DNA from: Microbacterium hominis
Lineage (GTDB): Bacteria > Actinomycetota > Actinomycetes > Actinomycetales > Microbacteriaceae
Length of the DNA: 64,000 nucleotides
Direction of reading: 5' to 3'
Assembly (NCBI RefSeq): GCF_013282805.1
Contig: NZ_CP054038.1
Coordinates: 806,001-870,000 of the forward strand
Below, piece by piece: positions 1 to 64,000 of the stretch. Made by a program: the position numbers and the translations under genes. The notes under the pieces were generated by a model. It saw nothing but the letters and a program-made list of their open reading frames with translations, made no database searches and was not told where the DNA came from. Numbering within the stretch: the stretch's first letter is position 1; each line of letters begins with the position of its first letter.

Positions 1-492
1 CTCCGCGAGAGCGTGCACGGCGTGCTCGGCCTCGTCCACGTTCCACGCGGCGTTGGCGTCGACGCGGATGCGCCCCTCCGGCCCCATGACCTCGCGCACG
101 GCGCGCACACGCGCGACGTCGTCGGCGAGCACCTGGCCGCGCTCGGCGACCTTCACTTTCGCGGTGCGGCACCCGTCGAAGCGCGCGAGCACATCGGCGA
201 CGGCCGTCGCCGTCACCGCCGGCACGGTGGCGTTGACCGGGATCACGTTCCGCACGGGCGCGGGCTGCGGCATCCACCCGAAGTCGATCGCCGCGGCGAG
301 CCAGGTCGCGGCCTCGGCGTCGTCGTATTCGGCGAAGGGCGAGAACTCGGTCCAGCCCTCGGGGCCTTCGAAGACGACCGCCTCGCGCACGTCGACCCCG
401 CGGAAGCGGGCCGCCAGCGGCAGGGCGACGACCCGGGCGGAGGCGAGGATCTCGGACAGCGGCGGCGGTGCGGCAAGGCTCACGGCATCCAT
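1..492 (-). CDS. menC: o-succinylbenzoate synthase, N-terminal part (cut by window edge)
   Basis: Enolase-superfamily enzyme that dehydrates SHCHC to o-succinylbenzoate in menaquinone synthesis, acting in the cytoplasm. From the ATG at 492 there are 164 codons, running off the left edge without a stop, so the C-terminal half is not visible. Visible features are a TAKVKV segment, which fits the family's catalytic KxK, and a RVDANAAW segment, whose Asp fits the first metal ligand. The remaining metal ligands lie outside the window. The start is the only in-frame ATG near the upstream gap; no good ribosome binding site is visible. The divergent neighbour is an F420-type oxidoreductase. Other men genes follow within 20 kb, which supports the call. 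Confidence 0.85.
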   Translation of the reverse strand, partial: MDAVSLAAPPPLSEILASARVVALPLAARFRGVDVREAVVFEGPEGWTEFSPFAEYDDAEAATWLAAAIDFGWMPQPAPVRNVIPVNATVPAVTATAVADVLARFDGCRTAKVKVAERGQVLADDVARVRAVREVMGPEGRIRVDANAAWNVDEAEHAVHALAE

Positions 493-577
493 CCTGCCGT
501 CGCGCGCGCCGCATCAGAAGACGGATCACCGTTCACGCGACGACACCGAGACGGCCCGACCCCTCATCCGACGCCCC

Positions 578-583
578 TAGGCT
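578..583 (+). promoter_or_regulatory. -10 box, leaderless type, LLM oxidoreductase gene
   Basis: TAGGCT ends 6 nt before the ATG at 590, so transcription would begin at or next to the start codon. No ribosome binding site is present. Confidence 0.55.
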
Positions 584-589
584 TTCGCC

Positions 590-1390
590 ATGCCTCTTCT
601 CGACACCCCGGTGCGCCTCGGCGTCCAGCTCGTCCCGCAGCACGTGACCTACCCGCAGATCCGCGAGGCCGTCTTCCGCCTCGAGGAGCTGGGCGTCGAC
701 ATCATCTTCAACTGGGACCACTTCTACCCGCTCTCGGGTGAGCCCGACGGGCTGCATTTCGAGTCCTGGACGGAGCTGGCCGCGTGGGCCGAGCAGACCG
801 AGCGCGTGGAATTCGGCGCCCTCGTCAACTGCAACAGCTACCGCAACCCCGACCTGCAGGCCGACATGGCCCGCACGATCGACCACATCTCGGCGAAGGG
901 CACCGGCACCGGCCGTTTCATCTTCGGCACCGGGTCGGGCTGGTTCCAGCGCGACTACGACGAGTACGGCTACGAGTTCGGCACGGCCGGCTCCCGCCTC
1001 GACGACCTCGCCGACGGCCTCGCGCGCATCGAAGCGCGCTGGGCCAAGCTCAACCCGGCGCCCACGCGCGACATCCCGGTGATGATCGGCGGACAGGGCG
1101 AGCAGAAGACCCTGCGCCTGGTGGCCCGTCACGCCGACATCTGGCACAGCTTCGTGCGCCCCGACGCGCTGGCCCACAAGATCTCGGTGATCGAGAAGTG
1201 GGCCGAGAAGGAGGGGACGGATGCCTCGCGCATCGTCGTCTCGAACGAGCTCGCTCGTCGCACACCGGAGGTCGCCGACGCCCTGTTCGACGCCGGGGCG
1301 CGCCTGTTCACGCTCAACTTCGACGGCCCCGACTACGACTACGACCTCGTGAAGCGGTGGCTCGCCTGGCGCGACGCGAAGAACGCGTGA
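590..1390 (+). CDS. LLM-class F420-dependent oxidoreductase
   Basis: A 266-residue luciferase-like TIM-barrel protein. Family members use F420 (some use FMN) for hydride transfer to unknown substrates. The N-terminus carries the family's early beta strands (VRLGVQLVPQHVTY), an FNWDHFYPL segment typical of the substrate-side loop, and a GRFIFGTGSGWFQRDYDEYG stretch that fits the cofactor phosphate-binding region of F420-type members. The later IPVMIGGQGEQKTLRLVARHAD motif is also characteristic. Length is normal. The gene stands alone between menC (divergent) and metH, with its own leaderless-type promoter. The substrate cannot be predicted. Confidence 0.85.
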   Translation: MPLLDTPVRLGVQLVPQHVTYPQIREAVFRLEELGVDIIFNWDHFYPLSGEPDGLHFESWTELAAWAEQTERVEFGALVNCNSYRNPDLQADMARTIDHISAKGTGTGRFIFGTGSGWFQRDYDEYGYEFGTAGSRLDDLADGLARIEARWAKLNPAPTRDIPVMIGGQGEQKTLRLVARHADIWHSFVRPDALAHKISVIEKWAEKEGTDASRIVVSNELARRTPEVADALFDAGARLFTLNFDGPDYDYDLVKRWLAWRDAKNA

Positions 1391-1432
1391 CGCCGCGTGG
1401 CGGGCGCCCGGGTGCCCGGTCACCCGCGCGAC

Positions 1433-1438
1433 TAGAAT
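1433..1438 (+). promoter_or_regulatory. -10 box, leaderless type, metH
   Basis: TAGAAT lies 7 nt before the GTG at 1446. No cobalamin riboswitch can fit in the 55-base gap. Confidence 0.5.
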
Positions 1439-1445
1439 CGCGCGG

Positions 1446-4400
1446 GTGACAGGCACCGCTCCGGCCCCCCGCTTCGCCCTCGACATCGAGGGGGTTCCGC
1501 GTCCGGCGCGATCGCAGGCGCTGCTCGACGCGCTCGCCGCGCGCGTGGTCATCGCCGACGGCGCGATGGGCACGATGCTGCAGCGGCACGACCTCTCGAT
1601 CGAGACCGACTTCGCCGGGCTCGAGGGCTGCAACGAGATCCTCAACGAGACGCGTCCCGATGTGGTCGCCGCGATCCATGACGCCTACTACGCCGTCGGG
1701 GTCGACGCCGTCGAGACCAACACGTTCGGCGCCAACTGGTCGAACCTGTCGGACTACGGCATCGACGATCGCATCGCCGACCTCGCCGAGAAGGGCGCCC
1801 GCATCGCCCGCGAGCGCGCCGAGGCCGCCGAGGCCGGCGACGGGCGCATGCGCTGGGTGCTCGGCTCCATGGGACCCGGCACGAAGCTGCCGAGCCTCGG
1901 CCACACCACGTACGAGCACCTGCGCGAGACCTTCGCGCTGCAGGCCGAGGGGCTGATCGACGGCGGAGCCGACGCGTTCCTCGTGGAGACCTCGCAGGAT
2001 CTGCTCCAGACCAAGGCGGCGATCAACGGCTGCAAGCAGGCGATCGTCGCGCGCGGCATCCGGCTGCCGATCTTCGTCGAGGTGACCGTCGAGACGACCG
2101 GCACCATGCTGATGGGCAGCGAGATCGGCGCCGCGCTCACCGCGCTCGAACCCCTCGGCGTCGACGCGATCGGCCTGAACTGCGCCACCGGCCCCGCCGA
2201 GATGAGCGAACACCTCCGCCACCTGTCCAAGCACTCGTCGGTCACGATCGCGTGCATGCCCAACGCCGGGCTGCCGGTGCTCACCGCCGACGGCGCGCAC
2301 TACCCGCTGTCGCCTGTCGAGCTCGCCACCGCGCACGAGCAGTTCGTGCGCGAGTTCGGGCTCGGCCTGATCGGTGGATGCTGCGGCACGACGCCCGAGC
2401 ACCTGGCGGCCGTCGTCGAGCGGCTCGGCACGGGCGCGCACGCCGCAGCGGCCGCGGGCGGATCGGCCTCGCAGCGCGTCCGCGTGCCCGCGCCCGACCC
2501 GGGCGTCGCGTCGCTCTACCAGCACGTGCCGTTCCAGCAGGATGCCTCGTACCTCGCGATCGGCGAGCGCACCAACGCCAACGGGTCCAAGGCGTTCCGC
2601 GAGGCGATGCTCGAGGGCCGGTGGGACGACTGCGTCGAGATCGCGCGCAACCAGATCCGCGTGGGCGCCCACCTGCTCGACGTGTGCGTCGACTACGTCG
2701 GCCGCGACGGGGTGGCCGACGTGCGCGAGGTCGTGTCGCGCTTCGCGTCGGCATCCACACTTCCGCTCGTCATCGACTCGACCGAGCCCGCCGTCATCCA
2801 GGCCGGGCTGGAGCTCATCGGCGGTCGCCCCGTCGTGAACTCGGTGAACTACGAGGACGGCGACGGGCCGGCATCCCGATTCGGCCGCATCATGCCGCTC
2901 GTGAAGGAGCACGGCACCGCCGTGATCGCGCTCACGATCGACGAGCAGGGGCAGGCGCGCACCGCCGACGACAAGGTGCGGATCGCGTCGCGCCTGATCG
3001 ACGAGCTCGTCGGCGACTGGGGCATGCGCGTGGACGACATCATCGTGGACTGCCTGACGTTCCCGATCGCGACCGGGCAGGAGGAGACCCGCCGCGACGC
3101 GATCGAGACGATCGAGGCGATCCGCACGATCAGTGCGAAGTACCCGGGCATCAACACCACGCTCGGGGTGTCGAACGTGTCGTTCGGGCTCAATCCCGCC
3201 GCCCGCGTGGTGCTGAACTCGGCGTTCCTGCACGAGGCGGTCGAGGCGGGGCTCACCTCGGGCATCATCGACGCGGCCAAGATCGTGCCGCTGGCCTCGA
3301 TCTCCGACGAGCAGCGCCAGGTCGCGCTCGACCTGGTGTGGGACCGCCGCGAGTACGACGCCGACGGCAACGTCACCTACGACCCGCTCGCGACGATGCT
3401 CGACCTGTTCGCCGGGGTCGACACGGCGGCGCTGCGCGACCAGCGTGCGGCCGAGCTCGCCGCGCTGCCCGTCGGCGAGCGCCTGCAGCGGCGCATCATC
3501 GACGGCGAGTCCAAGGGACTCGAGGCCGATCTCGACCTCGCCCGCGCCGAAGGCATGACCGCGCTCGGCATCATCAACGACCAGCTGCTGGAGGGCATGA
3601 AGGTCGTCGGCGAGCGCTTCGGCTCGGGTGAGATGCAGCTGCCCTTCGTGCTGCAGTCCGCCGAGGTCATGAAGACCGCCGTCGCCCTGCTCGAGCCGTA
3701 CATGGAGAAGTCGGACGCCTCCGGCAAGGGCACGATCGTGCTCGCGACCGTGCGCGGCGATGTGCACGACATCGGCAAGAACCTCGTCGACATCATCCTC
3801 ACCAACAACGGCTACGACGTCGTCAACCTCGGCATCAAGCAGCCGATCGCCGACATCATCGCCGCCGCCGAGGAGCACGGCGCCGACGTGATCGGCATGT
3901 CGGGCCTGCTCGTGAAGTCGACGGTCGTGATGAAGGAGAACCTCCAGGAGCTGAGCGCGCGCGGGCTCGGCACGAAGTGGCCGGTGATCCTCGGTGGCGC
4001 GGCGCTGACGCGCGCCTACGTCGAGGACGACCTCGCGTCGCTGTTCGACGGCGAGGTGCGCTACGCCCGCGATGCGTTCGAGGGACTCGCGCTGATGGAG
4101 CCGCTCGTGAAGATCGCCCGCGGCACCGACCCGGGCGAGGTCGGGCTGCCCGCCCTCAAGAAGCGGCGCCACGCGGCCGGCTCGAAGCTCACACTCACCG
4201 AGCCCGAGGCCATGCCGGCGCGCTCGGACGTGGCATCCGACAACCGGGTCCCCGCCCCGCCGTTCTGGGGCACCCGCATCGTACGCGGCATCGCGCTCGC
4301 CGACTACGCCGCGTTCCTCGACGAGCGCGCCACGTTCATGGGGCAGTGGGGGCTCAAGCCCGGCCGCGGCGAGGGCGGCCTCTCGTACGAGCAGCTCGTC

Positions 4401-5114
4401 GAAGCCGAGGGGCGCCCGCGCCTGCGGTACTGGCTCGACCGCATCCTCGCCGAGGGCATGCTCGACGCCTCGGTCGCGTACGGCTACTTCCCGGTGGTGT
4501 CGGAGGGCGACGACCTCGTCGTGCTGCACCATGGCGACGACCCCACGGGGGTGCTGGGCACGCCTGGCCTCCTCGCCCCCGACGGCGGGTCGCCCGCAGG
4601 CGGTGAGCTCGGCGCCGAGCGGCTGCGCTTCCACTTCCCGCGCCAGCGCCGTGACCGGCATCTCTGCCTGTCGGACTTCGTGCGCTCGCGCGCGTCGGGC
4701 GCGGTGGACGTGCTGCCGGTGCAGCTGGTCACCGCGGGCGCCGCGATCGACCAGGTGACCGCGAAGCTGTTCGCCGAGGACCGGTACCGCGACTATTACG
4801 AGCTCAATGGGCTCGTGATGCAACTGACCGAGGCGCTCGCCGAGTACTGGCACGCCCGCATCCGCGCCGAGCTCGGCTTCGCCGACGAGGACCCCGCCGA
4901 CATCGCCGGTCACTTCAAGCTCGAGTACCGCGGCGCGCGGTTCTCCCTCGGCTACCCCGCCTGCCCCGACATGGAGGACCGCCGCAAGGTGGTCGAGCTG
5001 CTGCGCCCCGAGCGCATGGGCGTCGAGCTCAGCGAGGAGCTGCAGCTGCACCCCGAGCAGTCCACCGACGCGTTCGTGTTCCACCACCCGGAGGCCAAGT
5101 ACTTCTCGGTGTGA
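1446..5114 (+). CDS. metH: cobalamin-dependent methionine synthase
   Basis: A 1222-residue cytoplasmic enzyme that moves a methyl group from methyltetrahydrofolate through cobalamin to homocysteine. All four modules are present in order. The homocysteine module spans about residues 20-335, with zinc ligands in GLNCATGP near 245 and GGCCG near 310. The pterin-binding module spans about 370-620 (AIGERTNANGSKAFREA). The B12 module spans about 670-900, with the base-off motif DVHDIGKN at about 772-779, whose His coordinates cobalt. The SAM-dependent reactivation module runs from about 940 to 1222. Length matches actinobacterial MetH. The start is GTG with a -10 box 7 nt upstream. A possible vitamin importer (the fused ECF protein) lies 1.8 kb downstream. 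Confidence 0.97.
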   Translation: MTGTAPAPRFALDIEGVPRPARSQALLDALAARVVIADGAMGTMLQRHDLSIETDFAGLEGCNEILNETRPDVVAAIHDAYYAVGVDAVETNTFGANWSNLSDYGIDDRIADLAEKGARIARERAEAAEAGDGRMRWVLGSMGPGTKLPSLGHTTYEHLRETFALQAEGLIDGGADAFLVETSQDLLQTKAAINGCKQAIVARGIRLPIFVEVTVETTGTMLMGSEIGAALTALEPLGVDAIGLNCATGPAEMSEHLRHLSKHSSVTIACMPNAGLPVLTADGAHYPLSPVELATAHEQFVREFGLGLIGGCCGTTPEHLAAVVERLGTGAHAAAAAGGSASQRVRVPAPDPGVASLYQHVPFQQDASYLAIGERTNANGSKAFREAMLEGRWDDCVEIARNQIRVGAHLLDVCVDYVGRDGVADVREVVSRFASASTLPLVIDSTEPAVIQAGLELIGGRPVVNSVNYEDGDGPASRFGRIMPLVKEHGTAVIALTIDEQGQARTADDKVRIASRLIDELVGDWGMRVDDIIVDCLTFPIATGQEETRRDAIETIEAIRTISAKYPGINTTLGVSNVSFGLNPAARVVLNSAFLHEAVEAGLTSGIIDAAKIVPLASISDEQRQVALDLVWDRREYDADGNVTYDPLATMLDLFAGVDTAALRDQRAAELAALPVGERLQRRIIDGESKGLEADLDLARAEGMTALGIINDQLLEGMKVVGERFGSGEMQLPFVLQSAEVMKTAVALLEPYMEKSDASGKGTIVLATVRGDVHDIGKNLVDIILTNNGYDVVNLGIKQPIADIIAAAEEHGADVIGMSGLLVKSTVVMKENLQELSARGLGTKWPVILGGAALTRAYVEDDLASLFDGEVRYARDAFEGLALMEPLVKIARGTDPGEVGLPALKKRRHAAGSKLTLTEPEAMPARSDVASDNRVPAPPFWGTRIVRGIALADYAAFLDERATFMGQWGLKPGRGEGGLSYEQLVEAEGRPRLRYWLDRILAEGMLDASVAYGYFPVVSEGDDLVVLHHGDDPTGVLGTPGLLAPDGGSPAGGELGAERLRFHFPRQRRDRHLCLSDFVRSRASGAVDVLPVQLVTAGAAIDQVTAKLFAEDRYRDYYELNGLVMQLTEALAEYWHARIRAELGFADEDPADIAGHFKLEYRGARFSLGYPACPDMEDRRKVVELLRPERMGVELSEELQLHPEQSTDAFVFHHPEAKYFSV

Positions 5115-5120
5115 TCCGTC

Positions 5121-5126
5121 TAGCAT
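5121..5126 (+). promoter_or_regulatory. -10 box, leaderless type, P-loop kinase gene
   Basis: TAGCAT ends 6 nt before the ATG at 5133, just after the metH stop. Confidence 0.5.
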
Positions 5127-5132
5127 CGGGGG

Positions 5133-5708
5133 ATGCTCACCGCCGACGATCCGCTGCCCGACGCGCCGCGTCGCGTCGTGGTCGCGGGGGTGTCGGGCGT
5201 CGGCAAGACCACCCTCGCGGTGCGGATCGCCCAGGTCGCGGGGCTCCCCCATACCGAGATCGACGCCCTGTTCCACGGTGCGGACTGGGTGCCGCGCCTC
5301 GAGTTCGTCGACGACGTGCTCGCGCTGGTTCAGACCGACCGCTGGGTCACCGAGTGGCAGTACCGGAGCGCGCGCCCGCTGCTGACGGAGCGCGCCGACA
5401 CGCTGGTGTGGCTGGATCTGCCGTTCGCGACTGTGACCCTGCCGCGCGTCATCGGGCGCACGCTGCGTCGCCGCCTGCGCCGCGAGGAGCTGTGGAACGG
5501 CAACCTCGAGCCGCCCCTGCACACGTTCTTCACCGACCCCGAGCACATCGTGCGGTGGTCCGTGTCGACCCGCGGGAAGTACCGCGAGCGGGTGCCGGCG
5601 CTGGCCGGGCAGCATCCGCATCTCACGATCGTCCGCCTGCGGACCCCGCGCGAGGTGGAGCGGTGGATCGCCGGTCCGCTCACGGCCGCGGTGGGCGCGG
5701 CCCGCTGA
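5133..5708 (+). CDS. P-loop nucleoside kinase-like ATPase
   Basis: A 191-residue P-loop protein of the adenylate-kinase / FlaR-like 'topology modulation' group. The Walker A motif GVSGVGKTTLA is at about residues 19-29. It is followed by a TEIDALFHGADW segment and a WQYRSARPLL segment that match the fold of these small kinases, and the C-terminal half is rich in Arg (RTLRRRLRREELWNGN) as in a lid region. Family members are mostly uncharacterised and the topology name is historical. It starts 18 nt after metH with its own -10 box. Its stop is 40 nt from the convergent flavodoxin-like gene. Substrate unknown. Confidence 0.7.
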   Translation: MLTADDPLPDAPRRVVVAGVSGVGKTTLAVRIAQVAGLPHTEIDALFHGADWVPRLEFVDDVLALVQTDRWVTEWQYRSARPLLTERADTLVWLDLPFATVTLPRVIGRTLRRRLRREELWNGNLEPPLHTFFTDPEHIVRWSVSTRGKYRERVPALAGQHPHLTIVRLRTPREVERWIAGPLTAAVGAAR

Positions 5709-5747
5709 GGCGGCTCCCGGCCTTCCGGCGCCGGGCGTCCTCGCGGC

Positions 5748-6479
5748 TCAGCGGTACTCGGGGTTCGCGTCGAACCCGAAGTGCTCGCCGCCGTCCCATG
5801 CGCGGCGCACGTTGCCCCAGGCGGGCAGGCCCCCGGCATCCTTCAGCATGCGCGCCGTGTGCAGGAGGTTCCACGTCATGAACGTCGTGTTGCGGTTGGT
5901 GAAGTCGCTCTCGGGGCCGCCCGAGCCCGGATCGAGGTAGCTGGGGCCGGGGCCGATGGCGCCGATCCAGCCGGCATCCGCGTTCGGCGGAACCATGAAC
6001 CCGATGTGCTGCAGGCTGTAGAGGATCGCCATCGAGGAGTGCTTCACGCCGTCCTCGTTGCCGGTGATGATGGCTCCGCCGGTCTTGCCGTAGTAGATGT
6101 ACTGCCCGCGGTCGTTGAGCATTCCGCTCATGGAATACAGCCGCTCGATGAGCTTGCGCGTGATCGACGAGTTGTCGCCGAGCCAGATCGGCCCGCCCAC
6201 GACCAGGATGTCGGCGGCGTCGATCTTCGGCCAGATCTCGTCGGGCCACGCATCGGTCTGCCAGCCGTGCTCGCGCATGTCGGGGTATACGCCGGTTGCG
6301 ACGTCGTGATCGACGAAGCGGATGCCTTCGACGCTCACGCCCTGCCCGCGCATGAGGTCCATGCTGCGGTCCATCAGGCCCTGGGTGTGGCTCAGCTCGG
6401 GGGAGCGTTTGAGCGTGCAGTTGATGTAGACGGCCCGAAGGTCGGAGTACTCGGCGGGGGCGTCGGTGAGTCCGCTCAT
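5748..6479 (-). CDS. flavodoxin-fold NAD(P)H-dependent oxidoreductase
   Basis: A 243-residue protein of the WrbA/flavodoxin-like FMN reductase group. The N-terminal strand AVYINCTLKRSPELSHTQGL fits the FMN phosphate loop, and ILVVGGPIWLGDNSSITRKL fits the second flavin-binding loop. A GKTGGAIITGNEDGVKHSS segment follows, as in iron-sulfur-free flavoreductases. The predicted role is two-electron reduction of quinone-like or electrophilic compounds; the substrate is unknown. The ATG at 6479 has a TAGATT -10 box 6 nt upstream and no ribosome binding site. It is convergent with the P-loop kinase gene. Confidence 0.8.
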   Translation of the reverse strand: MSGLTDAPAEYSDLRAVYINCTLKRSPELSHTQGLMDRSMDLMRGQGVSVEGIRFVDHDVATGVYPDMREHGWQTDAWPDEIWPKIDAADILVVGGPIWLGDNSSITRKLIERLYSMSGMLNDRGQYIYYGKTGGAIITGNEDGVKHSSMAILYSLQHIGFMVPPNADAGWIGAIGPGPSYLDPGSGGPESDFTNRNTTFMTWNLLHTARMLKDAGGLPAWGNVRRAWDGGEHFGFDANPEYR

Positions 6480-6485
6480 GCCGTG

Positions 6486-6491
6486 AATCTA
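6486..6491 (-). promoter_or_regulatory. -10 box, leaderless type, flavodoxin-like gene
   Basis: Read on the minus strand as TAGATT, 6 nt before the ATG at 6479. Confidence 0.5.
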
Positions 6492-6662
6492 CGCCTCGAG
6501 GAGCGCCGGCGGGAGTCCGCTACCGCAGCGGGGCCGGCAAATCAAGGGGCCCCCGGGTGATGCACAGGCTGGGCCAGACTCGTGGCCAGTGAAAGCCCCC
6601 ACCACCCGGTGCGGGGGACAGCAGACACTGCGGGTGTCCCCGCGAGAGAAGGAGAGCGGAAC

Positions 6663-6938
6663 ATGCTCTGGACCATCCTCGGTCTCATCCTCATCGGCCT
6701 CATCGCCGGCCTCATCGCTCGTGCCGTCATCCCCGGCAAGCAGAGCATGGGCATCCTCATGACGATCGTGCTCGGCGTCGTCGGCTCGTTCGTGGGCGGA
6801 TTCCTCGGATTCCTCCTGTTCGGCGCCGACCCGGCGGGCGGCTTCCTGCAGCCGGCGGGGATCATCGGCTCGATCATCGGGGCGATCCTCGTGCTCGGCA
6901 TCTACGTGCTGGCCACGCGCAACCGCGTCACGCGCTGA
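6663..6938 (+). CDS. GlsB/YeaQ/YmgE-family stress-response membrane protein
   Basis: A 91-residue, very hydrophobic protein with three membrane segments separated by short glycine-rich turns. It opens with WTILGLILIGLIAGLIAR and has the family's GxxxGxxxG pattern in VGSFVGGFLGFLLFG. These proteins (transglycosylase-associated family) are induced by stress in several phyla; their molecular function is unknown. The ATG at 6663 was chosen because a strong purine-rich site (GAGAAGGAGAG) lies just upstream, in contrast to the leaderless neighbours. Its 3' end overlaps the convergent ECF fusion gene by 11 bases. Confidence 0.85.
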   Translation: MLWTILGLILIGLIAGLIARAVIPGKQSMGILMTIVLGVVGSFVGGFLGFLLFGADPAGGFLQPAGIIGSIIGAILVLGIYVLATRNRVTR

Positions 6939-9891
6939 CGCGGTCCGATCGGGGTCGTCCGCGCGCCGGCGCGGGCGGCCCCGATCGCGTTGCCGGCTGC
7001 AGCGGCTTCGCGCGGCGCAGCGCCGCCAGCACCGCGCGGCCGACCACCAGCATCCCGATGATCGTCGTGATCGCGCGGAGGGTGTCCCAGCTCAGCGACG
7101 AGGTCACCAGCGAGTACAGCAGGAAGCTCGCGAGGTTGACCCCCAGCGGCGCGTCGCCGTCGTACGAGATGCCCGTGCCGTAGCCGACCGCGAACGGCCA
7201 GAACCACAGGTTCATCACCAGGCCGAACGCATACGACGCGACCACTCCGTAGACGCTGAGCATCGCGATCTCCGCGCCGCCGCGCACGCGGCGGGGGAGG
7301 AGGCCCGCGCCCGCTCCGACCCACGCGCACGCGAACATCTGGAAGGGCGTCCAGGGGCCGAACGTTCCCGTGACGAGCGTCGAGAGAGCGATGGATGCCA
7401 TGCCGAGCAGCATCCCGAACCGGGCGCCGAACGCACGGCCGGCGAGGATCAGCAGGATGAACAGGGCCTCCACGCCGCCGACCCCGGTGCTCGCGATCCG
7501 CACGGCGGCGCCGATCGCGGCGAGGGTGCCCAGCAGCGCCAGCAGGTGCGCGGAGCGCACGCGCCCATCAAGGGTCGCCACCACGACCAGGGCCGCCAGC
7601 GGGAGCAGCGCCAGCGCCGCGACGGGAACCGCGGCCTCGGCCTGGTCGGGCACGGCGGTGGCCACCAGCGGCCAGGCGAACGCGGCGAGGGCGACGAGGT
7701 TGGCGGCGGCGAGGGCGGCGAGTGCCGTCACCGTCGTGCGGGCGGCGCGCGGTGGCGTCCCGGGTGGGCGTGCGGGCGGGGGAGGTGCGGGCGGCGGCGG
7801 CGCGGCGACCCGCGGTGTGCGAAACTCCGGAAGATCGGGCTGTCGAGCGCCAATCGGCGTCGGCGCGGCGCCGATCGCCGCCGGAATCTCCGGAGTTTTG
7901 CACGCCCGCAGCACGCCGCGCTCCATGCGCAGCACCCGGTCGGCACCCGCGGCGACCTCCGGCTCGTGCGAGGCGACGAGCACGGCGACGCCGCGGCGGG
8001 TGAGCGCCGTGAGCGCGGCGAGCACGTCGTCGCGCGCGGCCGGATCGAGCCCGCGCGTCGGCTCGTCCACGAGCAGCACCCCGGGGTCGCCGGCGAGCTG
8101 GATCGACAGGGCGAGAAGGCGGCGCTCGCCGACGGACAGGTCACGGGGATGCCGCGCCAGGCGCGCCGCGAGGGCGAGGCTGTCGGGTGAGAGGCCGAGG
8201 AACCCGCCGAACCGTGCGGCGGTGGTGGCGGCCCCGGCGCGTGCACGGCGGTCGGCGCGCGCGCACTCCGCGCCGACCGTGTCATAGACGAAGAGGTCGT
8301 CGGAGGCGTCGGGAACGAGGGCGAGGCTCCCGGCGACGCGCCTGTCGAGCGCGAAGGCGGTCAGCAGGCTCGACTTGCCGGCGCCGTTGGGTCCGGTCAG
8401 TACGACGAGCTCCCCGGCTGCCAGCTCGACCGTCGCGGCGGCGACGGCCACGACGGCGCCGTGGCGCACGGTGAGGTCGGTGACGCGCAGGGCCGGCGGC
8501 GCCGGTGACGGCCGGGGGACGGATGAGCCCGCGCCCGCCCGCCCCCCCGGATTCTCCGAGGCCAGCGCCGCCGGAGGCCCGATCGGTCCCCCGATGTGCA
8601 CGCCGTCGGGCGTGGATCCGCCGCCCGCGTCGAGCGCCAGGGGCTGGAAACGGCCGTCGGGCGTGGATCCGCCGCCCGCGTCGAGCGCCAGGGGCCGGAG
8701 GCGGCCGTCGGCGACGCGCAGCCGGCGGTCGGCGACCTCGCGCAGTGCGTCGGCGCGGTGCTCGGCCACGACGACGCAGACCCCGGCTTCGTGCGCGAGC
8801 GCGTCGAGCAGCGCCACGATGCGCGCCCGCGCCGCGGCATCCAGGTCGGCGAGCGGTTCGTCGACGAGCAGCAGGATGGGTTCCTCGATGACGGCCGCGG
8901 CGATCGCGACGCGTGTCGCCTCGCCCGCCGACAGCCGCGCCGTGCGCCGGTCGAGCAGGTCGGCGACGCCGACCCTCGCGGCGATCTCCGCCACCCGGGC
9001 GGCGACGATCACCGGCGCGACGCCGCGCAGCACGAGCGCGAGTCCGATCTCGTCGCGCACGTGCTCCGTGGCGAACGCGGATCGTGGATGCTGCGCCACG
9101 ACCCCCACGCGGCGGGCGAGGTCGCGCGGGGGCACGGCCGCCCGATCGTGTCCCACCACGCGCAGCCGCCCGTCGACGATGCCGCCGTCGACATGCGAGT
9201 GGAGGCCCGCCACGGCCCGCAGCACCGTCGTCTTGCCCGACCCCGTGGCGCCCGTGACGAGCGTCAGCGTGCCCGGCGCGAGGGTGAGGGCGTCGAGATG
9301 CACGACGGGCCCCGCCGCATCGCCGAAGCCGATCCCGACCCCGTCGGTCTCCACCGCCGCCACGCAGTCGCCCTCGAGCCCGCGCCCCGCGAATCCGCGC
9401 ACCTCGAGCGTCGCGGCCACCGCCGCGGCGCGTTCGAGCGTGCGCTCCAGCAGCGGCGCCAGCACCCGGACTCCCGCGCGCTGTCCGCGCAGGCGCTGCG
9501 CGAACCGCACGGCGCGGGCGGCGTCGGCGAGGGCCGGCAGGGTGGCCCAGGCGATCGCGAGCGCACGGCCCAGTCCGCTGAAGGGTCCGCGCGCGGAGGC
9601 GCGCACGATGAGCCGCGGCAGGTCGACGAGCGCGCTCAGCACGCCGAACGCGAGGATCGTCGCGGCGATCGGCACGGCGCTCGCCGCGGCATCCACCAGT
9701 CCGTCGGCCGTCACCGGACCGAACATCACGACGTGGGCGAACGGCGCCGGCAGCCGCACCTCCGGCAGCGGCAGGAGCACCGGTCCGGTGCCGTCGGCGC
9801 CGTGGAAGAGCACCCGGTAGACGACCCGGACGACGACGAACCCGGCGGCGAGGGCCGCCGCGGCGCGCAGGGGTCCGGGCCGCAGGGTCAT
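6928..9891 (-). CDS. four-domain fused ECF transporter (T-A-A'-S in one chain)
   Basis: A 987-residue protein containing every part of an energy-coupling-factor importer. Residues 1-175 are an EcfT-like membrane part ending in a TLEVRGF coupling helix. Residues 180-400 are ATPase 1: Walker A TGATGSGKTT at 213-222, a degenerate signature LSAGEA, and LLVDEP near 341. Residues 465-660 are ATPase 2: TGPNGAGKSS at 499-508, LSVGERR, and LLVDEPTRGLD near 606. Residues 718-960 hold about six membrane helices resembling an S component. T, A, A' and S are usually separate proteins or partial fusions. The linker between the ATPases (400-465) contains a 17-residue tandem repeat, and the A'-S linker (663-715) is encoded partly by a palindromic repeat and is proline-rich. 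It is translated 4 nt after the lipoprotein gene. Substrate unproven; a corrinoid is possible given metH. Confidence 0.8.
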   Translation of the reverse strand: MTLRPGPLRAAAALAAGFVVVRVVYRVLFHGADGTGPVLLPLPEVRLPAPFAHVVMFGPVTADGLVDAAASAVPIAATILAFGVLSALVDLPRLIVRASARGPFSGLGRALAIAWATLPALADAARAVRFAQRLRGQRAGVRVLAPLLERTLERAAAVAATLEVRGFAGRGLEGDCVAAVETDGVGIGFGDAAGPVVHLDALTLAPGTLTLVTGATGSGKTTVLRAVAGLHSHVDGGIVDGRLRVVGHDRAAVPPRDLARRVGVVAQHPRSAFATEHVRDEIGLALVLRGVAPVIVAARVAEIAARVGVADLLDRRTARLSAGEATRVAIAAAVIEEPILLLVDEPLADLDAAARARIVALLDALAHEAGVCVVVAEHRADALREVADRRLRVADGRLRPLALDAGGGSTPDGRFQPLALDAGGGSTPDGVHIGGPIGPPAALASENPGGRAGAGSSVPRPSPAPPALRVTDLTVRHGAVVAVAAATVELAAGELVVLTGPNGAGKSSLLTAFALDRRVAGSLALVPDASDDLFVYDTVGAECARADRRARAGAATTAARFGGFLGLSPDSLALAARLARHPRDLSVGERRLLALSIQLAGDPGVLLVDEPTRGLDPAARDDVLAALTALTRRGVAVLVASHEPEVAAGADRVLRMERGVLRACKTPEIPAAIGAAPTPIGARQPDLPEFRTPRVAAPPPPAPPPPARPPGTPPRAARTTVTALAALAAANLVALAAFAWPLVATAVPDQAEAAVPVAALALLPLAALVVVATLDGRVRSAHLLALLGTLAAIGAAVRIASTGVGGVEALFILLILAGRAFGARFGMLLGMASIALSTLVTGTFGPWTPFQMFACAWVGAGAGLLPRRVRGGAEIAMLSVYGVVASYAFGLVMNLWFWPFAVGYGTGISYDGDAPLGVNLASFLLYSLVTSSLSWDTLRAITTIIGMLVVGRAVLAALRRAKPLQPATRSGPPAPARGRPRSDRVSA
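7817..7903. repeat. palindromic repeat, CTCCGGAGTT family, inside the ECF gene
   Basis: An imperfect 15-bp inverted repeat (7817-7831 and 7889-7903, one mismatch) with ends reading GTGC-A/G-AAACTCCGGA. The interior contains GCGCCAATCGGC. It lies in frame and encodes the linker before the S component. Related copies are at 27428-27509 and, in diverged form, 51517-51605. Confidence 0.7.
8603..8704. repeat. 51-bp tandem duplication in the ECF fusion linker
   Basis: Two head-to-tail 51-bp units start at 8603 and 8654, with the first bases of a third at 8705. They keep frame and give two copies of PLALDAGGGSTPDG in the linker between the two ATPase domains. Confidence 0.9.
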
Positions 9892-9895
9892 CGGG

Positions 9896-10444
9896 TCACG
9901 AGGTCGGAGCCGCCGGCTCGCCGTTCAGCGTGAACAGCAGGGCGAGGCTCTCGCCCGGCTGCAGCTCCAGCGTCGCCAGGCCCTCCGTGGCGTAGCCCCA
10001 CTGGCCGGCGACGGGGCGGGTGAACAGCGACCAGTACGCGAAGGCCGCGGGCATCGACGCGCAGGTCTCGAAGTAGTCGGAGCCGTCTTCGGCGGGGATC
10101 GCGAGGTCTTCGGCGGGCACGCCGTTCACGCGGCACACGACCTGGTCGCCGAACTCCTCGGTGCCCTCGACGGTGATGCCGGCCTCGGTGAGCGCGTCGG
10201 AGGCGCCGATCGCCTCATCGGTGTCGATGCAGGTCGAGCCGGCGGGGGAGTCCTCCACCTCGAGGTCGCCGGTCTCGATGACCACCAGCACCCCGGAGCA
10301 TTCGCCCACCGACTCGGCGGGCGCGGACGACGCGGCCGGCGCCGAGGTCTCGGTCGCGGCGGGGCCGGAGGCGCAGGCGGTGAGGGCGAACAGCGCGGCG
10401 GCGATCGCGGCGGCAGCGGGGAACAGGCGGCGGGTCGAAGTCAC
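9896..10444 (-). CDS. secreted lipoprotein with DUF4430-like (transcobalamin C-terminal-like) domain
   Basis: A 182-residue lipoprotein predicted to act as the extracellular partner of the fused ECF transporter. The GTG at 10444 gives a signal peptide (VTSTRRLFPAAAAIAAALFA) ending in the lipobox LTAC. The mature part carries a pattern typical of DUF4430 proteins: CSGVLVVIETGDL, then a segment resembling 'aLteAGitVegTeeFGdqvVCRVNGvPAed', then AFAYWSLFT and the ending GESLALLFTLNG. Such domains resemble the C-terminal part of transcobalamin and accompany ECF S components in other bacteria. Its stop is 4 nt from the ECF start, so the two are one transcript. The -10 box TACGCT lies 6 nt before the GTG. 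Ligand binding is inferred, not shown. Confidence 0.7.
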   Translation of the reverse strand: MTSTRRLFPAAAAIAAALFALTACASGPAATETSAPAASSAPAESVGECSGVLVVIETGDLEVEDSPAGSTCIDTDEAIGASDALTEAGITVEGTEEFGDQVVCRVNGVPAEDLAIPAEDGSDYFETCASMPAAFAYWSLFTRPVAGQWGYATEGLATLELQPGESLALLFTLNGEPAAPTS

Positions 10445-10450
10445 CGAACC

Positions 10451-10456
10451 AGCGTA
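10451..10456 (-). promoter_or_regulatory. -10 box, leaderless type, lipoprotein-ECF operon
   Basis: Minus-strand TACGCT, 6 nt before the GTG at 10444; probably drives both the lipoprotein and the ECF fusion. Confidence 0.5.
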
Positions 10457-10521
10457 GGGCGCCGGGCTCTGCGCGTGCTCCCGCATGACGCCCCGCGTCG
10501 CCGCCGCCCCCGCCCCCGCGC

Positions 10522-10582
10522 GAGTGCATCGCCCGATGAGGGTGAGGCCACCGGCACGCACTCTCGGCGCGGCGATGCACTC
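10522..10582. repeat. 12-bp inverted repeat upstream of menB
   Basis: GAGTGCATCGCC (10522-10533) and its exact complement (10571-10582) flank a 37-base spacer in the divergent lipoprotein/menB gap. It could be a regulatory site or a dispersed repeat. Confidence 0.6.
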
Positions 10583-10604
10583 TCGCGGCCAGAGGACGCG
10601 GGCC

Positions 10605-10610
10605 TAGGCT
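10605..10610 (+). promoter_or_regulatory. -10 box, leaderless type, menB
   Basis: TAGGCT ends 6 nt before the GTG at 10617. Confidence 0.55.
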
Positions 10611-10616
10611 GGGGCG

Positions 10617-11549
10617 GTGAGCGTTTCGGACCTGTTCGACGAAGACGAGTGGATGCCGGCACCCGGCGCCCCTGAAACCGGGTACACCGACATCACGGCG
10701 CATGTCTCGCGCGACGGGCGGATCGCCCGCATCGCGTTCGATCGCCCCGAGGTGCGCAACGCGTTCCGGCCGCACACGGTGGACGAGCTCTACCGGGCCC
10801 TCGACATCGCGCGACAGGATCCGAAGATCGGCGTCGTGCTGCTGACCGGCAACGGGCCGAGCCCGAAGGACGGCGGCTGGGCGTTCTGCTCCGGCGGCGA
10901 TCAGCGCATCCGCGGGCGCGACGGCTACAAGTACGAAGCCCCGGTCGCTGAGCGAGCCGAGCGAGACGAAGCGCCGGTGGCCGACCCGGCCCGAGCCGGG
11001 CGCCTGCACATCCTCGAGGTGCAGCGGCTGATCCGGTTCATGCCGAAGGTGGTCATCGCCGTCATCCCGGGGTGGGCGGCCGGGGGCGGGCATTCCCTGC
11101 ACGTCGTGTGCGACATGTCGATCGCGAGCGCCGAGCACGGCCGCTTCAAGCAGACCGATGCCGATGTCGGCTCGTTCGACGCGGGCTACGGCTCGGCGTA
11201 CTTCGCGCGCCAGATCGGGCAGAAGTTCGCGCGCGAGGTGTTCTTCCTCGCCGAGGAGTACTCGGCCCAGCGCGCGTTCGAGATGGGCGCGGTGAACCGC
11301 GTCGTGCCGCACGCCGACCTCGAGCGCGAGGCGATCGCGATGGCGCGCACGATCCTCACCAAGAGCCCGACCGCGATCCGCATGCTGAAGTTCGCCTTCA
11401 ACGCCGTCGATGACGGAATGGTCGGCCAGCAGGTGTTCGCGGGCGAGGCGACGCGCCTCGCGTACGGCACCGACGAGGCCGTCGAGGGGCGCGATTCGTT
11501 CCTGCAGAAGCGCGACCCCGACTGGTCGCCCTACCCTTGGCACTACTGA
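10617..11549 (+). CDS. menB: 1,4-dihydroxy-2-naphthoyl-CoA synthase
   Basis: A 310-residue crotonase-fold enzyme that cyclises o-succinylbenzoyl-CoA in menaquinone synthesis. Motifs include VRNAFRPHTVDELYRAL, the oxyanion-hole region around AFCSGGDQRIRG, VIPGWAAGGGHSLHVVCD, and QTDADVGSFDAGYGSAYFAR. The Asp at about residue 181 (QTDADVGS) marks the type II MenB seen in mycobacteria, which use this side chain instead of bound bicarbonate. Residues about 107-120 (APVAERAERDEAPVAD) are an extra stretch encoded by a dispersed repeat. menE follows 13 nt downstream, so the two are probably co-transcribed. Confidence 0.95.
   Translation: MSVSDLFDEDEWMPAPGAPETGYTDITAHVSRDGRIARIAFDRPEVRNAFRPHTVDELYRALDIARQDPKIGVVLLTGNGPSPKDGGWAFCSGGDQRIRGRDGYKYEAPVAERAERDEAPVADPARAGRLHILEVQRLIRFMPKVVIAVIPGWAAGGGHSLHVVCDMSIASAEHGRFKQTDADVGSFDAGYGSAYFARQIGQKFAREVFFLAEEYSAQRAFEMGAVNRVVPHADLEREAIAMARTILTKSPTAIRMLKFAFNAVDDGMVGQQVFAGEATRLAYGTDEAVEGRDSFLQKRDPDWSPYPWHY
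10943..10975. repeat. GGTCGxTGAGCGAG-type dispersed repeat inside menB
   Basis: The stretch begins GGTCGCTGAGCGAGCC and continues GAGCGAGACGAAGCGCC. It lies in frame and adds residues such as VAERAERDEAPV to a variable loop of MenB. A related copy is at 61720-61776. Confidence 0.7.
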
Positions 11550-11562
11550 CGACGGAGCGGAG

Positions 11563-12714
11563 ATGAAGCTCGAGCCGATCACCGGCGACGACCCGCGCGA
11601 CGTGCTGCGCGCGCTGCGCGGCGCTCTGAACGGCGGGGCGCCCGCCCTCGGGCTGGGGCTCGTCAGCGACCTGCCCGCGACGGTGCGCGACGGCACCGCC
11701 GCCGTCGTCACCACCTCCGGATCCACGGGCATCCCCAAGAGCGTCGTGCTCAGCGCCGACGCGCTCACCGCCAGCGCGCACGCCACCGCCGACCGGATCG
11801 GCGAGGGGGCTTGGCTGCTGGCGCTGCCGGCGAGCTACGTGGCGGGCCTCCAGGTGCTGGTGCGATCGCTTCTGGCCGATCGAGAGCCGGCGGTGCTGTC
11901 CGGTCCGTTCACTCCGGCCGCGTTCACCGAGGCGGCCTTGGAGGTGCAGGACAGGCACGCCGGCACGCGTCCGGCGACGTACACGTCGCTGGTTCCCGCG
12001 CAGCTGAGCAGGCTGCTGGATGCCGCGCCCGACGACCCGCGGCTGCGCGCGGCCCTTCGCTCGTTCGAGGCGATCCTCGTCGGCGGACAGGCGCTTCCCC
12101 CGGCGACGCTCGAGCGCGCCGAGGACCTCGGGGCGCGGATCGTGCGCACCTACGGCTCCACCGAGACCAGCGGCGGCTGCGTCTACGACGGGGTGCCCCT
12201 GCGCGCGGTGACCGTGCGCGTGGAGCGCGGCGAGGTGCAGGTGTCGGGGCCGCAGCTGGCCGACGGCTACCTCGGCGACCGGGAGGGCACCGACGCCGTG
12301 TTCGTGCGCGAGGGCGGCACCCGCTGGTACCGCACCGGCGACGCCGGCATCCTCGAAGACGGGGTGCTGCGCGTGCGCGGGCGCCTCGACAACGTCATCG
12401 TCTCGGGCGGCGTGAACATCTCGCTCGATCGGGTCGAGCGCGTGGTGCGCAGCATCCCGGGTCTTGCCGGAGCCGTGGTGATCGGCGTGCCCGATGCCCG
12501 GTGGGGCGAGGCCTCGGTGGTCGTCGCCACGCGCGGCGAGGCGCTCCGCCGCAGCGAGTCGGTGCAGCTGGAGGAGGCCCGCAAGGCAGTGGGGGCGGAG
12601 GTGGGCTCGCACGCGCGCCCCGCGCGACTCGTGCTCGTCGACGAGCTGGCGACCCTTCCCAGCGGCAAGCCCGACCGCGAGGCGATCCGTCGCGCGGTCG
12701 CGGCGCTGCGCTGA
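11563..12714 (+). CDS. menE: o-succinylbenzoate-CoA ligase
   Basis: A 383-residue adenylate-forming enzyme that activates o-succinylbenzoate as the CoA thioester used by MenB. The phosphate loop TTSGSTGIPKS is near residue 50, the A5-type motif RTYGSTETSGG near 197, the hinge GRLDNVIVSGG near 272, and the catalytic Lys in LPSGKPDREAI close to the C-terminus. At under 400 residues it is shorter than typical acyl-CoA ligases but normal for actinobacterial MenE, which have a short N-terminal lobe. The ATG at 11563 follows GACGGAGCGG, a usable ribosome binding site, 13 nt after the menB stop. Confidence 0.92.
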   Translation: MKLEPITGDDPRDVLRALRGALNGGAPALGLGLVSDLPATVRDGTAAVVTTSGSTGIPKSVVLSADALTASAHATADRIGEGAWLLALPASYVAGLQVLVRSLLADREPAVLSGPFTPAAFTEAALEVQDRHAGTRPATYTSLVPAQLSRLLDAAPDDPRLRAALRSFEAILVGGQALPPATLERAEDLGARIVRTYGSTETSGGCVYDGVPLRAVTVRVERGEVQVSGPQLADGYLGDREGTDAVFVREGGTRWYRTGDAGILEDGVLRVRGRLDNVIVSGGVNISLDRVERVVRSIPGLAGAVVIGVPDARWGEASVVVATRGEALRRSESVQLEEARKAVGAEVGSHARPARLVLVDELATLPSGKPDREAIRRAVAALR

Positions 12715-12787
12715 CGGCACCCCGCCGCACCCCGCGCCGCGGCGTGCCGTGCCCGGCACACCGCGCCGCCGCGCCCGACACCCCGTA

Positions 12788-12897
12788 CCGCAGCGCGCCC
12801 CGCGTACGCCGCAGTGCCCTGCACCGCAGCGCCGCCGCGTGCCCGGCGCACGCGCGCCGTGCCCCGCACCGCAGCGCGCCCGCGTACGCCGCAGTGC
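12788..12897. repeat. direct repeats in the menE-menA gap
   Basis: The 206-base gap is built of GCAGCGC/CGTACGCCGCAGTGC words. The clearest pair is 12788-12817 and 12869-12897, about 30 bp each with one base of length difference. No gene or terminator with a T-run was seen. Confidence 0.75.
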
Positions 12898-12906
12898 GGC
12901 GCCGCC

Positions 12907-12912
12907 TATGAT
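12907..12912 (+). promoter_or_regulatory. -10 box, leaderless type, menA
   Basis: TATGAT lies 8 nt before the GTG at 12921. Confidence 0.5.
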
Positions 12913-12920
12913 GTCCACTC

Positions 12921-13901
12921 GTGGCAGGCACCTCCCGCAAGAAGCGCAAGACCCCGGCATCCCGCTCGACCGGATCCCGCGGCAACCCCCAGAAGACCCC
13001 GGCGCACCAGAACCCCCAGAAGGTGACGCCGGCGACCGCGCGCGACTGGATCGGCGCGGCGCGCCTGCGCACGCTGCCCCTGGCCGTGTCGCCGATCCTC
13101 GTCGGCACGGGCGCGGCGATGCTCGTGGCCGGCGCGTTCCACTGGGTCATCGCCCTGTTCTGCCTCCTCGTGTCGGTTTCGCTGCAGATCGGCGTGAACT
13201 ACGCGAACGACTACAGCGACGGCGTGCGCGGCACCGACGACCACCGCGTGGGACCTGCCCGCCTCACCGCGAGCCGCAAGGCGAAGCCGCGCACAGTGCT
13301 GACCGTGGCGCTCGCGTTCTTCGCGATCGCGGCGGTCGCGGGCCTGGCGATCACGATCCGCACCGAGCAGTGGTGGCTCCTCGCGGTCGGCGCGGCATGC
13401 ATCGTCGCCGCGTGGTTCTACACCGGCGGCAAGCGCCCGTACGGGTACTACGGCCTCGGCGAACTGTTCGTCTTCGTCTTCTTCGGCCTGGTCGCCACCC
13501 TCGGCACGACGTGGGTGCAGGCGTTCGCGCTCCCGCAGGAGGCGTGGTTCGGCGCCGTGGGCGTGGGACTGATCGCGTGCGCCGTGCTGCTGGCGAACAA
13601 CCTGCGCGACATCGATCAGGACCGCGTCGCCCGCAAGCGCACCCTCACCGTGCTCATCGGCCGCACCGCGACCCGCTGGCTGTTCACGGTGTTCGTGCTC
13701 GTGCCGTTCCTGATCGCCGCGTTCCTGGCGCTCGTCTACCCCGTGGCCTGGCTCACGCTGCTGGTGCTGCTGGCGGCGCTGCCGGCGATCCTCATCGTCT
13801 GGACCTACCGCGACCCGCGGGAGCTCGTCGTCGCCCTGGGCCTCACGTCGCTCACCTCGCTGGGCTACGCCGCGTTCCTGTGCTGGGCCTTCGTGTTCTG
13901 A
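12921..13901 (+). CDS. menA: 1,4-dihydroxy-2-naphthoate polyprenyltransferase
   Basis: A 326-residue membrane enzyme of the UbiA family that attaches the polyprenyl chain to dihydroxynaphthoate, giving demethylmenaquinone. About 35 polar, Lys/Pro-rich residues precede the first helix. Both Asp-rich motifs are present: NDYSDGVRGTD near residue 94 and DIDQDRVARKRT near 231; they bind the prenyl diphosphate through magnesium. About nine membrane segments alternate with these cytosolic loops. The start is GTG with TATGAT 8 nt upstream. It is convergent with the DUF4229 gene, 65 nt apart. Confidence 0.93.
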   Translation: MAGTSRKKRKTPASRSTGSRGNPQKTPAHQNPQKVTPATARDWIGAARLRTLPLAVSPILVGTGAAMLVAGAFHWVIALFCLLVSVSLQIGVNYANDYSDGVRGTDDHRVGPARLTASRKAKPRTVLTVALAFFAIAAVAGLAITIRTEQWWLLAVGAACIVAAWFYTGGKRPYGYYGLGELFVFVFFGLVATLGTTWVQAFALPQEAWFGAVGVGLIACAVLLANNLRDIDQDRVARKRTLTVLIGRTATRWLFTVFVLVPFLIAAFLALVYPVAWLTLLVLLAALPAILIVWTYRDPRELVVALGLTSLTSLGYAAFLCWAFVF

Positions 13902-13966
13902 CCCGCGTCGGGCCGGCCTGAGGACTCAGCCGACACGTCAGCCCGAGGGCTCAGCGCCCGCGCACC

Positions 13967-14302
13967 TCAGGCGGGGTCGGGGCGGCTCTGGTCGTCGCGC
14001 TCTGCCGGAACCCGCGGAGTGGATGCCGCACCCGGCGCGACCGCGTCGGCGGCGGCATCCTCGGCGGCCTCGTCGCTCGCGGCGGCGCGGGCCTGCGCGC
14101 GGCGGGCGGCCAGGTCGCGGGTCACCTCGTCGAGCGGGCGGCGCAGGAACAGCAGCGACAGGCTCAGCCCGATGAGCGCCGCGAAGATCGCCGACAGCCA
14201 GTAGAACTCGCGCCCGATCGGCAGCAGCATCAGCAGCGTGAACGGCACGAGGAACGCGAGCAGGCGCAGCACCGTGTAGACGAGGGCGGAGCGGGCTTTC
14301 AC
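13967..14302 (-). CDS. DUF4229 small membrane protein
   Basis: A 111-residue protein of unknown function found throughout actinobacteria, typically near men genes. Two membrane helices occupy about residues 8-28 and 34-52 (LLAFLVPFTLLMLLPIG and YWLSAIFAALIGLSLSLLFL). A conserved charged segment RRPLDEVTRDLAARRAQARA and an acidic/Pro-rich cytoplasmic tail follow. The start is GTG at 14302 with minus-strand TAGGAT 6 nt upstream. A role in respiratory membrane biology is only guilt by association. Confidence 0.8.
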   Translation of the reverse strand: MKARSALVYTVLRLLAFLVPFTLLMLLPIGREFYWLSAIFAALIGLSLSLLFLRRPLDEVTRDLAARRAQARAAASDEAAEDAAADAVAPGAASTPRVPAERDDQSRPDPA

Positions 14303-14308
14303 CCGACG

Positions 14309-14314
14309 ATCCTA
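14309..14314 (-). promoter_or_regulatory. -10 box, leaderless type, DUF4229 gene
   Basis: Minus-strand TAGGAT, 6 nt before the GTG at 14302. Confidence 0.5.
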
Positions 14315-14401
14315 TGTCGACGCCACCCCGCTCCCCTGGGAGGCGGCCGTGCAGGAGGTGCCGGTTGCATCACGACCCGTCCGGTGCGCGCCCGACGCGC
14401 C

Positions 14402-14407
14402 TAGGAT
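14402..14407 (+). promoter_or_regulatory. -10 box, leaderless type, PLDc_N gene and menD
   Basis: TAGGAT ends 6 nt before the ATG at 14414. menD starts 2 nt after this gene, so the promoter probably also serves menD. Confidence 0.5.
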
Positions 14408-14413
14408 GGGGGA

Positions 14414-14863
14414 ATGGCGCGTGTACTGCTCATCGTTGCGCTGCTGGCCACCGTGTTCTGGGTCTACAGCATCGTCGATTGCGCAGTGCAGCCCCCGATC
14501 CGGCACCGCGGCGTGCCCAAGCCCGTCTGGCTGTTGATCGTGATCCTGCTCCCCGTGCTCGGCGGCGTGCTGTGGTTCGTCATCGGCCGCACCCGTCGCT
14601 CGACGGCCGCGTCGCGGCGCGCGCCCGATGACGATCCCGAGTTCCTCGGCACCATCGGCACCATCAGCGACCAGGACGAGCGCATCCGCCGCCTCGAGGA
14701 GGAGCTCGCCCAGCTCGACGCCGAAGACGACGACCCGCGCTGGAACCCGCCGGAGGGCTCGACCCCGCCGCCGGCGGCGGGGGGCACCGCGGCGGAGCCG
14801 CCCAAGCGCCCGGCAGCAGACGGGGACGACGAGGGCTTCGGCTCGCGCGGCGCACTCGGCTGA
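14414..14863 (+). CDS. PLDc_N-domain membrane protein
   Basis: A 149-residue protein with the 'phospholipase D nuclease N-terminal' domain, which is only a membrane anchor here because no HKD motif is present. Two helices are visible: residues 2-24 and 37-58 (VWLLIVILLPVLGGVLWFVIG), with the family's VDCAVQPPIRHRGVPKPVW between them. The remaining 90 residues are cytoplasmic: an acidic coiled-coil-like stretch (RIRRLEEELAQLDAEDDD) and a Pro/Gly-rich tail. It is coupled to menD with a 2-nt gap. Function unknown. Confidence 0.75.
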   Translation: MARVLLIVALLATVFWVYSIVDCAVQPPIRHRGVPKPVWLLIVILLPVLGGVLWFVIGRTRRSTAASRRAPDDDPEFLGTIGTISDQDERIRRLEEELAQLDAEDDDPRWNPPEGSTPPPAAGGTAAEPPKRPAADGDDEGFGSRGALG

Positions 14864-14865
14864 TC

Positions 14866-16662
14866 GTGACCGCTGCCGCCCCGGCGACCGACGCCGCCGC
14901 CGCACTGCTGTGCCGCCTGGTCGAGAACGGCGTGCGCCACGTCGTGCTGAGCCCCGGATCGAGGTCCCAGTCGCTCGCGCTCGTGGCCGCCGAGCTCGAA
15001 CGTCGCGGCCGCATCCGCCTCCACGTGCGCATCGACGAGCGCGTTGCGGGCTTCACCGCACTCGGCATCGGTCGCGAGAGCGGGATGCCGGCGGCCGTGG
15101 TCTGCACGTCGGGCACCGCCGTCGCCAACCTCCTACCGGCCGCGCTCGAGGCGCACCACGCCGGGGTGCCCCTGCTGCTGCTGACCGCGGATCGGCCGCC
15201 CGAGCTGCGCGGGGTCGGGGCCAACCAGACCACCCGCCAGCCGGGGCTGTTCTCGGCGGCGACGCGCTTCGAGGCCGACCTGCCGGTGCCCGAGGAGCTC
15301 GACCCGACCGGCGACGGCCCGCAGTCGGAGCTGATGCGCTCGGTCGCCGACGCGGCCCTGGCCGCCTGTCTCGGCGAGGGACTGCGGGCGCCGGGACCGG
15401 TGCACCTCAACCTGCCCTATCGCGAGCCGCTGGCCGGTGCGCTGCCGAACTGGCTGGACATGCCGGCTGCGGAGCTGGTCGCCACGACCGACGACGATCC
15501 CGACGCGGCGCCGGTCGACGACGAGGTGGCGGAGGAGATGTCGGGTGCGCTCTACCAAGGCGGCGGCGGCATCGGCGAGTCCGACCTGCCCACCGCCGTC
15601 GACGACGACCCGCACGTGCTCGAGCGAGGCCCGCGCACCGTCGTGATCGCCGGAAGCGGCGCCGGCCCCGACGCGGAGACCCTCGCGCACCTGGGCGGCT
15701 GGCCCCTCATCGCCGAGATCGTCAGCGGCGCGCGGTTCGGACGGTGGCTCATCCACGGCTATCGGGGGCTCCTCGCCGACGCCGACCTCGGCGGCCGCAT
15801 CGAGCGGGCCGTGGTGCTCGGGCATCCGACCCTCAGCCGCGAGGTCGCCGCGGTGCTCTCCCGCCCCGACGTCGAGGTGATCGCGGTGCGCGGTCCGGGC
15901 GAGCCCCTGAACCTCAACGGCGCGACGCTCGCGGTGGATGCCGTCTCGGTGGCCGTCGGCGAGACCGACCGCGCGTGGCTCGGGGCCTGGATGACCGCGT
16001 CGCGCGCGGCATCCATCGATCTGTCACCCCCCGCCCCCGACGCCGACGGACTGTCGTCGGCGGTGCCGGGGGAGCGGCTGGAGGCGATCGCGACCGAGCT
16101 CGCGACGATCCGTGCCGCCCTCGACCGGGAGACCCTCGTCGACGCGGTCTGGCGGGCCACGTGGCCCCACGACCGGCTGCTGTTCGGGTCGTCGCGCCTG
16201 GTGCGGGTGGCCGACACGGTGCTCGGCGGCAAGAAGGTGCCGGTGCACGCCAACCGCGGGCTCGCCGGCATCGACGGCACGGTCGCCACGGCCATCGGCA
16301 TCGCCGCGGCCAGTCAGGACGCGGGCGCCCCGGGCGTCACGCGCGTGCTGCTGGGCGACCTCGCCCTGCTGCACGACGTCGGCGCACTGCTGCTGCCGGG
16401 GGGCGAGGCAGAGCCCCGCGTGCAGGTGATCGTGGGCAACGACGGCGGCGGCACGATCTTCGACCGGCTCGAGGTCGCGGGCGTCGCCGACGCCGCCGCG
16501 ATGGACCGCGTGCTCTACACCCCGCACGGAGTGGGACTGGAACACCTCGCGCGCGCGTACGGGTGGGAGTACCGCCGTGTGCAGACCCGGTCGGAGCTCG
16601 ACCAGGCGCTCACCGCCGCGGTGAGCGGACGCCAGCTGATCGAGGTCGCGCTCGCGCGCTGA
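14866..16662 (+). CDS. menD: SEPHCHC synthase
   Basis: A 598-residue thiamine-diphosphate enzyme that condenses isochorismate with 2-oxoglutarate, the first committed step of menaquinone synthesis. The N-terminal PYR domain shows HVVLSPGSRSQSLALVAAEL and IDERVAGFTALGIGRESG, which contains the catalytic Glu. LLTADRPPELRGVGANQTTRQ is the family signature. The PP domain carries the diphosphate site VNRGLAGIDGTVATA-like sequence and VIVGNDGGGTIFDRL. Length is typical. The GTG start lies 2 nt after the PLDc_N gene stop. Confidence 0.95.
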   Translation: MTAAAPATDAAAALLCRLVENGVRHVVLSPGSRSQSLALVAAELERRGRIRLHVRIDERVAGFTALGIGRESGMPAAVVCTSGTAVANLLPAALEAHHAGVPLLLLTADRPPELRGVGANQTTRQPGLFSAATRFEADLPVPEELDPTGDGPQSELMRSVADAALAACLGEGLRAPGPVHLNLPYREPLAGALPNWLDMPAAELVATTDDDPDAAPVDDEVAEEMSGALYQGGGGIGESDLPTAVDDDPHVLERGPRTVVIAGSGAGPDAETLAHLGGWPLIAEIVSGARFGRWLIHGYRGLLADADLGGRIERAVVLGHPTLSREVAAVLSRPDVEVIAVRGPGEPLNLNGATLAVDAVSVAVGETDRAWLGAWMTASRAASIDLSPPAPDADGLSSAVPGERLEAIATELATIRAALDRETLVDAVWRATWPHDRLLFGSSRLVRVADTVLGGKKVPVHANRGLAGIDGTVATAIGIAAASQDAGAPGVTRVLLGDLALLHDVGALLLPGGEAEPRVQVIVGNDGGGTIFDRLEVAGVADAAAMDRVLYTPHGVGLEHLARAYGWEYRRVQTRSELDQALTAAVSGRQLIEVALAR

Positions 16663-16742
16663 TCGCGGCGGGCCCATAGCGGGTTGCGGCGCGTCGCGCC
16701 ACCCACCCCCGGTAGCGGGCCGGCAGGCTCCATGATGGTCGG

Positions 16743-17606
16743 ATGATCGCCAACCGCCAGAAGAACTGGTCCGCCGACGTCGCCGAGATCCTCCGGGTGC
16801 GTGACGGCTTCGTGCTGTCGGGCGTCGATCCCGACGCGACCCCCGGATACGAGGGCAAGAAGCGCGACGGCAAGGACGACCTCGCCGACGGTGCCGACCT
16901 GTTCTGCGACTATCAGGAGCGTCTGTTCGCCGCCAGCAGCAGCGAGACCACCAACGGGTCGGTGCTCCTGGTGCTCCAGGCGATGGACTCGGCCGGCAAG
17001 GGCGGGATCGTGCGCCACGTCGTCGGCTCCGCCGACCCGCAGGGCATCACGGTGACCGCCTTCAAGAAGCCCACCGCGCAGGAGCTCAAGCACGACTTCC
17101 TCTGGCGGATCGCCAAGCACGCGCCCGAGGCCGGGGAGATCGCCGTCTTCGACCGCTCCCACTACGAGGACGTGCTCGTCGCCCGGGTACGCGAGCTCGC
17201 CGAGCCCGAGGAGATCGAGCGCCGCTACGACGCGATCAACGCGTTCGAGAAGGAGCTCTTCGACGCGGGCACGCGCGTGGTCAAGGTGATGCTCCACATC
17301 TCGTACGAGCAGCAGCGCGACCGGCTCATGGCGCGCCTGGAGACCCCCGAGAAGCACTGGAAGTACAACCCCGGCGACGTCGACGAGCGCGTGCTCTGGC
17401 CCCACTACATGTCGGCGTTCCAGGCCATGTTCGACCGCACCTCGACCGCGTACGCGCCATGGCACGTGGTGCCCGGCAACCACAAGTGGTACGCACGCCT
17501 GGCCGTGCAGGAGCTGCTGCTGCAGGCGTTCGCCGACATCGACCCGCAGTGGCCCGCGGCCGACTACGACATCGAGCTGGAGAAGGCGCGCCTGCGCGAG
17601 TCCTGA
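16743..17606 (+). CDS. PPK2-family polyphosphate kinase
   Basis: A 287-residue protein that transfers phosphate between polyphosphate and nucleotides. The P-loop reads LQAMDSAGKGG near residue 79, and FDRSHYEDVLVARV (about 138) is the family's Walker-B-side motif with the catalytic Asp. DVDERVLWPHYMSAFQAMFDRTSTAYAPWHVVP is the conserved lid and C-terminal signature. Length fits the class of PPK2 that phosphorylates AMP/NMP rather than longer two-domain forms, but the nucleotide preference cannot be read from the sequence. A CATGAT hexamer lies 6 nt before the ATG, suggesting a leaderless mRNA. Convergent with menF. Confidence 0.92.
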   Translation: MIANRQKNWSADVAEILRVRDGFVLSGVDPDATPGYEGKKRDGKDDLADGADLFCDYQERLFAASSSETTNGSVLLVLQAMDSAGKGGIVRHVVGSADPQGITVTAFKKPTAQELKHDFLWRIAKHAPEAGEIAVFDRSHYEDVLVARVRELAEPEEIERRYDAINAFEKELFDAGTRVVKVMLHISYEQQRDRLMARLETPEKHWKYNPGDVDERVLWPHYMSAFQAMFDRTSTAYAPWHVVPGNHKWYARLAVQELLLQAFADIDPQWPAADYDIELEKARLRES

Positions 17607-17702
17607 TCCGTGGATGCCGCGCCCGCCCCGCCCCGCCGGTCGCACCCGCCGTGCCGTGCCGCGCCGCGCCCCGCTGCTCCCCGCCGCGCCGCCGGTTCCG
17701 GT

Positions 17703-17790
17703 GAGACCCACCTTTCCCGCCGAGACCTCCGCCGTAGCCGATGGGTCTCGCGCGGATGCGTGGGTCTCGCGCGGATGCGTGGGTCCCGCG
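17703..17790. repeat. inverted and 19-bp tandem repeats between ppk2 and menF
   Basis: GAGACCCA (17703-17710) pairs with TGGGTCTC (17742-17749). Beginning at 17743, a 19-bp unit (GGGTCTCGCGCGGATGCGT) occurs twice in tandem and begins a third, degenerate copy. The 214-base convergent gap has no gene. Confidence 0.8.
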
Positions 17791-17820
17791 CGGCGCTGGG
17801 GATGGATGCCGCGCCCGGCG

Positions 17821-19071
17821 TCAGGCCAGGGCGTCGACGATCGGGCGGAACTTCACGCGCGTCTCGAGCAGCTCGAGCTCGGGATCGCTGCCCGCCACGA
17901 TCCCCGCGCCGGCGTGCGCGACGACCGGCCGCGTGCGTGCGGCGGGATCGGCGGCTTCGGCGATCTGCGCGCAGCGCAGCGCGATCGCCCACTCGCCGTC
18001 GCCGTCGCCGTCGATCCAGCCGACGGGGCCGGCGTAGCGGCCGCGGTCGAAGGGCTCCAATCGGCGGATGACCTCGATCGCCGCCGCCGTCGGGGTCCCC
18101 GCCACGGCGGCGGTCGGATGCAGCGCCGCGACCAGGTCGAGGGTCGACGCGTGGTCGGCGAGCACGCCCTCCACATCGGTGGCGAGGTGCCAGAGGTTGG
18201 GGAGTTCGAGCACGAACGGCTCGTCGTCGGCGCGCACGTGCGTCACGTGCGGGGAGAGCGCGTCGAGCACGCTGCGCACGGCGTACCGGTGCTCATCGAG
18301 GTTCTTGCCGCTGTGGGCCAGGCCGAACGAGGCGGCGACGTCGTCGTCGGCATCCACGCCGCGCCCGACCGTCCCGGCCAGCACGCGCGCGGTGACCGTG
18401 CCGTGCGAGGCGGTGACGAGGGTCTCGGGGCTTGCGCCGATGAGCCCGTCGACGGCGAACGTCCAGGTGTCGGGGTAGTCGGTCGCGAGCGCCCGCACCA
18501 GGCGGCGCAGGTCCGCGTCGGCGGGCACGGTGCCGACGAGGTCGCGCGCCAGCACGACCTTGCCCACTTCGCCCGCCGCGATCGCGGCGAGGCCGGCGCG
18601 CACCGCGTCGCCGTAGCCGGCGGGATCCAACGCCCCCGGGCCGAGTGTGCCCGACCAGTACGGTCCCCAGGGCTCCGGGGCCAGCGCAGCGGGGGCGGAG
18701 AGGTCGTCTTCCCGGCGCACGCGGGTGAGCCACGAACGTCCGTCGCGCCGCCCGAGCACCGCCTCCGGAACGATGAGGCGTCCGCTCGACGCCGAGCGTT
18801 CGTCGAAGGGGAGCGCCCCGAAGGCGACGAGTCCGGTGCCGGGCAGCCCCACGCCGTCGTCGACGCGGGCAGCCGAGGCCACCTCGCGCCAGATGCGGGC
18901 CGTGGATGCCGACACATCGAGGTCGAGCACGGCGCGGCCGATCCCCACGATCCCCTCGTCCCGGCGCAGCCACGCCAGCGGCGCGTGCGCGGCCGTCCAG
19001 GAGAGGATGTCGTCGACGGGGTCGATCTCGCGGGTCTCGACCACCAGGCGCGGGTGGGCGGAGGCAGTCAC
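17821..19071 (-). CDS. menF: isochorismate synthase
   Basis: A 416-residue chorismate-utilising enzyme that makes isochorismate for MenD. The N-terminal third is family-variable. The C-terminal chorismate-binding domain contains GEVGKVVLARDLVG, ASPETLVTASHGTVTARVLAGTVGRG, HRYAVRSVLDALSPHV, DLVAALHPTAAVAGTPTAAA and PFDRGRYAGPVGWIDGDGDGEWAIALRCAQI, which together hold the magnesium and chorismate contacts. Because siderophore isochorismate synthases look the same, the menaquinone role rests on the men neighbourhood. The start is GTG, with TAGGCT 6 nt upstream that overlaps the divergent promoter of the DUF402 gene. Confidence 0.92.
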   Translation of the reverse strand: MTASAHPRLVVETREIDPVDDILSWTAAHAPLAWLRRDEGIVGIGRAVLDLDVSASTARIWREVASAARVDDGVGLPGTGLVAFGALPFDERSASSGRLIVPEAVLGRRDGRSWLTRVRREDDLSAPAALAPEPWGPYWSGTLGPGALDPAGYGDAVRAGLAAIAAGEVGKVVLARDLVGTVPADADLRRLVRALATDYPDTWTFAVDGLIGASPETLVTASHGTVTARVLAGTVGRGVDADDDVAASFGLAHSGKNLDEHRYAVRSVLDALSPHVTHVRADDEPFVLELPNLWHLATDVEGVLADHASTLDLVAALHPTAAVAGTPTAAAIEVIRRLEPFDRGRYAGPVGWIDGDGDGEWAIALRCAQIAEAADPAARTRPVVAHAGAGIVAGSDPELELLETRVKFRPIVDALA

Positions 19072-19077
19072 GACACA

Positions 19078-19087
19078 AGCCTAGACT
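19078..19087. promoter_or_regulatory. overlapping divergent -10 boxes, menF and DUF402 gene
   Basis: The decamer AGCCTAGACT contains TAGGCT on the minus strand (19078-19083, 6 nt before the menF GTG) and TAGACT on the plus strand (19082-19087, 6 nt before the GTG at 19094). The two boxes share 2 bp, so the genes probably cannot be initiated at the same moment. Confidence 0.55.
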
Positions 19088-19093
19088 CGCACC

Positions 19094-19684
19094 GTGACCG
19101 CTGTTTCCGAGACCCGACCCGAGCCCGGCACGCGGCTGACCTTCCGCTGGCGCAAGTGGGACGGCATGCCGCACTGGGAGCACGAATGCGTGTACCTCGG
19201 CAGCGACCGGTGGGGGGACTGGTTCGGGCAGGAGGCGGGGTGGCGCAGCATCCGTCCCGGTCGGGACATGGCGGTGCGCTCGCGCAACGTGACGCTCGTG
19301 CCCCCGAGCGGCGACTACGCCTACACCTGGAACTCGCCGCCCCAGACCACGCGAATCTACATCGACATCGCGTGGGACATCCGGTGGTCCGACGCCGGGG
19401 AGCCCGAGGGCATCGACATGGACCTCGACGTGGTGCGCCGCGAACCCGATGAGCCGTACATCGACCGCGAGGGCGTGCCCCGCGAGCCGGGCGACGTGTA
19501 CATCGAGGACCGCGACGAGTGGGACCTGCACCGGGAGCGCTACGGCTACCCCGCCGACGTGGTCACCACCCTCGAAGCCCGCGCGCTCGAGCTCGAGCAG
19601 GCGGTGCGGGCAGGTGAGGCGCCTTTCGACGCCGCAACCGCCCGGCACTGGCTCGACCGGCTCGCCGCCTACGACCTCGCCTGA
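19094..19684 (+). CDS. DUF402-domain protein
   Basis: A 196-residue protein of the DUF402 (FomD/SA1684-like) family, members of which hydrolyse nucleoside diphosphates or cytidylyl conjugates with divalent metals. Family features: [18 protein letters not shown]; the barrel core [12 protein letters not shown]; and an acidic cluster [17 protein letters not shown] and [18 protein letters not shown] that fits the metal-binding Asp/Glu residues. The specific substrate is unknown. It starts with GTG and a -10 box only 6 nt upstream, back-to-back with menF. Confidence 0.8.
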
Positions 19685-19715
19685 GCGTCCGGGGGAGCGC
19701 GGCCGCGCGGCGATC

Positions 19716-19721
19716 TAGACT
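19716..19721 (+). promoter_or_regulatory. -10 box, leaderless type, menG
   Basis: TAGACT lies 7 nt before the GTG at 19729. Confidence 0.5.
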
Positions 19722-19728
19722 CGAACCC

Positions 19729-20505
19729 GTGAGCCCTCGCGAACCCGAGTCCCACCGAGCCGACCTGCAGAAGGATCCCGGCCGGGTCAGCGGCATGTTC
19801 GACGAAGTGGCCGCGGGGTACGACCGCACCAACACGGTGCTGAGCCTCGGCAACGACAAGCTCTGGCGCGTCGCGACCACCCGCGCCGTCGACCCTAAGC
19901 CGGGTCAGCGCATCCTCGACCTCGCCGCCGGCACCGGGGCATCGAGCGTCTCCCTCGCCCGCAGCGGCGCCGAGGTGGTGGCCGCCGACTTCTCGCCCGG
20001 AATGATCGCGGAGGGGCGGCGCCGGCACGGCGGCATCCCGAATCTCACGTTCGCCCAGGCCGACGCGACCGCCCTGCCCTTCGGCGACGCCGAGTTCGAC
20101 ACGGTGACGATGTCGTTCGGCCTGCGCAACGTCAACGAGCCCGACCAGGCGCTGCGCGAGCTGCTGCGCGTCACCAAGCCGGGCGGGCGGCTGGTGGTCT
20201 GCGAGTTCTCGCACCCGCCGTCGCCGGCGTTCAACGGCCTCTACCGGTTCTACAACGACCGCGTGCTGCCGGTGGTCGCCAAGACCGTGAGCTCCAACGC
20301 CGAGGCGTACGACTACCTCAACGAGTCGATCAAGGACTGGCCCGATCAGGCGGCGCTGGCCGCGCGCATCCGCGAGGCCGGCTGGATCGGCGTCGCCCAC
20401 CGCAACCTGTCGATGGGCATCGTCGCTCTGCACCGTGCCCTCAAGCCCGCGTCGCCCGCCCCCGCCGAGCCGTCGGCGGCCGAGGGCTCCGAGGCCGGCC
20501 GCTGA
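19729..20505 (+). CDS. menG: demethylmenaquinone methyltransferase
   Basis: A 258-residue class I SAM methyltransferase of the UbiE/MenG family, catalysing the final methylation of demethylmenaquinone. Seen: [19 protein letters not shown] at the start, the SAM motif [16 protein letters not shown] near residue 63, [19 protein letters not shown], and the family's [35 protein letters not shown] segment. It lies directly upstream of a polyprenyl diphosphate synthase, a common pairing. A short Pro/Ala-rich C-terminal tail is extra. Confidence 0.94.
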
Positions 20506-20527
20506 CCGGGTGCGGCGACAGCCCCGC

Positions 20528-20533
20528 TAGGCT
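20528..20533 (+). promoter_or_regulatory. -10 box, leaderless type, polyprenyl synthase gene
   Basis: TAGGCT ends 6 nt before the GTG at 20540. Confidence 0.5.
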
Positions 20534-20539
20534 GGGACG

Positions 20540-21595
20540 GTGACTCCCTCAGCGTCCGACTCGCGCATCGCGGGCAAGCTGGGCCTTTCCGATCGCATCT
20601 TCGCCGGCCCGCGGTCGCGGCGGCTGCTGAAGACCGTCGAGGCCGGGCTCGAGCGCGTCGACCAGACGCTCGGCGCCGAGCTGCGCATGACCGATGCGCT
20701 CGCCGATTCCACCAGCCGGTACCTCTACGACGCCGGCGGCAAGCGCGTGCGACCGCTGCTGGCGCTGCTGACCGCCCAGCTCGGAGACGGCGCGACCGAC
20801 GAGGTCGTCTCGGCCGCCACGGCGCTGGAGCTCACCCACCTCGGCTCGCTTTATCACGACGATGTGATGGATGCCGCAGACAAGCGCCGCGGAGTGCCCA
20901 GCGCCCACGAGGTGTGGGGCAACAGCGTCGCCATCCTCACCGGAGACCTGCTGTTCTCCCGGGCCAGCCAGATCATGGCGCGCAACGGCGACCGGGCGAT
21001 CCGGCTGCAGGCCGACACGTTCGAGCGCCTGGTGCTCGGCCAGATGCACGAGACGGTCGGCCCGCAGGAGGGCGATGACCGCATCGCGTTCTACCTGCAG
21101 GTGCTCGCCGACAAGACCGGCTCGCTGATCGCCGCGGCCGCCCAGGCGGGCGTGATCTTCTCGAACGCGGCGCCCGAGTACGAGCAGGCCATGGTGACCT
21201 TCGGGGAGAAGTGCGGCGTCGCCTTCCAGCTCCTCGACGACGTGATCGACCTCTCGTCCGACCCCGACGAGACCGGAAAGGTCCCCGGCACCGACCTGCG
21301 CGCGGGCGTGCCGACCATGCCGTACCTCGTGCTCGCGGAGCGCCCGGATGCGGCATCCATCGAGCTGCGCACCCGCATCGATGAGGGCGTGGCCCGCATC
21401 GCCGACGGGGCGGACCCGGCGATCCTCGACGGGCCGCTCGCAGAGCTGCGCGACCACGACGCGACCCAGGCCACCCTCGATCTCGCGCACGCCTGGTCGC
21501 GCGAGGCCGTCGAGGCACTGGCCCCCCTCCCCGACGGACAGGTCCGCGAGGCGCTCACGCGCTTCGCGGAGGCCGTCGCCGACCGCTCGAGCTGA
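20540..21595 (+). CDS. polyprenyl diphosphate synthase (menaquinone side chain)
   Basis: A 351-residue trans-isoprenyl diphosphate synthase. Both Asp-rich motifs are intact: HDDVMDAADKRRG near residue 113 and QLLDDVIDLSSD near 233, with GGKRVRPLLALLTAQL upstream. The residues before the first motif are small or bulky in a mixed pattern, so the chain length cannot be read reliably; long-chain products (C40-C50) are usual for menaquinone in this group. It follows menG and precedes the ferredoxin reductase, which supports a quinone role. The start is GTG with a leaderless-type -10 box. Confidence 0.88.
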   Translation: MTPSASDSRIAGKLGLSDRIFAGPRSRRLLKTVEAGLERVDQTLGAELRMTDALADSTSRYLYDAGGKRVRPLLALLTAQLGDGATDEVVSAATALELTHLGSLYHDDVMDAADKRRGVPSAHEVWGNSVAILTGDLLFSRASQIMARNGDRAIRLQADTFERLVLGQMHETVGPQEGDDRIAFYLQVLADKTGSLIAAAAQAGVIFSNAAPEYEQAMVTFGEKCGVAFQLLDDVIDLSSDPDETGKVPGTDLRAGVPTMPYLVLAERPDAASIELRTRIDEGVARIADGADPAILDGPLAELRDHDATQATLDLAHAWSREAVEALAPLPDGQVREALTRFAEAVADRSS

Positions 21596-21618
21596 GAGCG
21601 GCCCAGAAAGGACCATCA

Positions 21619-22992
21619 ATGACCAAGCTCAGGCTTGCCATCGTCGGCGCGGGCCCCGCCGGCATCTACGCCGCCGACATCCTGCTCAAGGCCGAGCGCA
21701 AGTTCGACGTCTCGATCGACCTGTTCGAGCAGCTTCCGGCGCCCTACGGCCTCGTGCGCTACGGGGTCGCCCCCGACCACCCGCGCATCAAGGGCATCAT
21801 CACCGCGCTGCGCGAGGTGCTCGACCGCGGTGTCATCCGCATCTTCGGCAACGTGCGCTTCGGCGAGGACATCACCCTCGAAGACCTCAAGCGCCACTAC
21901 CACGCGGTGATCTTCTCCACCGGCGCCATCCGCGATGCGGGCCTGAACGTGCCCGGCATCGACGCGGAGGGCTCGTACGGCGCCGCCGACTTCGTGAGCT
22001 GGTTCGACGGCCACCCCGACGTGCCGCGCGAGTGGCCGCTGAACGCCGAGTCGGTGGCGGTCATCGGCAACGGCAACGTCGCCCTCGACATCACCCGCAT
22101 GCTCGCCAAGCACGCCGACGACCTGCTGCCGACCGAGATCCCCGCGAACGTCTACGAAGGGCTGAAGGCCTCGCCCGTCACCGACGTGCACGTGTTCGGC
22201 CGGCGCGGACCGGCCAACGTCAAGTTCACCCCGCTCGAGCTGCGCGAGCTCGGCGAGCTGCGCGACGTCGACATGGTCGTCTACGACGAGGACTTCGACT
22301 ACGACGAGGCCGCGCGGGCCGCCGTCGCCTCCAACAAGCAGGTCATGGTCATCGACCGGGTGCTGCAGTCGTGGCGCAAGCGCGACTCGGCGAACAACGC
22401 CGGCGGCACCGCCTCGCGGCGTCTGCACCTGCATTTCTGGGCCAAGCCCGTCGAGGTCAAGACCGACGCCGAGGGCCGCGTCAGCGCGTTCGTGTACGAG
22501 CGCACGCGCTCCGACGGCGAGGGCGGCGTGGTCGGCACGGGGGAGCTGCGGGAGATCCCGGTGCAGGCGCTGTACCGCGCGGTCGGCTACTTCGGCTCGC
22601 CTCTGCCCGGCGTGCCGTTCGACGCGCGGCACGGTGTGATCCCCAACCGCGAGGGCCAGGTGCTCGACGGCGAATCCAACCAGCGCGTGCCCGGCGTGTA
22701 CGCGACCGGGTGGATCAAGCGCGGACCGGTCGGCCTCATCGGCCACACGAAGTCCGACGCGATGGAGACGATCAGCCACCTCATCAACGACCAGGGCTCG
22801 TGGTGGCAGCCGGCCGATCCCTCGCCCGAGGCGATCCCGGCGCTGCTGGCCGAGCGCGGCGTGGCGTGGACCGACCTCGACGGCTGGCACCGCCTCGACG
22901 AGCACGAGATCGCCCTCGGCGCCCCGCACGGCCGCGCCCGCATCAAGGTCGTCCCGCGTGACGAGATGGTGAGCGTCTCGCGCGGGCAGTAG
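21619..22992 (+). CDS. FprA-type ferredoxin-NADP(+) reductase
   Basis: A 457-residue flavoprotein related to mycobacterial FprA and adrenodoxin reductase, moving electrons between NADP(H) and ferredoxin. The FAD dinucleotide motif is IVGAGPAGIYAADILLK at residues 7-23. LPAPYGLVRYGVAPDHPRIK is a family signature, and the NADP motif is VIGNGNVALDITRML near 151. GWIKRGPVGLIGHTKSDAMETI near 370 is the conserved C-terminal FAD contact. It begins 23 nt after the polyprenyl synthase with a good AGAAAGGA ribosome binding site, so it is likely the second gene of that operon. Confidence 0.92.
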   Translation: MTKLRLAIVGAGPAGIYAADILLKAERKFDVSIDLFEQLPAPYGLVRYGVAPDHPRIKGIITALREVLDRGVIRIFGNVRFGEDITLEDLKRHYHAVIFSTGAIRDAGLNVPGIDAEGSYGAADFVSWFDGHPDVPREWPLNAESVAVIGNGNVALDITRMLAKHADDLLPTEIPANVYEGLKASPVTDVHVFGRRGPANVKFTPLELRELGELRDVDMVVYDEDFDYDEAARAAVASNKQVMVIDRVLQSWRKRDSANNAGGTASRRLHLHFWAKPVEVKTDAEGRVSAFVYERTRSDGEGGVVGTGELREIPVQALYRAVGYFGSPLPGVPFDARHGVIPNREGQVLDGESNQRVPGVYATGWIKRGPVGLIGHTKSDAMETISHLINDQGSWWQPADPSPEAIPALLAERGVAWTDLDGWHRLDEHEIALGAPHGRARIKVVPRDEMVSVSRGQ

Positions 22993-23041
22993 TGCTCCGC
23001 TCGCGCGGTGCGTAGTGCTCGGCTCGCGCGGGGGCCTGGCC

Positions 23042-23047
23042 TAGGCT
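23042..23047 (+). promoter_or_regulatory. -10 box, leaderless type, alpha/beta hydrolase gene
   Basis: TAGGCT ends 6 nt before the ATG at 23054. Confidence 0.5.
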
Positions 23048-23053
23048 GACGGC

Positions 23054-24058
23054 ATGCCCGACGACTGGGTGGCCGACCTCCTCGGCAAGCCGTTCGAGCA
23101 GCGCACGCTCGATCTGGGCGCCGAGGGTGCGCGGGAGGGTCTCGTCGCGACGCTGGTGCGCAGCATCCCGAACCCGGTCACCTCGGTGTTCGCGCCGCTG
23201 CGCGACGTGGACGTGCTCTACGTGCACGGGTGGTCGGACTACTTCTTCCAGACCGGGCTCGCCCAGTTCTTCACGCGGCGCGGCGCCCGCTTCCACGCGC
23301 TCGATCTGCACCGCTACGGCCGGAGCCTGCGCGAGGGCCAGATCCCGGGTTACATGCAGTCGCTCGCCGACTACGACGCCGACATCGAGGCGGCGCTCAC
23401 CGCGATGGGGCATGGGGTGGATGCCGCGCCCCGGCGCCGCCTCGTGCTGCTCGGCCACTCCACGGGCGGCCTGACCCTCACCCTGTGGGCGGCGCGGCAC
23501 CCCGGCCGCGCGCAGGCCCTCGTGCTCAACAGTCCGTGGCTGGAGCTGCAGGTCGGCGCGATCGGCCGACAGGCGATCGCGCCGCTGGTGGAGGTGCGCG
23601 CCCGCCTCGATCCGCGCGGATCGCATCCGGCCGTCGACCTGGGCTTCTACACCCGCGCCCAGCGTGACGTCGGCGCGCTGCCGGTGCCCGGATACCGCGA
23701 CGACTGGCGCCCGGAGTTCGGCTTCCCCACCCATCCGGGGTGGCTGGCGGCGGTGCTCGAGGGCCACCGGCGCGTGGCGGCGGGCCTCGATGTCGGGTGC
23801 CCGGCCCTGGTCATGCTCTCGGCACGATCGAGCCCGCCGATCTACTGGCAGGACGCGATGCGGTCGTCGGATTCCGTGCTCGTCGTCGACGACATCGCCA
23901 AGGCGGCGGTGCGCATCGGGTCGCTCGTGACCGTGGCCCGCATCGACGGCGCGCTGCACGACGTGTTCCTCTCGGCGCCCGACCCACGGGCGCACGCGTA
24001 CGAGGTGATGGCCCGCTGGCTGGCGGCCAATGCGAACGGCGATTCACTTCCGCGGTGA
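23054..24058 (+). CDS. alpha/beta hydrolase, monoacylglycerol-lipase-like
   Basis: A 334-residue alpha/beta-hydrolase-fold protein of the serine aminopeptidase S33 / lysophospholipase group. VLYVHGWSDYFFQTGLAQFF holds the oxyanion-hole HG. ALDLHRYGRSLREGQ follows the second strand. The nucleophile elbow is LLGHSTGGLTLTLWAARHP, with Ser near residue 139. The acid is probably in VLVVDDIAK and the catalytic His in GALHDVFLS. Length is somewhat above simple esterases. No signal peptide, so cytoplasmic. A MenH role was considered but the size and motifs fit lysophospholipases better. Confidence 0.8.
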   Translation: MPDDWVADLLGKPFEQRTLDLGAEGAREGLVATLVRSIPNPVTSVFAPLRDVDVLYVHGWSDYFFQTGLAQFFTRRGARFHALDLHRYGRSLREGQIPGYMQSLADYDADIEAALTAMGHGVDAAPRRRLVLLGHSTGGLTLTLWAARHPGRAQALVLNSPWLELQVGAIGRQAIAPLVEVRARLDPRGSHPAVDLGFYTRAQRDVGALPVPGYRDDWRPEFGFPTHPGWLAAVLEGHRRVAAGLDVGCPALVMLSARSSPPIYWQDAMRSSDSVLVVDDIAKAAVRIGSLVTVARIDGALHDVFLSAPDPRAHAYEVMARWLAANANGDSLPR

Positions 24059-24236
24059 GGTGGTCCAGGGTGAGCCGGGTGCGACGGGGCGGGCGCGGGC
24101 GCGGGCCCGGAGGCGGGTTCAAGCCTGGGTCCGGGCGCGGTGCGGCGGTGCCGGGGTGTCCGGTGCCGGGGTGTCCGGCCCGTCACATTCGGATTCGGGG
24201 GTTCCGCGGCCGGAGCGTCGTTCGTAACCTATGACG
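24059..24236. other. left part of the 482-base gap, nothing recognised
   Basis: GC-rich sequence with low-complexity GCGGGCGC runs. A TAACCT hexamer at 24225-24230 could be a -10 box for the structured region that follows, but its -35 match is poor. Confidence 0.4.
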
Positions 24237-24500
24237 TGGGCGCGCGTGGGGGCGCGCGCCACAACGCCGCTCTCCGCGCCCCGACGCCGGAGAGACGGAG
24301 GCCCTCTCGATGTCCGCCTTTAGGGAGGAGGACATCGAGAGGGCCGTTTCCTGTGCGACGGGGATTCCGTCCCACGGAGCTTGGGGACCTCCATGAGCCG
24401 CTGGGGACAGCTTGGGACGGAACGCGCACAACGTCGCCACTACAGGTTAGGCCGGTGCGCAAGGGCGTGTCTGTCCCCTCTTCGGGGGACAGACGCGCCA
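24237..24500 (+). ncRNA. candidate structured RNA, unknown class
   Basis: Four stem-forming inverted repeats lie in order: 7 bp (24270-24276 with 24288-24294), a perfect 16 bp (24300-24315 with 24330-24345, 14-base loop), a perfect 10 bp closing a 38-base interior (24365-24374 with 24413-24422), and 14 bp with one G-T pair (24465-24478 with 24485-24498, loop TCTTCG). This is the only gap longer than 300 bases in the window and holds no credible gene. The ATPase gene downstream appears to have its own -10 box at 24528, after the last hairpin, so this could be an independent RNA rather than a leader. No known riboswitch consensus was matched by eye. The strand is assumed from the neighbours. 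Confidence 0.4.
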
Positions 24501-24527
24501 GTTCCGGGGGAACGGCGGCCGACCCGC

Positions 24528-24533
24528 TACTGT
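24528..24533 (+). promoter_or_regulatory. -10 box, leaderless type, P-type ATPase gene
   Basis: TACTGT lies 7 nt before the ATG at 24541, downstream of the hairpin cluster. Confidence 0.45.
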
Positions 24534-24540
24534 GACTCGC

Positions 24541-26946
24541 ATGTCCGTGGATGCCGCGACCGGCCTGACTGCGGCCGATGTGGCCGAGCGTGTCGCCGCG
24601 GGGCGGTCGAACGTCTTCGTGGCCGACACCAGTCGCAGCGCGTGGACGATCGTGCGCGCGAACGTCTTCACCCTGTTCAACGGCATCGTCGGCGCGTGCT
24701 TCCTCGTGCTGCTGTTGGTGGGCCGCTGGCAGGACGCGCTGTTCGGCCTCAGTGCGCTCGCCAACGCGATCATCGGCTGCTACCAGGAGTTCCGCGCCAA
24801 GGCGGCCCTCGACAGGCTCGCCCTGCTGAACGCCCCGCGGGCGCGCGTGCGCCGAGACGGGGCAGAGGCCGAGGTGGCGCCGGCCGACGTCGTGCTCGAC
24901 GACATCCTGGTGCTGCGCGCGGGCGACCAGGTGCCCGCCGACGCCGAGGTCGTCGAGACGCGCGGGCTGCAGATCGACGAGTCGATGCTGACGGGCGAAT
25001 CGGATGCCGTCGACAAGCGCCCCGGCGACGAGGCGCTGTCGGGCTCGGTAGTGGTGGCGGGAGAGGGCGCCGCGCGGGTGACGCGCGTGGGGGCCGATTC
25101 GTACGCCAACAGGTTCGCGGGCGAAGCGAAGCGGTTCTCGCTCGTCGCCTCGGAGCTGCGCTCGTCGATCGACAAGGTGCTGAAGTGGGTGGGCTGGATC
25201 ATCGGCCCGATCGGCCTGCTGGTGCTCAACGCCCAGATGCTGGTCGCCGGTGGCTGGGCGAGCGCGATCCAGTCCGACGCGTGGCAGCAGCCGGTTGTCA
25301 ACACCGTCGCCGCGCTGACGGCGATGATCCCCCTCGGCCTCGTGCTCATGACCTCCATCGCGTTCGCGGTGGGTGCCGCCAAGCTCGCGAGCCGTCAGGT
25401 GCTCGTGAACGAGCTGCCCGCGGTCGAAGGCCTCGCGCGCGTCGACATCATCTGCCTCGACAAGACCGGCACCCTGACCGCCGGTGAGATCGCGTTCGAC
25501 GCGGCCCATGCGCTCGCGGGGGAGACCCCCGGGTGGGAGGACGCGCTCGCCTGGTACGGCGCATCGCCCGACGCCAACGCGACCGCGAAATGCCTCCGGG
25601 AGCCTTACCCGGTGACGACGCCGCGCACCGCGACCGGCTACATCCCGTTCTCGTCGGCGCGCAAGTGGAGCGCGGTGGCGTTCGGCGAGGAGACCTGGGT
25701 TCTCGGCGCTCCCGAGATGGTGTTCGGGGATGCCGCGACCGACCCGGCCTCGCCCCTCGGCGAGGTCGTCACGGCGCTCGCCTCCGCCGGCCGTCGCACC
25801 CTCGTGCTGGGGCGTGCGCCCGGCGGGCTGTCGGCCGACGACGTGGAGGCGGAGCGCCTGCCGGCGGGGCTCGCCGCTGTCGTGGTCGTCACGTTCCGCG
25901 AGCAGGTGCGACCGGATGCCGCGCAGACGCTGTCGTACTTCCAGGCGCAGGGGGTCGGCATCCGCGTCATCTCCGGCGACAACCCGCGCACGGTCGCCGC
26001 GATCGCGCGGGAGGTGGGTCTCGAGGTCGCCGACGGCTTCGACGCGCGCAGGCTGCCCGACGACGAGGCCGAGCTCGGCGAGGTGCTCGAGGAGCACGCC
26101 GTGTTCGGCCGGGTGACCCCCGAGCAGAAGAAGCGCATGGTCACCGCCCTCCAGGCCCGCGGCCACACCGTGGCGATGACCGGCGACGGTGTGAACGACG
26201 CGCTCGCGATCAAGACGGCCGATATCGGCATCGCGATGAACTCCGGCGCAGCGGCGACGAAGGCGGTCGCGCGCCTCGTGCTGCTCGACGGCCAGTTCTC
26301 GCACCTGCCCGACGTCGTCGCCGAAGGGCGGCAGGTGATCGCCAACATCGAGCGCGTCTCGATGCTGTTCCTCAACAAGACCGTCTACGCGACCGGGCTC
26401 GCGATCCTGTTCGGCGTGCTCGTGATGGAGTTCCCGTTCCTGCCGCGACAGCTCTCGATCACCGACGGGCTGACCATCGGCATCCCGGCGTTCTTCCTCG
26501 CCCTCATGCCGAACGCGCAGCGGTACGTGCCGGGGTTCCTGAAGCGGTCGCTCACCTTCGCGGTGCCCGCCGGCCTCGTGATCGCCGTGGCGCTCACGCT
26601 GTACACCCGGGGCGCGATGGCGCTCGAGGTGCCGGAGGACGAGCTGCGCACCGGATCGACGATCATCCTCGCGATCGTCGGCATCTGGGTGCTCGCGGTG
26701 CTGTCGCGGCCCCTGAACCGCTACAAGGTGCTCGTGGTCGGCGGCATGTTCGTCGCGCTCGTGGGGCTGTTCACGATTCCGCTCGCGGCCGAGTTCTTCG
26801 TGCTCGTCGACCCGGGCCGCGACGCGGCCTACCTCGTGGCCGTGACGTCGGTGCTGACGATCCTCGCGATCGAGGTGGTGCGGTTCTTCCACCGCCGCTA
26901 CGTGGCCAGGTCGCTGGCGGCTGCTCAGCCGGCGGGCGCTGCCTGA
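24541..26946 (+). CDS. CtpE-like P-type cation-transporting ATPase
   Basis: An 801-residue HAD-type P-type ATPase. In order: a short cytoplasmic N-terminus without metal-binding repeats, two helices (about 38-75), the actuator domain with MLTGES at about 148-153, helices around 215-285 containing IPLGLVLMTSIAFAVGAAKLA, the phosphorylation motif CLDKTGTLT with Asp at about residue 307, the nucleotide domain, the hinge MTGDGVNDALAIKTADIGIAM near 547, and about six C-terminal helices. The organisation and the sequence after helix M4 resemble mycobacterial CtpE, a calcium transporter, so calcium is the best guess. ATG 24541 is preferred to GTG 24532, which would overlap the -10 box. It overlaps the next, convergent gene by 22 bases. 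Confidence 0.88.
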   Translation: MSVDAATGLTAADVAERVAAGRSNVFVADTSRSAWTIVRANVFTLFNGIVGACFLVLLLVGRWQDALFGLSALANAIIGCYQEFRAKAALDRLALLNAPRARVRRDGAEAEVAPADVVLDDILVLRAGDQVPADAEVVETRGLQIDESMLTGESDAVDKRPGDEALSGSVVVAGEGAARVTRVGADSYANRFAGEAKRFSLVASELRSSIDKVLKWVGWIIGPIGLLVLNAQMLVAGGWASAIQSDAWQQPVVNTVAALTAMIPLGLVLMTSIAFAVGAAKLASRQVLVNELPAVEGLARVDIICLDKTGTLTAGEIAFDAAHALAGETPGWEDALAWYGASPDANATAKCLREPYPVTTPRTATGYIPFSSARKWSAVAFGEETWVLGAPEMVFGDAATDPASPLGEVVTALASAGRRTLVLGRAPGGLSADDVEAERLPAGLAAVVVVTFREQVRPDAAQTLSYFQAQGVGIRVISGDNPRTVAAIAREVGLEVADGFDARRLPDDEAELGEVLEEHAVFGRVTPEQKKRMVTALQARGHTVAMTGDGVNDALAIKTADIGIAMNSGAAATKAVARLVLLDGQFSHLPDVVAEGRQVIANIERVSMLFLNKTVYATGLAILFGVLVMEFPFLPRQLSITDGLTIGIPAFFLALMPNAQRYVPGFLKRSLTFAVPAGLVIAVALTLYTRGAMALEVPEDELRTGSTIILAIVGIWVLAVLSRPLNRYKVLVVGGMFVALVGLFTIPLAAEFFVLVDPGRDAAYLVAVTSVLTILAIEVVRFFHRRYVARSLAAAQPAGAA

Positions 26947-27359
26947 CCCGCGGCCGAGCGCGCGCCCATGAACCGCGACACCGGCGGCAGCCACAGCGCG
27001 ACGAGGATGAACGCCTCGACGGCGACGTTGACCGCCGAACTCGCGTCCCAGGTGTCGGCGAGGATGATCGTGACCGCGCTGAGCGCCAGCAGTGCGCCGA
27101 TGTAGACGGTCAGGAGGATCCGCGACAGGGCGCTCCCGCGACCGACGCCTGAGGCGACGGCGAGCACGAGCAGTCCGAACAGGATGATCGCCGAGCCCAG
27201 CAGCGACACGGGCAGCACGATCGACGGCTCGACGTCGTAGCGGCTCAGCAGCACGAGGATGCCGGTCAGCACCTGGGCGAGGGCGTTGAGATACACCAGC
27301 ACGATCGCCACGGTCAGCACGACGGGCCGTCGCACGGCGGTGGCGGCATCCTGGCTCAT
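26925..27359 (-). CDS. four-helix membrane protein, unknown function
   Basis: A 144-residue protein with four predicted membrane helices: about residues 13-37 (VLTVAIVLVYLNALAQVLTG), 46-70, 80-100 (ILLTVYIGALLALSAVTII) and 110-130. No catalytic motif is visible, and similar small proteins in actinobacteria are annotated only as hypothetical membrane proteins. The start ATG at 27359 is chosen because minus-strand TACAGT sits 7 nt upstream; an open frame continues further upstream but has no supporting signal. It is convergent with the ATPase gene and overlaps its end. Confidence 0.7.
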   Translation of the reverse strand: MSQDAATAVRRPVVLTVAIVLVYLNALAQVLTGILVLLSRYDVEPSIVLPVSLLGSAIILFGLLVLAVASGVGRGSALSRILLTVYIGALLALSAVTIILADTWDASSAVNVAVEAFILVALWLPPVSRFMGARSAAGQAAPAG

Positions 27360-27366
27360 GCCGCCC

Positions 27367-27372
27367 ACTGTA
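27367..27372 (-). promoter_or_regulatory. -10 box, leaderless type, four-helix protein gene
   Basis: Minus-strand TACAGT, 7 nt before the ATG at 27359. Confidence 0.45.
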
Positions 27373-27427
27373 GTGTCCGGCGGCCGGCCGGCCGCGGATG
27401 GCGGCCGGGCGGCCGCGGATCCGCCGG

Positions 27428-27509
27428 GCAGAACTCCGGAGGTTTCGGCCGAAAGGCGCGGGAATGGCCGCGGCGGGCTGGGGGCGAGCGGGTTTCTCCG
27501 GAGTTCTGC
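27428..27509. repeat. palindromic repeat, CTCCGGAGTT family, intergenic copy
   Basis: A perfect 14-bp inverted repeat: GCAGAACTCCGGAG at 27428-27441 and its complement at 27496-27509, enclosing 54 bases. The ends match the element inside the ECF gene (7817-7903) except at one or two positions. Confidence 0.8.
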
Positions 27510-27589
27510 ACACCGCGCGGGCGAGGCGTGCGGGTGTCGCCGCGCGGAGGCGGGACCCAAACCCGGCTCGGCGTCGCGGGCCGGTTGCT

Positions 27590-27605
27590 TTAGGCTAGCC
27601 TTACC
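27590..27605 (+). promoter_or_regulatory. DtxR/IdeR-type iron box upstream of the ferric iron importer
   Basis: TTAGGCTAGCCTTACC matches the TTAGGTTAGCCTAACC-type iron box of actinobacterial DtxR regulators at 14 of 16 positions. It ends 23 nt before the ATG at 27629, which should give repression when iron is sufficient. Confidence 0.75.
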
Positions 27606-27628
27606 TGTCTGTTTCCAAGGGGTTCTCC

Positions 27629-28672
27629 ATGCCTTCACGCCTGCGCCCGTCCGCGCTGCGCCCTGTCCTCGCCCTCCCCGCCATCGTCGGGGTGGTCGCG
27701 CTCGCCGGGTGCGCGGGCTCTGCCGGCGGCGCGGCGGTCGATCCCGACGCCCTCGTGGTCTACAACGCGCAGCATGAGCAGCTCACCCAGGAGTGGGCCG
27801 ACGCGTTCACCGAGGAGACGGGCATCGAGGTCGTGCTGCGCAACGGCGACGACAGCGAGCTCGCCAACCAGCTCGTGCAGGAGGGCTCGGCATCCAAGGC
27901 CGACGTGTTCCTCACCGAGAACTCCCCGGCCATGTCGCTGGTGGAGGATGCCGGACTCTTCGCCCCGGTCGACGAGGCGACCCTCGCCCTCGTGCCCGAG
28001 CAGTACCGTCCCGCCTCCGGCGTGTGGACCGGCATCGCCGCCCGCTCGACCGTGCTGGTCTACAACCCCGACCTCATCTCGGAGGGCGAGCTGCCGGCAT
28101 CCCTCATGGATCTCGCCGACCCGGAGTGGAAGGACCGCTGGGGCGGCGCGCCCGCCAAGGCCGACTTCCAGGCGATCGTGTCGGCGGTGCTGGCCACCCA
28201 GGGCGAGGACGCCACGGCGGAGTGGCTCGACGCCATGGCCGAGAACGCGGTGCAGTACCGCAACAACATCGTGACGATGAAGGCCGTCAACGCCGGCGAG
28301 GTGCCGGTCGGCATCATCTACCACTACTACTGGTTCCGTGATCAGGATGCCGCGGCCGAAGACAGCGCGAACACCGCGCTCCACTACTTCGGCAACCAGG
28401 ACCCCGGGGCGTTCGTGAGCATCTCCGGCGGCGGCGTGATGGAGAACGCGCCCCACCCCGACGAGGCGCAGCAGTTCCTCGCGTTCATCGCGGGGGAGCA
28501 GGGCCAGACCATCCTCGGCGAGGGGTACAGCTTCGAGTACCCCGTCGCCTCCGACGTCCCCGCGAAGGACCCGCTTCCCCCGCTCGCCGAGCTCGACGCT
28601 CCCGTGATCGACCCCTCCACCCTCAACGGGCCCGCGGTGATCGAGCTCATGACGGAAGCCGGACTCCTCTGA
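27629..28672 (+). CDS. ferric iron ABC transporter substrate-binding lipoprotein
   Basis: A 347-residue FbpA/FutA-type binding protein. The signal peptide ends in a lipobox LAGC around residue 30, so the mature protein is anchored to the membrane exterior. The core shows LVVYNAQHEQLTQEWADAFTEETGIEV, typical of the family's first lobe; SKADVFLTENSPAMSLVEDAG; and YHYYWFRDQ, whose tyrosines fit the ferric-ion-binding pair. An AAGGGG ribosome binding site precedes the ATG. It is the first gene of a three-gene operon with permease and ATPase, under an iron box. Confidence 0.9.
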   Translation: MPSRLRPSALRPVLALPAIVGVVALAGCAGSAGGAAVDPDALVVYNAQHEQLTQEWADAFTEETGIEVVLRNGDDSELANQLVQEGSASKADVFLTENSPAMSLVEDAGLFAPVDEATLALVPEQYRPASGVWTGIAARSTVLVYNPDLISEGELPASLMDLADPEWKDRWGGAPAKADFQAIVSAVLATQGEDATAEWLDAMAENAVQYRNNIVTMKAVNAGEVPVGIIYHYYWFRDQDAAAEDSANTALHYFGNQDPGAFVSISGGGVMENAPHPDEAQQFLAFIAGEQGQTILGEGYSFEYPVASDVPAKDPLPPLAELDAPVIDPSTLNGPAVIELMTEAGLL

Positions 28673-28731
28673 CCCAGATCCAGGCGCGGACTTCCGCGCG
28701 TCGCCCGCGCGACCGGCGACCACCGACGGGG

Positions 28732-30225
28732 TTGGTGGTCGTCGTCGCGCTGCTCGCGCTGGGCGCGCTCATCCCGATCGGGTACGTCGTCGAGTCGGCG
28801 ATCGCGATGGGGTGGGACCAGCTGTCGGCGCTCGTCTTCCGGCCGAAGGTGGCCGACCTCCTGGTCAACACCGTGCTGCTGGTGGTCATCGGGGTGCCGG
28901 CGACGGTGGTCGTCGGAGTCTCGGGAGCGTGGCTGGTGGAGCGCACCACCCTTCCGGGCAGGGGCGTGCTGCGGGTGGCGTTCGCCGCGCCGCTGGCCAT
29001 TCCCGCCTTCGTCGCCAGCTACGGGTGGGCCAGCGCCATCCCGTCGATGAATGGGCTCTGGGCAGCGGTGCTGATCGCCACGCTCGCGTACTTCCCCCTG
29101 GTCTACCTGCCGGCGCTCGCCGCGATCCGGGGGCTCGATCCCGCGCTCGAGGAGTCGGCGCGGACGCTCGGGATGGGCTCGTGGGCGGTGTTCTTCCGGG
29201 TCGTCGTGCCGCAGCTGCGTCTTGCCGTGCTCGGCGGGGCGCTGGTGGTCGCGCTGCACCTGCTCGCCGAGTACGGCGCGTTCGCCTTCGTGCGCTTCGA
29301 CACGTTCACGACGGCGATCGTCGTCGCCTACGAGAGCATGTTCGCCGGCCCCAACGCGGCAGCCCTCGGCCTTGTGCTCGCGGTGCTCTGCCTCATCCTG
29401 CTGGGCGCCGAATCGCTCGCCCGCGGGCGAGCCCGCTACGCGCGGGTCGGCGGCGGATCCCCGCACCCGCCCGCCCTGCTCCGCCTCGGCCGGTGGACCG
29501 TCCCCACGCTCGCCGCCGTCGCGCTGCTGCTGGTCGGCGCCCTCGTCGTGCCGCTCGCGAGCGTCGCGCGCTGGCTGACGCGCGCCGAGGCGGAGGCCTT
29601 CGCCGGCGTCGGGATCGCCGCGGTGCAGACGCTCGGACTGGCCCTCGCCGGGGCGCTCTGCACGATCGCGGTCGCCCTGCCGTTCGCGTGGCTCGCAGTG
29701 CGGTATCCCGGCCGGCTCTCCCGGGTGCTGGAAGGCGCGGCGTACCTCGCGAGCAGCCTTCCGGCCATCATCGTGGCGCTGGCGTTCGTGTCGGTCACCC
29801 TCGCGTTCGCACCCGGCCTCTACCAGACGGCGTTCACCGTCGTGGCGGCCTATGTCGTGATCTTCCTGCCGCGCGCGCTCGTGCCCCTCCGGGCGGGGCT
29901 CTCGCAGGTGCCCGAATCCCTCGAGGAGGCCGCGCGCGCCCTCGCCGTGCCGCCCGCGGCCGCCCGGATGCGGGTGACCGCGCCGCTGCTGCTCCCGGCG
30001 ATCGGCGCCGGCGGCGCGCTCGTGGCGCTCGGGGCGGCCAACGAGTTGACCGCGACGCTGCTGCTCGCACCCACGGGCACCAGCACCGTGGCGACGAGCT
30101 TCTGGTCGGCGGCATCCGCCCTCGACTATCCGACCGCGGCGCCGTACGCCGTGCTGCTCGTGCTGATGTCGGTGCCGGCGGTCGCGCTCATGTTCACGCA
30201 CGCGACGGGGAGGACCCTGCGATGA
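28732..30225 (+). CDS. ferric iron ABC transporter permease (FbpB type)
   Basis: A permease of about 497 residues with two repeated halves of about six helices, each carrying a binding-protein-dependent transport EAA loop (LEESARTLGMGSWAVFFRVVVPQLR and LEEAARALAVPPAAARMRVTAPLLLPAI). Doubled permeases are normal for FbpB. The start is uncertain. TTG at 28732 gives little sequence before the first helix. The same frame is open back to a CTG at 28669 that overlaps the stop of the binding protein, and the extra residues (TQIQARTSARRPRDRRPPTG) look like a normal basic N-terminus. Its stop overlaps the ATPase start (ATGA). Confidence 0.88.
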   Translation: MVVVVALLALGALIPIGYVVESAIAMGWDQLSALVFRPKVADLLVNTVLLVVIGVPATVVVGVSGAWLVERTTLPGRGVLRVAFAAPLAIPAFVASYGWASAIPSMNGLWAAVLIATLAYFPLVYLPALAAIRGLDPALEESARTLGMGSWAVFFRVVVPQLRLAVLGGALVVALHLLAEYGAFAFVRFDTFTTAIVVAYESMFAGPNAAALGLVLAVLCLILLGAESLARGRARYARVGGGSPHPPALLRLGRWTVPTLAAVALLLVGALVVPLASVARWLTRAEAEAFAGVGIAAVQTLGLALAGALCTIAVALPFAWLAVRYPGRLSRVLEGAAYLASSLPAIIVALAFVSVTLAFAPGLYQTAFTVVAAYVVIFLPRALVPLRAGLSQVPESLEEAARALAVPPAAARMRVTAPLLLPAIGAGGALVALGAANELTATLLLAPTGTSTVATSFWSAASALDYPTAAPYAVLLVLMSVPAVALMFTHATGRTLR

Positions 30226-31367
30226 CGCTGCGACTGCAGGGAGTGTCGAAGTCGTTCGGCGGCACCGAGGTGCTGCAGGATGTCTCGCTCGAAGTTCCGC
30301 GGGGCACACGGCTGGCGCTGGTGGGCGCCTCGGGAAGCGGCAAGACCACGCTGCTGCGCCTGGTCGCCGGCTTCGTCGACCCCGACGGCGGGATCATCCG
30401 ACTGGGCGACGACGAGCTCGCCGGCAACGGGCGCTCGATCCCCACCCACCGTCGCGGCATCGGCTACGTCGCGCAGGACGGCGCGCTGTTCCCGCACTTG
30501 TCGGTGGCCCGCAACATCGCGTTCGGGCTGCCCCGCGGCTCGCACCGCAAGGCCCGCGTGCGGGAGCTGCTGGAACTGGCATCCCTGCATCCCGATCTCG
30601 CCGACCGCATGCCGCACGAGCTCTCCGGAGGGCAGCAGCAGCGCGTGGCCCTCGCGCGCGCCCTCGCGCAGCGGCCGAGCGTCATCCTGCTCGACGAGCC
30701 GTTCAGCGCCCTGGACACGGGGCTGCGCTCGGCGACCCGCGATGCGGTCGTCGACGTGCTCGAGCGCAGCGGCGTGACTGCGGTGCTCGTCACCCACGAC
30801 CAGCACGAGGCCCTCTCGTTCGGCCACCAGGTCGGCGTGCTGTCGGGCGGCCGGCTCGTGCAGTCCGGCGACCCGATGGCCGTGTACGACGCTCCGATCG
30901 ACGCGGATGTCGCCGTCTTCCTCGGGGATGCCCTCGTGATCCCCGCGCGCGCCCATTCCGAGGGCGTCGACTGCGGCTTCGGGCGGCTCACCGTCCGTCA
31001 CGACCTCTCCGGCGGTGCCCGGCGCGTGCAGGCGATGGTGCGACCCGCGCAGCTGCGCGTCGCGGCAGCCGCCCACGGCGCCGCGGCAACGCTCGCACCG
31101 GTCGCCAACGGGTTCGTGACCGCCCTCCGGCCCGCCGGGTCCACCGCCGACATCCGGCTGCGGGTGGGCGAGGGGGAGTTCCTCACGGAGTTCGGCTACC
31201 GGGTGCCGCAGCACCGCGCCACCGCGTTCGCGCCCGGCACGGCGGTGCGGGTGATCGTCGAAGGCGGCGTGGTGCTCTACGCCGCGCAGGGCGAGCCCGG
31301 CGCCGGCCATCGCACGGTCACGCCCGAAGCGACTCCGGCGACTCCGCGGACGGCCGCGACGGCATAG
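30222..31367 (+). CDS. ferric iron ABC transporter ATP-binding protein (FbpC type)
   Basis: A 381-residue ATPase that powers the iron importer at the cytoplasmic face. Walker A is GASGSGKTT near residue 39, the Q-loop is GYVAQDGALFPHLSV, the ABC signature LSGGQQQRVALARAL is near 135, Walker B is VILLDEPFSALD near 157, and the H-loop is VLVTHDQHEALSF. A C-terminal TOBE-like domain (about 250-360) follows, as in CUT-type and Fbp ATPases. Its start overlaps the permease stop by ATGA, and its 3' end overlaps the convergent ligase-acyltransferase gene by 50 bases. Confidence 0.92.
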   Translation: MTLRLQGVSKSFGGTEVLQDVSLEVPRGTRLALVGASGSGKTTLLRLVAGFVDPDGGIIRLGDDELAGNGRSIPTHRRGIGYVAQDGALFPHLSVARNIAFGLPRGSHRKARVRELLELASLHPDLADRMPHELSGGQQQRVALARALAQRPSVILLDEPFSALDTGLRSATRDAVVDVLERSGVTAVLVTHDQHEALSFGHQVGVLSGGRLVQSGDPMAVYDAPIDADVAVFLGDALVIPARAHSEGVDCGFGRLTVRHDLSGGARRVQAMVRPAQLRVAAAAHGAAATLAPVANGFVTALRPAGSTADIRLRVGEGEFLTEFGYRVPQHRATAFAPGTAVRVIVEGGVVLYAAQGEPGAGHRTVTPEATPATPRTAATA

Positions 31368-34008
31368 CCCGCCGCAGCCGCGACGCGGCGCGCGTGAGCC
31401 ACCCGGCCGACACGAGGTAGAGCCGGTAGGCGGCCATGCCGACGACGAACGAGAGCAGCGTGCCGAACCACGGAGCGCTCTCCTCGAACGGCGGGTACAC
31501 CTGCCAGTGCGTGAGGTAGACGAAGAAGGATGCCGCGGCGACGGAGGTCACGAGGGGAATCGTGACCCGGGGGAGCGGGATGGCCCGAATCCACACCAGC
31601 ACGAGGATGCCGCCGGCAACGATCGCCTCGCGCCAGGGGTCGCCGAAGAATCCGAAGGTCGTCACGACGGCGGCCGCCGAGACCAGCACGCGGCGCAGGG
31701 TCGTGTCGGCTCGGGCGATCAGCCATCCGAGGGCGACCAGCCACACGACGACCGGGGCGGCGTAGCGCTCGACGTACTCCGCGGTGGGGCCGGCGATCGC
31801 GAAGCGCGCGACGAGCGCGGCCGCGAACACGACCGCGGCGAACGCGAACGGCGCGCGCCGTTCGAGCCGCTCGACGCGCCGCACCGAGAAGAGCGCCGCG
31901 ATGCCCACGAACGACCACAGCACTGCTTCGAGGAACCAGAACTGCCACTGCTCGTTCCAGCGCCCGTCGCTGGGGACGAGATTGTTCACGAGGAGCGCCG
32001 TGGTCGGCGCGTACTGGCCCGTGATGAGGGCTACCGCCCCGATCCACAGCACCGCGGGCACGGCGAGCTGGAGGGCGCTGCGGCCGAGCCGCTGCAGCCG
32101 TGCGGTGCCGCCGGTGGGTGCCAGAGCGAACCGGGCGAGGTTGTATCCGGCCACGGCCAGCAGCAGGTGCGCCCCGCCCTTGAGGGAGAGGAGGTCGGCG
32201 TGGGTCGCCACGATCAGGAAGATGGCGACGGCGCGCAGCGCCACCGGGGTCTCGAGCCGCGTCCAGGTGAACCACGAGCGCGGGTCCCGCGTGAGCGGTC
32301 GGCGCGCGGCACGAGGTCGTCGCGCTGTGGAGGAGTCGCCGGCGCCGCCGCCGGTGGCGGACGGTGCTGCGGCCTCCGCGGAGCGTGCGGCGGCGAGCGC
32401 GGCCAGCTCGTGGGGCGTGCGGGTCGGCCAGTCGCGGGGGAGCGTGCCCACCAGCTCCTCGAGCCGCAGCGCGACCTCGACGTAGCTGAGCGAATCTCCG
32501 CACAGGCCCGCGAACGAGTCGTCGACGCCCGCGGCCGGCTCGCCCAGGAGCGCCCGGTAGAGGTCGCGGATCGTCTCGGGCGTCACGGCCGCGGTCGCCG
32601 CCGTGTCGGGATGCCGCGCCGCGGCGTCCTGGAGCTCCGCGACGCGCACCAGGGCGGCGTAGTCGCGCTTGCCGCTGGAGGTGCGCGGGAACTCGGCGAC
32701 CACGTGCGCGCCGATCACGCGGGCCGGAAGCCCGATCAGCGCGGCCGCGCGCTCGCGCGCCCGTGCGGCGACCCGGTCCGTCGTCGCGAACAGCAGCAGT
32801 CGCTCGTCGGCGCTCGCCGCGCGCACCTCGATGCCCTCCTCCGCGAGCAGCTGCTCGACGCGGTCGAGGTCGAGGCGCAGGCCGAACACCTTCACGAAGC
32901 GGTTCATGCGCCCGACGATCTCGTAGAGGCCGTCGGTGCGCAGGCGCGCGACATCCCCGGTGCGCAGCTCGGTCAGCGTGGGCCCGAGCGCGAAATCCGC
33001 GGGGTCGGAGGCGTACCCCATCATCACGTTGGGGCCTTCGTAGACGAGCTCTCCCGACTCGGCGCCGCCTTCCGCGTCGATGCGGAACGAGCCGCCCGGG
33101 ATCGGCTGACCGATCGCGCCCGCGTGCGTGGCGGCGAGCTGCGGCGGCAGGTAGGCCATGCGCGCGGTCGCCTCGGTCTGCCCGTACATGACGAAAAGGT
33201 CGAAGCCGCGCTGCGCGCCGCGGTGCGCGAACCGGCGCACCATGCCGGCATCCATCCGCCCACCCGCCTGCGTCACGTACCGCAGCGACGGCAGCTCAGC
33301 ACCGGTGAAGCCGGTCGCCTCGAGCAGCTCGAACGTGTACGGCACCCCGGCGAACGAGGTCACCCGGTGCTCCCGGGCCCCGCGCCAGAACGCCTCGTCC
33401 GAGACGGAGCGCTCGGTGAGCATGAGGCTGGCCCCCGCCAGCAGGTGGCTGTTGACGACCGACAGCCCGTAGCAGTACTGGAGCGGCAGCGTGGTGGCGG
33501 CGCGGTCGGCCGGGGTGAGCCCGAGGTACTCGGCGATGGCGGCCGCGTTGCTGCGCACGTTCTCGACCGACAGGCGCACGAGCTTGGGCGATCCGGTCGA
33601 TCCCGAAGTGCTCGCGAGCACTGCCAGCTCGGGGTGGAACTCGTGCCGGCTGCCGGGGCGGCGCTCCTCGAGCGCCCAGCCCCGCGAGCCGGAACCGGCC
33701 GTCACATCGGGATCGAATCGCTCGATGAGCGACGCGCGGTGCGCGCGGGCGGCTTCGTCGTCGCCGTCGGCGAAGAGAAGCACGGGATGCCCGCCCTCCA
33801 TCGCCGCGAGATACGTCGCGATCGCGTCGACGGTGTTGCTCCCGGCGATCATCACGAGCCGGCGCACATCGCCGAGCGCGTCGCGCGTGTCCCGCACGCG
33901 CCGCTCCAGCTCGGCGTAGGTGAGCGCCCTGCCGTCGACGACGAGTGCCGGCGCGTCGGGCTCTCCGCCGAGCAGAGACAGGCCGAGGGCTGGCGCGGTC
34001 GAGGTCAT
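31318..34008 (-). CDS. fused acyl-adenylating ligase, carrier domain and membrane acyltransferase
   Basis: An 896-residue three-part protein. Residues 1-470 form an adenylate-forming ligase: phosphate loop STSGSTGSPK at about 132-141, VMYGQTEATARMAYLP, the hinge GRMNRFVKVFGLRLD near 361, and the late Lys in RTSSGKRDYAAL. Residues 485-560 are a carrier domain with the phosphopantetheine site LCGDSLSYVE, Ser about 506. Residues 575-870 form an acyltransferase-3 membrane domain of about ten helices starting ETPVALRAVAIFLIVATHAD. The arrangement suggests that an activated acid is loaded on the built-in carrier and passed to a membrane or exported acceptor. An iron box lies 62 bases before the ATG. 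The AGGAG site is 18 nt from that ATG, unusually far. Substrate and product unknown. Confidence 0.8.
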   Translation of the reverse strand: MTSTAPALGLSLLGGEPDAPALVVDGRALTYAELERRVRDTRDALGDVRRLVMIAGSNTVDAIATYLAAMEGGHPVLLFADGDDEAARAHRASLIERFDPDVTAGSGSRGWALEERRPGSRHEFHPELAVLASTSGSTGSPKLVRLSVENVRSNAAAIAEYLGLTPADRAATTLPLQYCYGLSVVNSHLLAGASLMLTERSVSDEAFWRGAREHRVTSFAGVPYTFELLEATGFTGAELPSLRYVTQAGGRMDAGMVRRFAHRGAQRGFDLFVMYGQTEATARMAYLPPQLAATHAGAIGQPIPGGSFRIDAEGGAESGELVYEGPNVMMGYASDPADFALGPTLTELRTGDVARLRTDGLYEIVGRMNRFVKVFGLRLDLDRVEQLLAEEGIEVRAASADERLLLFATTDRVAARARERAAALIGLPARVIGAHVVAEFPRTSSGKRDYAALVRVAELQDAAARHPDTAATAAVTPETIRDLYRALLGEPAAGVDDSFAGLCGDSLSYVEVALRLEELVGTLPRDWPTRTPHELAALAAARSAEAAAPSATGGGAGDSSTARRPRAARRPLTRDPRSWFTWTRLETPVALRAVAIFLIVATHADLLSLKGGAHLLLAVAGYNLARFALAPTGGTARLQRLGRSALQLAVPAVLWIGAVALITGQYAPTTALLVNNLVPSDGRWNEQWQFWFLEAVLWSFVGIAALFSVRRVERLERRAPFAFAAVVFAAALVARFAIAGPTAEYVERYAAPVVVWLVALGWLIARADTTLRRVLVSAAAVVTTFGFFGDPWREAIVAGGILVLVWIRAIPLPRVTIPLVTSVAAASFFVYLTHWQVYPPFEESAPWFGTLLSFVVGMAAYRLYLVSAGWLTRAASRLRRAMPSRPSAESPESLRA

Positions 34009-34069
34009 GGGGGCGATGGTGGTTTTCTCCTGGGCAGGGCGTACGCGGGCGAGCGACGCGCGGTGCGAA

Positions 34070-34085
34070 GGTATGGCTAGCCTAA
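34070..34085 (-). promoter_or_regulatory. DtxR/IdeR-type iron box upstream of the ligase-acyltransferase
   Basis: On the minus strand TTAGGCTAGCCATACC, identical to the iron box at 27590-27605 at 15 of 16 positions. It lies in the divergent gap, 62 nt from the ligase-acyltransferase start and about 146 nt from the oxidoreductase start. Confidence 0.75.
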
Positions 34086-34231
34086 CCTGACCACCCTGAG
34101 GATGCGATCTGAGATGACGGCCCGAGGCTCGGAAACGCAGCGCGGAGGCTGTTTCGCCCCGGACATAGCCGATCAGGCACCGTCGCTTCAAGGCCCTCCC
34201 ACCCTCAGCCGTCGTCGCCCAGACTCGGGCG

Positions 34232-35197
34232 ATGGCATTCATCGGATTCCACGCGTCTCACGAGCAGATCCCCCCGAGCGAGCTCCTCCAGGCGGTCCGG
34301 TCCGCGGAGGCCGCGGGCTTCGACGGTGCGATGTGCTCGGATCATCTGGCGCCCTGGAACCCCCGGCAGGGGGAGTCGGGCTTCGCCCTGAGCTGGATCG
34401 CCGCCGCCCTCGCTCTGACGGAGTTCCCGATCGGGATGGTCAACGCGCCGGGTCAGCGCTATCACCCGGTGATCGTGGCGCAGGCGTTCGCCACTCTCGA
34501 GGAGATGTTCCCCGGCCGCTTCTGGGCCGCACTCGGCAGCGGCGAGGCCATGAACGAGCACGTCACGGGCGATGATTGGCCGCCGAAGGACGTGCGCACC
34601 CGGCGACTCGGGGAGAGCGTCGACGTCATCCGCCGCCTGTTCGCGGGCGAGGAGGTCAGCCACGACGGCCTGGTCCGGGTGCATCGGGCGCGTCTGTGGA
34701 GCCGGCCTGCCACGCCCCCACCGCTCCTGGCGACGGCGGTGTCAGCCGAGACGGCCGCGTGGGCCGCGGGATGGGCCGAGGGCATCGCGACGGTCGCGCA
34801 GGAACCGGCCGCCCTCGAACGGCTTCTCGACGCCTACGGTTCGGCGGGCGGGCAGGGGCCGCGCGTGCTCCAGGTGCACGTGAGCATCGCAGAGACGGAT
34901 GCCGAGGCGTACGCGATCGCGTCGGATCAATGGCGCAACGGTCTGGTTCCGCCGCCCCGGGCGTGGGATCTCGAGCAGCCCGAGCACTTCGACGCCGCCG
35001 TCGGCGAGGTCGACGAGGCGGAGCTGCGTCGGGCGGTGCTCGTCGACGACGACCCCGTCGCGCTCGCCGAGCGCGTGGCCGGCCTCGTCCGTCTCGGATT
35101 CGACCGGGTGTACCTGCACCACGTCGGACGCGACCAGCAATATTTCCTGGATGCCGCGGGCCGCAGCATCCTCCCCGCCCTGAAGGAGGCGCTGTGA
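34232..35197 (+). CDS. LLM-class flavin-dependent oxidoreductase, TIGR03885-like
   Basis: A 321-residue luciferase-like protein. It opens GFHASHEQIPPSELLQAVRSAE and contains FDGAMCSDHLAPW, MVNAPGQRYHPVIVAQAFATLEEMFPGRFWAALGSGE and the late GFDRVYLHHVGRDQQYFLDA motif. These features match the non-F420 branch (TIGR03885) usually encoded next to trehalose-synthase-like GH13 enzymes. The following gene is such an enzyme and starts inside this gene's stop codon (GTGA), so translation is coupled. A CAGACT hexamer 6 nt before the ATG suggests a leaderless transcript. Substrate unknown. Confidence 0.8.
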   Translation: MAFIGFHASHEQIPPSELLQAVRSAEAAGFDGAMCSDHLAPWNPRQGESGFALSWIAAALALTEFPIGMVNAPGQRYHPVIVAQAFATLEEMFPGRFWAALGSGEAMNEHVTGDDWPPKDVRTRRLGESVDVIRRLFAGEEVSHDGLVRVHRARLWSRPATPPPLLATAVSAETAAWAAGWAEGIATVAQEPAALERLLDAYGSAGGQGPRVLQVHVSIAETDAEAYAIASDQWRNGLVPPPRAWDLEQPEHFDAAVGEVDEAELRRAVLVDDDPVALAERVAGLVRLGFDRVYLHHVGRDQQYFLDAAGRSILPALKEAL

Positions 35198-36861
35198 AGA
35201 TCACCGACACCAGCGATCTGTGGTGGAAGACCGCGGTCATCTACTGCCTCGACGTGGAGACCTTCCTCGACTCCGACGGAGACGGAGCGGGTGACCTGCA
35301 GGGCCTCGCGCAGCGGATCGACTACCTCTCGCAGGTCGGGGTCACGTGTCTGTGGCTGATGCCGTTCTATCCGACGCCCGACCGCGACGACGGGTACGAC
35401 ATCACCGACTTCTACGGCGTCGACCCTCGGCTGGGCACGCACGGCGACCTCGTCGAGGTGATCCGCACCGCGAACGACCGCGGCATGCGGGTCATCGTCG
35501 ACCTCGTCGTCAACCACACCTCCGACCGGCATCCGTGGTTCCGGGCCGCCAAGCGCAGCGTGAACTCGCGATATCGCGACTACTACGTGTGGCGCGACGA
35601 CGCTCCGCCGAAGGGGCAGAAGAACGCGGTGTTCCCCGGCGAGGCGAACGGCATCTGGACCCGTGAGGACACGTCGGGCCAGTGGTATCAGCACAGCTTC
35701 TACGAGCACCAGCCCGACCTCAACGTCGCCAACCCGCGCGTGCGCGACGAGCTCGCCCGGGTGATCGGCTTCTGGCTGCAGCTGGGGATCTCCGGGTTCC
35801 GCGTGGACGCCGTGCCGTTCTTCCTCGAGATGCCGCCCGGCGTCGACATCGCCGACCCGCACGACCTGCTGCGCGACATCCGCCGATTCCTGCAGCGGCG
35901 CTCCAGCGAGGCGATCATGCTCGGCGAGGTGAATCTGCCCTACGAGCAGCAGGTCGAGTACTTCGGCGGCGGGTCGGACGCGGCCGGCGAGCTGTCGATG
36001 CAGTTCGACTTCGTCGGGATGCAGGCCTTCTACCTCTCGCTGGCGCGCAGCGACCCCGCGCCCCTGATCGCGGCGCTCACGTCGCGCCCGACGCTGCCGC
36101 CGGAGGCGCAGTGGGCGAACTTCCTGCGCAACCACGACGAGCTGACGCTCGACAAGCTCTCCGAGGACGAGCGTCAGGAGGTCTTCGACGCGTTCGCGCC
36201 CGACGAGCGCCAGCGCGTGTTCGGGCGCGGGATCACGCGGCGGCTCCCGCCCATGCTCGGGGATCCGCGTCGCATCCGCATGGCCTACAGCCTGCTGTTC
36301 ACCCTGCCCGGCACACCGGTGCTGTTCTACGGCGAGGAGATCGGCATGGGCGAGAACATCGACATTCCGGGGCGGGAGGCGGTGCGCACGCCCATGCAGT
36401 GGTCGGCCGACCGCAACGGCGGGTTCTCGGAGGCCGCGCCGTCGCGCCTGGTGGCAGCCCCACCCGGAGACGGCTTCGCGCCCGAGCACGTCAACGTCGC
36501 GGCGCAGCTGGAGGACCGGGAGTCGCTGCTCCACTTCTTCCGGGACCTCACGGCCCGCTATCGCATCTCGCCGGAGCTCGGCTGGGGCGAGCTGGAGGTT
36601 CTGGATCAGCCCGTGCCGGGGATCCTCGCCCATTCGCTCAGCGCCGACGTCGGGCGCATGCTCGCCGTGCACAACTTCGCCGACGTGCCGGCATCCACCT
36701 CGTTCGTCTTGGCGGACGAGCCCGAGGGGACGTGCCTGGTCGACCTGCTCGGCGCGGAGCGCATCCCGCTCGATGGGCGCGGGCGCGTCGACCTCGAGAT
36801 GCCCGCCTACGGTTATCGCTGGCTGCGCGTGTCTCGTCCCGGGGACAGGCGCGTGACGTAG
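35194..36861 (+). CDS. GH13 alpha-glucosidase / trehalose-synthase-like enzyme
   Basis: A 555-residue GH13 (beta/alpha)8-barrel enzyme. Region I is VDLVVNHTSDRHPWF; the nucleophile Asp is about residue 205 in GFRVDAVPF (with Arg 203); the acid/base Glu is about 245 in IMLGEVN; and the third Asp is about 315 in RNHDELTLD. DGDGAGDLQGLAQRIDYLSQVGV and the QPDLNVANPRVRDEL stretch match trehalose synthase (TreS) and its close relatives. TreS interconverts maltose and trehalose, but relatives with this neighbourhood remain untested, so the exact reaction is open. Coupled to the LLM oxidoreductase by a GTGA overlap. Confidence 0.83.
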   Translation: MKITDTSDLWWKTAVIYCLDVETFLDSDGDGAGDLQGLAQRIDYLSQVGVTCLWLMPFYPTPDRDDGYDITDFYGVDPRLGTHGDLVEVIRTANDRGMRVIVDLVVNHTSDRHPWFRAAKRSVNSRYRDYYVWRDDAPPKGQKNAVFPGEANGIWTREDTSGQWYQHSFYEHQPDLNVANPRVRDELARVIGFWLQLGISGFRVDAVPFFLEMPPGVDIADPHDLLRDIRRFLQRRSSEAIMLGEVNLPYEQQVEYFGGGSDAAGELSMQFDFVGMQAFYLSLARSDPAPLIAALTSRPTLPPEAQWANFLRNHDELTLDKLSEDERQEVFDAFAPDERQRVFGRGITRRLPPMLGDPRRIRMAYSLLFTLPGTPVLFYGEEIGMGENIDIPGREAVRTPMQWSADRNGGFSEAAPSRLVAAPPGDGFAPEHVNVAAQLEDRESLLHFFRDLTARYRISPELGWGELEVLDQPVPGILAHSLSADVGRMLAVHNFADVPASTSFVLADEPEGTCLVDLLGAERIPLDGRGRVDLEMPAYGYRWLRVSRPGDRRVT

Positions 36862-36930
36862 CGACGGGTCCGGGACACTAGCCGATGGATCGCCCTGGCG
36901 CCAGGGGTTCGTTCCCGGGGGTGCGCGTCG

Positions 36931-36936
36931 TAGTCT
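36931..36936 (+). promoter_or_regulatory. -10 box, leaderless type, GT2-like gene
   Basis: TAGTCT ends 6 nt before the ATG at 36943. Confidence 0.45.
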
Positions 36937-36942
36937 CACGTC

Positions 36943-37662
36943 ATGTCGCTCGATTTCGCTGTGAGGATCGTCCTGCCGTGGCGACCCGCGCCGTCACGTC
37001 TGGACGCGTTCGACCGCGTGGTCGCGTGGTACCGGACGCAGTTCCCGGAGGTGCCGCTGCTGACGGTCGACAGCGGCGACGAGCCCTTCGTGCTCGCCGC
37101 CTGCCGTAACCGGACGATGGCCGCGGCCGCGCCCGATGAGGTCGTCGTCATCGGCGACGCCGACACGATCCCGGAGGCCGACGCCCTCCGCGCGGCCATC
37201 CGCGCGGCGCGCACGAGTGATCGGGTGCAGCTGCCGTACACGGAGTACCGGTGGCTCGGGCGCGCGGGTTCCGCCCAGTTCGCCGAGGGCGTGCCGCTCG
37301 CGCGCTGCGACCACGAGCTCGTGATCGGCGCGTGCTCGGGGGTCTACGTCGCGACACCGCGCACGTGGGCCGCTCACGGCGGACAGGACGAGCGGTTCCG
37401 CGGCTGGGGGTTCGAGGATGCCGCGTGGAACCTCGCCCACGAGACTCTCCTCGGCGGCCCGCCCGAGCGTCACGAAGGCCGCGTGTACGCGCTGTACCAC
37501 GTCGGCGAGACGCGGGCGGGGGAGCAGTACGAGGCGAACGCCGCGCGGATGGAGCGCTATCGCGCCGCCGCGGGCGACCGCCGCGCGATGGCTCAGCTGG
37601 TCGGGCTGAGCGTGCCGGCGGGGCCTGCGGAAGGTGTGGGGGTCGAGGAGAGCGTCGCGTAG
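36943..37662 (+). CDS. GT-A fold glycosyltransferase
   Basis: A 239-residue single-domain glycosyltransferase without membrane segments. The metal-binding DxD is in VVIGDADTIPEADAL near residue 68. The acceptor-side motif GWGFEDAAWNLAHETL near 157 resembles the WGxED signature of galactosaminyltransferase-like enzymes. The nucleotide-binding strand is AVRIVLPWRPAPSRLDAF. Donor and acceptor cannot be named. It sits at the edge of a polysaccharide gene cluster, and its last 70 bases overlap the convergent GT-B gene, including the stop of that gene. Confidence 0.75.
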   Translation: MSLDFAVRIVLPWRPAPSRLDAFDRVVAWYRTQFPEVPLLTVDSGDEPFVLAACRNRTMAAAAPDEVVVIGDADTIPEADALRAAIRAARTSDRVQLPYTEYRWLGRAGSAQFAEGVPLARCDHELVIGACSGVYVATPRTWAAHGGQDERFRGWGFEDAAWNLAHETLLGGPPERHEGRVYALYHVGETRAGEQYEANAARMERYRAAAGDRRAMAQLVGLSVPAGPAEGVGVEESVA

Positions 37663-38933
37663 GCGAGTGACGGGCCCGGACGCGACCGCTGCTGCGCCGC
37701 CTCCGCGGCGAGGAGCCGGCGACCTGCCTCGAAGTGGTCTGCCAGGGTCATGACCGCCTCGTGAAGCTCCTCCACCGTGGCCGTGTTCGGGGCGAGCGAG
37801 ATTCCCGCTCCGGTGCGCTCGATCGCGGCGGCGCCCGCGAACTGGTCCGTCGAGAACGGGAGCACGAGAAGCGGCACCCCCTGTCCCACCGCCTCCGTCA
37901 CGGAGTTGTTGCCGCCGTGCGTGACCGCGAGGGATGCCGCGCCGAGCAGCCGAACCTGCGGCAGGAACTCGCGCACGAGCCACGTGTCGGGGATCTGCCC
38001 GAGGGCTGCCGGGGCCGTCGAGCCCGTCGCGATCGCCGCCCGCAGGCCCGCGCGTGAGATCGCGGCGGCCACCCGCGCGAGCACGTCGTCGCGCACCGAC
38101 AGGAAGCTCCCGAAGCTCACGTACACGAAGGGGGTGTCGTCGGCGAGGAACTCCGCCACCTCGGCGTCGAGAGGCTCGTCCCGTCGCGTCGAGCCGAGGA
38201 ACACGTGCGGGGGAATGCTCCGCCCGTCGCCCGCGGCGAGGAGTGCCGGGTAGTTGTACAGCACGGTGTCGCCGTGGCGGGCGAACGCGTCGGAGATCTC
38301 GGCCACGCCCGGATCGAGCGCGGTCGCGGCCGTGTTCCACTGCCGCGCGAAGCGCTCGGAGACCTCGGCGCACAGCAGTCGCAGCTCGGCCAGCTCGCCA
38401 TCGTTGGGCGCGAACGCGCGCGGCCACGCGGGAGGGAAGCCGTACACCTCGTCGGCGACCGGGAGCGCGGAGGGATGCCCGAGCACCACGTCTGCGTAGT
38501 CGATGCCCGCCGTGTGCAGTGCGAGCCGGGCGCTGAAGGCGAGATGGTCGACGAGGATCGTGCCGGGACGCACGGCGTCGACGACCGCGAGCGTCGCCCG
38601 CGCCCGGTCGAGCGGCTGCCACATGAGGTCGGTCAGCCGCTCGCGTGCCTGGTACGTGAGAGTGGGGACCATCCCGCGCCGGGTGGCGTCGAAGAATCCC
38701 TCGAGGGATGCCGCCTCCGCGGCATCCTGTTCCTTGGTGCGCATCACGCCCGCGTTCGCACCGCGCCCGAGCGGCAGGTCGACGCGGTCGAAACCGAAAT
38801 CGGCGACGATCGGTGCCGTGGCCGTGCCGGTGGCCACCACGACCCGTTCCCCCGCCTCCCGCCACGCCGTCGCCAGGGTCGCCAGCGGCAGCAGGTGGGA
38901 GGCGTAGTCGGGGCTGATGACCAGGAGTGTCAT
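37593..38933 (-). CDS. GT1-like (MGT-type) glycosyltransferase
   Basis: A 446-residue GT-B enzyme related to macrolide and UDP-glucuronosyl-type transferases. N-terminal acceptor domain: MTLLVISPDYASHLLPLATLA. The C-terminal donor domain carries VYVSFGSFLSVRDDVLARVA and the nucleotide-sugar signature VTHGGNNSVTEAVGQGVPLLVLPFSTDQFAGA. No signal peptide or membrane helix. Its ATG overlaps the stop of the upstream HEAT-glycosyltransferase gene (ATGA), so the two are translated together and probably act on one product. The acceptor is unknown. Confidence 0.83.
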   Translation of the reverse strand: MTLLVISPDYASHLLPLATLATAWREAGERVVVATGTATAPIVADFGFDRVDLPLGRGANAGVMRTKEQDAAEAASLEGFFDATRRGMVPTLTYQARERLTDLMWQPLDRARATLAVVDAVRPGTILVDHLAFSARLALHTAGIDYADVVLGHPSALPVADEVYGFPPAWPRAFAPNDGELAELRLLCAEVSERFARQWNTAATALDPGVAEISDAFARHGDTVLYNYPALLAAGDGRSIPPHVFLGSTRRDEPLDAEVAEFLADDTPFVYVSFGSFLSVRDDVLARVAAAISRAGLRAAIATGSTAPAALGQIPDTWLVREFLPQVRLLGAASLAVTHGGNNSVTEAVGQGVPLLVLPFSTDQFAGAAAIERTGAGISLAPNTATVEELHEAVMTLADHFEAGRRLLAAEAAQQRSRPGPSLAYATLSSTPTPSAGPAGTLSPTS

Positions 38934-41086
38934 GCCGGCATCCTCGCCGCGCGGAGCAGCTCCGCCTCCTGCGCGACGACGGAGCCGTAGACCGGGGCGA
39001 GCGTCGCGGCCATCGCCTGGATCGTGAACCGCGCCGCGACCATCGCTCGCGCTCGCTCGGGACGGACCGCGTCGCCGTCGGCGGCGCGGTCCAGCGCGCC
39101 GGCCGTCGCCGCGGCGAGCCGGTCGCGGTCCCACGTGGCGGTGAGGAAGCCGGTGTCGCCGTCGGCGACGTACGTGGCCGGTCCGCCGCCGTCGGGGGCG
39201 ACGACGACGAGTCCGGTCGCCAGCGCCTCCAGCACCGCGAGACCGAACTCCTCCTTGATGCTGGCGCACACGTACGCGCCGTCGGGGGCGGCCAGTCCCG
39301 GCATCCCGAACCGGGCCGCGGCGATCCACCGTGCGGCCACGTCGTTGGGGCGGTGGCCGGCGAGGATCAGCCCCCGCTCCTTCCGCTCGCCGGCGGGCAC
39401 CACCCGGTCGATGAGGTCGAGCTGCGCGCGCTCGTCGACCGATGGCGTGTCCAGATCGCCGCCGATCACGAGGAGGTTCGCGCGATCGCGCAGGGGCGAT
39501 GAGGCCCACGCGTCGACGAGCGTCGCCATGCCCTTCACCCGGTGCATGCGGCCGACGGTCACGAGCAGGGGGAGACCCCGGCGCTCCGGGGCGAGGTCCT
39601 CGAGCAGGCGCGCGAGTTCGCCGATCGCCCCGCTCAGCTGCGCGCGGGGCGTCGACGCCGCCCTGCGCGCGTCGTGTACGGCGTCGTCGATGACCGCGAG
39701 GTCGACGCCCTCGGCGACGACGGTGTGGCGTTCGCTGCGGCTCTCGATGTCGATGCCGACCAGCTCACGCATGTCCTGCGCGAGGTTCGGCCGGGGAAAG
39801 AGCACGGTGTGCGACGCCGACGCGGCGAGTGCCTGAACGAGTCGGGCGCGGAACCAGAAGTGGTCGCGCAGATCCGCTGCGCCGAAGTCCCCGCGCGTCA
39901 GGCTGCCGGCGCCTTCGAGCGAGCTGATCACGCTGTGCGGGTCGGGCGCGACGGTGAACACCGTGGGAATGCCGAGCTCGCGCGCCACGTCGGCGGCGGC
40001 GAGGCTGCCGACGTCGGCCATGCGCAGGTGGAGCACGTCCACCCCTCCCGCCGCGGTCAGTGCCCGACGGATGCCGCGCCGGGCCTGCACGCGCAGCGGC
40101 CACGCCGCGGCGGAGGCGACCGGTGTCGCGCCGAGCGGAACGTGCCCGTACACGTGACCCGACGGGCTGCCGGCCAACTGCAGCAGATCCTCGGCGCTCT
40201 GCGCGAGCGAGCCGCGGGACAGCGTGACGACCCGCTCGATCTGGCCGGCGGCGGGGGCGCTGAGGGCGTCGCCCAAGCGCACGAGGAGCGTGGCGATTCC
40301 CCCGTTGTCGCCGGCTCCCGCGGCCGACAGCGACGGATCGATGTCGGCATGGAGGAAGAGCTGGGCGACCGTGAGTCCCCGGCCGGGCATCCGCGCCGGA
40401 GGAACGGCCTCGAGGTCGACGAGCGCGAGCCGGGCGACCGCGGCGAGCCGGCCGTCGCCCGCGAGGATCGCCTCGAGGTCGTCGGCGACGCCCGCGGCGC
40501 CGCGGCGCTGCCCGAGAGCGGCGATCGCGGCCTCGCGCACCGCCTCCGGTTCGGTCGTGTCGCGAGCGAGCTCGCTCAGGCGCCGGGTGGCGATCGGCTG
40601 GCGGACGAGCCCGAGCGTCTCGACGAGCACGGCGCGCGGCGCGGCATCCATGATCCCGAGGAGGGCGGACTCGATCGCCACGGCGATCTCGACGCCCGCC
40701 GACCCCGACCACTTCTCGATCGTGTGCTGGGCGAGCATGCCGGTGAAGCCGCCGCCCGCGACCAGCCCCAGCAGTCGGCCGATCGCCTCGGGCCGGGGGA
40801 GGCTCTGGCCCAGTGCCCAGGCGGCGTGCTCGCGGATGTACGGTCGCGTGTCGGACAGGAGCGCGACGAGCCGGCTCACCGCCTCCGCGTCGTGCATCTC
40901 GGCCAGCGCGTGCACCGAGGCGATCGCGGCGATGTCGTCGGAGCCGGTCAGCCCGGCGGCCAGCACGCGCAGGGTGCGCACCCCCGGGTCGCGGCCGGCT
41001 TCGAAGGCGACGTCGTCGGCGGCGCGCAGGGCCTCGACGATCGTGGGCGCGTGGAGCACTCGGTCCATCGCGGTCTGCACGCCCAT
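38930..41086 (-). CDS. HEAT-repeat and GT-B glycosyltransferase fusion
   Basis: A 718-residue protein. Residues about 1-240 are helical HEAT-like repeats; recurring segments such as IAAIASVHALAEMHDAEAVSRLVALL, IREHAAWALGQSL and VREAAIAALGQRRG are visible. Residues about 250-715 are a GT4-type glycosyltransferase with LLVTVGRMHRVKGMATLVDAWA, GLILAGHRPNDVAARW, and the donor-site ASIKEEFGLAVLEALATGLVVVAPDGGGPATYV (ExFGLxxxE). HEAT repeats in front of a glycosyltransferase are unusual and may tether a partner protein. The ATG at 41086 has a GAGGAG site 7 nt upstream. Divergent from the pyruvyl transferase gene and coupled to the GT1-like gene. Confidence 0.82.
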   Translation of the reverse strand: MGVQTAMDRVLHAPTIVEALRAADDVAFEAGRDPGVRTLRVLAAGLTGSDDIAAIASVHALAEMHDAEAVSRLVALLSDTRPYIREHAAWALGQSLPRPEAIGRLLGLVAGGGFTGMLAQHTIEKWSGSAGVEIAVAIESALLGIMDAAPRAVLVETLGLVRQPIATRRLSELARDTTEPEAVREAAIAALGQRRGAAGVADDLEAILAGDGRLAAVARLALVDLEAVPPARMPGRGLTVAQLFLHADIDPSLSAAGAGDNGGIATLLVRLGDALSAPAAGQIERVVTLSRGSLAQSAEDLLQLAGSPSGHVYGHVPLGATPVASAAAWPLRVQARRGIRRALTAAGGVDVLHLRMADVGSLAAADVARELGIPTVFTVAPDPHSVISSLEGAGSLTRGDFGAADLRDHFWFRARLVQALAASASHTVLFPRPNLAQDMRELVGIDIESRSERHTVVAEGVDLAVIDDAVHDARRAASTPRAQLSGAIGELARLLEDLAPERRGLPLLVTVGRMHRVKGMATLVDAWASSPLRDRANLLVIGGDLDTPSVDERAQLDLIDRVVPAGERKERGLILAGHRPNDVAARWIAAARFGMPGLAAPDGAYVCASIKEEFGLAVLEALATGLVVVAPDGGGPATYVADGDTGFLTATWDRDRLAAATAGALDRAADGDAVRPERARAMVAARFTIQAMAATLAPVYGSVVAQEAELLRAARMPA

Positions 41087-41257
41087 GGGCACTCCTCTCG
41101 GGGCGCGGTGCGCGCCCGCGCTGAGCACAGCGTAAGCGGGCGGAGGCGGTGGCCGCGCGGGGTTGACACGTGCCCCCGCGATGGTCCTGGCTGTGTGTGG
41201 AGAGCGGGCGCGTGGGAACAGACCCGTGGACGCGCTCGATCGAGGAACGGAGAGGGC

Positions 41258-42550
41258 ATGACGGTGCTGGCGATCGGCGACATCGGTGTGGTGTCGGGGA
41301 TGATGCACATCGGCGACGAGGCCATGTTCGAGGCGGCGCGCGACGAACTCGCGGCGCGAGCGGTCGGGATCATCGGGGTCTCGTCGGCGCCGGCGGAGTC
41401 CGCCGCCCGGTACGGCGTGCCGATGGTCGCGCGTCTCGGGTTCGCGGGACTCGACCGCTCGGCGGCCGAAGAGCGCACCCGCGTGCTGGTGGATGCCGCA
41501 GCCGGCCGCGTGCGGCTGGCCGACGACGATCCCGCCCGGGGCGTTCTCGCCGCGCTCGACGAGGTGACCGGCCTGCTCAACGCCGGGGGCGGGAACCTCG
41601 CGTCGCGGTGGCCGGTGCACATCTTCGAGCGGACCGCGCTCGCCGCCATGGCCCGCGAGCGGGGTCTGCCGCTCGTGGTCACGGGGCAGACGTTCGGCCC
41701 CGATCTGGAGGACGGTGACGACGAGCGGGTCGCCTCGCTCGTACGGTCGGCTGCTCTCGTGAGCGTGCGCGAATCGATCTCCGGCGCGCTCGTGCGGTCG
41801 TGGGGCGTGCCGGTGGTCGAGGGCGTCGACGATGCGTCCTTCCTCGGCTGGCCCGACGGAGGGGCCGCGGTGGCGACTGGGGTGGGTGCCGGGGTGGATG
41901 CCGCGGTGGTGACGGGGGTGGTTGCCCGGGTGGCGACTGGGGTGGATGCCGCGCCCGTCGTCGTCAGCCTGTCGGGCTGGTTCGCCGGCCGCCCGGCCGA
42001 CGACGTCGAGGAGCGCATCGCCCGTTTGCTCGACCACGCCGTGCGCACGGTCGGGCCCGTGGCCTTCCACGCCCACTTCGGCCCGCTCGACCCCGCGGCG
42101 GAGCCCGCGGGCGACAGCGCCCTGCACGAGCGGGTGCGTGCCCGCATGAGCGAGCCCAGCACGGTCGTGCCGACCGGCGACTCCCTCGGGGCTGCCCGGC
42201 TCGCGCGTTCGGCGCGCCTGCTCATCACGAGCAGGTACCACCCGGCGGTGTTCGCGGCGCCCGCCGGCGTGCCGGTCGTGGCGCTCGCTGCAGACGACTA
42301 CACGCGCATCAAGCTGACCGGCGCGCTCGCGCACTGGGGGCAGTCCAGTGTGCTCGATCTCGACGATCTCCCGTCCGACTCGATCGACCGGGCCCGCGCG
42401 CAGCGGGAGGCGATCGCGTCGGCCGCCGCCGACCGGTTCACCGGACTGCGCGGCGACGCGGCGGAGTGGTGGGATGCCGTCGCCGACGCACTGAATCCGG
42501 CCGCTGCCGGCGCAGGCTCTCGCGCACGGCGCGTCGATGTAACACGCTAG
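41258..42550 (+). CDS. polysaccharide pyruvyl transferase-family protein
   Basis: A 430-residue protein of the WcaK/CsaB family, which adds ketal-linked pyruvate to sugars of surface polysaccharides. Features: IGDIGVVSGMMHIGDEAMFEAA at the start, LLNAGGGNLASRWPVHIFERTAL, LVVTGQTFGPDLEDGDDERV, SLVSVRES-type segment, and the C-terminal RLLITSRYHPAVFAAPAGVPVVALAADDYTRIK, whose HP is conserved. Residues about 204-234 are a low-complexity Val/Gly/Ala stretch absent from most relatives and encoded by a repeat. It is divergent from the HEAT-glycosyltransferase gene and 4 nt from the amylosucrase-like gene. Confidence 0.82.
   Translation: MTVLAIGDIGVVSGMMHIGDEAMFEAARDELAARAVGIIGVSSAPAESAARYGVPMVARLGFAGLDRSAAEERTRVLVDAAAGRVRLADDDPARGVLAALDEVTGLLNAGGGNLASRWPVHIFERTALAAMARERGLPLVVTGQTFGPDLEDGDDERVASLVRSAALVSVRESISGALVRSWGVPVVEGVDDASFLGWPDGGAAVATGVGAGVDAAVVTGVVARVATGVDAAPVVVSLSGWFAGRPADDVEERIARLLDHAVRTVGPVAFHAHFGPLDPAAEPAGDSALHERVRARMSEPSTVVPTGDSLGAARLARSARLLITSRYHPAVFAAPAGVPVVALAADDYTRIKLTGALAHWGQSSVLDLDDLPSDSIDRARAQREAIASAAADRFTGLRGDAAEWWDAVADALNPAAAGAGSRARRVDVTR
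41870..41955. repeat. in-frame repeat inside the pyruvyl transferase gene
   Basis: GTGGCGACTGGGGTGG occurs at 41870-41885 and again at 41930-41945, 60 bp apart, each followed by GTGGATGCCGC. It encodes VATGV...VDAA units and keeps frame. Confidence 0.75.
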
Positions 42551-42554
42551 GCGT

Positions 42555-44465
42555 ATGGCACGCCTTGGCACCGACGCCGCTGTCGACCTCGCCCGCATCC
42601 GGGAGCAGCTCTCCTCCACCGACGCCGACTTCCAGCGACGCGTCGACGAGCAGTTCCCGCGGCTGCACGGTCTCTTCCAGACGCTGTACGGCGAACATGA
42701 CGCCGGGTTCGACCAGCTGGCCGGTGTGATCGCCGACGCCGCGGCATCCTGGAACACCCGCCCGCAGGATCTGCGGGCGCTCGATGCCCAGCGCGAGCAC
42801 GACCCCGGCTGGTACGGCTCGAACCGCATGCTGGGCGGGGTCTGCTACGTCGACCGGTACGGGATGGACCTCACCGGCATCCGCGCGCGCATCCCGCAGT
42901 TCGTCGACCTCGGCCTCACCTACCTGCATCTCATGCCGCTGTACGCCGTGCCCGAGGGGAACTCCGACGGCGGGTACGCGGTGTCGAGCTACCGCGATGT
43001 CGATCCCCGCCTCGGCACCATCGACGACCTGCAGGCTCTCGCGTCGGAGCTGCGCGGGCACGGCATCTCGCTCGTGCTGGACTTCATCTTCAACCACACC
43101 GCGAGCAACCACGAGTGGGCGCAGCGCGCGGTCGCGGGTGACCCCGACTTCAGCGACTTCTACCTGATCTTCCCCGACCGCGAGATGCCCGATGCGTACG
43201 AGCGCACGGTGCGGGAGATCTTCCCCGACGACCATCCCGGTTCGTTCGTGCCGCTCCCCGACGGGCGGTGGATCTGGGCGACCTTCCACACCTTCCAATG
43301 GGACCTCAACTACGCGAATCCCGCGGTGTTCCGCGCCATGGCGAGCGAGATGCTCTTCCTCGCGAACCTCGGCGTCGAGGTGCTGCGGATGGATGCCGTC
43401 GCGTTCATCTGGAAGCGCCTGGGAACCGCGTGCGAGTCCCTGCCCGAGGCGCACCTGCTGCTGCAGGCGTTCAACGCGGTGCTGCGCATCGCCGCGCCCG
43501 CGCTGCTGTTCAAGTCGGAGGCGATCGTGCACCCCGACGAGGTGGTCGAGTACATCTCCCTCGAGGAGTGCCAGATCTCCTACAACCCGCTGCAGATGGC
43601 GCTCACGTGGGAGGCGCTCGCGACCCGCAATCCGCAGCTGCTCGCGCAGGCGCTGGAGCGCCGTCATGCCCTCGCTCCGGGATGCGCGTGGGTGAACTAC
43701 GTGCGCGGCCACGACGACATCGGCTGGACGTTCGCCGACGAGGATGCCGCGGAGTTCGGCATCAACGGCTTCGATCACCGCCGGTTCTTGAACTCCTTCT
43801 ACGTGAACCGGTTCCCGGGCAGCTTCGCGCGCGGGGTGCCGTTCCAGGAGAACCCGCGCACCGGCGACGCCCGGGTCGCCGGCACGACCGCGTCGCTCGC
43901 GGGCATCGAGGCCGGTGACCCGCACGGCGTGGACCGGGTGCTGCTCGCCCACGCGATCGCGCTGTCGACCGGCGGCATCCCGCTCATCTACCTCGGCGAC
44001 GAGGTCGCGCAGCTGAACGACTACTCCTACCTCGACGATCCCGATCTGGCGGGCGACAGCCGGTGGGTGAACCGGCCCTGGTACCCCGCGGCGGACTATC
44101 TGCACCGCGACGACCCGTCGACGCCCGCCGGCGCCGTCTACGCCGGCCTCACGCGCCTGATCGCGGTGCGGCAGGCGACGCCCGAGTTCGCGGTGGGGCC
44201 GCTGATCGGGTTCGACGCGAAGCATCCGCACGTGCTCGGGTACCAGCGGGTGCAGGATGCTGCTGAGGCGGACGGGTCTGTCGTGCTGGTGCTGGCGAAC
44301 TTCGGGGATGAGGCTGCGACCGTCGATGCGCTGACGCTGTCGGGGTTCGACGGCGAGGCGGTCGAGCTCATCAGCGATCGGGTCATCTCGCTGAGGCAGG
44401 GACTCACGCTGGAGGCCTGTCACGTGATGTGGCTGCGGGTCACGCCGCGGGGTGCCGGCGCGTGA
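42555..44465 (+). CDS. amylosucrase-like GH13 enzyme
   Basis: A 636-residue GH13 protein whose motifs match amylosucrase: LDFIFNHTASNHEWA (region I), VLRMDAVAFIWK with Arg 278 and nucleophile Asp 280, LLFKSEAIVHP with Glu 322, and NYVRGHDDIGWTF with Asp 387. The helical N-terminal domain (about 1-100) and C-terminal beta domain (about 555-636) are present. Amylosucrases make alpha-1,4-glucan from sucrose; sucrose hydrolases and isomerases share these motifs, so specificity is not certain. Its ATG is 4 nt after the pyruvyl transferase stop. Confidence 0.88.
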   Translation: MARLGTDAAVDLARIREQLSSTDADFQRRVDEQFPRLHGLFQTLYGEHDAGFDQLAGVIADAAASWNTRPQDLRALDAQREHDPGWYGSNRMLGGVCYVDRYGMDLTGIRARIPQFVDLGLTYLHLMPLYAVPEGNSDGGYAVSSYRDVDPRLGTIDDLQALASELRGHGISLVLDFIFNHTASNHEWAQRAVAGDPDFSDFYLIFPDREMPDAYERTVREIFPDDHPGSFVPLPDGRWIWATFHTFQWDLNYANPAVFRAMASEMLFLANLGVEVLRMDAVAFIWKRLGTACESLPEAHLLLQAFNAVLRIAAPALLFKSEAIVHPDEVVEYISLEECQISYNPLQMALTWEALATRNPQLLAQALERRHALAPGCAWVNYVRGHDDIGWTFADEDAAEFGINGFDHRRFLNSFYVNRFPGSFARGVPFQENPRTGDARVAGTTASLAGIEAGDPHGVDRVLLAHAIALSTGGIPLIYLGDEVAQLNDYSYLDDPDLAGDSRWVNRPWYPAADYLHRDDPSTPAGAVYAGLTRLIAVRQATPEFAVGPLIGFDAKHPHVLGYQRVQDAAEADGSVVLVLANFGDEAATVDALTLSGFDGEAVELISDRVISLRQGLTLEACHVMWLRVTPRGAGA

Positions 44466-44495
44466 TCGGGTCGCGCCGGATGTGAGGATGGGGGT

Positions 44496-44840
44496 GTGAC
44501 CGCGTCCGAGATCCCGAACTCACCCGTGTCGGACGACCCACCGGCGACCCGCCGCATCGAGCTGACACTGACGCGTCCGTGGTTCGCGCTCTACGCGGGC
44601 ATCCGGCCGACCGTCGTGGTGGCGGGGCGCGGACATCCCGTGCAGTGGGGCGTCGGCACGTGGCAGCTGCCCGCCGATGGCGCCGCGGCCATCGGCGTGT
44701 TCCTCTTCAACCGGGTGTGGCGCTTCGGCGAGTCCGAGCTGGTCGTGCGACCCGAGGACCCACCCGCGATCGCGTATCGGGCTCCCGCTCTGCCCTTCGG
44801 GCGGGGACAGCTGCGCGTGACCGCGCCGCGCCGCGACTGA
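44496..44840 (+). CDS. small hypothetical protein
   Basis: A 114-residue protein without recognised domain. After an acidic, Pro-rich start comes a beta-rich core: RIELTLTRPWFALYAGIRPTVVVAGRGHPVQWGVGTWQLPADG, then AIGVFLFNRVWRFGESELVV. The composition suggests a small beta-sandwich or barrel. It has no signal peptide or membrane segment. The GTG start has a GAGGAT hexamer 6 nt upstream, fitting the leaderless pattern but with a weak first base. It follows the amylosucrase-like gene by 30 nt. Confidence 0.55.
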   Translation: MTASEIPNSPVSDDPPATRRIELTLTRPWFALYAGIRPTVVVAGRGHPVQWGVGTWQLPADGAAAIGVFLFNRVWRFGESELVVRPEDPPAIAYRAPALPFGRGQLRVTAPRRD

Positions 44841-44904
44841 GCACGGGCGGAGCTCGTCTGACGGTGAGCCGCGCCGCGGGCAGGGCGGGACGCGCCGCCG
44901 CGCT

Positions 44905-45303
44905 TCAGCCCTTGGAAGCGTCCACCTCGAACGCGTCGCGGTCGAGCAGTTCCCACACCTCGACCACGGCATCCGCCTCGAACCTCAGGAAGAACATGTG
45001 CTCGACGGCGACGGTGCGCCCTGTCGGCGGTGCGCCGCGCCAGGGGCCATCGTTCGTCCCGTGCAGAGTCGCGCGGATCGCGGCGTGGTCGCCGGATGCC
45101 ACGACCGTATGCACCTCGAACCGGAAGTCCGAGAACGCGTCGTGCCAGCCGGCGATGATGTCGCGCACCGCGTCGAGGTCGAGCTGCCGGTCGACCTCGC
45201 CCACATGCAGCCGCACGTACTGCAGTGCGTCACCGACGCGCGAGTAGTCCTGCCGATTCCAGCCCTCTTCGAAGACGGCTCGGGCGAGCGTGGCGCGGTC
45301 CAT
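44905..45303 (-). CDS. SnoaL-like / ester cyclase-family protein
   Basis: A 132-residue single-domain alpha+beta-barrel protein of the SnoaL-like polyketide cyclase / NTF2 superfamily. Typical segments: ARAVFEEGWNRQDYSRVGDAL, the DAVRDIIAGWHDAFSDFRFEVHTVVASGDHAAIRATLHGTN run with the family's His and Asp positions, and RTVAVEHMFFLRFEADAVVEVWELLDRDAF. Most such proteins have unknown ligands. The ATG at 45303 has minus-strand TACCGT 7 nt upstream. Confidence 0.8.
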   Translation of the reverse strand: MDRATLARAVFEEGWNRQDYSRVGDALQYVRLHVGEVDRQLDLDAVRDIIAGWHDAFSDFRFEVHTVVASGDHAAIRATLHGTNDGPWRGAPPTGRTVAVEHMFFLRFEADAVVEVWELLDRDAFEVDASKG

Positions 45304-45310
45304 GGGTTCG

Positions 45311-45316
45311 ACGGTA
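45311..45316 (-). promoter_or_regulatory. -10 box, leaderless type, SnoaL-like gene
   Basis: Minus-strand TACCGT, 7 nt before the ATG at 45303. Confidence 0.45.
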
Positions 45317-45364
45317 GTCCGCCGCCCGCGGGCGTGCGGGCATCGGGAGGAGTCGCTCGGGGCG

Positions 45365-45410
45365 CCGGAGACTCTCAGCTGCGGTCGACCGCGAGCCCGG
45401 GAGTCTCCGG
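45365..45410. repeat. 10-bp inverted repeat spanning the ribokinase stop codon
   Basis: CCGGAGACTC (45365-45374) and its exact complement (45401-45410) flank the last codons of the ribokinase gene. No T-run follows, so a terminator role is uncertain. Confidence 0.5.
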
Positions 45411-46244
45411 ACGGTAGTCGTCGAGCCGCCCGAACGGCGGCTGCGCCGAGAGGTGCTCGACGGCGGCGGAGCCCACACGGCAGGCGATCTCCAGCGCCGC
45501 TGCGGGCGTCTCTTCTGACAGCATCGCGACCACGATGGCCGCGGTGAATGCGTCGCCGGCTCCCACCGTGCTGCGCACCGCGGCAGGGGCGACGCCGGAG
45601 GCCCGGGCGATGACCGTGCCGTGTTCGCGCAGCTCCGCGCCCTCGGCCCCGAGGGTGACGGCGACCAGGCGCGCGCGGGCGAGCTCGGGCATAAGCGCGT
45701 ACTCGGACTCGTTCACCACGAACAGATCCACGCGTTCCACGAGATCGTCGGGCAGGGGATGAGCGGGCGCCGCGTTCACCGCGACGAACCCGGGTGTGGA
45801 TGCCACGACCCGCCGCACCACGTCGAACGGCACCTCGAGCTGCAGTAGCACGGCTTCGTCGTCGATGATCGCGAGGGCCGCGGCATCCACCTCGGCGTTC
45901 GCTCCGGGGCAGACGACGATGCTGTTCTCCCCGGCGGCGTCGACCATGATGACGGCCGTGCCGGTCGGCGCGTCGACCTTCGTGACACCCGCCGCATCGA
46001 CGCCGGCGGATTCGAGAGCGCCGATCAGCAGATCGCCGTCGCCGTCGTTCCCGACGCAGCCGAGCATGCGGGTGCGCGCGCCCAGGCGAGCGGCCGCAGC
46101 GGCCTGGTTCGCCCCTTTGCCGCCGGGTTCCCGGCGAAGCACGCCGTCGCCGATGGTCTCGCCGGGCTGCGGCAGGCGCGCCGCGGTCGCCACGATGTCG
46201 ACGTTGAGCGAGCCGACCACCGCGAGGCGCGCCCGGCTGGTCAT
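45375..46244 (-). CDS. rbsK: ribokinase
   Basis: A 289-residue PfkB-family sugar kinase. GSLNVDIVATAARLPQPGETI is the substrate-side N-terminus, GGKGANQAAAAARLGA is the first PfkB signature, and STVGAGDAFTAAIVVAML near residue 240 is the second, with the catalytic Asp in GAGD. The motifs match ribokinases rather than fructokinases. It would phosphorylate the ribose released by the nucleoside hydrolase, whose gene overlaps its start codon by ATGA. Last gene of the minus-strand nucleoside operon. Confidence 0.88.
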   Translation of the reverse strand: MTSRARLAVVGSLNVDIVATAARLPQPGETIGDGVLRREPGGKGANQAAAAARLGARTRMLGCVGNDGDGDLLIGALESAGVDAAGVTKVDAPTGTAVIMVDAAGENSIVVCPGANAEVDAAALAIIDDEAVLLQLEVPFDVVRRVVASTPGFVAVNAAPAHPLPDDLVERVDLFVVNESEYALMPELARARLVAVTLGAEGAELREHGTVIARASGVAPAAVRSTVGAGDAFTAAIVVAMLSEETPAAALEIACRVGSAAVEHLSAQPPFGRLDDYRPETPGLAVDRS

Positions 46245-47146
46245 CGCGCCGCTTCGGTCGTCGCTCCGAGGCCGGCGCGTTCGATCGCGGCGACGATCCG
46301 CGCACCGACGGCCGACCCGTCGAGTCCGGTCACCACGCGCGCCGAACCGTCACCGGCGGTGAACGTGCTCCGGCCCGCGGCGTCGCCGTCGCGCTCGACG
46401 GTCACGATCCCGAGGGGCGAGAACTCGAACAGCTCCGGCTCGATCAGCGTCAGTACGGCCACGGGGTCGTGGGGCACGTTCCACTCCTCGTTCCAGAACT
46501 TCCACCACTGCTCGATCTCGGCCACGAGGATCGCGCCCAGCTCGCCGGCGGCACCGATGCGGGCGAGTTCGTCGCGACGGATCTCGACCTGACGCGTGGC
46601 CTCGAGCCCGGTGATCGTCATCGGGATGCCGGAGGCGAACACGATCTCCGCCGCGTGGGTGTCGCTGCGGAAGTTGTGCTCCGGCTCCTGGCTCGTGAAC
46701 GCCCCGCCCATGATCCACAAGTGTCGCACCGCGGTCGCGAAGCGCGCATCGGCGGTGATCGCCGCGGCGATGTTCGTCAGGGGGCCGATCGCGATCACGT
46801 CGATCTCGCCGGGGTGCGCGACGACCTGCTCGACGAGGTAGTCGATCGCGTCGGTCGCCTCCACCGTCTCGCGCTCGAGGCCTTCGTAGAGCCCGCCCTC
46901 GTGGCCGGCCCACCAGACCTCACGGCCCGACAGCGGCGTCGTGCGTCCGACGTGCACGGGGATCTCGCGGCCCGCGAGGTGGCCGAGGCGACGGGCCAGG
47001 CGCGCCCGCAGCAGGGTGTCGCCGTAGACGGTGGTCACGCCGATCAGGTCGACTTCGGGGTGGCCGAGCAGCTGGCTCAGGGCCATGGCGTCGTCGACAT
47101 CGGATCCGATGTCGGTGTCGAGGATGACTCGGTGGGCAGCGCGCAT
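46241..47146 (-). CDS. inosine/uridine-type nucleoside hydrolase
   Basis: A 301-residue N-ribosyl hydrolase that splits nucleosides into base and ribose. The calcium-binding N-terminal motif ILDTDIGSDVDDAMAL is intact, followed by GVTTVYGD, IDVIAIGPLTNIAAAI, LWIMGGAF and the C-terminal PHDPVAVLTLI whose Asp completes the calcium site. Base preference cannot be read from the sequence. The ATG at 47146 has an AAAGGAG site. It lies between transporter genes and rbsK in one operon. Confidence 0.9.
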   Translation of the reverse strand: MRAAHRVILDTDIGSDVDDAMALSQLLGHPEVDLIGVTTVYGDTLLRARLARRLGHLAGREIPVHVGRTTPLSGREVWWAGHEGGLYEGLERETVEATDAIDYLVEQVVAHPGEIDVIAIGPLTNIAAAITADARFATAVRHLWIMGGAFTSQEPEHNFRSDTHAAEIVFASGIPMTITGLEATRQVEIRRDELARIGAAGELGAILVAEIEQWWKFWNEEWNVPHDPVAVLTLIEPELFEFSPLGIVTVERDGDAAGRSTFTAGDGSARVVTGLDGSAVGARIVAAIERAGLGATTEAAR

Positions 47147-47200
47147 GGCTGCGCTCCTTTCGGGATGCGTGGGATCAGGCGGTCGCGGAGACCGCGCGAC

Positions 47201-48064
47201 TCACTTGATGCCGGTCGTGGAGACGGACTGGATGAAGTACCGCTGGAATCCGAGGATGATCGCGAGCGGAATGAGGATGAGGATCATGGATGCCGCGAAC
47301 AGCAGGCCGTAGTCGACCGCGAACTGACCCTGGAGGTTCGACAGGGCGACCGGTCCGACGATGTGCGCGCTGTCGGTTCCCATGAGGAGCGGCCAGACGT
47401 AGGCCTGCCACTGGAAGAGGAACAGCATGAGTCCCGCGCCGATGAGCGCCGGCACCGACAGCGGCAGGTAGATGCGGCGGAACACGCCCCACCAACCCAG
47501 GCCGTCCAGTCGCGCCGCCTCGACGAGCTCCTCCGGGATCGCCAGGAAGAACGTGCGCAGCAGGAAGATCGCCATGCCGTTGCCGAGGCCCGGGAGGATC
47601 AGCCCGGTGAAGGTGTTCTGCAGGTTCCACTCGCGGAACATCCCGGCCAGCGGGATCGCGATCGCGTCGAACGGGATGAGGAACGACAGGATGATCACCG
47701 AGAACAGCACGGCGCGACCGCGGAAGCGGAACGCCGACAGCCCGAAGGCCGCGGTGGCGCAGATCGCGAGACCGATGACGACGGTGACGAGGCTGACGAA
47801 CAGCGAGTTGCCGATCGCTCGCGCCAGGTCGGTGTCGAACAGCGCCAGGTAGTTGTCCAGTGTGGGCGTCAGCGTGAAGAACGTCTGCCAGCTGAGCGGA
47901 TTGAGGTAGCTGAACGTCTCGTCTCCGGGGCGGAGCGAATTGACGAACGACCACCACAGGGGGATCAGGAACGCGATTCCGACGACGGCCGTCGCGAAGG
48001 TGACGAAGGCGCGCATGACCCAGCGGCGCGGGGTGCGGCGCGTGCCGGCAACAGACAGGGCCAT
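47201..48064 (-). CDS. CUT1 ABC transporter permease (MalG type)
   Basis: A 287-residue inner-membrane permease with six predicted helices and the coupling loop EELVEAARLDGLGWWGVFRRIYLPLSVPAL, the EAA motif of carbohydrate importers. The C-terminal segment QRYFIQSVSTTGIK is typical of MalG-like proteins. Its ATG lies 1 nt after the stop of the partner permease, with a GGAGG site. No ATPase gene is present locally, so a shared MsiK-like ATPase elsewhere is likely. Confidence 0.9.
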   Translation of the reverse strand: MALSVAGTRRTPRRWVMRAFVTFATAVVGIAFLIPLWWSFVNSLRPGDETFSYLNPLSWQTFFTLTPTLDNYLALFDTDLARAIGNSLFVSLVTVVIGLAICATAAFGLSAFRFRGRAVLFSVIILSFLIPFDAIAIPLAGMFREWNLQNTFTGLILPGLGNGMAIFLLRTFFLAIPEELVEAARLDGLGWWGVFRRIYLPLSVPALIGAGLMLFLFQWQAYVWPLLMGTDSAHIVGPVALSNLQGQFAVDYGLLFAASMILILIPLAIILGFQRYFIQSVSTTGIK

Positions 48065-48065
48065 C

Positions 48066-49004
48066 TCAGTCCTCCGACTTCAGCAGGCGGAACTGCACGG
48101 CGACGATCGCGATCGTGATGAGCACGAGGATCACGACCTCGGCCTGGGCGCGGTTGAGGTCGCCCAGGGTGTAGGCACGCGTGAAGATGTCGTACATCAG
48201 CAGGTTGGTCGAGCCCTCCGGACCGCCCTTGGTCAGGATCTGGATCGGCGCGAAGACGAGCAGGTTCGAGACCGTGTCGGCGACGAGCACGAAGGCGAGG
48301 GGCCGGCGCACGAGCGGGAAGGTGATCGTCCAGAGCTGGCGCCACGCAGAGGCGCCGTCGAGCGAGGCCGCCTCGTAGTACTCGTTCGGGATGTCGTTGA
48401 TCCCGGCGATCAGGAACATCATCCAGTACCCGACGCCGATCCACGACAGCAGCACCATGATCGACGCCAGCGACTGCTGCGGTGAGGTGAGGAAGGGCTG
48501 CGCGGGGATGCCGAAGAGGTCGAGGAACGCGTTGGCCAGACCGTCGGGCCGGTAGATGACGCTCCAGATGACGGCGGAGACGGCGGGCGGGATGGCGATC
48601 GGCAGGATGACGAGCGAGCGCCAGAACTTCGAGCCGCGTGTGCGGCGGGTGTAGAGCACGGCGAGCAGGAACGCGGTCGCGACCTGCAGCGGGTTCACGA
48701 GGAGCGTGAACAGGAGCGTCACGCCGACGGCGTTCTGGAAGTCGGGGTTCGTGGCGAGGTCGACGTAGTTTCCGAGCCCGACGAACTGGGTGCCGCCGAG
48801 CAGGCTCGTGCGGAAGAGGCTGTCCCACAGCGCGACCGCCGCGGGCGCGAGGCGCAGCACGACGAGGGCGACCAGCGCCGGGGCGAGGAAGGCGAGCGAG
48901 ATCAGGGCGGGATGCTGCCGGAGCGGCCGCTTCGCGCGTGTTCCCGGGCGCCCGGTGCGGACGCGCGTGTCGCGCGCGTCCGCACCGGTCGACTGGAGAG
49001 TCAT
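48066..49004 (-). CDS. CUT1 ABC transporter permease (MalF type)
   Basis: A 312-residue permease with six helices after a basic N-terminal tail. The EAA loop is NEYYEAASLDGASAWRQLWTITFPLVRRPL. The segments SLFRTSLLGGTQFVGLGNYVDLA and VAVQFRLLKSED mark the UgpA/MalF group. It starts inside the stop of the binding-protein gene (ATGA) and is followed 1 nt later by the MalG-type partner, giving a tight three-gene transporter unit. Confidence 0.9.
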   Translation of the reverse strand: MTLQSTGADARDTRVRTGRPGTRAKRPLRQHPALISLAFLAPALVALVVLRLAPAAVALWDSLFRTSLLGGTQFVGLGNYVDLATNPDFQNAVGVTLLFTLLVNPLQVATAFLLAVLYTRRTRGSKFWRSLVILPIAIPPAVSAVIWSVIYRPDGLANAFLDLFGIPAQPFLTSPQQSLASIMVLLSWIGVGYWMMFLIAGINDIPNEYYEAASLDGASAWRQLWTITFPLVRRPLAFVLVADTVSNLLVFAPIQILTKGGPEGSTNLLMYDIFTRAYTLGDLNRAQAEVVILVLITIAIVAVQFRLLKSED

Positions 49005-50281
49005 CGCAAGTTGCTCCAGGCATCCTCGATCTGCGCGGTCGCCTGCTCGAGGCGGTCCGCAGCCGGCGATCCATTGCGGATGTCGGCGAAGGCCTTGTTC
49101 ATGGCCGACTCGAACTGCACGTAGCCGACCGAGACGGGGCGGGCCACCGCGGTGGTGTCGACCTCGTAGGTGATGAGGTCGGCGACGCCGGCGGAGTGCT
49201 CGCCGCCCTGCTCCTCGAAGCCCGGAAGGAACTCGGCCGCGGCCTCGCTGTTCGCGGGGATGCTTGCCGTGACCTCGACGGTCGCGAGGTTGCCGGCCGG
49301 GTTGAGCGCCGCGAACTCGAGGAACTGGCGCGCGGCATCCTTGTTCTTCGAAGCCGTGTTGATGCCCCACGACCATGAGCCGGTCGGGGTCGCGATCTCG
49401 CCGCCGTCGAAGGACGGCATCGGGGCGACGCCCCAGTCGAAGTCGACGTCGGCCGAGAAACGGCCGACGTCCCACGGGCCGCCGACGAAGAAGGTCACGT
49501 TGCCGTCCATGAAGACGGGCGAGGTCTGGAAGCCGCCGACGCCGCGCGGCGAGAGGCCGCTGGCGAAGGTATCGCCGTACCAGGTCATCGCCTCTTCCCA
49601 GCCGTCGTTGGTGACATCGACCGAGAGCATGTCGTCACCGGTGATGCCGGAGCCGCCGCCGAGCGACTCGGCCAGGGGCTGGAGCTGGTAGTACGCCTCG
49701 ACCTGCTCGAAGAGGAGGCCGTACTGCATGCCGCCCTCCTGGGTGGCGCGGCCCGCGTCGGCGACCTGCTCCCAGGTCCAGCGGTCGGCCGGGTCGACCG
49801 ACGGCGCGTCGATGCCGGCGGCGGTGAGCGCATCGCGGTTGAAGAACAGCATCTGGGTGGAGTTCCAGATCGAGAGCGCCCAGAGCTTGTCCTCGTAGAC
49901 GTTGGTCTCGTACATCGCGGGGGAGGTGGCGGCCTGCGCCTCGTCCTGCAGGTCGCTCAGGTCTTCGAGGAATCCCTGGGCGGCGATCTGCGAGATGTTG
50001 GGCTGGTCGACGGCGTAGACGTCGATCGAGTCGTCCTTGGCGCCCAGGCGCTGCTGCAGCGTGCTGGAGTACTGGTCGAACGGCACCTGGGTGTAGGTGA
50101 TCGTGATGTCGGGGTGCTCCGCCTCGAACGCGTCGATGATGGGCGCGAAGGTAGCCGGGTCCTCCGGACCGAGGAAGTTCACCGTCCCCGAGGCGGACGC
50201 GGCGTCTTCGCTCGCCGAGCAGCCGCTCAGCACGAGCGCGGCGGCTGTGGCGCCCGCGAGGAACAGAAGTGATCGCTTCAT
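49001..50281 (-). CDS. CUT1 extracellular solute-binding lipoprotein
   Basis: A 426-residue family-1 binding protein. The signal peptide MKRSLLFLAGATAAALVLSG ends in the lipobox LSGC, giving a membrane-anchored receptor. The mature sequence shows VNFLGPEDPATFAPIIDAFEAEHPDITITYTQVPFDQY, DVYAVDQPNISQIAAQGFLEDL, and MDGNVTFFVGGPWDVGRF, all typical of family-1 receptors. Family members usually bind sugars; the operon partners suggest a nucleoside or ribose-containing ligand here. A GGAAAGG ribosome binding site precedes the ATG. Confidence 0.9.
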   Translation of the reverse strand: MKRSLLFLAGATAAALVLSGCSASEDAASASGTVNFLGPEDPATFAPIIDAFEAEHPDITITYTQVPFDQYSSTLQQRLGAKDDSIDVYAVDQPNISQIAAQGFLEDLSDLQDEAQAATSPAMYETNVYEDKLWALSIWNSTQMLFFNRDALTAAGIDAPSVDPADRWTWEQVADAGRATQEGGMQYGLLFEQVEAYYQLQPLAESLGGGSGITGDDMLSVDVTNDGWEEAMTWYGDTFASGLSPRGVGGFQTSPVFMDGNVTFFVGGPWDVGRFSADVDFDWGVAPMPSFDGGEIATPTGSWSWGINTASKNKDAARQFLEFAALNPAGNLATVEVTASIPANSEAAAEFLPGFEEQGGEHSAGVADLITYEVDTTAVARPVSVGYVQFESAMNKAFADIRNGSPAADRLEQATAQIEDAWSNLR

Positions 50282-50317
50282 TGGGAGTGCACCTTTCCTG
50301 CAGTGTAACCCGTCGAT

Positions 50318-50342
50318 CTAAGCGGATAGACGAATCGGTTAG
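50318..50342. promoter_or_regulatory. paired LacI-family operators of the transporter operon
   Basis: CTAAGCGGATAG (50318-50329) differs at two positions from the perfect operator at 50421-50432. CGAATCGGTTAG (50331-50342) is a second imperfect site, also with two mismatches. Both lie just after the predicted start of the minus-strand transcript, where binding would block it. Confidence 0.65.
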
Positions 50343-50347
50343 ATGGA

Positions 50348-50377
50348 ACTATAAGCACGATCGACACACCCGCGCAA
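50348..50377 (-). promoter_or_regulatory. promoter of the nucleoside transporter operon
   Basis: On the minus strand TTGCGC (50372-50377), 18 bases, then TATAGT (50348-50353). This is a conventional promoter with a leader of about 60 bases and a ribosome binding site, unlike the leaderless genes. Confidence 0.6.
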
Positions 50378-50405
50378 CAACGGGATCGGCGGGGGAACAG
50401 GGTGT

Positions 50406-50432
50406 TAGCATGGCCGGGATCTAACCGGTTAG
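50406..50432 (+). promoter_or_regulatory. lacI-type gene promoter with perfect palindromic operator
   Basis: A TAGCAT -10 box (50406-50411) is followed by the perfect palindrome CTAACCGGTTAG (50421-50432) at the expected transcript start, indicating autorepression. Confidence 0.65.
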
Positions 50433-50449
50433 CGAGCAAGGGGGCTGAT

Positions 50450-51469
50450 ATGGCGACCGGACGCGACGTCGCGAAGCTGGCGGGCACCTCCACCGCCGTC
50501 GTCAGCTACGTGTTCAACAACGGTCCCCGCAACGTCTCCGCCGAGACGCGGGCGAAGGTTCTCGCCGCTGCCGAGAAGCTGAACTACCACCCCAACGCGC
50601 TCGCCCGTGCGCTGAGCTTCGGGCGCACGGCCTCGGTCGGACTCATCGTGCCCGACATCGCGAACCCGTTCTTCGGCGAGCTCGCGAGGGCCCTCGAAGA
50701 CGCCGCGATCTCGCGCGGCGACCTCCTCCTCATCGGCGACTCCGCACTCGATGTCGACCGCGAGGCACAGATCGTCGCGGCCTTCGTCGAGCGCCGAGTC
50801 GACTCCGTCGTGATGGTCTCGCTTCACGAGCATCCCGATTTCAGCGCCTTCACGCGCGCCGGCATCCCGATCGTCGCGTTGCACCCGGTGGATGCCGCCT
50901 CCCCGGCGTCTTCGGTCACGATCGACTACGACGCCGCATCCCGGGCTGCCGCCGAGCACATGATCGGCCACGGCTACGAGACGATCGCGCTGCTGAACGG
51001 ACCGAGCGAATCGGTGGGAGCCGGCCATCACCGCCGCGGATTCGCCGCTGCGGTCGCCGCCGGGGTCGCCGCCGGGGGAGCATCGATCCGGACCACCGAG
51101 GTCAACTCGGCGACCTCACGGGCGGATGCCGCAACCATGGCTCTGGATTGGCTGGTCACGCCCGACCGCCCCCGGGCCGTGATCTGCGCCACCGACGAGC
51201 AGGCGTACGGTGTGCTCCACGCTGCCCACCGTCTCGGCTTGCGGGTTCCTCAAGACCTCGCCGTCATGGGCTTCGACGGCACCGAGCACTCGGCCTACGC
51301 CGTGCCCGCCCTGAGCACTGTTCGCCAGCCGATCCCGCTCATCGCGGAACGCGCCGTCGGGCTCCTGCGCGACGCGGAGTCGGGGCCGGTCCATGAGGTG
51401 CTCGGGCATGAGCTCGAGCTGCGGGAGTCCTGCGGATGCCATGACGAGGCCGGTAGCGCCCACCGGTAG
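50450..51469 (+). CDS. LacI-family transcriptional regulator of the nucleoside operon
   Basis: A 339-residue repressor. The helix-turn-helix is at residues 4-23 (GRDVAKLAGTSTAVVSYVFN), with the hinge helix at ALARALSFGRTASVGLIVPDIANPFF. The effector domain of the periplasmic-binding-protein fold follows: RRVDSVVMVSLHEHPDF, YETIALLNGPSE, HHRRGFAAAV, AVICATDEQAYGVL, and VPQDLAVMGFDGTE. The ATG at 50450 follows an AGGGGG-rich site. A perfect CTAACCGGTTAG operator is 18 nt upstream, and two imperfect copies control the divergent transporter operon, so it probably responds to a ribose or nucleoside ligand. Confidence 0.9.
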   Translation: MATGRDVAKLAGTSTAVVSYVFNNGPRNVSAETRAKVLAAAEKLNYHPNALARALSFGRTASVGLIVPDIANPFFGELARALEDAAISRGDLLLIGDSALDVDREAQIVAAFVERRVDSVVMVSLHEHPDFSAFTRAGIPIVALHPVDAASPASSVTIDYDAASRAAAEHMIGHGYETIALLNGPSESVGAGHHRRGFAAAVAAGVAAGGASIRTTEVNSATSRADAATMALDWLVTPDRPRAVICATDEQAYGVLHAAHRLGLRVPQDLAVMGFDGTEHSAYAVPALSTVRQPIPLIAERAVGLLRDAESGPVHEVLGHELELRESCGCHDEAGSAHR

Positions 51470-51516
51470 TTGACGAAAGGCATCGGGGGTCTTGGTGGGG
51501 GTTGGCGAGGGTGGAA

Positions 51517-51605
51517 AACCGCGGAATTCCGCGGATTTTGGGTGGTCGCCGATTGGCGCGACACGCCGTGCGCTGAGAATTCTGCGGACTTTTTGCGGAC
51601 TGGAG
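51517..51605. terminator. hairpin after the lacI-type gene; diverged CTCCGGAG-family element
   Basis: CCGCGGAATTCCGCGG (51519-51534) is a perfect 16-bp palindrome flanked by AAAA and TTTT, so it can terminate in either direction. The following CGCCGATTGGCGC and second palindromic AGAATTCT match the layout of the element at 7817-7903. Confidence 0.5.
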
Positions 51606-51723
51606 CGGGTGGCTGGGAGCCGGGGCCGGCAGGTCATCCACAGAGGGAACTCCGGCCTGCTGGCATCGACAGTCAGTGTCGGCCGCGTGACGTAGCCACG
51701 TAGTTCGACCTCGTCTGGATGGT

Positions 51724-51933
51724 TCAGAAGCCGCGCGGGTTCGACCGATTCTGGAGATAGCCCCGCTCGCTGCAAAGGTCTTGCCAGGCCTCTTCGTTGA
51801 CCTGCCTGAAGTTGCGTCCGCGCACACGACAGATGTGGCTCCACCCGTCGCGGCTGACCAGATCTTCCGACGGGACCGACCCGCTGTTGATGGCGCGCAC
51901 GATCTGCGCGTCACTCCAACTCGTGATGCTCAT
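51724..51933 (-). CDS. small hypothetical protein beside the HNH nuclease
   Basis: A 69-residue protein with no signal peptide or membrane helix. It opens MSITSWSDAQIVRAINSGSV and contains two Trp-anchored helical segments (RDGWSHICRVRG and VNEEAWQDLCSERGYLQN). The ATG at 51933 has a strong GAGGAG site 4 nt upstream; a start four codons earlier is possible but unsupported. It starts 21 nt after the HNH gene stop, so it may be the last gene of that operon. Function unknown. Confidence 0.5.
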   Translation of the reverse strand: MSITSWSDAQIVRAINSGSVPSEDLVSRDGWSHICRVRGRNFRQVNEEAWQDLCSERGYLQNRSNPRGF

Positions 51934-51954
51934 GACTCTCCTCAACCGGCACAG

Positions 51955-52848
51955 CTAGCGCCGCGCGAACAGCTCGAACTTCTGGGCAAGCCGGTCTCGG
52001 TCGGGATGCGCGGCGCGGCTCGACGGAAGTCGGATCGGCCTTCCGTGCATGTCCTGCAGGCCATGTCGAAGCATTGGCCCATCGATCTCGTCGAGCAGCT
52101 CCTGGTCGATCCGGACTTCGAAGTCCGCCGTTATGCCCATCAACGAGCGGTCATACGCGGCGTGATGGATCTTGCACATCGCCAGCCCATTCGTGACGTG
52201 GGCGACTCCGTGCTCCTCTGCGTCAGGAATGATGTGTGCCGCGTCCAGCAGCTCAGAGTGCCTAATGTCGCACACCGTGCACGCGCCTGAATACGCGTGC
52301 AGCACTCGAGCACGGAAGATCGGTTGGTGGAGTCGGGTGCGCACGATCGACTCGGCGTACCGCCGCTTCTGCTCGTCGTACGAACCCGGATCTCCGAGGA
52401 ACGTGAGTGCTTGATCGAGGGGGAAGCGCACGACCCGAGCGACGGGGTCGTTGTGGGCGATCACGATCGGGTAGTACGGAATGTAGAACCCCTCCCGCAC
52501 CGCGCGGAAGTAAACCAAGGGATCACCGTTGGCCCAGGCTCGCACGAGCTTTGTGTTGTCGCCGCCCTCACCCTCGCGATAGTGATAGGTAACCCATCCG
52601 TCGTCTGACTCGTAGTCGGAATACTTGTTTGCCTTCCATCCCGACATGATCGACAGCGTCGACGAGAAGGTCGCGGGGTTGCGGATCCCCTTGCCCCGAT
52701 CGAGCAACGGAATGTGCTGGTCGCCAAAGTGGTATCCGCGAAGCACCGAGCTGTGGATTTCGTATCCACCCTGGCCAATGAATTGCTCATCAAGCCAACG
52801 GAAGATGTCGGCACGTATCGCGAGCTCCTCCTCGCGGCTTCGCATCAC
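51955..52848 (-). CDS. HNH endonuclease, McrA-like restriction enzyme
   Basis: A 297-residue nuclease of the COG3440 'predicted restriction endonuclease' type. Residues about 205-260 form the HNH domain: CTVCDIRHSELLDAAHIIPDAEEHGVAHVTNGLAMCKIHH holds the zinc Cys pair, the catalytic His of AAH, the Asn, and the CxxH. Residues about 15-150 resemble the DNA-reading domain found before HNH in ScoMcrA/SprMcrA-type enzymes (IPLLDRGKGIRNPATFSSTLSIM, then FYIPYYPIVIA), which in those proteins binds phosphorothioate DNA. It starts within the stop of the head-domain gene (GTGATG), so the two are translated together. Confidence 0.75.
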   Translation of the reverse strand: MMRSREEELAIRADIFRWLDEQFIGQGGYEIHSSVLRGYHFGDQHIPLLDRGKGIRNPATFSSTLSIMSGWKANKYSDYESDDGWVTYHYREGEGGDNTKLVRAWANGDPLVYFRAVREGFYIPYYPIVIAHNDPVARVVRFPLDQALTFLGDPGSYDEQKRRYAESIVRTRLHQPIFRARVLHAYSGACTVCDIRHSELLDAAHIIPDAEEHGVAHVTNGLAMCKIHHAAYDRSLMGITADFEVRIDQELLDEIDGPMLRHGLQDMHGRPIRLPSSRAAHPDRDRLAQKFELFARR

Positions 52849-53129
52849 GCAATCCCTGTGACCGTGAAGCCCAGCTCAGCGAGCCGACCGGCGGCGCCCA
52901 TCCTGCCGCCACTGAACTCATCTGATGTCAGTGCCGTGCCATGCTGATACCCGTAGGCAACCCCAAAGATCGCCTTGGAGTCGTAGCTGCCGTGCTCGGT
53001 CGTGAGCATGTACTGACGTGCCGGCCCGAAGCCGTACTTGTGGAGAAACTCGTCCCGTCCGATCCGGTCAAACTCTTCAAGGGCCTGATGGACTGCCGAG
53101 CGATCGGTGAGGGCAGAGTATCGCGACAC
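52845..53129 (-). CDS. stand-alone ScoMcrA-type N-terminal head domain
   Basis: A 94-residue protein that matches only the head domain normally fused to the N-terminus of ScoMcrA-like HNH enzymes: SRYSALTDRSAVHQALEEFD, GRDEFLHKYGFGPARQYML, YDSKAIFGVAYGYQHG and FSGGRMGAAGRLAELGF. Here it ends with a stop codon that overlaps the HNH gene start. It therefore looks like a restriction enzyme split into two coupled genes, either natural or by mutation. The start is GTG, with minus-strand TAGATT 7 nt upstream. Confidence 0.75.
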   Translation of the reverse strand: MSRYSALTDRSAVHQALEEFDRIGRDEFLHKYGFGPARQYMLTTEHGSYDSKAIFGVAYGYQHGTALTSDEFSGGRMGAAGRLAELGFTVTGIA

Positions 53130-53136
53130 GTCCCCA

Positions 53137-53142
53137 AATCTA
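53137..53142 (-). promoter_or_regulatory. -10 box, leaderless type, head-domain/HNH operon
   Basis: Minus-strand TAGATT, 7 nt before the GTG at 53129. Confidence 0.5.
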
Positions 53143-53171
53143 GACCCTGAGCTCCAGCGTTCGAACGGGGT

Positions 53172-53489
53172 CTACAGCCTGTCAATCCATGTGTCTTCCT
53201 CGCGGTCGTCCCACGAGTTGCCGGTCGTTAGGCGACCCGAAGTCTGCACGCGCCGATTGAGGGCACCGATCAGCCGATGGGCGGTCGCCGCGTCCAGCTC
53301 GCCGACCCGAGAGATTCGGACGCCGGTGAGTTCGGCCGTGACCTCGAACTGCCGCGCGGCGGTAGAGATGTCCAGTCGCGAGAACAGCTCCCGGATCTCG
53401 GACCGTTGGCCCTCCGTCATCGGAAGCCGGCGAACGCTGGCCGACTCCGTGTTGTCATTGTCATCGAAGACCGACAGCAGATCGCTCAT
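53172..53489 (-). CDS. small helical protein of unknown function in the defence island
   Basis: A 105-residue acidic protein. Its middle, MTEGQRSEIRELFSRLDISTAARQF followed by ELTGVRISRVGELDAATAHRLIGALNRRV, resembles a small helical module found at the ends of some actinophage DNA-metabolism proteins; this is weak similarity from memory. No nuclease or helicase motif. The ATG at 53489 has a GGAAAG site. Its start lies 26 nt after the stop of the NERD helicase, so it belongs to that transcript. Confidence 0.5.
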   Translation of the reverse strand: MSDLLSVFDDNDNTESASVRRLPMTEGQRSEIRELFSRLDISTAARQFEVTAELTGVRISRVGELDAATAHRLIGALNRRVQTSGRLTTGNSWDDREEDTWIDRL

Positions 53490-53514
53490 CTTTCCATTCT
53501 GGATCGTGACCCCG

Positions 53515-55260
53515 CTAGATCGAGATGAGGTGATCAAGCGAGGTGAGCACGACCAATCGGTCCTGTGCTCTGGTAGCGCCGGCGTAGATCAGGTCAGGCA
53601 GCCGTGCGCTCGTCCCCGAGATGTCAGTCAAGATGATTGCCGGCGCCTCCATTCCCTTGAACTCGTGAATCGTCCCCCAGCGGATGTACGAGGTATCCCG
53701 AATGCCCGAACCCAGCGTCGACACCGAAGTCTTTTGCTCTGTTGCCCGCTTCGCCGCGGAGTCCCGGTATGGCGCGAGGATGACAACGTCCTTCGGTCCG
53801 TATCCTTCGGCGCGTAGTCCACGCACCACGTCATCAAGCATGTTGACTTCGTCGGCCTTCGACGAGAAGAGCCGGACGTCGACGGCGTCGCCGGCTACAG
53901 CATCCCGACGGAACGCCTTGCAGATGCCTGAACGGCCGCTCGCTCGCTCAGCCCACTCGCCAATTTCGCGCCTGTTCCGGCAGTTGGTGTCGAGATCAAT
54001 CGGGACAATGCCTGGCACGCGGCGTTCGATCGTTTCGCGCCCGTCGTCGATCCCGCTCCGAAAGATGTTCTGGTGCGAGAAGTCACCGAGCATGAGCATC
54101 CGACCCTCGCTGAGACCGCCGGCGAGCACGGCGTCCAGAAAGTCGAGGTTGAGGTCGGACGCAATGTCTTGGGCCTCGTCGACGATGAGGTAGTCGTACG
54201 GCGGGGCGAAGTCTGATTCGGTTGCCTTCTCGAGCGCGGCGAGCGGCAGCTCGGTGTTGTACCAGTCGGCGCTCCCGTTCGCCGACGACGTGACTCCACC
54301 GACACGCTCCATCTCGGCGTGGAGACGTATGGCCGTGACACCGCCGACGTCGGCGAGAGCCGATTGCAGGTGACCTTCGAGGAGGCGGTTGAACATGACC
54401 ACGAGCACCCGCTCGCCCGCGCTAGCGTGTCGTCGTGCGGCCTCCGCGGCGATGTAGGTCTTTCCCGTTCCTGCCGGTCCCTCGACGAGCACCCTTGGAA
54501 CCCGACCGATCAGGTCGAGCGTGCGGACCTGATCAGCGGTAAACGACGTCAGCTCTAGCTCCCGGCGCCGTCTGATCTCAGCCGGCTTGATCTCCGTAGT
54601 GAAGGTGGGGGAAAGTACATCCCGGATTCGGTGGACGCGCTCCAACGATGGCTCACCGGCGACGTGGTTGTACCCAACGCGCTTCGTCGCAATGTCTCGG
54701 TCTAGCGATGTGAGTACGCGCCGCACGGCGCTCGCGGGATGGGCGAGGTCGCCCGCGTCAAGCACAGCCCACTCCTGCCAGCCGATCGCCGGTGGAATGT
54801 TCTGCTTCGCGATCGCCGTGAACCATACTGCGTATCCGGCCGGGAATGCGACGGGCTCGAGTGAGCGCTGCCGAAGGAACTGAACAATGCTGTGGAACTC
54901 GCCGCTGGCCTGCGCGAACGGCGAGCGATCAGTCCAGTCGTCGTTGCCAAGCTTCCACCTGCCCGACACATCCGTCTGGATGCGGAGATGAGACTTAACC
55001 TCGATCACCAGGATGCCGGCACCTGGCGCCATGACGACGAAGTCGGCCTCACCCTCCCGCTGGGTGACGTGTCGACCAATCGCGAGGGAGTGGAAAACAG
55101 TCCAGTCGTCGGTGCCGGGGGCGTCGCGGAGCGCAGCGAATGCTGCTTTCTCCCCGGGCGCCGCGTCGTCGGAGATCGCCGGCGGAATCATGCGCGCCAC
55201 ATCTACCGCCGCACCCAAAGTTTGCTCACGATGCCGAATCCTTGCAGAGGAGTCGGACAT
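53515..55260 (-). CDS. NERD nuclease-related domain with SF1 helicase
   Basis: A 581-residue protein. Residues about 35-145 form a NERD domain, a restriction-endonuclease-like fold: EKAAFAALRD, GEADFVVMAPGAGILVIEVKSH, with the D-ExK residues intact. Residues about 240-581 form an SF1 helicase: Walker A VEGPAGTGKTYIA near 266, Walker B YLIVDEAQDI, the GDFSHQNIF motif, and the late motifs TIHEFKGMEAPAIIL and LIYAGATRAQDRLVVL. The ATG at 55260 lies inside the end of the UvrD-nuclease gene (35-base overlap), so both are co-translated. A role in foreign-DNA processing is inferred from the fold and neighbourhood. Confidence 0.83.
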   Translation of the reverse strand: MSDSSARIRHREQTLGAAVDVARMIPPAISDDAAPGEKAAFAALRDAPGTDDWTVFHSLAIGRHVTQREGEADFVVMAPGAGILVIEVKSHLRIQTDVSGRWKLGNDDWTDRSPFAQASGEFHSIVQFLRQRSLEPVAFPAGYAVWFTAIAKQNIPPAIGWQEWAVLDAGDLAHPASAVRRVLTSLDRDIATKRVGYNHVAGEPSLERVHRIRDVLSPTFTTEIKPAEIRRRRELELTSFTADQVRTLDLIGRVPRVLVEGPAGTGKTYIAAEAARRHASAGERVLVVMFNRLLEGHLQSALADVGGVTAIRLHAEMERVGGVTSSANGSADWYNTELPLAALEKATESDFAPPYDYLIVDEAQDIASDLNLDFLDAVLAGGLSEGRMLMLGDFSHQNIFRSGIDDGRETIERRVPGIVPIDLDTNCRNRREIGEWAERASGRSGICKAFRRDAVAGDAVDVRLFSSKADEVNMLDDVVRGLRAEGYGPKDVVILAPYRDSAAKRATEQKTSVSTLGSGIRDTSYIRWGTIHEFKGMEAPAIILTDISGTSARLPDLIYAGATRAQDRLVVLTSLDHLISI

Positions 55261-57973
55261 CGCAGTGCTTGCACTTCTCCTTCGTGGGTGCCGGTGCAAA
55301 AGTCAGCGAGCGCAGGCCCGAGGCCGCCGCCTGCACTCGTACCTCCGCAGCCGCGATCGCACCATCAGAGACATCTACCGAGTGACGCGCCCCTTGCCCC
55401 ATGTCGTGCACGAATCCCGCCGAGACCGTCAAACCCTCACGTCGGCCCGCGTCCGCATAGATCTGCAGCTGAAGGGGTTCGATCTCGGGCCCTGTCGCGG
55501 TCTTGTAGTCGACGATTGCGAGATTTGAGGGGACTCCATCGTGCTCGTCGTAGATGACGTCGGCGCGCCCCGCGACGACGACCCCGTCGAGGAACAGCTC
55601 GAAGGGCCGCTCCGTTGCCCACGTCCGCAGGAACTCCTCGGGGTGGCTATCGAGGTATGTCTGCACGAGCGCACGGGCACGCGCCTTCATCAGTCTGTGT
55701 GCCGGCTTGTTGGCGAATGGCAGAAAGAAGTCCGAGTCGACCAGTGCGTCGATGTCGGATGCCGAGGGCATCTCTCCGGTGTCCTTCGTACGTTCCGCGA
55801 GCACGCGCATCACGTGGTGGACCGCGTTGCCGTAACCCAGCTCATCGCGAACGGGGGGAAGGAACCCGAGCCGTGATCGCAAGAGGTAGCTGCGCCCGCA
55901 GGCGAGGTAGGCAGCTACGTCGCTGTAACTCAGTTGCAGGTCAGGGGACTCGATCGACTTTGCATCGAAGGAATCGGCGCTGCCTCCGACGCCGGCAATC
56001 GCGCGCGCCGACTCAAGGTACGGTGACGGCGCGGCGGACTGCTTGGTGACTCGTGCGTGTGACGAGAGCGAGACCCAATCGCGCGCGCGCGTCACGGCGA
56101 CGTAGAACAACCGTCGTTCGTCGGCGTCCGATCCCTCGTAGCGTGAGGCATCGAACATCTCCCGCGGCAGCAGCCACGTTTGCTGGGAGCCAGTCCTCAT
56201 CGAGGGGAATCGTTTCTTGGTGAGCGACGGCAGGAACACGACCGGCCATTCGAGACCTTTCGCGCCGTGCACCGTTCCCAGGGCGACTGCGTCGCCAGCC
56301 AGGTCCTCCTCGCCATCGAAGTCGTCGTACTCTCCCGACGCGTAGTTCACCATAAGGATGGCGAGGCTCTTGTAGTACCAGGGTGTCCAAGCGGTGCCGA
56401 CCTGTTCGCCGGGGTTCGCCGTGTCCCGACGTGATCGACGCTGTACGGATTCGTAATCCGCGAGCACCTGCGTGAACCGGGCGATAGTGCCGAGGGCGTT
56501 GCGAACCAGAAGGTCGTCGAGGTTCCACTCTTTAACGCCGAGAAGGCCGAGCAGCGCATAGAGGTCACCGATCAGATCTACCGACGACGATGTCGCCGAG
56601 GCCCGCGCCTTCCACGAAGTCAGGTGATGGCGGACGAGTTGCAGTGAGCGCCGGTTGAGCGTGAACGCGCGCACGACTGCGAGCACGACCTCGTCGAGCG
56701 TGACGTCGATGCGAGCCTTGGTACCGGCGAATTTCCACTGCAGATCGGCGAGCCATGCGTACACCGAGCCCAGCGCGTCAGCGGCGGGTTGCTCGAAGAG
56801 TCCGGTGCGTCCACCCGGCTGAACGGGGATTCCATGCGCCGCGAAGGCGTCCATGATCCTCGGGTACGCGGCCTTGCCGCGCACGAGCACAGCGATGGAC
56901 CGAAACGGTACGCCGCTCGCGTTGAGTTCGACAATGCTCTTGGCCAGGTCTGACGCCTCGTCAGCTTCGGTGCCCGTACCTACGCTGATCTTCACCGACT
57001 CGCCGGATGCGGGTCGGGACGGCAGCATCTCTTTGTCGAGCCGACCGGGAATCGACCCCGCGAACTCGTTTGCGAGCGCAACGATCCCCGGCCGCGAGCG
57101 ACGGTTGGTGAGCAAGCGGAACTGCGCGACGTCCGGGTAGCGCTCGGTGAACGTCACAATGTTGTCTACCGCTGATCCGCGCCACTGATAGATCGCCTGA
57201 TCGTCATCGCCGACGACCACCAGATCCGCACGCCCCGTCGGTGATGCGAGCAGCGAGATCAGCCGCTCCTGAGCGGGGTTGATGTCTTGGTACTCGTCGA
57301 CGATGAGGTGCTCGACAACCGCAGTGACGGCAGCGTGGATCGTTGGCTGCTCGAGTGCCCGGACGGCCTGAACGATCTGCTGGCCGAAGGTCAGCACGCG
57401 ATAGCGGTCGAGCGTCGCGTAGTAGTCCCGAACGGCATCCTTGAAGTCGCCGTCCGGAAGCGCGTCGACGTCGATCAACTCGTTCTCCAGAACGTCGACG
57501 CTTCGCAGAAAGTTCTTGATGCCGTCGAAGAGACCGCGCCCGAATCGCTTAAGGTTCAAGCGGCTGCCCTCGCGGGACATCAGCGCGACGAGTTGATTCT
57601 CGTCAACGAGTGAGTACGCCTCGAAGTGCGGGTCGTAGGTCTGGAGCAGCCGGAAGCAGTACGCGTGGATGGTGCTTACCTGAAGTTGGCCGAGCTTGTC
57701 GCCCGCGGAATGCCCCACACGGGCCGTCACCCGCTGCCGGATGCGTTCCTTGAGCTCTGCCGCAGCCTTCTCGGTGAACGTGAACGCAACGATCGAGCGA
57801 GGTTCGACACCCGTCGCGATGAGGTCGGCGACGCGTTGCGAGACCACCTCTGTCTTGCCCGAGCCAGCGGCGGCGATGATCTGGATGTGGCCGCCGCGGT
57901 GAGCGACGGCATCCGCAGCGTCGCCCTCGAGGGTCGGGATGTCAGTTTCGTTGGCGTCCACAGTGTCTGTCAC
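55226..57973 (-). CDS. UvrD-type helicase with C-terminal Cas4/AddB-like nuclease
   Basis: A 915-residue helicase-nuclease. Helicase part, residues about 15-640: Walker A AAAGSGKTE with Lys 40, LTNRRSRPGIVALANEF, Walker B LIVDEYQDINPAQ, GDDDQAIYQWRG, TVHGAKGLEWPVVFLPSL, and VAVTRARDWVSL. Nuclease part, about 680-912: GYGNAVHHVMR, GRADVIYDE, IVDYKTATG (the D...DxK core), and the cysteine set C near 690 plus CKHCDVRLLC (CxxC-x5-C) at the end, which fits a 4Fe-4S cluster as in AddB and Cas4. The start is GTG, 155 bases from the divergent Cas4-like operon. Confidence 0.85.
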   Translation of the reverse strand: MTDTVDANETDIPTLEGDAADAVAHRGGHIQIIAAAGSGKTEVVSQRVADLIATGVEPRSIVAFTFTEKAAAELKERIRQRVTARVGHSAGDKLGQLQVSTIHAYCFRLLQTYDPHFEAYSLVDENQLVALMSREGSRLNLKRFGRGLFDGIKNFLRSVDVLENELIDVDALPDGDFKDAVRDYYATLDRYRVLTFGQQIVQAVRALEQPTIHAAVTAVVEHLIVDEYQDINPAQERLISLLASPTGRADLVVVGDDDQAIYQWRGSAVDNIVTFTERYPDVAQFRLLTNRRSRPGIVALANEFAGSIPGRLDKEMLPSRPASGESVKISVGTGTEADEASDLAKSIVELNASGVPFRSIAVLVRGKAAYPRIMDAFAAHGIPVQPGGRTGLFEQPAADALGSVYAWLADLQWKFAGTKARIDVTLDEVVLAVVRAFTLNRRSLQLVRHHLTSWKARASATSSSVDLIGDLYALLGLLGVKEWNLDDLLVRNALGTIARFTQVLADYESVQRRSRRDTANPGEQVGTAWTPWYYKSLAILMVNYASGEYDDFDGEEDLAGDAVALGTVHGAKGLEWPVVFLPSLTKKRFPSMRTGSQQTWLLPREMFDASRYEGSDADERRLFYVAVTRARDWVSLSSHARVTKQSAAPSPYLESARAIAGVGGSADSFDAKSIESPDLQLSYSDVAAYLACGRSYLLRSRLGFLPPVRDELGYGNAVHHVMRVLAERTKDTGEMPSASDIDALVDSDFFLPFANKPAHRLMKARARALVQTYLDSHPEEFLRTWATERPFELFLDGVVVAGRADVIYDEHDGVPSNLAIVDYKTATGPEIEPLQLQIYADAGRREGLTVSAGFVHDMGQGARHSVDVSDGAIAAAEVRVQAAASGLRSLTFAPAPTKEKCKHCDVRLLCKDSAS

Positions 57974-58101
57974 GATAGCGGGAGCGTTGCCGGAACTCCG
58001 TCATCGGTTCGCCGATGTCGGAGGTCCCTGGCAGTGTGTCGATCACTGGGGAGTGTCGCGCACTGACGCCGGGCCGGCGGCGCGATCAGAAGCTCGCGGG
58101 T

Positions 58102-58107
58102 TAGGCT
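58102..58107 (+). promoter_or_regulatory. -10 box of the Cas4-like/helicase/methyltransferase operon
   Basis: TAGGCT lies about 20 nt before the GTG at 58128, leaving room for a short leader with a GGAAGGG ribosome binding site, unlike the leaderless genes. Confidence 0.4.
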
Positions 58108-58127
58108 CGCGTCTGGGAAGGGTTTCA

Positions 58128-60863
58128 GTGGCGACGATTTCGACGGGCGGCGGATCGAGCGCGGTCGCGGCATCCGCTCACGCGGCCTGTGCACGGTTTC
58201 GGGGCACCGATCCGCTGATCACCGGGCGACCGCGTCGCAAGCTCGCCGCCGAGATCGGGTTCGAAGATCTCGGAGTGGGTATCCCCGAAGCGCGCTGGAT
58301 GCGCGCGATGACGTTCGAGCGTCTCGTGCGCGACAAGGCCTTCGCGAGTCGTGTCACTACCTCGGCGGTGGGCGAGCTGGGTTTGGATCGCCCCACCTCC
58401 GTCGTCACCCTTGATGTGAGGGTGGATGCCGAAAAGACTGCCTCCGCGCTGAGCGCTGCCCACGACCGCGCAGTTCGCAAGGGCGAGGCGACACTGATCC
58501 ATCAGCCCGCGTTACCCTTCCCGGGGTTCGAGGGCAAGGATGCGACCGAGGTCAAGCCCGACTACGTCGTCGTAGCGTCGAAGGCGGGGAGCGGCGGATC
58601 GGGATCGTGGCTGATCGTTGGCGACGCCAAAGACTACGAGCGCGTCCGCTCCCGCATCGACGACGGACGGATGCTGAAGGGCTTCCTTCAGGTCGCGCTC
58701 GGTGCCGAAGCGTTCCAGGCCTGGTCGCGGGTGCCCGACAACATGACGGTGCACACGCACGGCATCCTCGCGGTTCCGCGCAACGCGTTCCTCCAGCCGA
58801 TGGCCGTCGTGGAAGATCTCCGCGACCACCGTGAAGAGGTGCGAATGCGGGTCGCCGAGCGACGCGCCGAGGCAGAGGCTGCGCAGCTCGAAGAAGATGA
58901 CGCGCTCTCCGACTACGTCGCTCACCTCACGGCTACTTTCGACCCGGCGACGTGCACGACGTGCAACATGTTCTCGTTCTGCCGCGAAGAACTGCGAAAG
59001 TCAGATGACCCTGATGACCTGCTGGTCGAGATCGGGATTGACCCAGCTATGCGCGCTCACCTCCGCCCGCTCATCGCCGATCCTGAAGCTCAGGTGCCAG
59101 CGCCAGAGTCGATCGTCGCCATGGTCCGCGCGACGATCGCAGGTACCGCCGTCCACACGGGTCAGCGTCGCATTGATGCGGCAGGGCTTCCGGGCACGAT
59201 CAACGTTGTCCTTGCGAAGTCGGATGCGGCCGCTCTGGGCGTCCACGGCATCGGCATCCAGCGCGTGACCGCGTCTGGTCGCGGGGAATGGAAATTCGAG
59301 ACCTTCGCGAACCCGCAGGCGCCGGAGACCCGGCGCAATGTGATGAGGCATCTCGGCGTAGCCATCGAAGACGCCCTCCGTGATCAGCGCAAGGCGAACC
59401 CGACCGCGCCGAGCCCGATCCATCTCGTGGTTCCCGACGCGGCGACGGCCGATGTGCTCACCTCGATCGCCGATAACCTCGCCGGCGTCGAGCTCAGCCG
59501 TCTCCGGTGGGAGCGCGACCTCGACCAGCACCGCCCAGCGCTCACCTGGGACGGTGAGCCGGCGGAGGTCCCACGTCCCTTGCGCGAAACGGCCCGCACG
59601 GCGGTGTCATTCCTGCTCGAGGAGGACAGAGCCCGCGCGCTGAGTGTCCGATGCCCGATCATCGATCTGCGCACCGTGCTCTCGCGACACATCATCGCGG
59701 GTGGCCCGGCCGTCAACGCCCTCCGCCTCGACTACGTCGTGGAGTGGGCCGCGAGCAGCAAGCCGATCGATCACCGCGCCTACGGCGACAGCATCGAGCA
59801 GAACGAATACACCCCCGGTGCTCGGCTCACCAAGACGCGGTCCGATGCGCTGCACCAGGCTCTCGCCGGGGTCGCACCTCGCGGACGGTCGCGCGGCGTC
59901 GATCCCGACCCGGCACTCCACGATCGGCTGACCCGCGAGGAGCTCCAGTACAAGGCAGAGGTGCTCGACGTCGCGCTGGACGCGCTCGAGCCGCTGGAAG
60001 TGTCCGAGCTTCGTCAGGCGTACCGTGCGGTGGAGGGTGACGCTCAAGCAGTGTGGCGCCGTCGCCTATCTCTGAATGCGTCCGATCTCGTGCGTTTTGG
60101 GCGCACCTACCGGCGCTGGCGCAACTCGCTGGTCCGCGTGATCGAGGCCGACGCCGCGTGCCACGATCAGCTCCTCGCACTTGCCAACCCATCAGCGGCC
60201 GCCGAGATGGCAACGGATGCCGGTACCCGCCATATCGCGCACGCCACCGTGCTGTCGGTCGATCCCCTCGAGATCGCGATCGACTCGCGTCGCATCGTCG
60301 CCGGCAGCAAGATCGTGCTGCTGCACCTCAATGGCGAACCGTGCGTCGAGGGTGTCGGTGCGTCTGTCACTCTGACGGCTGGCGCCTTCACAATCGAGGG
60401 CTTGAGTATCGGTGCCCTCACCCGCGATGGGATCGACGAGGCTCGCCCCGAGCGGGAGTTCCGATGGATGCCGAAGATCGCAGCGCATCTCGCACCCGGT
60501 GATCAGCTGGTCGTGGCCAATGTCGATTGGTTCGCGTCGGCGCCGTGGAGCAAGCGACTCAACCTCGCGCGTCCGCCGGCGGATGAGTACGGTGCTCCGA
60601 AGGTCGATTGCACGCGAGACTCGTACGCACAGGACCCCGAAGCGCACAAGTGGTGCTGCAAGTCCCACGTCGCCAACGAGTCAGAGTTCTCGGACCAGCT
60701 CGCCGAACGCCGCGCGCGCGGCGAGCTCAACCCGGAGGCGTGGCCGCCTGTCCGCGATCTCGACGGCTTCGAGGTCTCACCCGGTGGGTTGCCGGAGGGT
60801 GACGCCACTCGCACCCCGTCTGTTCAGCCGCCGGTGGACGTGACCCTGGACGATGTGGAGTGA
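58128..60863 (+). CDS. Cas4-like Fe-S nuclease protein with large unknown C-terminal region
   Basis: A 911-residue protein. Residues 20-290 form a PD-(D/E)XK nuclease of Cas4/RecB type: Asp 145 in VKPDYVVVA, Asp 166 and Lys 168 in VGDAKDY, a Gln helix GFLQVALGAEAF, and the Fe-S cysteines C21, C276, C279 and C285 (CTTCNMFSFC). The remaining 600 residues carry no motif I recognise; a nuclease-plus-helicase split of the TM0106/COG2251 kind is possible because the next gene supplies a helicase. GTG 58128 has a GGAAGGG site; an upstream open frame extends into the divergent promoter region and is not supported. The stop overlaps the helicase start. Confidence 0.75.
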   Translation: MATISTGGGSSAVAASAHAACARFRGTDPLITGRPRRKLAAEIGFEDLGVGIPEARWMRAMTFERLVRDKAFASRVTTSAVGELGLDRPTSVVTLDVRVDAEKTASALSAAHDRAVRKGEATLIHQPALPFPGFEGKDATEVKPDYVVVASKAGSGGSGSWLIVGDAKDYERVRSRIDDGRMLKGFLQVALGAEAFQAWSRVPDNMTVHTHGILAVPRNAFLQPMAVVEDLRDHREEVRMRVAERRAEAEAAQLEEDDALSDYVAHLTATFDPATCTTCNMFSFCREELRKSDDPDDLLVEIGIDPAMRAHLRPLIADPEAQVPAPESIVAMVRATIAGTAVHTGQRRIDAAGLPGTINVVLAKSDAAALGVHGIGIQRVTASGRGEWKFETFANPQAPETRRNVMRHLGVAIEDALRDQRKANPTAPSPIHLVVPDAATADVLTSIADNLAGVELSRLRWERDLDQHRPALTWDGEPAEVPRPLRETARTAVSFLLEEDRARALSVRCPIIDLRTVLSRHIIAGGPAVNALRLDYVVEWAASSKPIDHRAYGDSIEQNEYTPGARLTKTRSDALHQALAGVAPRGRSRGVDPDPALHDRLTREELQYKAEVLDVALDALEPLEVSELRQAYRAVEGDAQAVWRRRLSLNASDLVRFGRTYRRWRNSLVRVIEADAACHDQLLALANPSAAAEMATDAGTRHIAHATVLSVDPLEIAIDSRRIVAGSKIVLLHLNGEPCVEGVGASVTLTAGAFTIEGLSIGALTRDGIDEARPEREFRWMPKIAAHLAPGDQLVVANVDWFASAPWSKRLNLARPPADEYGAPKVDCTRDSYAQDPEAHKWCCKSHVANESEFSDQLAERRARGELNPEAWPPVRDLDGFEVSPGGLPEGDATRTPSVQPPVDVTLDDVE

Positions 60864-62443
60864 GCCCGGTGATCGAATTCACGACTCCGCTCGCCGCGCC
60901 CGCGAGCGGGGTGCACCACGAGGCTGCGGCCGCGGGCAACGCGGCGGTGGCGGATGCCGCGGCGCGAGCGCTCCGCGAGGCACTCTCACGCACCGCTCCG
61001 ATCGACCGGATCCTGCTCAAGGCTGCCGCTGGAGCCGGCAAGTCGTACGTGCTCAAGCGACTCGTCGCTGAGGCACTCGAGCATCCGCAGTGCACCCAGG
61101 TGTCGATCGTCGCGTTCACGAACAAGCAGACGCGACCGCTCGCGCGGTCGCTGGGCAAGCTTCTCGGTAAGGATCGGGTCTGCCTGCGCGTGAGCGCCAA
61201 GGGCGCCGGTGACGTACCTCCTGGCGTTGCCGATGCAGTGACGGTCGCCGCCGCGCGGAAGGAGATCCCATCGACCGCGCAGGTCATGATCTCGACGGTC
61301 GCGATGCTCCGTGCTCCCAAGGAGCTGTGGGAGATGGAGAAGGCGCTCGGCGGCAAGGGCGCCAACGGCGAGCGCACGTTTGACGTGCTGTTCGTGGATG
61401 AGGCGTGGCAGATCCCTCACCACCTCTTCGACGACATCACCCGTGCGGCTCCCATCTGGGTGGGTGTCGGAGACGTCGGTCAGCTGCCACCGCTCGAGAT
61501 CGGCACCAACCCGTGGCGCGGCGACGATCGTTACAACCCCTATCGCGCCTGGCCGACCGACTACGACGGCGACTCCCGAACGTGGTCCCGTGAGCTCCCC
61601 GCGGTGTGGCGGCCCAACGCTGCCCAGCTTGGGTTGTGGCGCGCGTTCTACCCCGAATGGTCCGAGCTGAACTGCGTCGCCGCCCCCGGCGACCGCACGA
61701 TCAACCTCTCGCCGGCGCCGGTCGTTGAGCGCCCTTCGGCACGCTCAGGAACCGCGGAGCGAGGCGATGCGAAACCAGCGATCACGCCGGAGGCCGCCCG
61801 CGCGGTCTGGGACCAAGTCGCGACCGGAACCCCGACGATTCTCGAGATCGACGGTCTCGATCCCGCGGAGGCACCCGACGTCGACCTCCCGCTGATGAAC
61901 GCGATCGAGGCGCTGCTCGACCACCTCTTCACCTCCGGCGTCTCGCTCGGGCACGCGAATTACGACGACAACGCTGCGCCCGACGCCACGCTGACGACGA
62001 CCGAGACAGGGTCTGCGCACGAGGACCCGATCGTCTCCGTCCTCGCCACGCGTAACCAGGCAGTGGACGACGCCGCCGACATGGTCGCCCGCCTCCGCGA
62101 GAAGCACGACCTCGCCGAGAACGATCTCGTGAGCTCCACCGTCGACTCGTACCAGGGGCAGACGAACGGGATCACCGTTGCCCTTCACCCGCTGACCGGC
62201 GCGGCGAAGCTCGACGACTTCAACTCCGCTTTCGGTCGACTTGCCGTCACGTGCACCCGAGCGACACACGGGCTGCTGCTCGTCGCCCGGCCCGGGCTCG
62301 ACACTCTGCTCCAGCAGGCTCCGGCCCGCCCGGGCACGCCGTTCGGTGAGCCCGGCAATCGCACCCTGCCGCGCCAGACGCATCAGCGCATTCTTGCCAC
62401 GTTCGCTCGCGGCACCCTCGACCTCACCCCCTCCGACGCCTAA
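60860..62443 (+). CDS. SF1 (Upf1/Dna2-like) DNA helicase
   Basis: A 527-residue SF1 helicase. Walker A LKAAAGAGKSYVLKRL near residue 53; motif Ib region TNKQTRPLARSL; ISTVAMLRAP; Walker B VLFVDEAWQIP near 178; motif III GVGDVGQLPPLEIG; motif V SSTVDSYQGQTNGITVAL; and motif VI LAVTCTRATHGLLLVARPG. Residues around 285-307 (VVERPSARSGTAERGDAKPA) are an inserted stretch from a dispersed repeat. It starts within the stop codon of the Cas4-like gene (GTGA) and is followed 10 nt later by the methyltransferase. Confidence 0.85.
   Translation: MSPVIEFTTPLAAPASGVHHEAAAAGNAAVADAAARALREALSRTAPIDRILLKAAAGAGKSYVLKRLVAEALEHPQCTQVSIVAFTNKQTRPLARSLGKLLGKDRVCLRVSAKGAGDVPPGVADAVTVAAARKEIPSTAQVMISTVAMLRAPKELWEMEKALGGKGANGERTFDVLFVDEAWQIPHHLFDDITRAAPIWVGVGDVGQLPPLEIGTNPWRGDDRYNPYRAWPTDYDGDSRTWSRELPAVWRPNAAQLGLWRAFYPEWSELNCVAAPGDRTINLSPAPVVERPSARSGTAERGDAKPAITPEAARAVWDQVATGTPTILEIDGLDPAEAPDVDLPLMNAIEALLDHLFTSGVSLGHANYDDNAAPDATLTTTETGSAHEDPIVSVLATRNQAVDDAADMVARLREKHDLAENDLVSSTVDSYQGQTNGITVALHPLTGAAKLDDFNSAFGRLAVTCTRATHGLLLVARPGLDTLLQQAPARPGTPFGEPGNRTLPRQTHQRILATFARGTLDLTPSDA
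61720..61776. repeat. GGTCGTTGAGCG-type dispersed repeat inside the SF1 helicase gene
   Basis: The element opens GGTCGTTGAGCGCCC, contains the palindromic partner CGCTCAGGAACC, and closes GAGCGAGGCGATGCGAAACC. It keeps frame. The start and the GAGCGAG tail match the copy in menB. Confidence 0.7.
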
Positions 62444-62453
62444 GGACTACGCG

Positions 62454-64000
62454 TTGTCACATCTGAACGACCTCATCCGCCAACTCGCCACGAAAGACGA
62501 GTCGCTCGCGCGCGACATCGAGCGCGAAGTCGCCGCGCTCCAGGACCGGCGCGCGTTCGGCCTCAACTTCGAGCGCCACCAGCCCGAGGCAGTGGAACTG
62601 CCCGGCCGCAAGGTGCGCCGCGGCGACAAGGTGCGTGTCCTGCCTCCGCGCGGACAGATGCCGAAGAAGGAGAACGAGCGGCTCTTCAAGGTCCGCGAGA
62701 TCGCAGCGACTGACGACGGACGTGTCGCAACGATCGAGGCTCTCGATGACACCGAAGCCATTGACCAGGTCGTCATCGAGGATCTCGTCGTCGTGGCGGA
62801 GTTCCGCGACCCGATCTATCCCGGACTCGTCTCGACGGGCAAGGTCGAGCGGGGCGGCGACAAGCCCTACCACGCAGTCATCAATGCAGAGAACTACCAC
62901 GCGCTCCAGGCGCTGCTCTTCACGCACCGCGGCAAGGTGGACTGCATCTACATCGATCCGCCATACAACACCGGCGCGAAGGACTGGAAGTACAACAACG
63001 ACTACGTCGAGGGTGACGACCTCTACCGCCACTCGAAGTGGCTCGCGTTCATGGAGCGCCGGCTGCTGCTCGCGAAGGAGTTGCTGAACCCCGATGACTC
63101 GGTACTCATCGTCACGATCGACGAGAAGGAATATTTGCGGCTAGGGATGCTACTTGAGCAGGTGTTTCCTGAAGCGGAGATACAGATGGTGAGCTCGCAG
63201 ATCAACCCGGCCGCCTCGGCGCGGGCTGGATCGTTTGGTCGAGTTGATGAGTACATCTACTTCGTGCGCTTCGGGGCATCGGTGGCTGCACGGGTCGTCT
63301 TATCGAGGGAATGGGTGTCTTCTCGAGGGCGAACGCACACAGGTGTTCCCCGATGGGACATGCTGCGCCGTTCTGGCGGCGGAGCGCGCCGACAGGACTC
63401 GCCGGGTGGTTTCTACCCGATCTACATCGACGAATCTGGCCCCCGAGTGGCGGCCGTCGGCGAACCGCTCGCCGCGGGCAACTCGGAGCCGCCTCAAGTT
63501 GATAACGCCGTGGCGATCCTGCCCATCCGCCAGGACGGCTCAGAGGGACGATGGATGTGGAGCAAGAAAGAGTTCGAGCGCAGATTGGCGCAGGGACGAG
63601 TGCGCATTACGGGATCAGCGACGCAGGGATTCGTTGTCTCGATCCTGAAGGACGGTGAGTACGCCAAGATTCTCGCCGGTGAGTTCGCGGTTGCGGGTCA
63701 CGGTCCGGATGGGTCAATGCAGTTCGAGAAGGGCGACGTTGACCAGGTTCGCGCTATCCCTGGAACGCAGTGGCGAATCGCGTCGCATGACGCCACGCAG
63801 TATGGATCTCGGTTGCTTCGCAGTGCCGTGATTCCCGGGCGCGAGTTTCCGTTTCCGAAGTCGCTTTACGCCGTCGAGGATGCGATCCGGTTCTTCGTCG
63901 CGGAGAAGCCGAACGCAACGGTGCTCGACTTCTTCTCAGGCTCGGGAACGACAGCGCATGCCACCTTGCGCTTGAACAAGCAAGACGGTGGGCTCAGGCA
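62454..64000 (+). CDS. beta-class site-specific DNA methyltransferase (runs off right edge)
   Basis: At least 515 codons, open at the right edge. The order of motifs is that of beta-class N6-adenine or N4-cytosine methyltransferases: catalytic DPPYNTG at residues 168-174, the variable target-recognition region from about 225 to 470, then the SAM-binding VLDFFSGSGTT at about 490-500. A helical start (LNDLIRQLATKDESLARDIEREV) and a small beta domain (RRGDKVRVLPPRG) precede the catalytic part. The TTG at 62454 is used because AAGGA lies 7 nt upstream and no other start is available after the helicase stop. The recognition region has noticeably more A/T-rich codons than the rest. Confidence 0.88.
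   Translation, partial: MSHLNDLIRQLATKDESLARDIEREVAALQDRRAFGLNFERHQPEAVELPGRKVRRGDKVRVLPPRGQMPKKENERLFKVREIAATDDGRVATIEALDDTEAIDQVVIEDLVVVAEFRDPIYPGLVSTGKVERGGDKPYHAVINAENYHALQALLFTHRGKVDCIYIDPPYNTGAKDWKYNNDYVEGDDLYRHSKWLAFMERRLLLAKELLNPDDSVLIVTIDEKEYLRLGMLLEQVFPEAEIQMVSSQINPAASARAGSFGRVDEYIYFVRFGASVAARVVLSREWVSSRGRTHTGVPRWDMLRRSGGGARRQDSPGGFYPIYIDESGPRVAAVGEPLAAGNSEPPQVDNAVAILPIRQDGSEGRWMWSKKEFERRLAQGRVRITGSATQGFVVSILKDGEYAKILAGEFAVAGHGPDGSMQFEKGDVDQVRAIPGTQWRIASHDATQYGSRLLRSAVIPGREFPFPKSLYAVEDAIRFFVAEKPNATVLDFFSGSGTTAHATLRLNKQDGGLR

Follow-up and report, generated by a model that had tools for sequence, protein, structure and literature searches.

Helicase-nucleases encoded beside type III restriction genes have been described before. 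Bad, a DNA2-like enzyme of Geobacillus, combines an Fe-S nuclease with a Dna2-like helicase in one polypeptide, and its gene adjoins a type III-type methyltransferase; in the description of Bad, its authors suggest that a Dna2-like enzyme so placed could be a member of a novel restriction enzyme class (PMC7430649). A UvrD-Cas4 fusion accompanied by a type III Mod/Res pair is a context described in 2017, in a section of PMC5704561.

The locus considered here lies at the right edge of the window, by which we mean the whole 64,000-nucleotide stretch of Microbacterium hominis DNA that was analysed, positions 806001-870000 of a 3.9 Mb contig. Its first two genes, Cas4L and Hel, resemble Bad in supplying an Fe-S nuclease and a Dna2-like helicase next to a type III-type methyltransferase gene (Mod). 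Judged by the description of Bad (PMC7430649), the locus differs in having two genes where Bad is one polypeptide, in adding a DEDD-like domain, in including Res and, elsewhere, in having type ISP partners. The UvrD-Cas4 gene on the left, taken together with Mod and Res, resembles the published context, so part of the Cas4L-Hel locus is already known; the section text on that context is without the Cas4L-Hel pair (PMC5704561).

Gene order and the type III restriction genes

The preliminary description of the window proposed a candidate undescribed defence system of tightly coupled nuclease, helicase and methyltransferase genes, with further genes expected to the right. The coupling is indeed tight (Table 1): the reading frames of Cas4L and Hel share 4 bases, and 10 bases separate the end of Hel from the start of Mod. 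The further genes are also there. Mod extends beyond the window edge (to what would be 64592), and on the same contig it is followed, in order, by Res (870 aa, overlapping Mod by 4 bases), a 1102-aa protein, a DruE-type helicase (1566 aa) and a gene matching the PADLOC models HEC-06 and Orf5, which we take to be of the DUF262 type. The NERD nuclease-helicase beside the UvrD-Cas4 gene recurs in three other loci (L025, L026, L077).

Table 1. Features of the locus, in window positions unless residues or another locus are given; fold names of the Cas4L domains rest on VIA-align Z.
Feature	Product	Position	Strand	Remark
Protein in same island		51955-52848	-	HNH-like Cys/His pattern (by eye)
NERD	nuclease-helicase	53515-55299	-	adjoins UvrD-Cas4 gene
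UvrD-Cas4	915-aa fusion (UvrD + PDDEXK_1)	55226..57973	-	divergent from Cas4L
Cas4L	911 aa	58128..60863	+	GTG start, GGGAAGGG a few bases 5' of it
Cas4L domain	Cas4-type Fe-S nuclease	residues about 5-293		
Cas4L domain	DEDD-exonuclease-like fold	residues about 350-636		
Cas4L domain	beta barrel	residues about 700-800		
Cas4L C terminus	Cys/His cluster	C828, H840, C843, C844, H847		
Hel	527-aa SF1 helicase core, Dna2/Upf1-like	60860..62443	+	
Mod	712-aa type III beta-class DNA methyltransferase	62454..64000 in window	+	TTG start
1102-aa protein + DruE-type helicase		L002:11230-19222		right of Res

Mod matches the PADLOC model MTase_III over residues 1-704 of 712 (E 1.8e-273). Its DPPY motif (at 168) precedes FSGSG (at 494); DPPY before an FSGSG-type motif is the beta-class order, so the earlier assignment to that class holds. 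Res matches ResIII (E 2.6e-11) and, over a short stretch, REase_III (1.2e-9), and the 4-base Mod-Res overlap recurs in 18/18 type III loci. The preliminary description had found no gene set to match, and had named downstream genes making a type III pair with the methyltransferase as evidence against its proposal. Res is exactly such a gene, and the UvrD-Cas4 context is published, so the claim of an unmatched gene set falls. We likewise rejected an undescribed system around an orphan methyltransferase. What stands of the candidate undescribed system is that no model in Pfam, NCBIfam or PADLOC names the Cas4L-Hel pair; the methyltransferase belongs to a type III Mod/Res system.

Other named systems were looked for by scanning eight proteins with PADLOC, the best 25 matches being listed for Mod, the DruE-type helicase and UvrD-Cas4. 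Among the matches listed (for Mod, the best 25 of 32) there was no Hma model, and those listed for the eight proteins included neither DrmB nor GajA. The lack of a listed GajA match speaks against Gabija; against DISARM speak the lack of a listed DrmB match and the YprA-type helicase, whose match to DruE (2e-175) is much stronger than that to DrmA (9e-17).

A predicted Dna2-like enzyme in two genes

Cas4L has the four Cys, PD...DxK core and Cas4 fold of the Cas4/AddB/Dna2 Fe-S nuclease family. The nuclease residues are all present (C21, D145, D166, K168, C276, C279, C285), and the catalytic and Fe-S residues are kept in 53/53 aligned rows (D166 in 52), so residues and fold bear out the original reading of a Cas4-type nuclease. 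The 600 residues once called unexplained are confidently predicted to form a DEDD-like domain and a beta barrel, although the acidic motif of DEDD exonucleases is seemingly absent from the former.

Searches of Pfam, NCBIfam and PADLOC with Cas4L gave no match, nor did Foldseek at E <= 0.001, and family members (8 against Pfam, 53 against NCBIfam) gave stray weak matches only (best E 0.004). A Cas4L profile searched against PDB sequences gave 7 matches, the best with E 0.067 (Csy3), and a search of viral contigs gave 24 pattern matches, of which 0 were confirmed. Hel gives weak matches only in Pfam, NCBIfam and PADLOC; this, together with the lack of any match for Cas4L, is why no library model names the pair.

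Hel carries the motifs GAGKS, DEAW, VDSYQG and TCTRA, has K61 as its Walker lysine and matches 5ean by Foldseek (E 1.8e-14), in agreement with its first reading as a Dna2/Upf1-like helicase. A barrel (1B) domain is not evident. Aligned with eukaryotic Dna2, the models of Cas4L and Hel correspond, in that order, to its nuclease (127-410) and helicase (625-1050), suggesting that together the two proteins make up a helicase-nuclease of the Dna2 type whose parts are encoded separately. The Dna2-like SF1 helicase thus follows the nuclease as a separate gene, not in the single polypeptide of Dna2 and Bad: wherever Cas4L and Hel both reach at least 80% completeness, they are two genes (57/57 loci).

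The TM0106-family RecB-like nucleases (TIGR03491) are another relative to consider, being common in the genus and found in 18/23 relatives searched. Their helicase domain matches Hel (hhalign prob 96.5, E 9e-10) and their domain order is similar by eye, but they are single chains rather than two genes, and Cas4L had no significant match to TM0106 profiles (prob 0.3). A Nonomuraea locus (L101:4906-8915) has three genes: the first encodes a 376-aa protein that looks Cas4-like by eye, the second a protein of 475 aa and the third a helicase. No PADLOC model matched the first two, and the helicase matched weakly.

Restriction partners and proposed function of the pair

With one genome scanned per species, 58 Cas4L loci were obtained (two of them fragments), all in Actinomycetota, and 56/58 hold Cas4L relatives with 46-93% identity over at least 80% of the length. 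For the 60-locus set used here we added G213, two plasmid copies and the window itself, and dropped four fetches of already-included genomes. The set contains near-copy rows (L015 and L046; the Rhodococcus rows), and the downstream flanks of the scanned loci extend for about 10 kb, which means that genes further along may have been overlooked. A Hel relative directly follows Cas4L in 57/60 loci, with a gap of at most 39 bases in 55 of the 57 (the largest is 295), and the remaining three contigs (L032, L059, L080) stop inside or before Hel. Such recurrence speaks against a chance arrangement.

An ATP-dependent restriction system adjoins the pair in 33/60 of these actinobacterial loci: 18 have the window's kind of type III, 13 have type ISP and 2 have another type III-like pair. 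Direct annotation of the partner covers L060 for type ISP, and L065 and in part L053 for type III-like; BLAST clustering gave the other assignments. Some ISP frames (L067, L075, L076) read as incomplete or interrupted. On a Cas4L tree built by a quick method, the partner labels need 14 changes, against a minimum of 3 and a shuffled mean of 27.9, and starred branches force at least 3 changes for type III and at least 5 for ISP; L072, an ISP row, has a long branch and an unsure placement. By these counts, partners are inherited over long stretches, yet the kind of partner seems to have switched several times.

The data establish which genes these are, how closely they are coupled, that the catalytic residues are conserved, which folds are predicted and that restriction systems lie adjacent. 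From there we infer complex formation, direction of movement, recruitment and an anti-phage function as follows. Cas4L and Hel would form one complex, in which Hel would translocate along DNA and unwind it, the Cas4 domain would cut the strand that Hel feeds, and the DEDD-like and barrel domains would grip DNA and partner. Restriction systems that translocate in an ATP-dependent way (type III here; ISP or type III-like elsewhere) would carry the pair as an accessory. The restriction enzyme would detect unmethylated DNA and cut it or stall on it, and the helicase-nuclease and neighbouring UvrD-Cas4 would then degrade that DNA, turning few cuts into destruction. This proposal, of an accessory pair that degrades DNA attacked by translocating restriction enzymes, is our preferred reading, and we give it an even chance. 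Such a pair could explain how rarely cutting enzymes destroy whole phage genomes.

The occurrence of the same pair beside differing restriction systems in actinobacteria suggests a reusable add-on against foreign DNA. A broader form of this idea, in which the pair is a swappable general effector that plugs into unrelated methylation-guided translocating enzymes (type III, ISP) and destroys foreign DNA, would amount to a new restriction effector class; we rate it as less likely than not.

In 27/60 loci there is no restriction system beside the pair, a count that includes contigs too short for full judgement (L032, L059, L078, L046). It also includes L045, where a Mod remnant (first 88 residues, L045:14235-14502) lies between an intact Cas4L-Hel and a DUF262-type gene, and where the pair has apparently persisted after its restriction partner decayed. 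Both the 27 loci and L045 are compatible with the main rival to defence, and a serious one: the pair may be an end-processing repair enzyme that heals breaks made by the cell's own restriction enzymes and travels along for safety. The same is true of the resemblance of Hel to the helicases of Dna2 and of the genus-common TM0106 family, which putatively serve repair. We nevertheless consider repair somewhat unlikely, as defence better fits the patchy spread of Cas4L (matches in 7/396 genomes of the order: six clear, including the window's genome, and one weak, over 61 residues), the carriage of the pair on two Rhodococcus plasmids and its defence-type neighbours (Azaca and DUF4011/Hhe genes).

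Pairs without an adjoining restriction system could also mean that the two genes suffice as an anti-phage system and just share defence islands with restriction systems; Gabija, for example, is a helicase-nuclease pair acting in defence. Gene arrangement makes this distinctly improbable. In 18/18 type III loci the restriction genes adjoin the pair with short gaps and in fixed order, unlike the nearby Azaca and DUF4011/Hhe genes, whose distance varies. UvrD-Cas4, for its part, tracks the restriction system: 12 other loci have a relative close to the pair, and every one of them has such a system.

The C-terminal, nuclease-like motif of Res deserves attention. It ends in DPH in place of (D/E)xK in 31/31 rows (one a duplicate), with PD preceding it in 30/31, with and without Cas4L. 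The locus might then represent a new restriction enzyme class, where Mod/Res only sense and translocate and the effector nuclease proper is the Dna2-like pair, and the authors of Bad raised the same idea for Bad in its description (PMC7430649). The motif is the same, however, in 12 rows from Cas4L-less genomes, which leaves room for an active motif or for one that has nothing to do with the pair, and the annotated type ISP partner (L060) appears from its sequence to keep an Mrr nuclease domain. We therefore think a new class very unlikely, and rejected the idea that Res gave up its own nuclease in favour of one supplied by Cas4L.

The Mod/Res family occurs mostly without the pair in the 396-genome sample: a Res relative (E 1e-30) is present in 16/396 genomes, and only the window's genome and G249 have both Cas4L and Res. 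On a Res tree, 18 rows with the pair stand apart from 12 without it, weakly (bootstrap 46). The Cas4L-Hel family offers natural controls for the question that Bad raised, since the pair can be found with type III, with type ISP and with none. Among the literature titles and abstract openings examined, none described the split pair or its type ISP association.

The downstream Druantia-like unit

The DruE-type helicase after Res matches the PADLOC model DruE3 (2e-175), as expected for the DruE of Druantia type III, and with the adjoining 1102-aa protein it resembles the Druantia type III and YprA-family arrangements in excerpts of PMC12458937 and PMC13192584. As to DruH, the other Druantia type III component considered, none of six members of the 1102-aa family, the one from the window's genome included, matched any PADLOC model at E up to 1; a search of plasmids with the 1102-aa protein gave no match. 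The same two genes occur in three other family genomes (35-40% identity for the 1102-aa protein, 50-57% for the DruE-type helicase), without Cas4L, Mod or Res within the 18 kb read. We take them to be a unit of their own, similar to Druantia III, in which DruE has a partner so far unrecognised.

We also considered this unit as part of the core of the locus and rejected it, because in the fetched stretches the window's genome and L025 are the sole cases where it lies downstream of the pair, and it occurs in other genomes without the pair. A Microbacterium oleivorans locus (L081) retains the 1102-aa and DruE genes intact though most of the Cas4L-Hel pair is lost, and has no Hel or Mod matches. 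One open frame there (L081:9632-11530) contains Cas4L residues 23-186 followed by Res 528-865.
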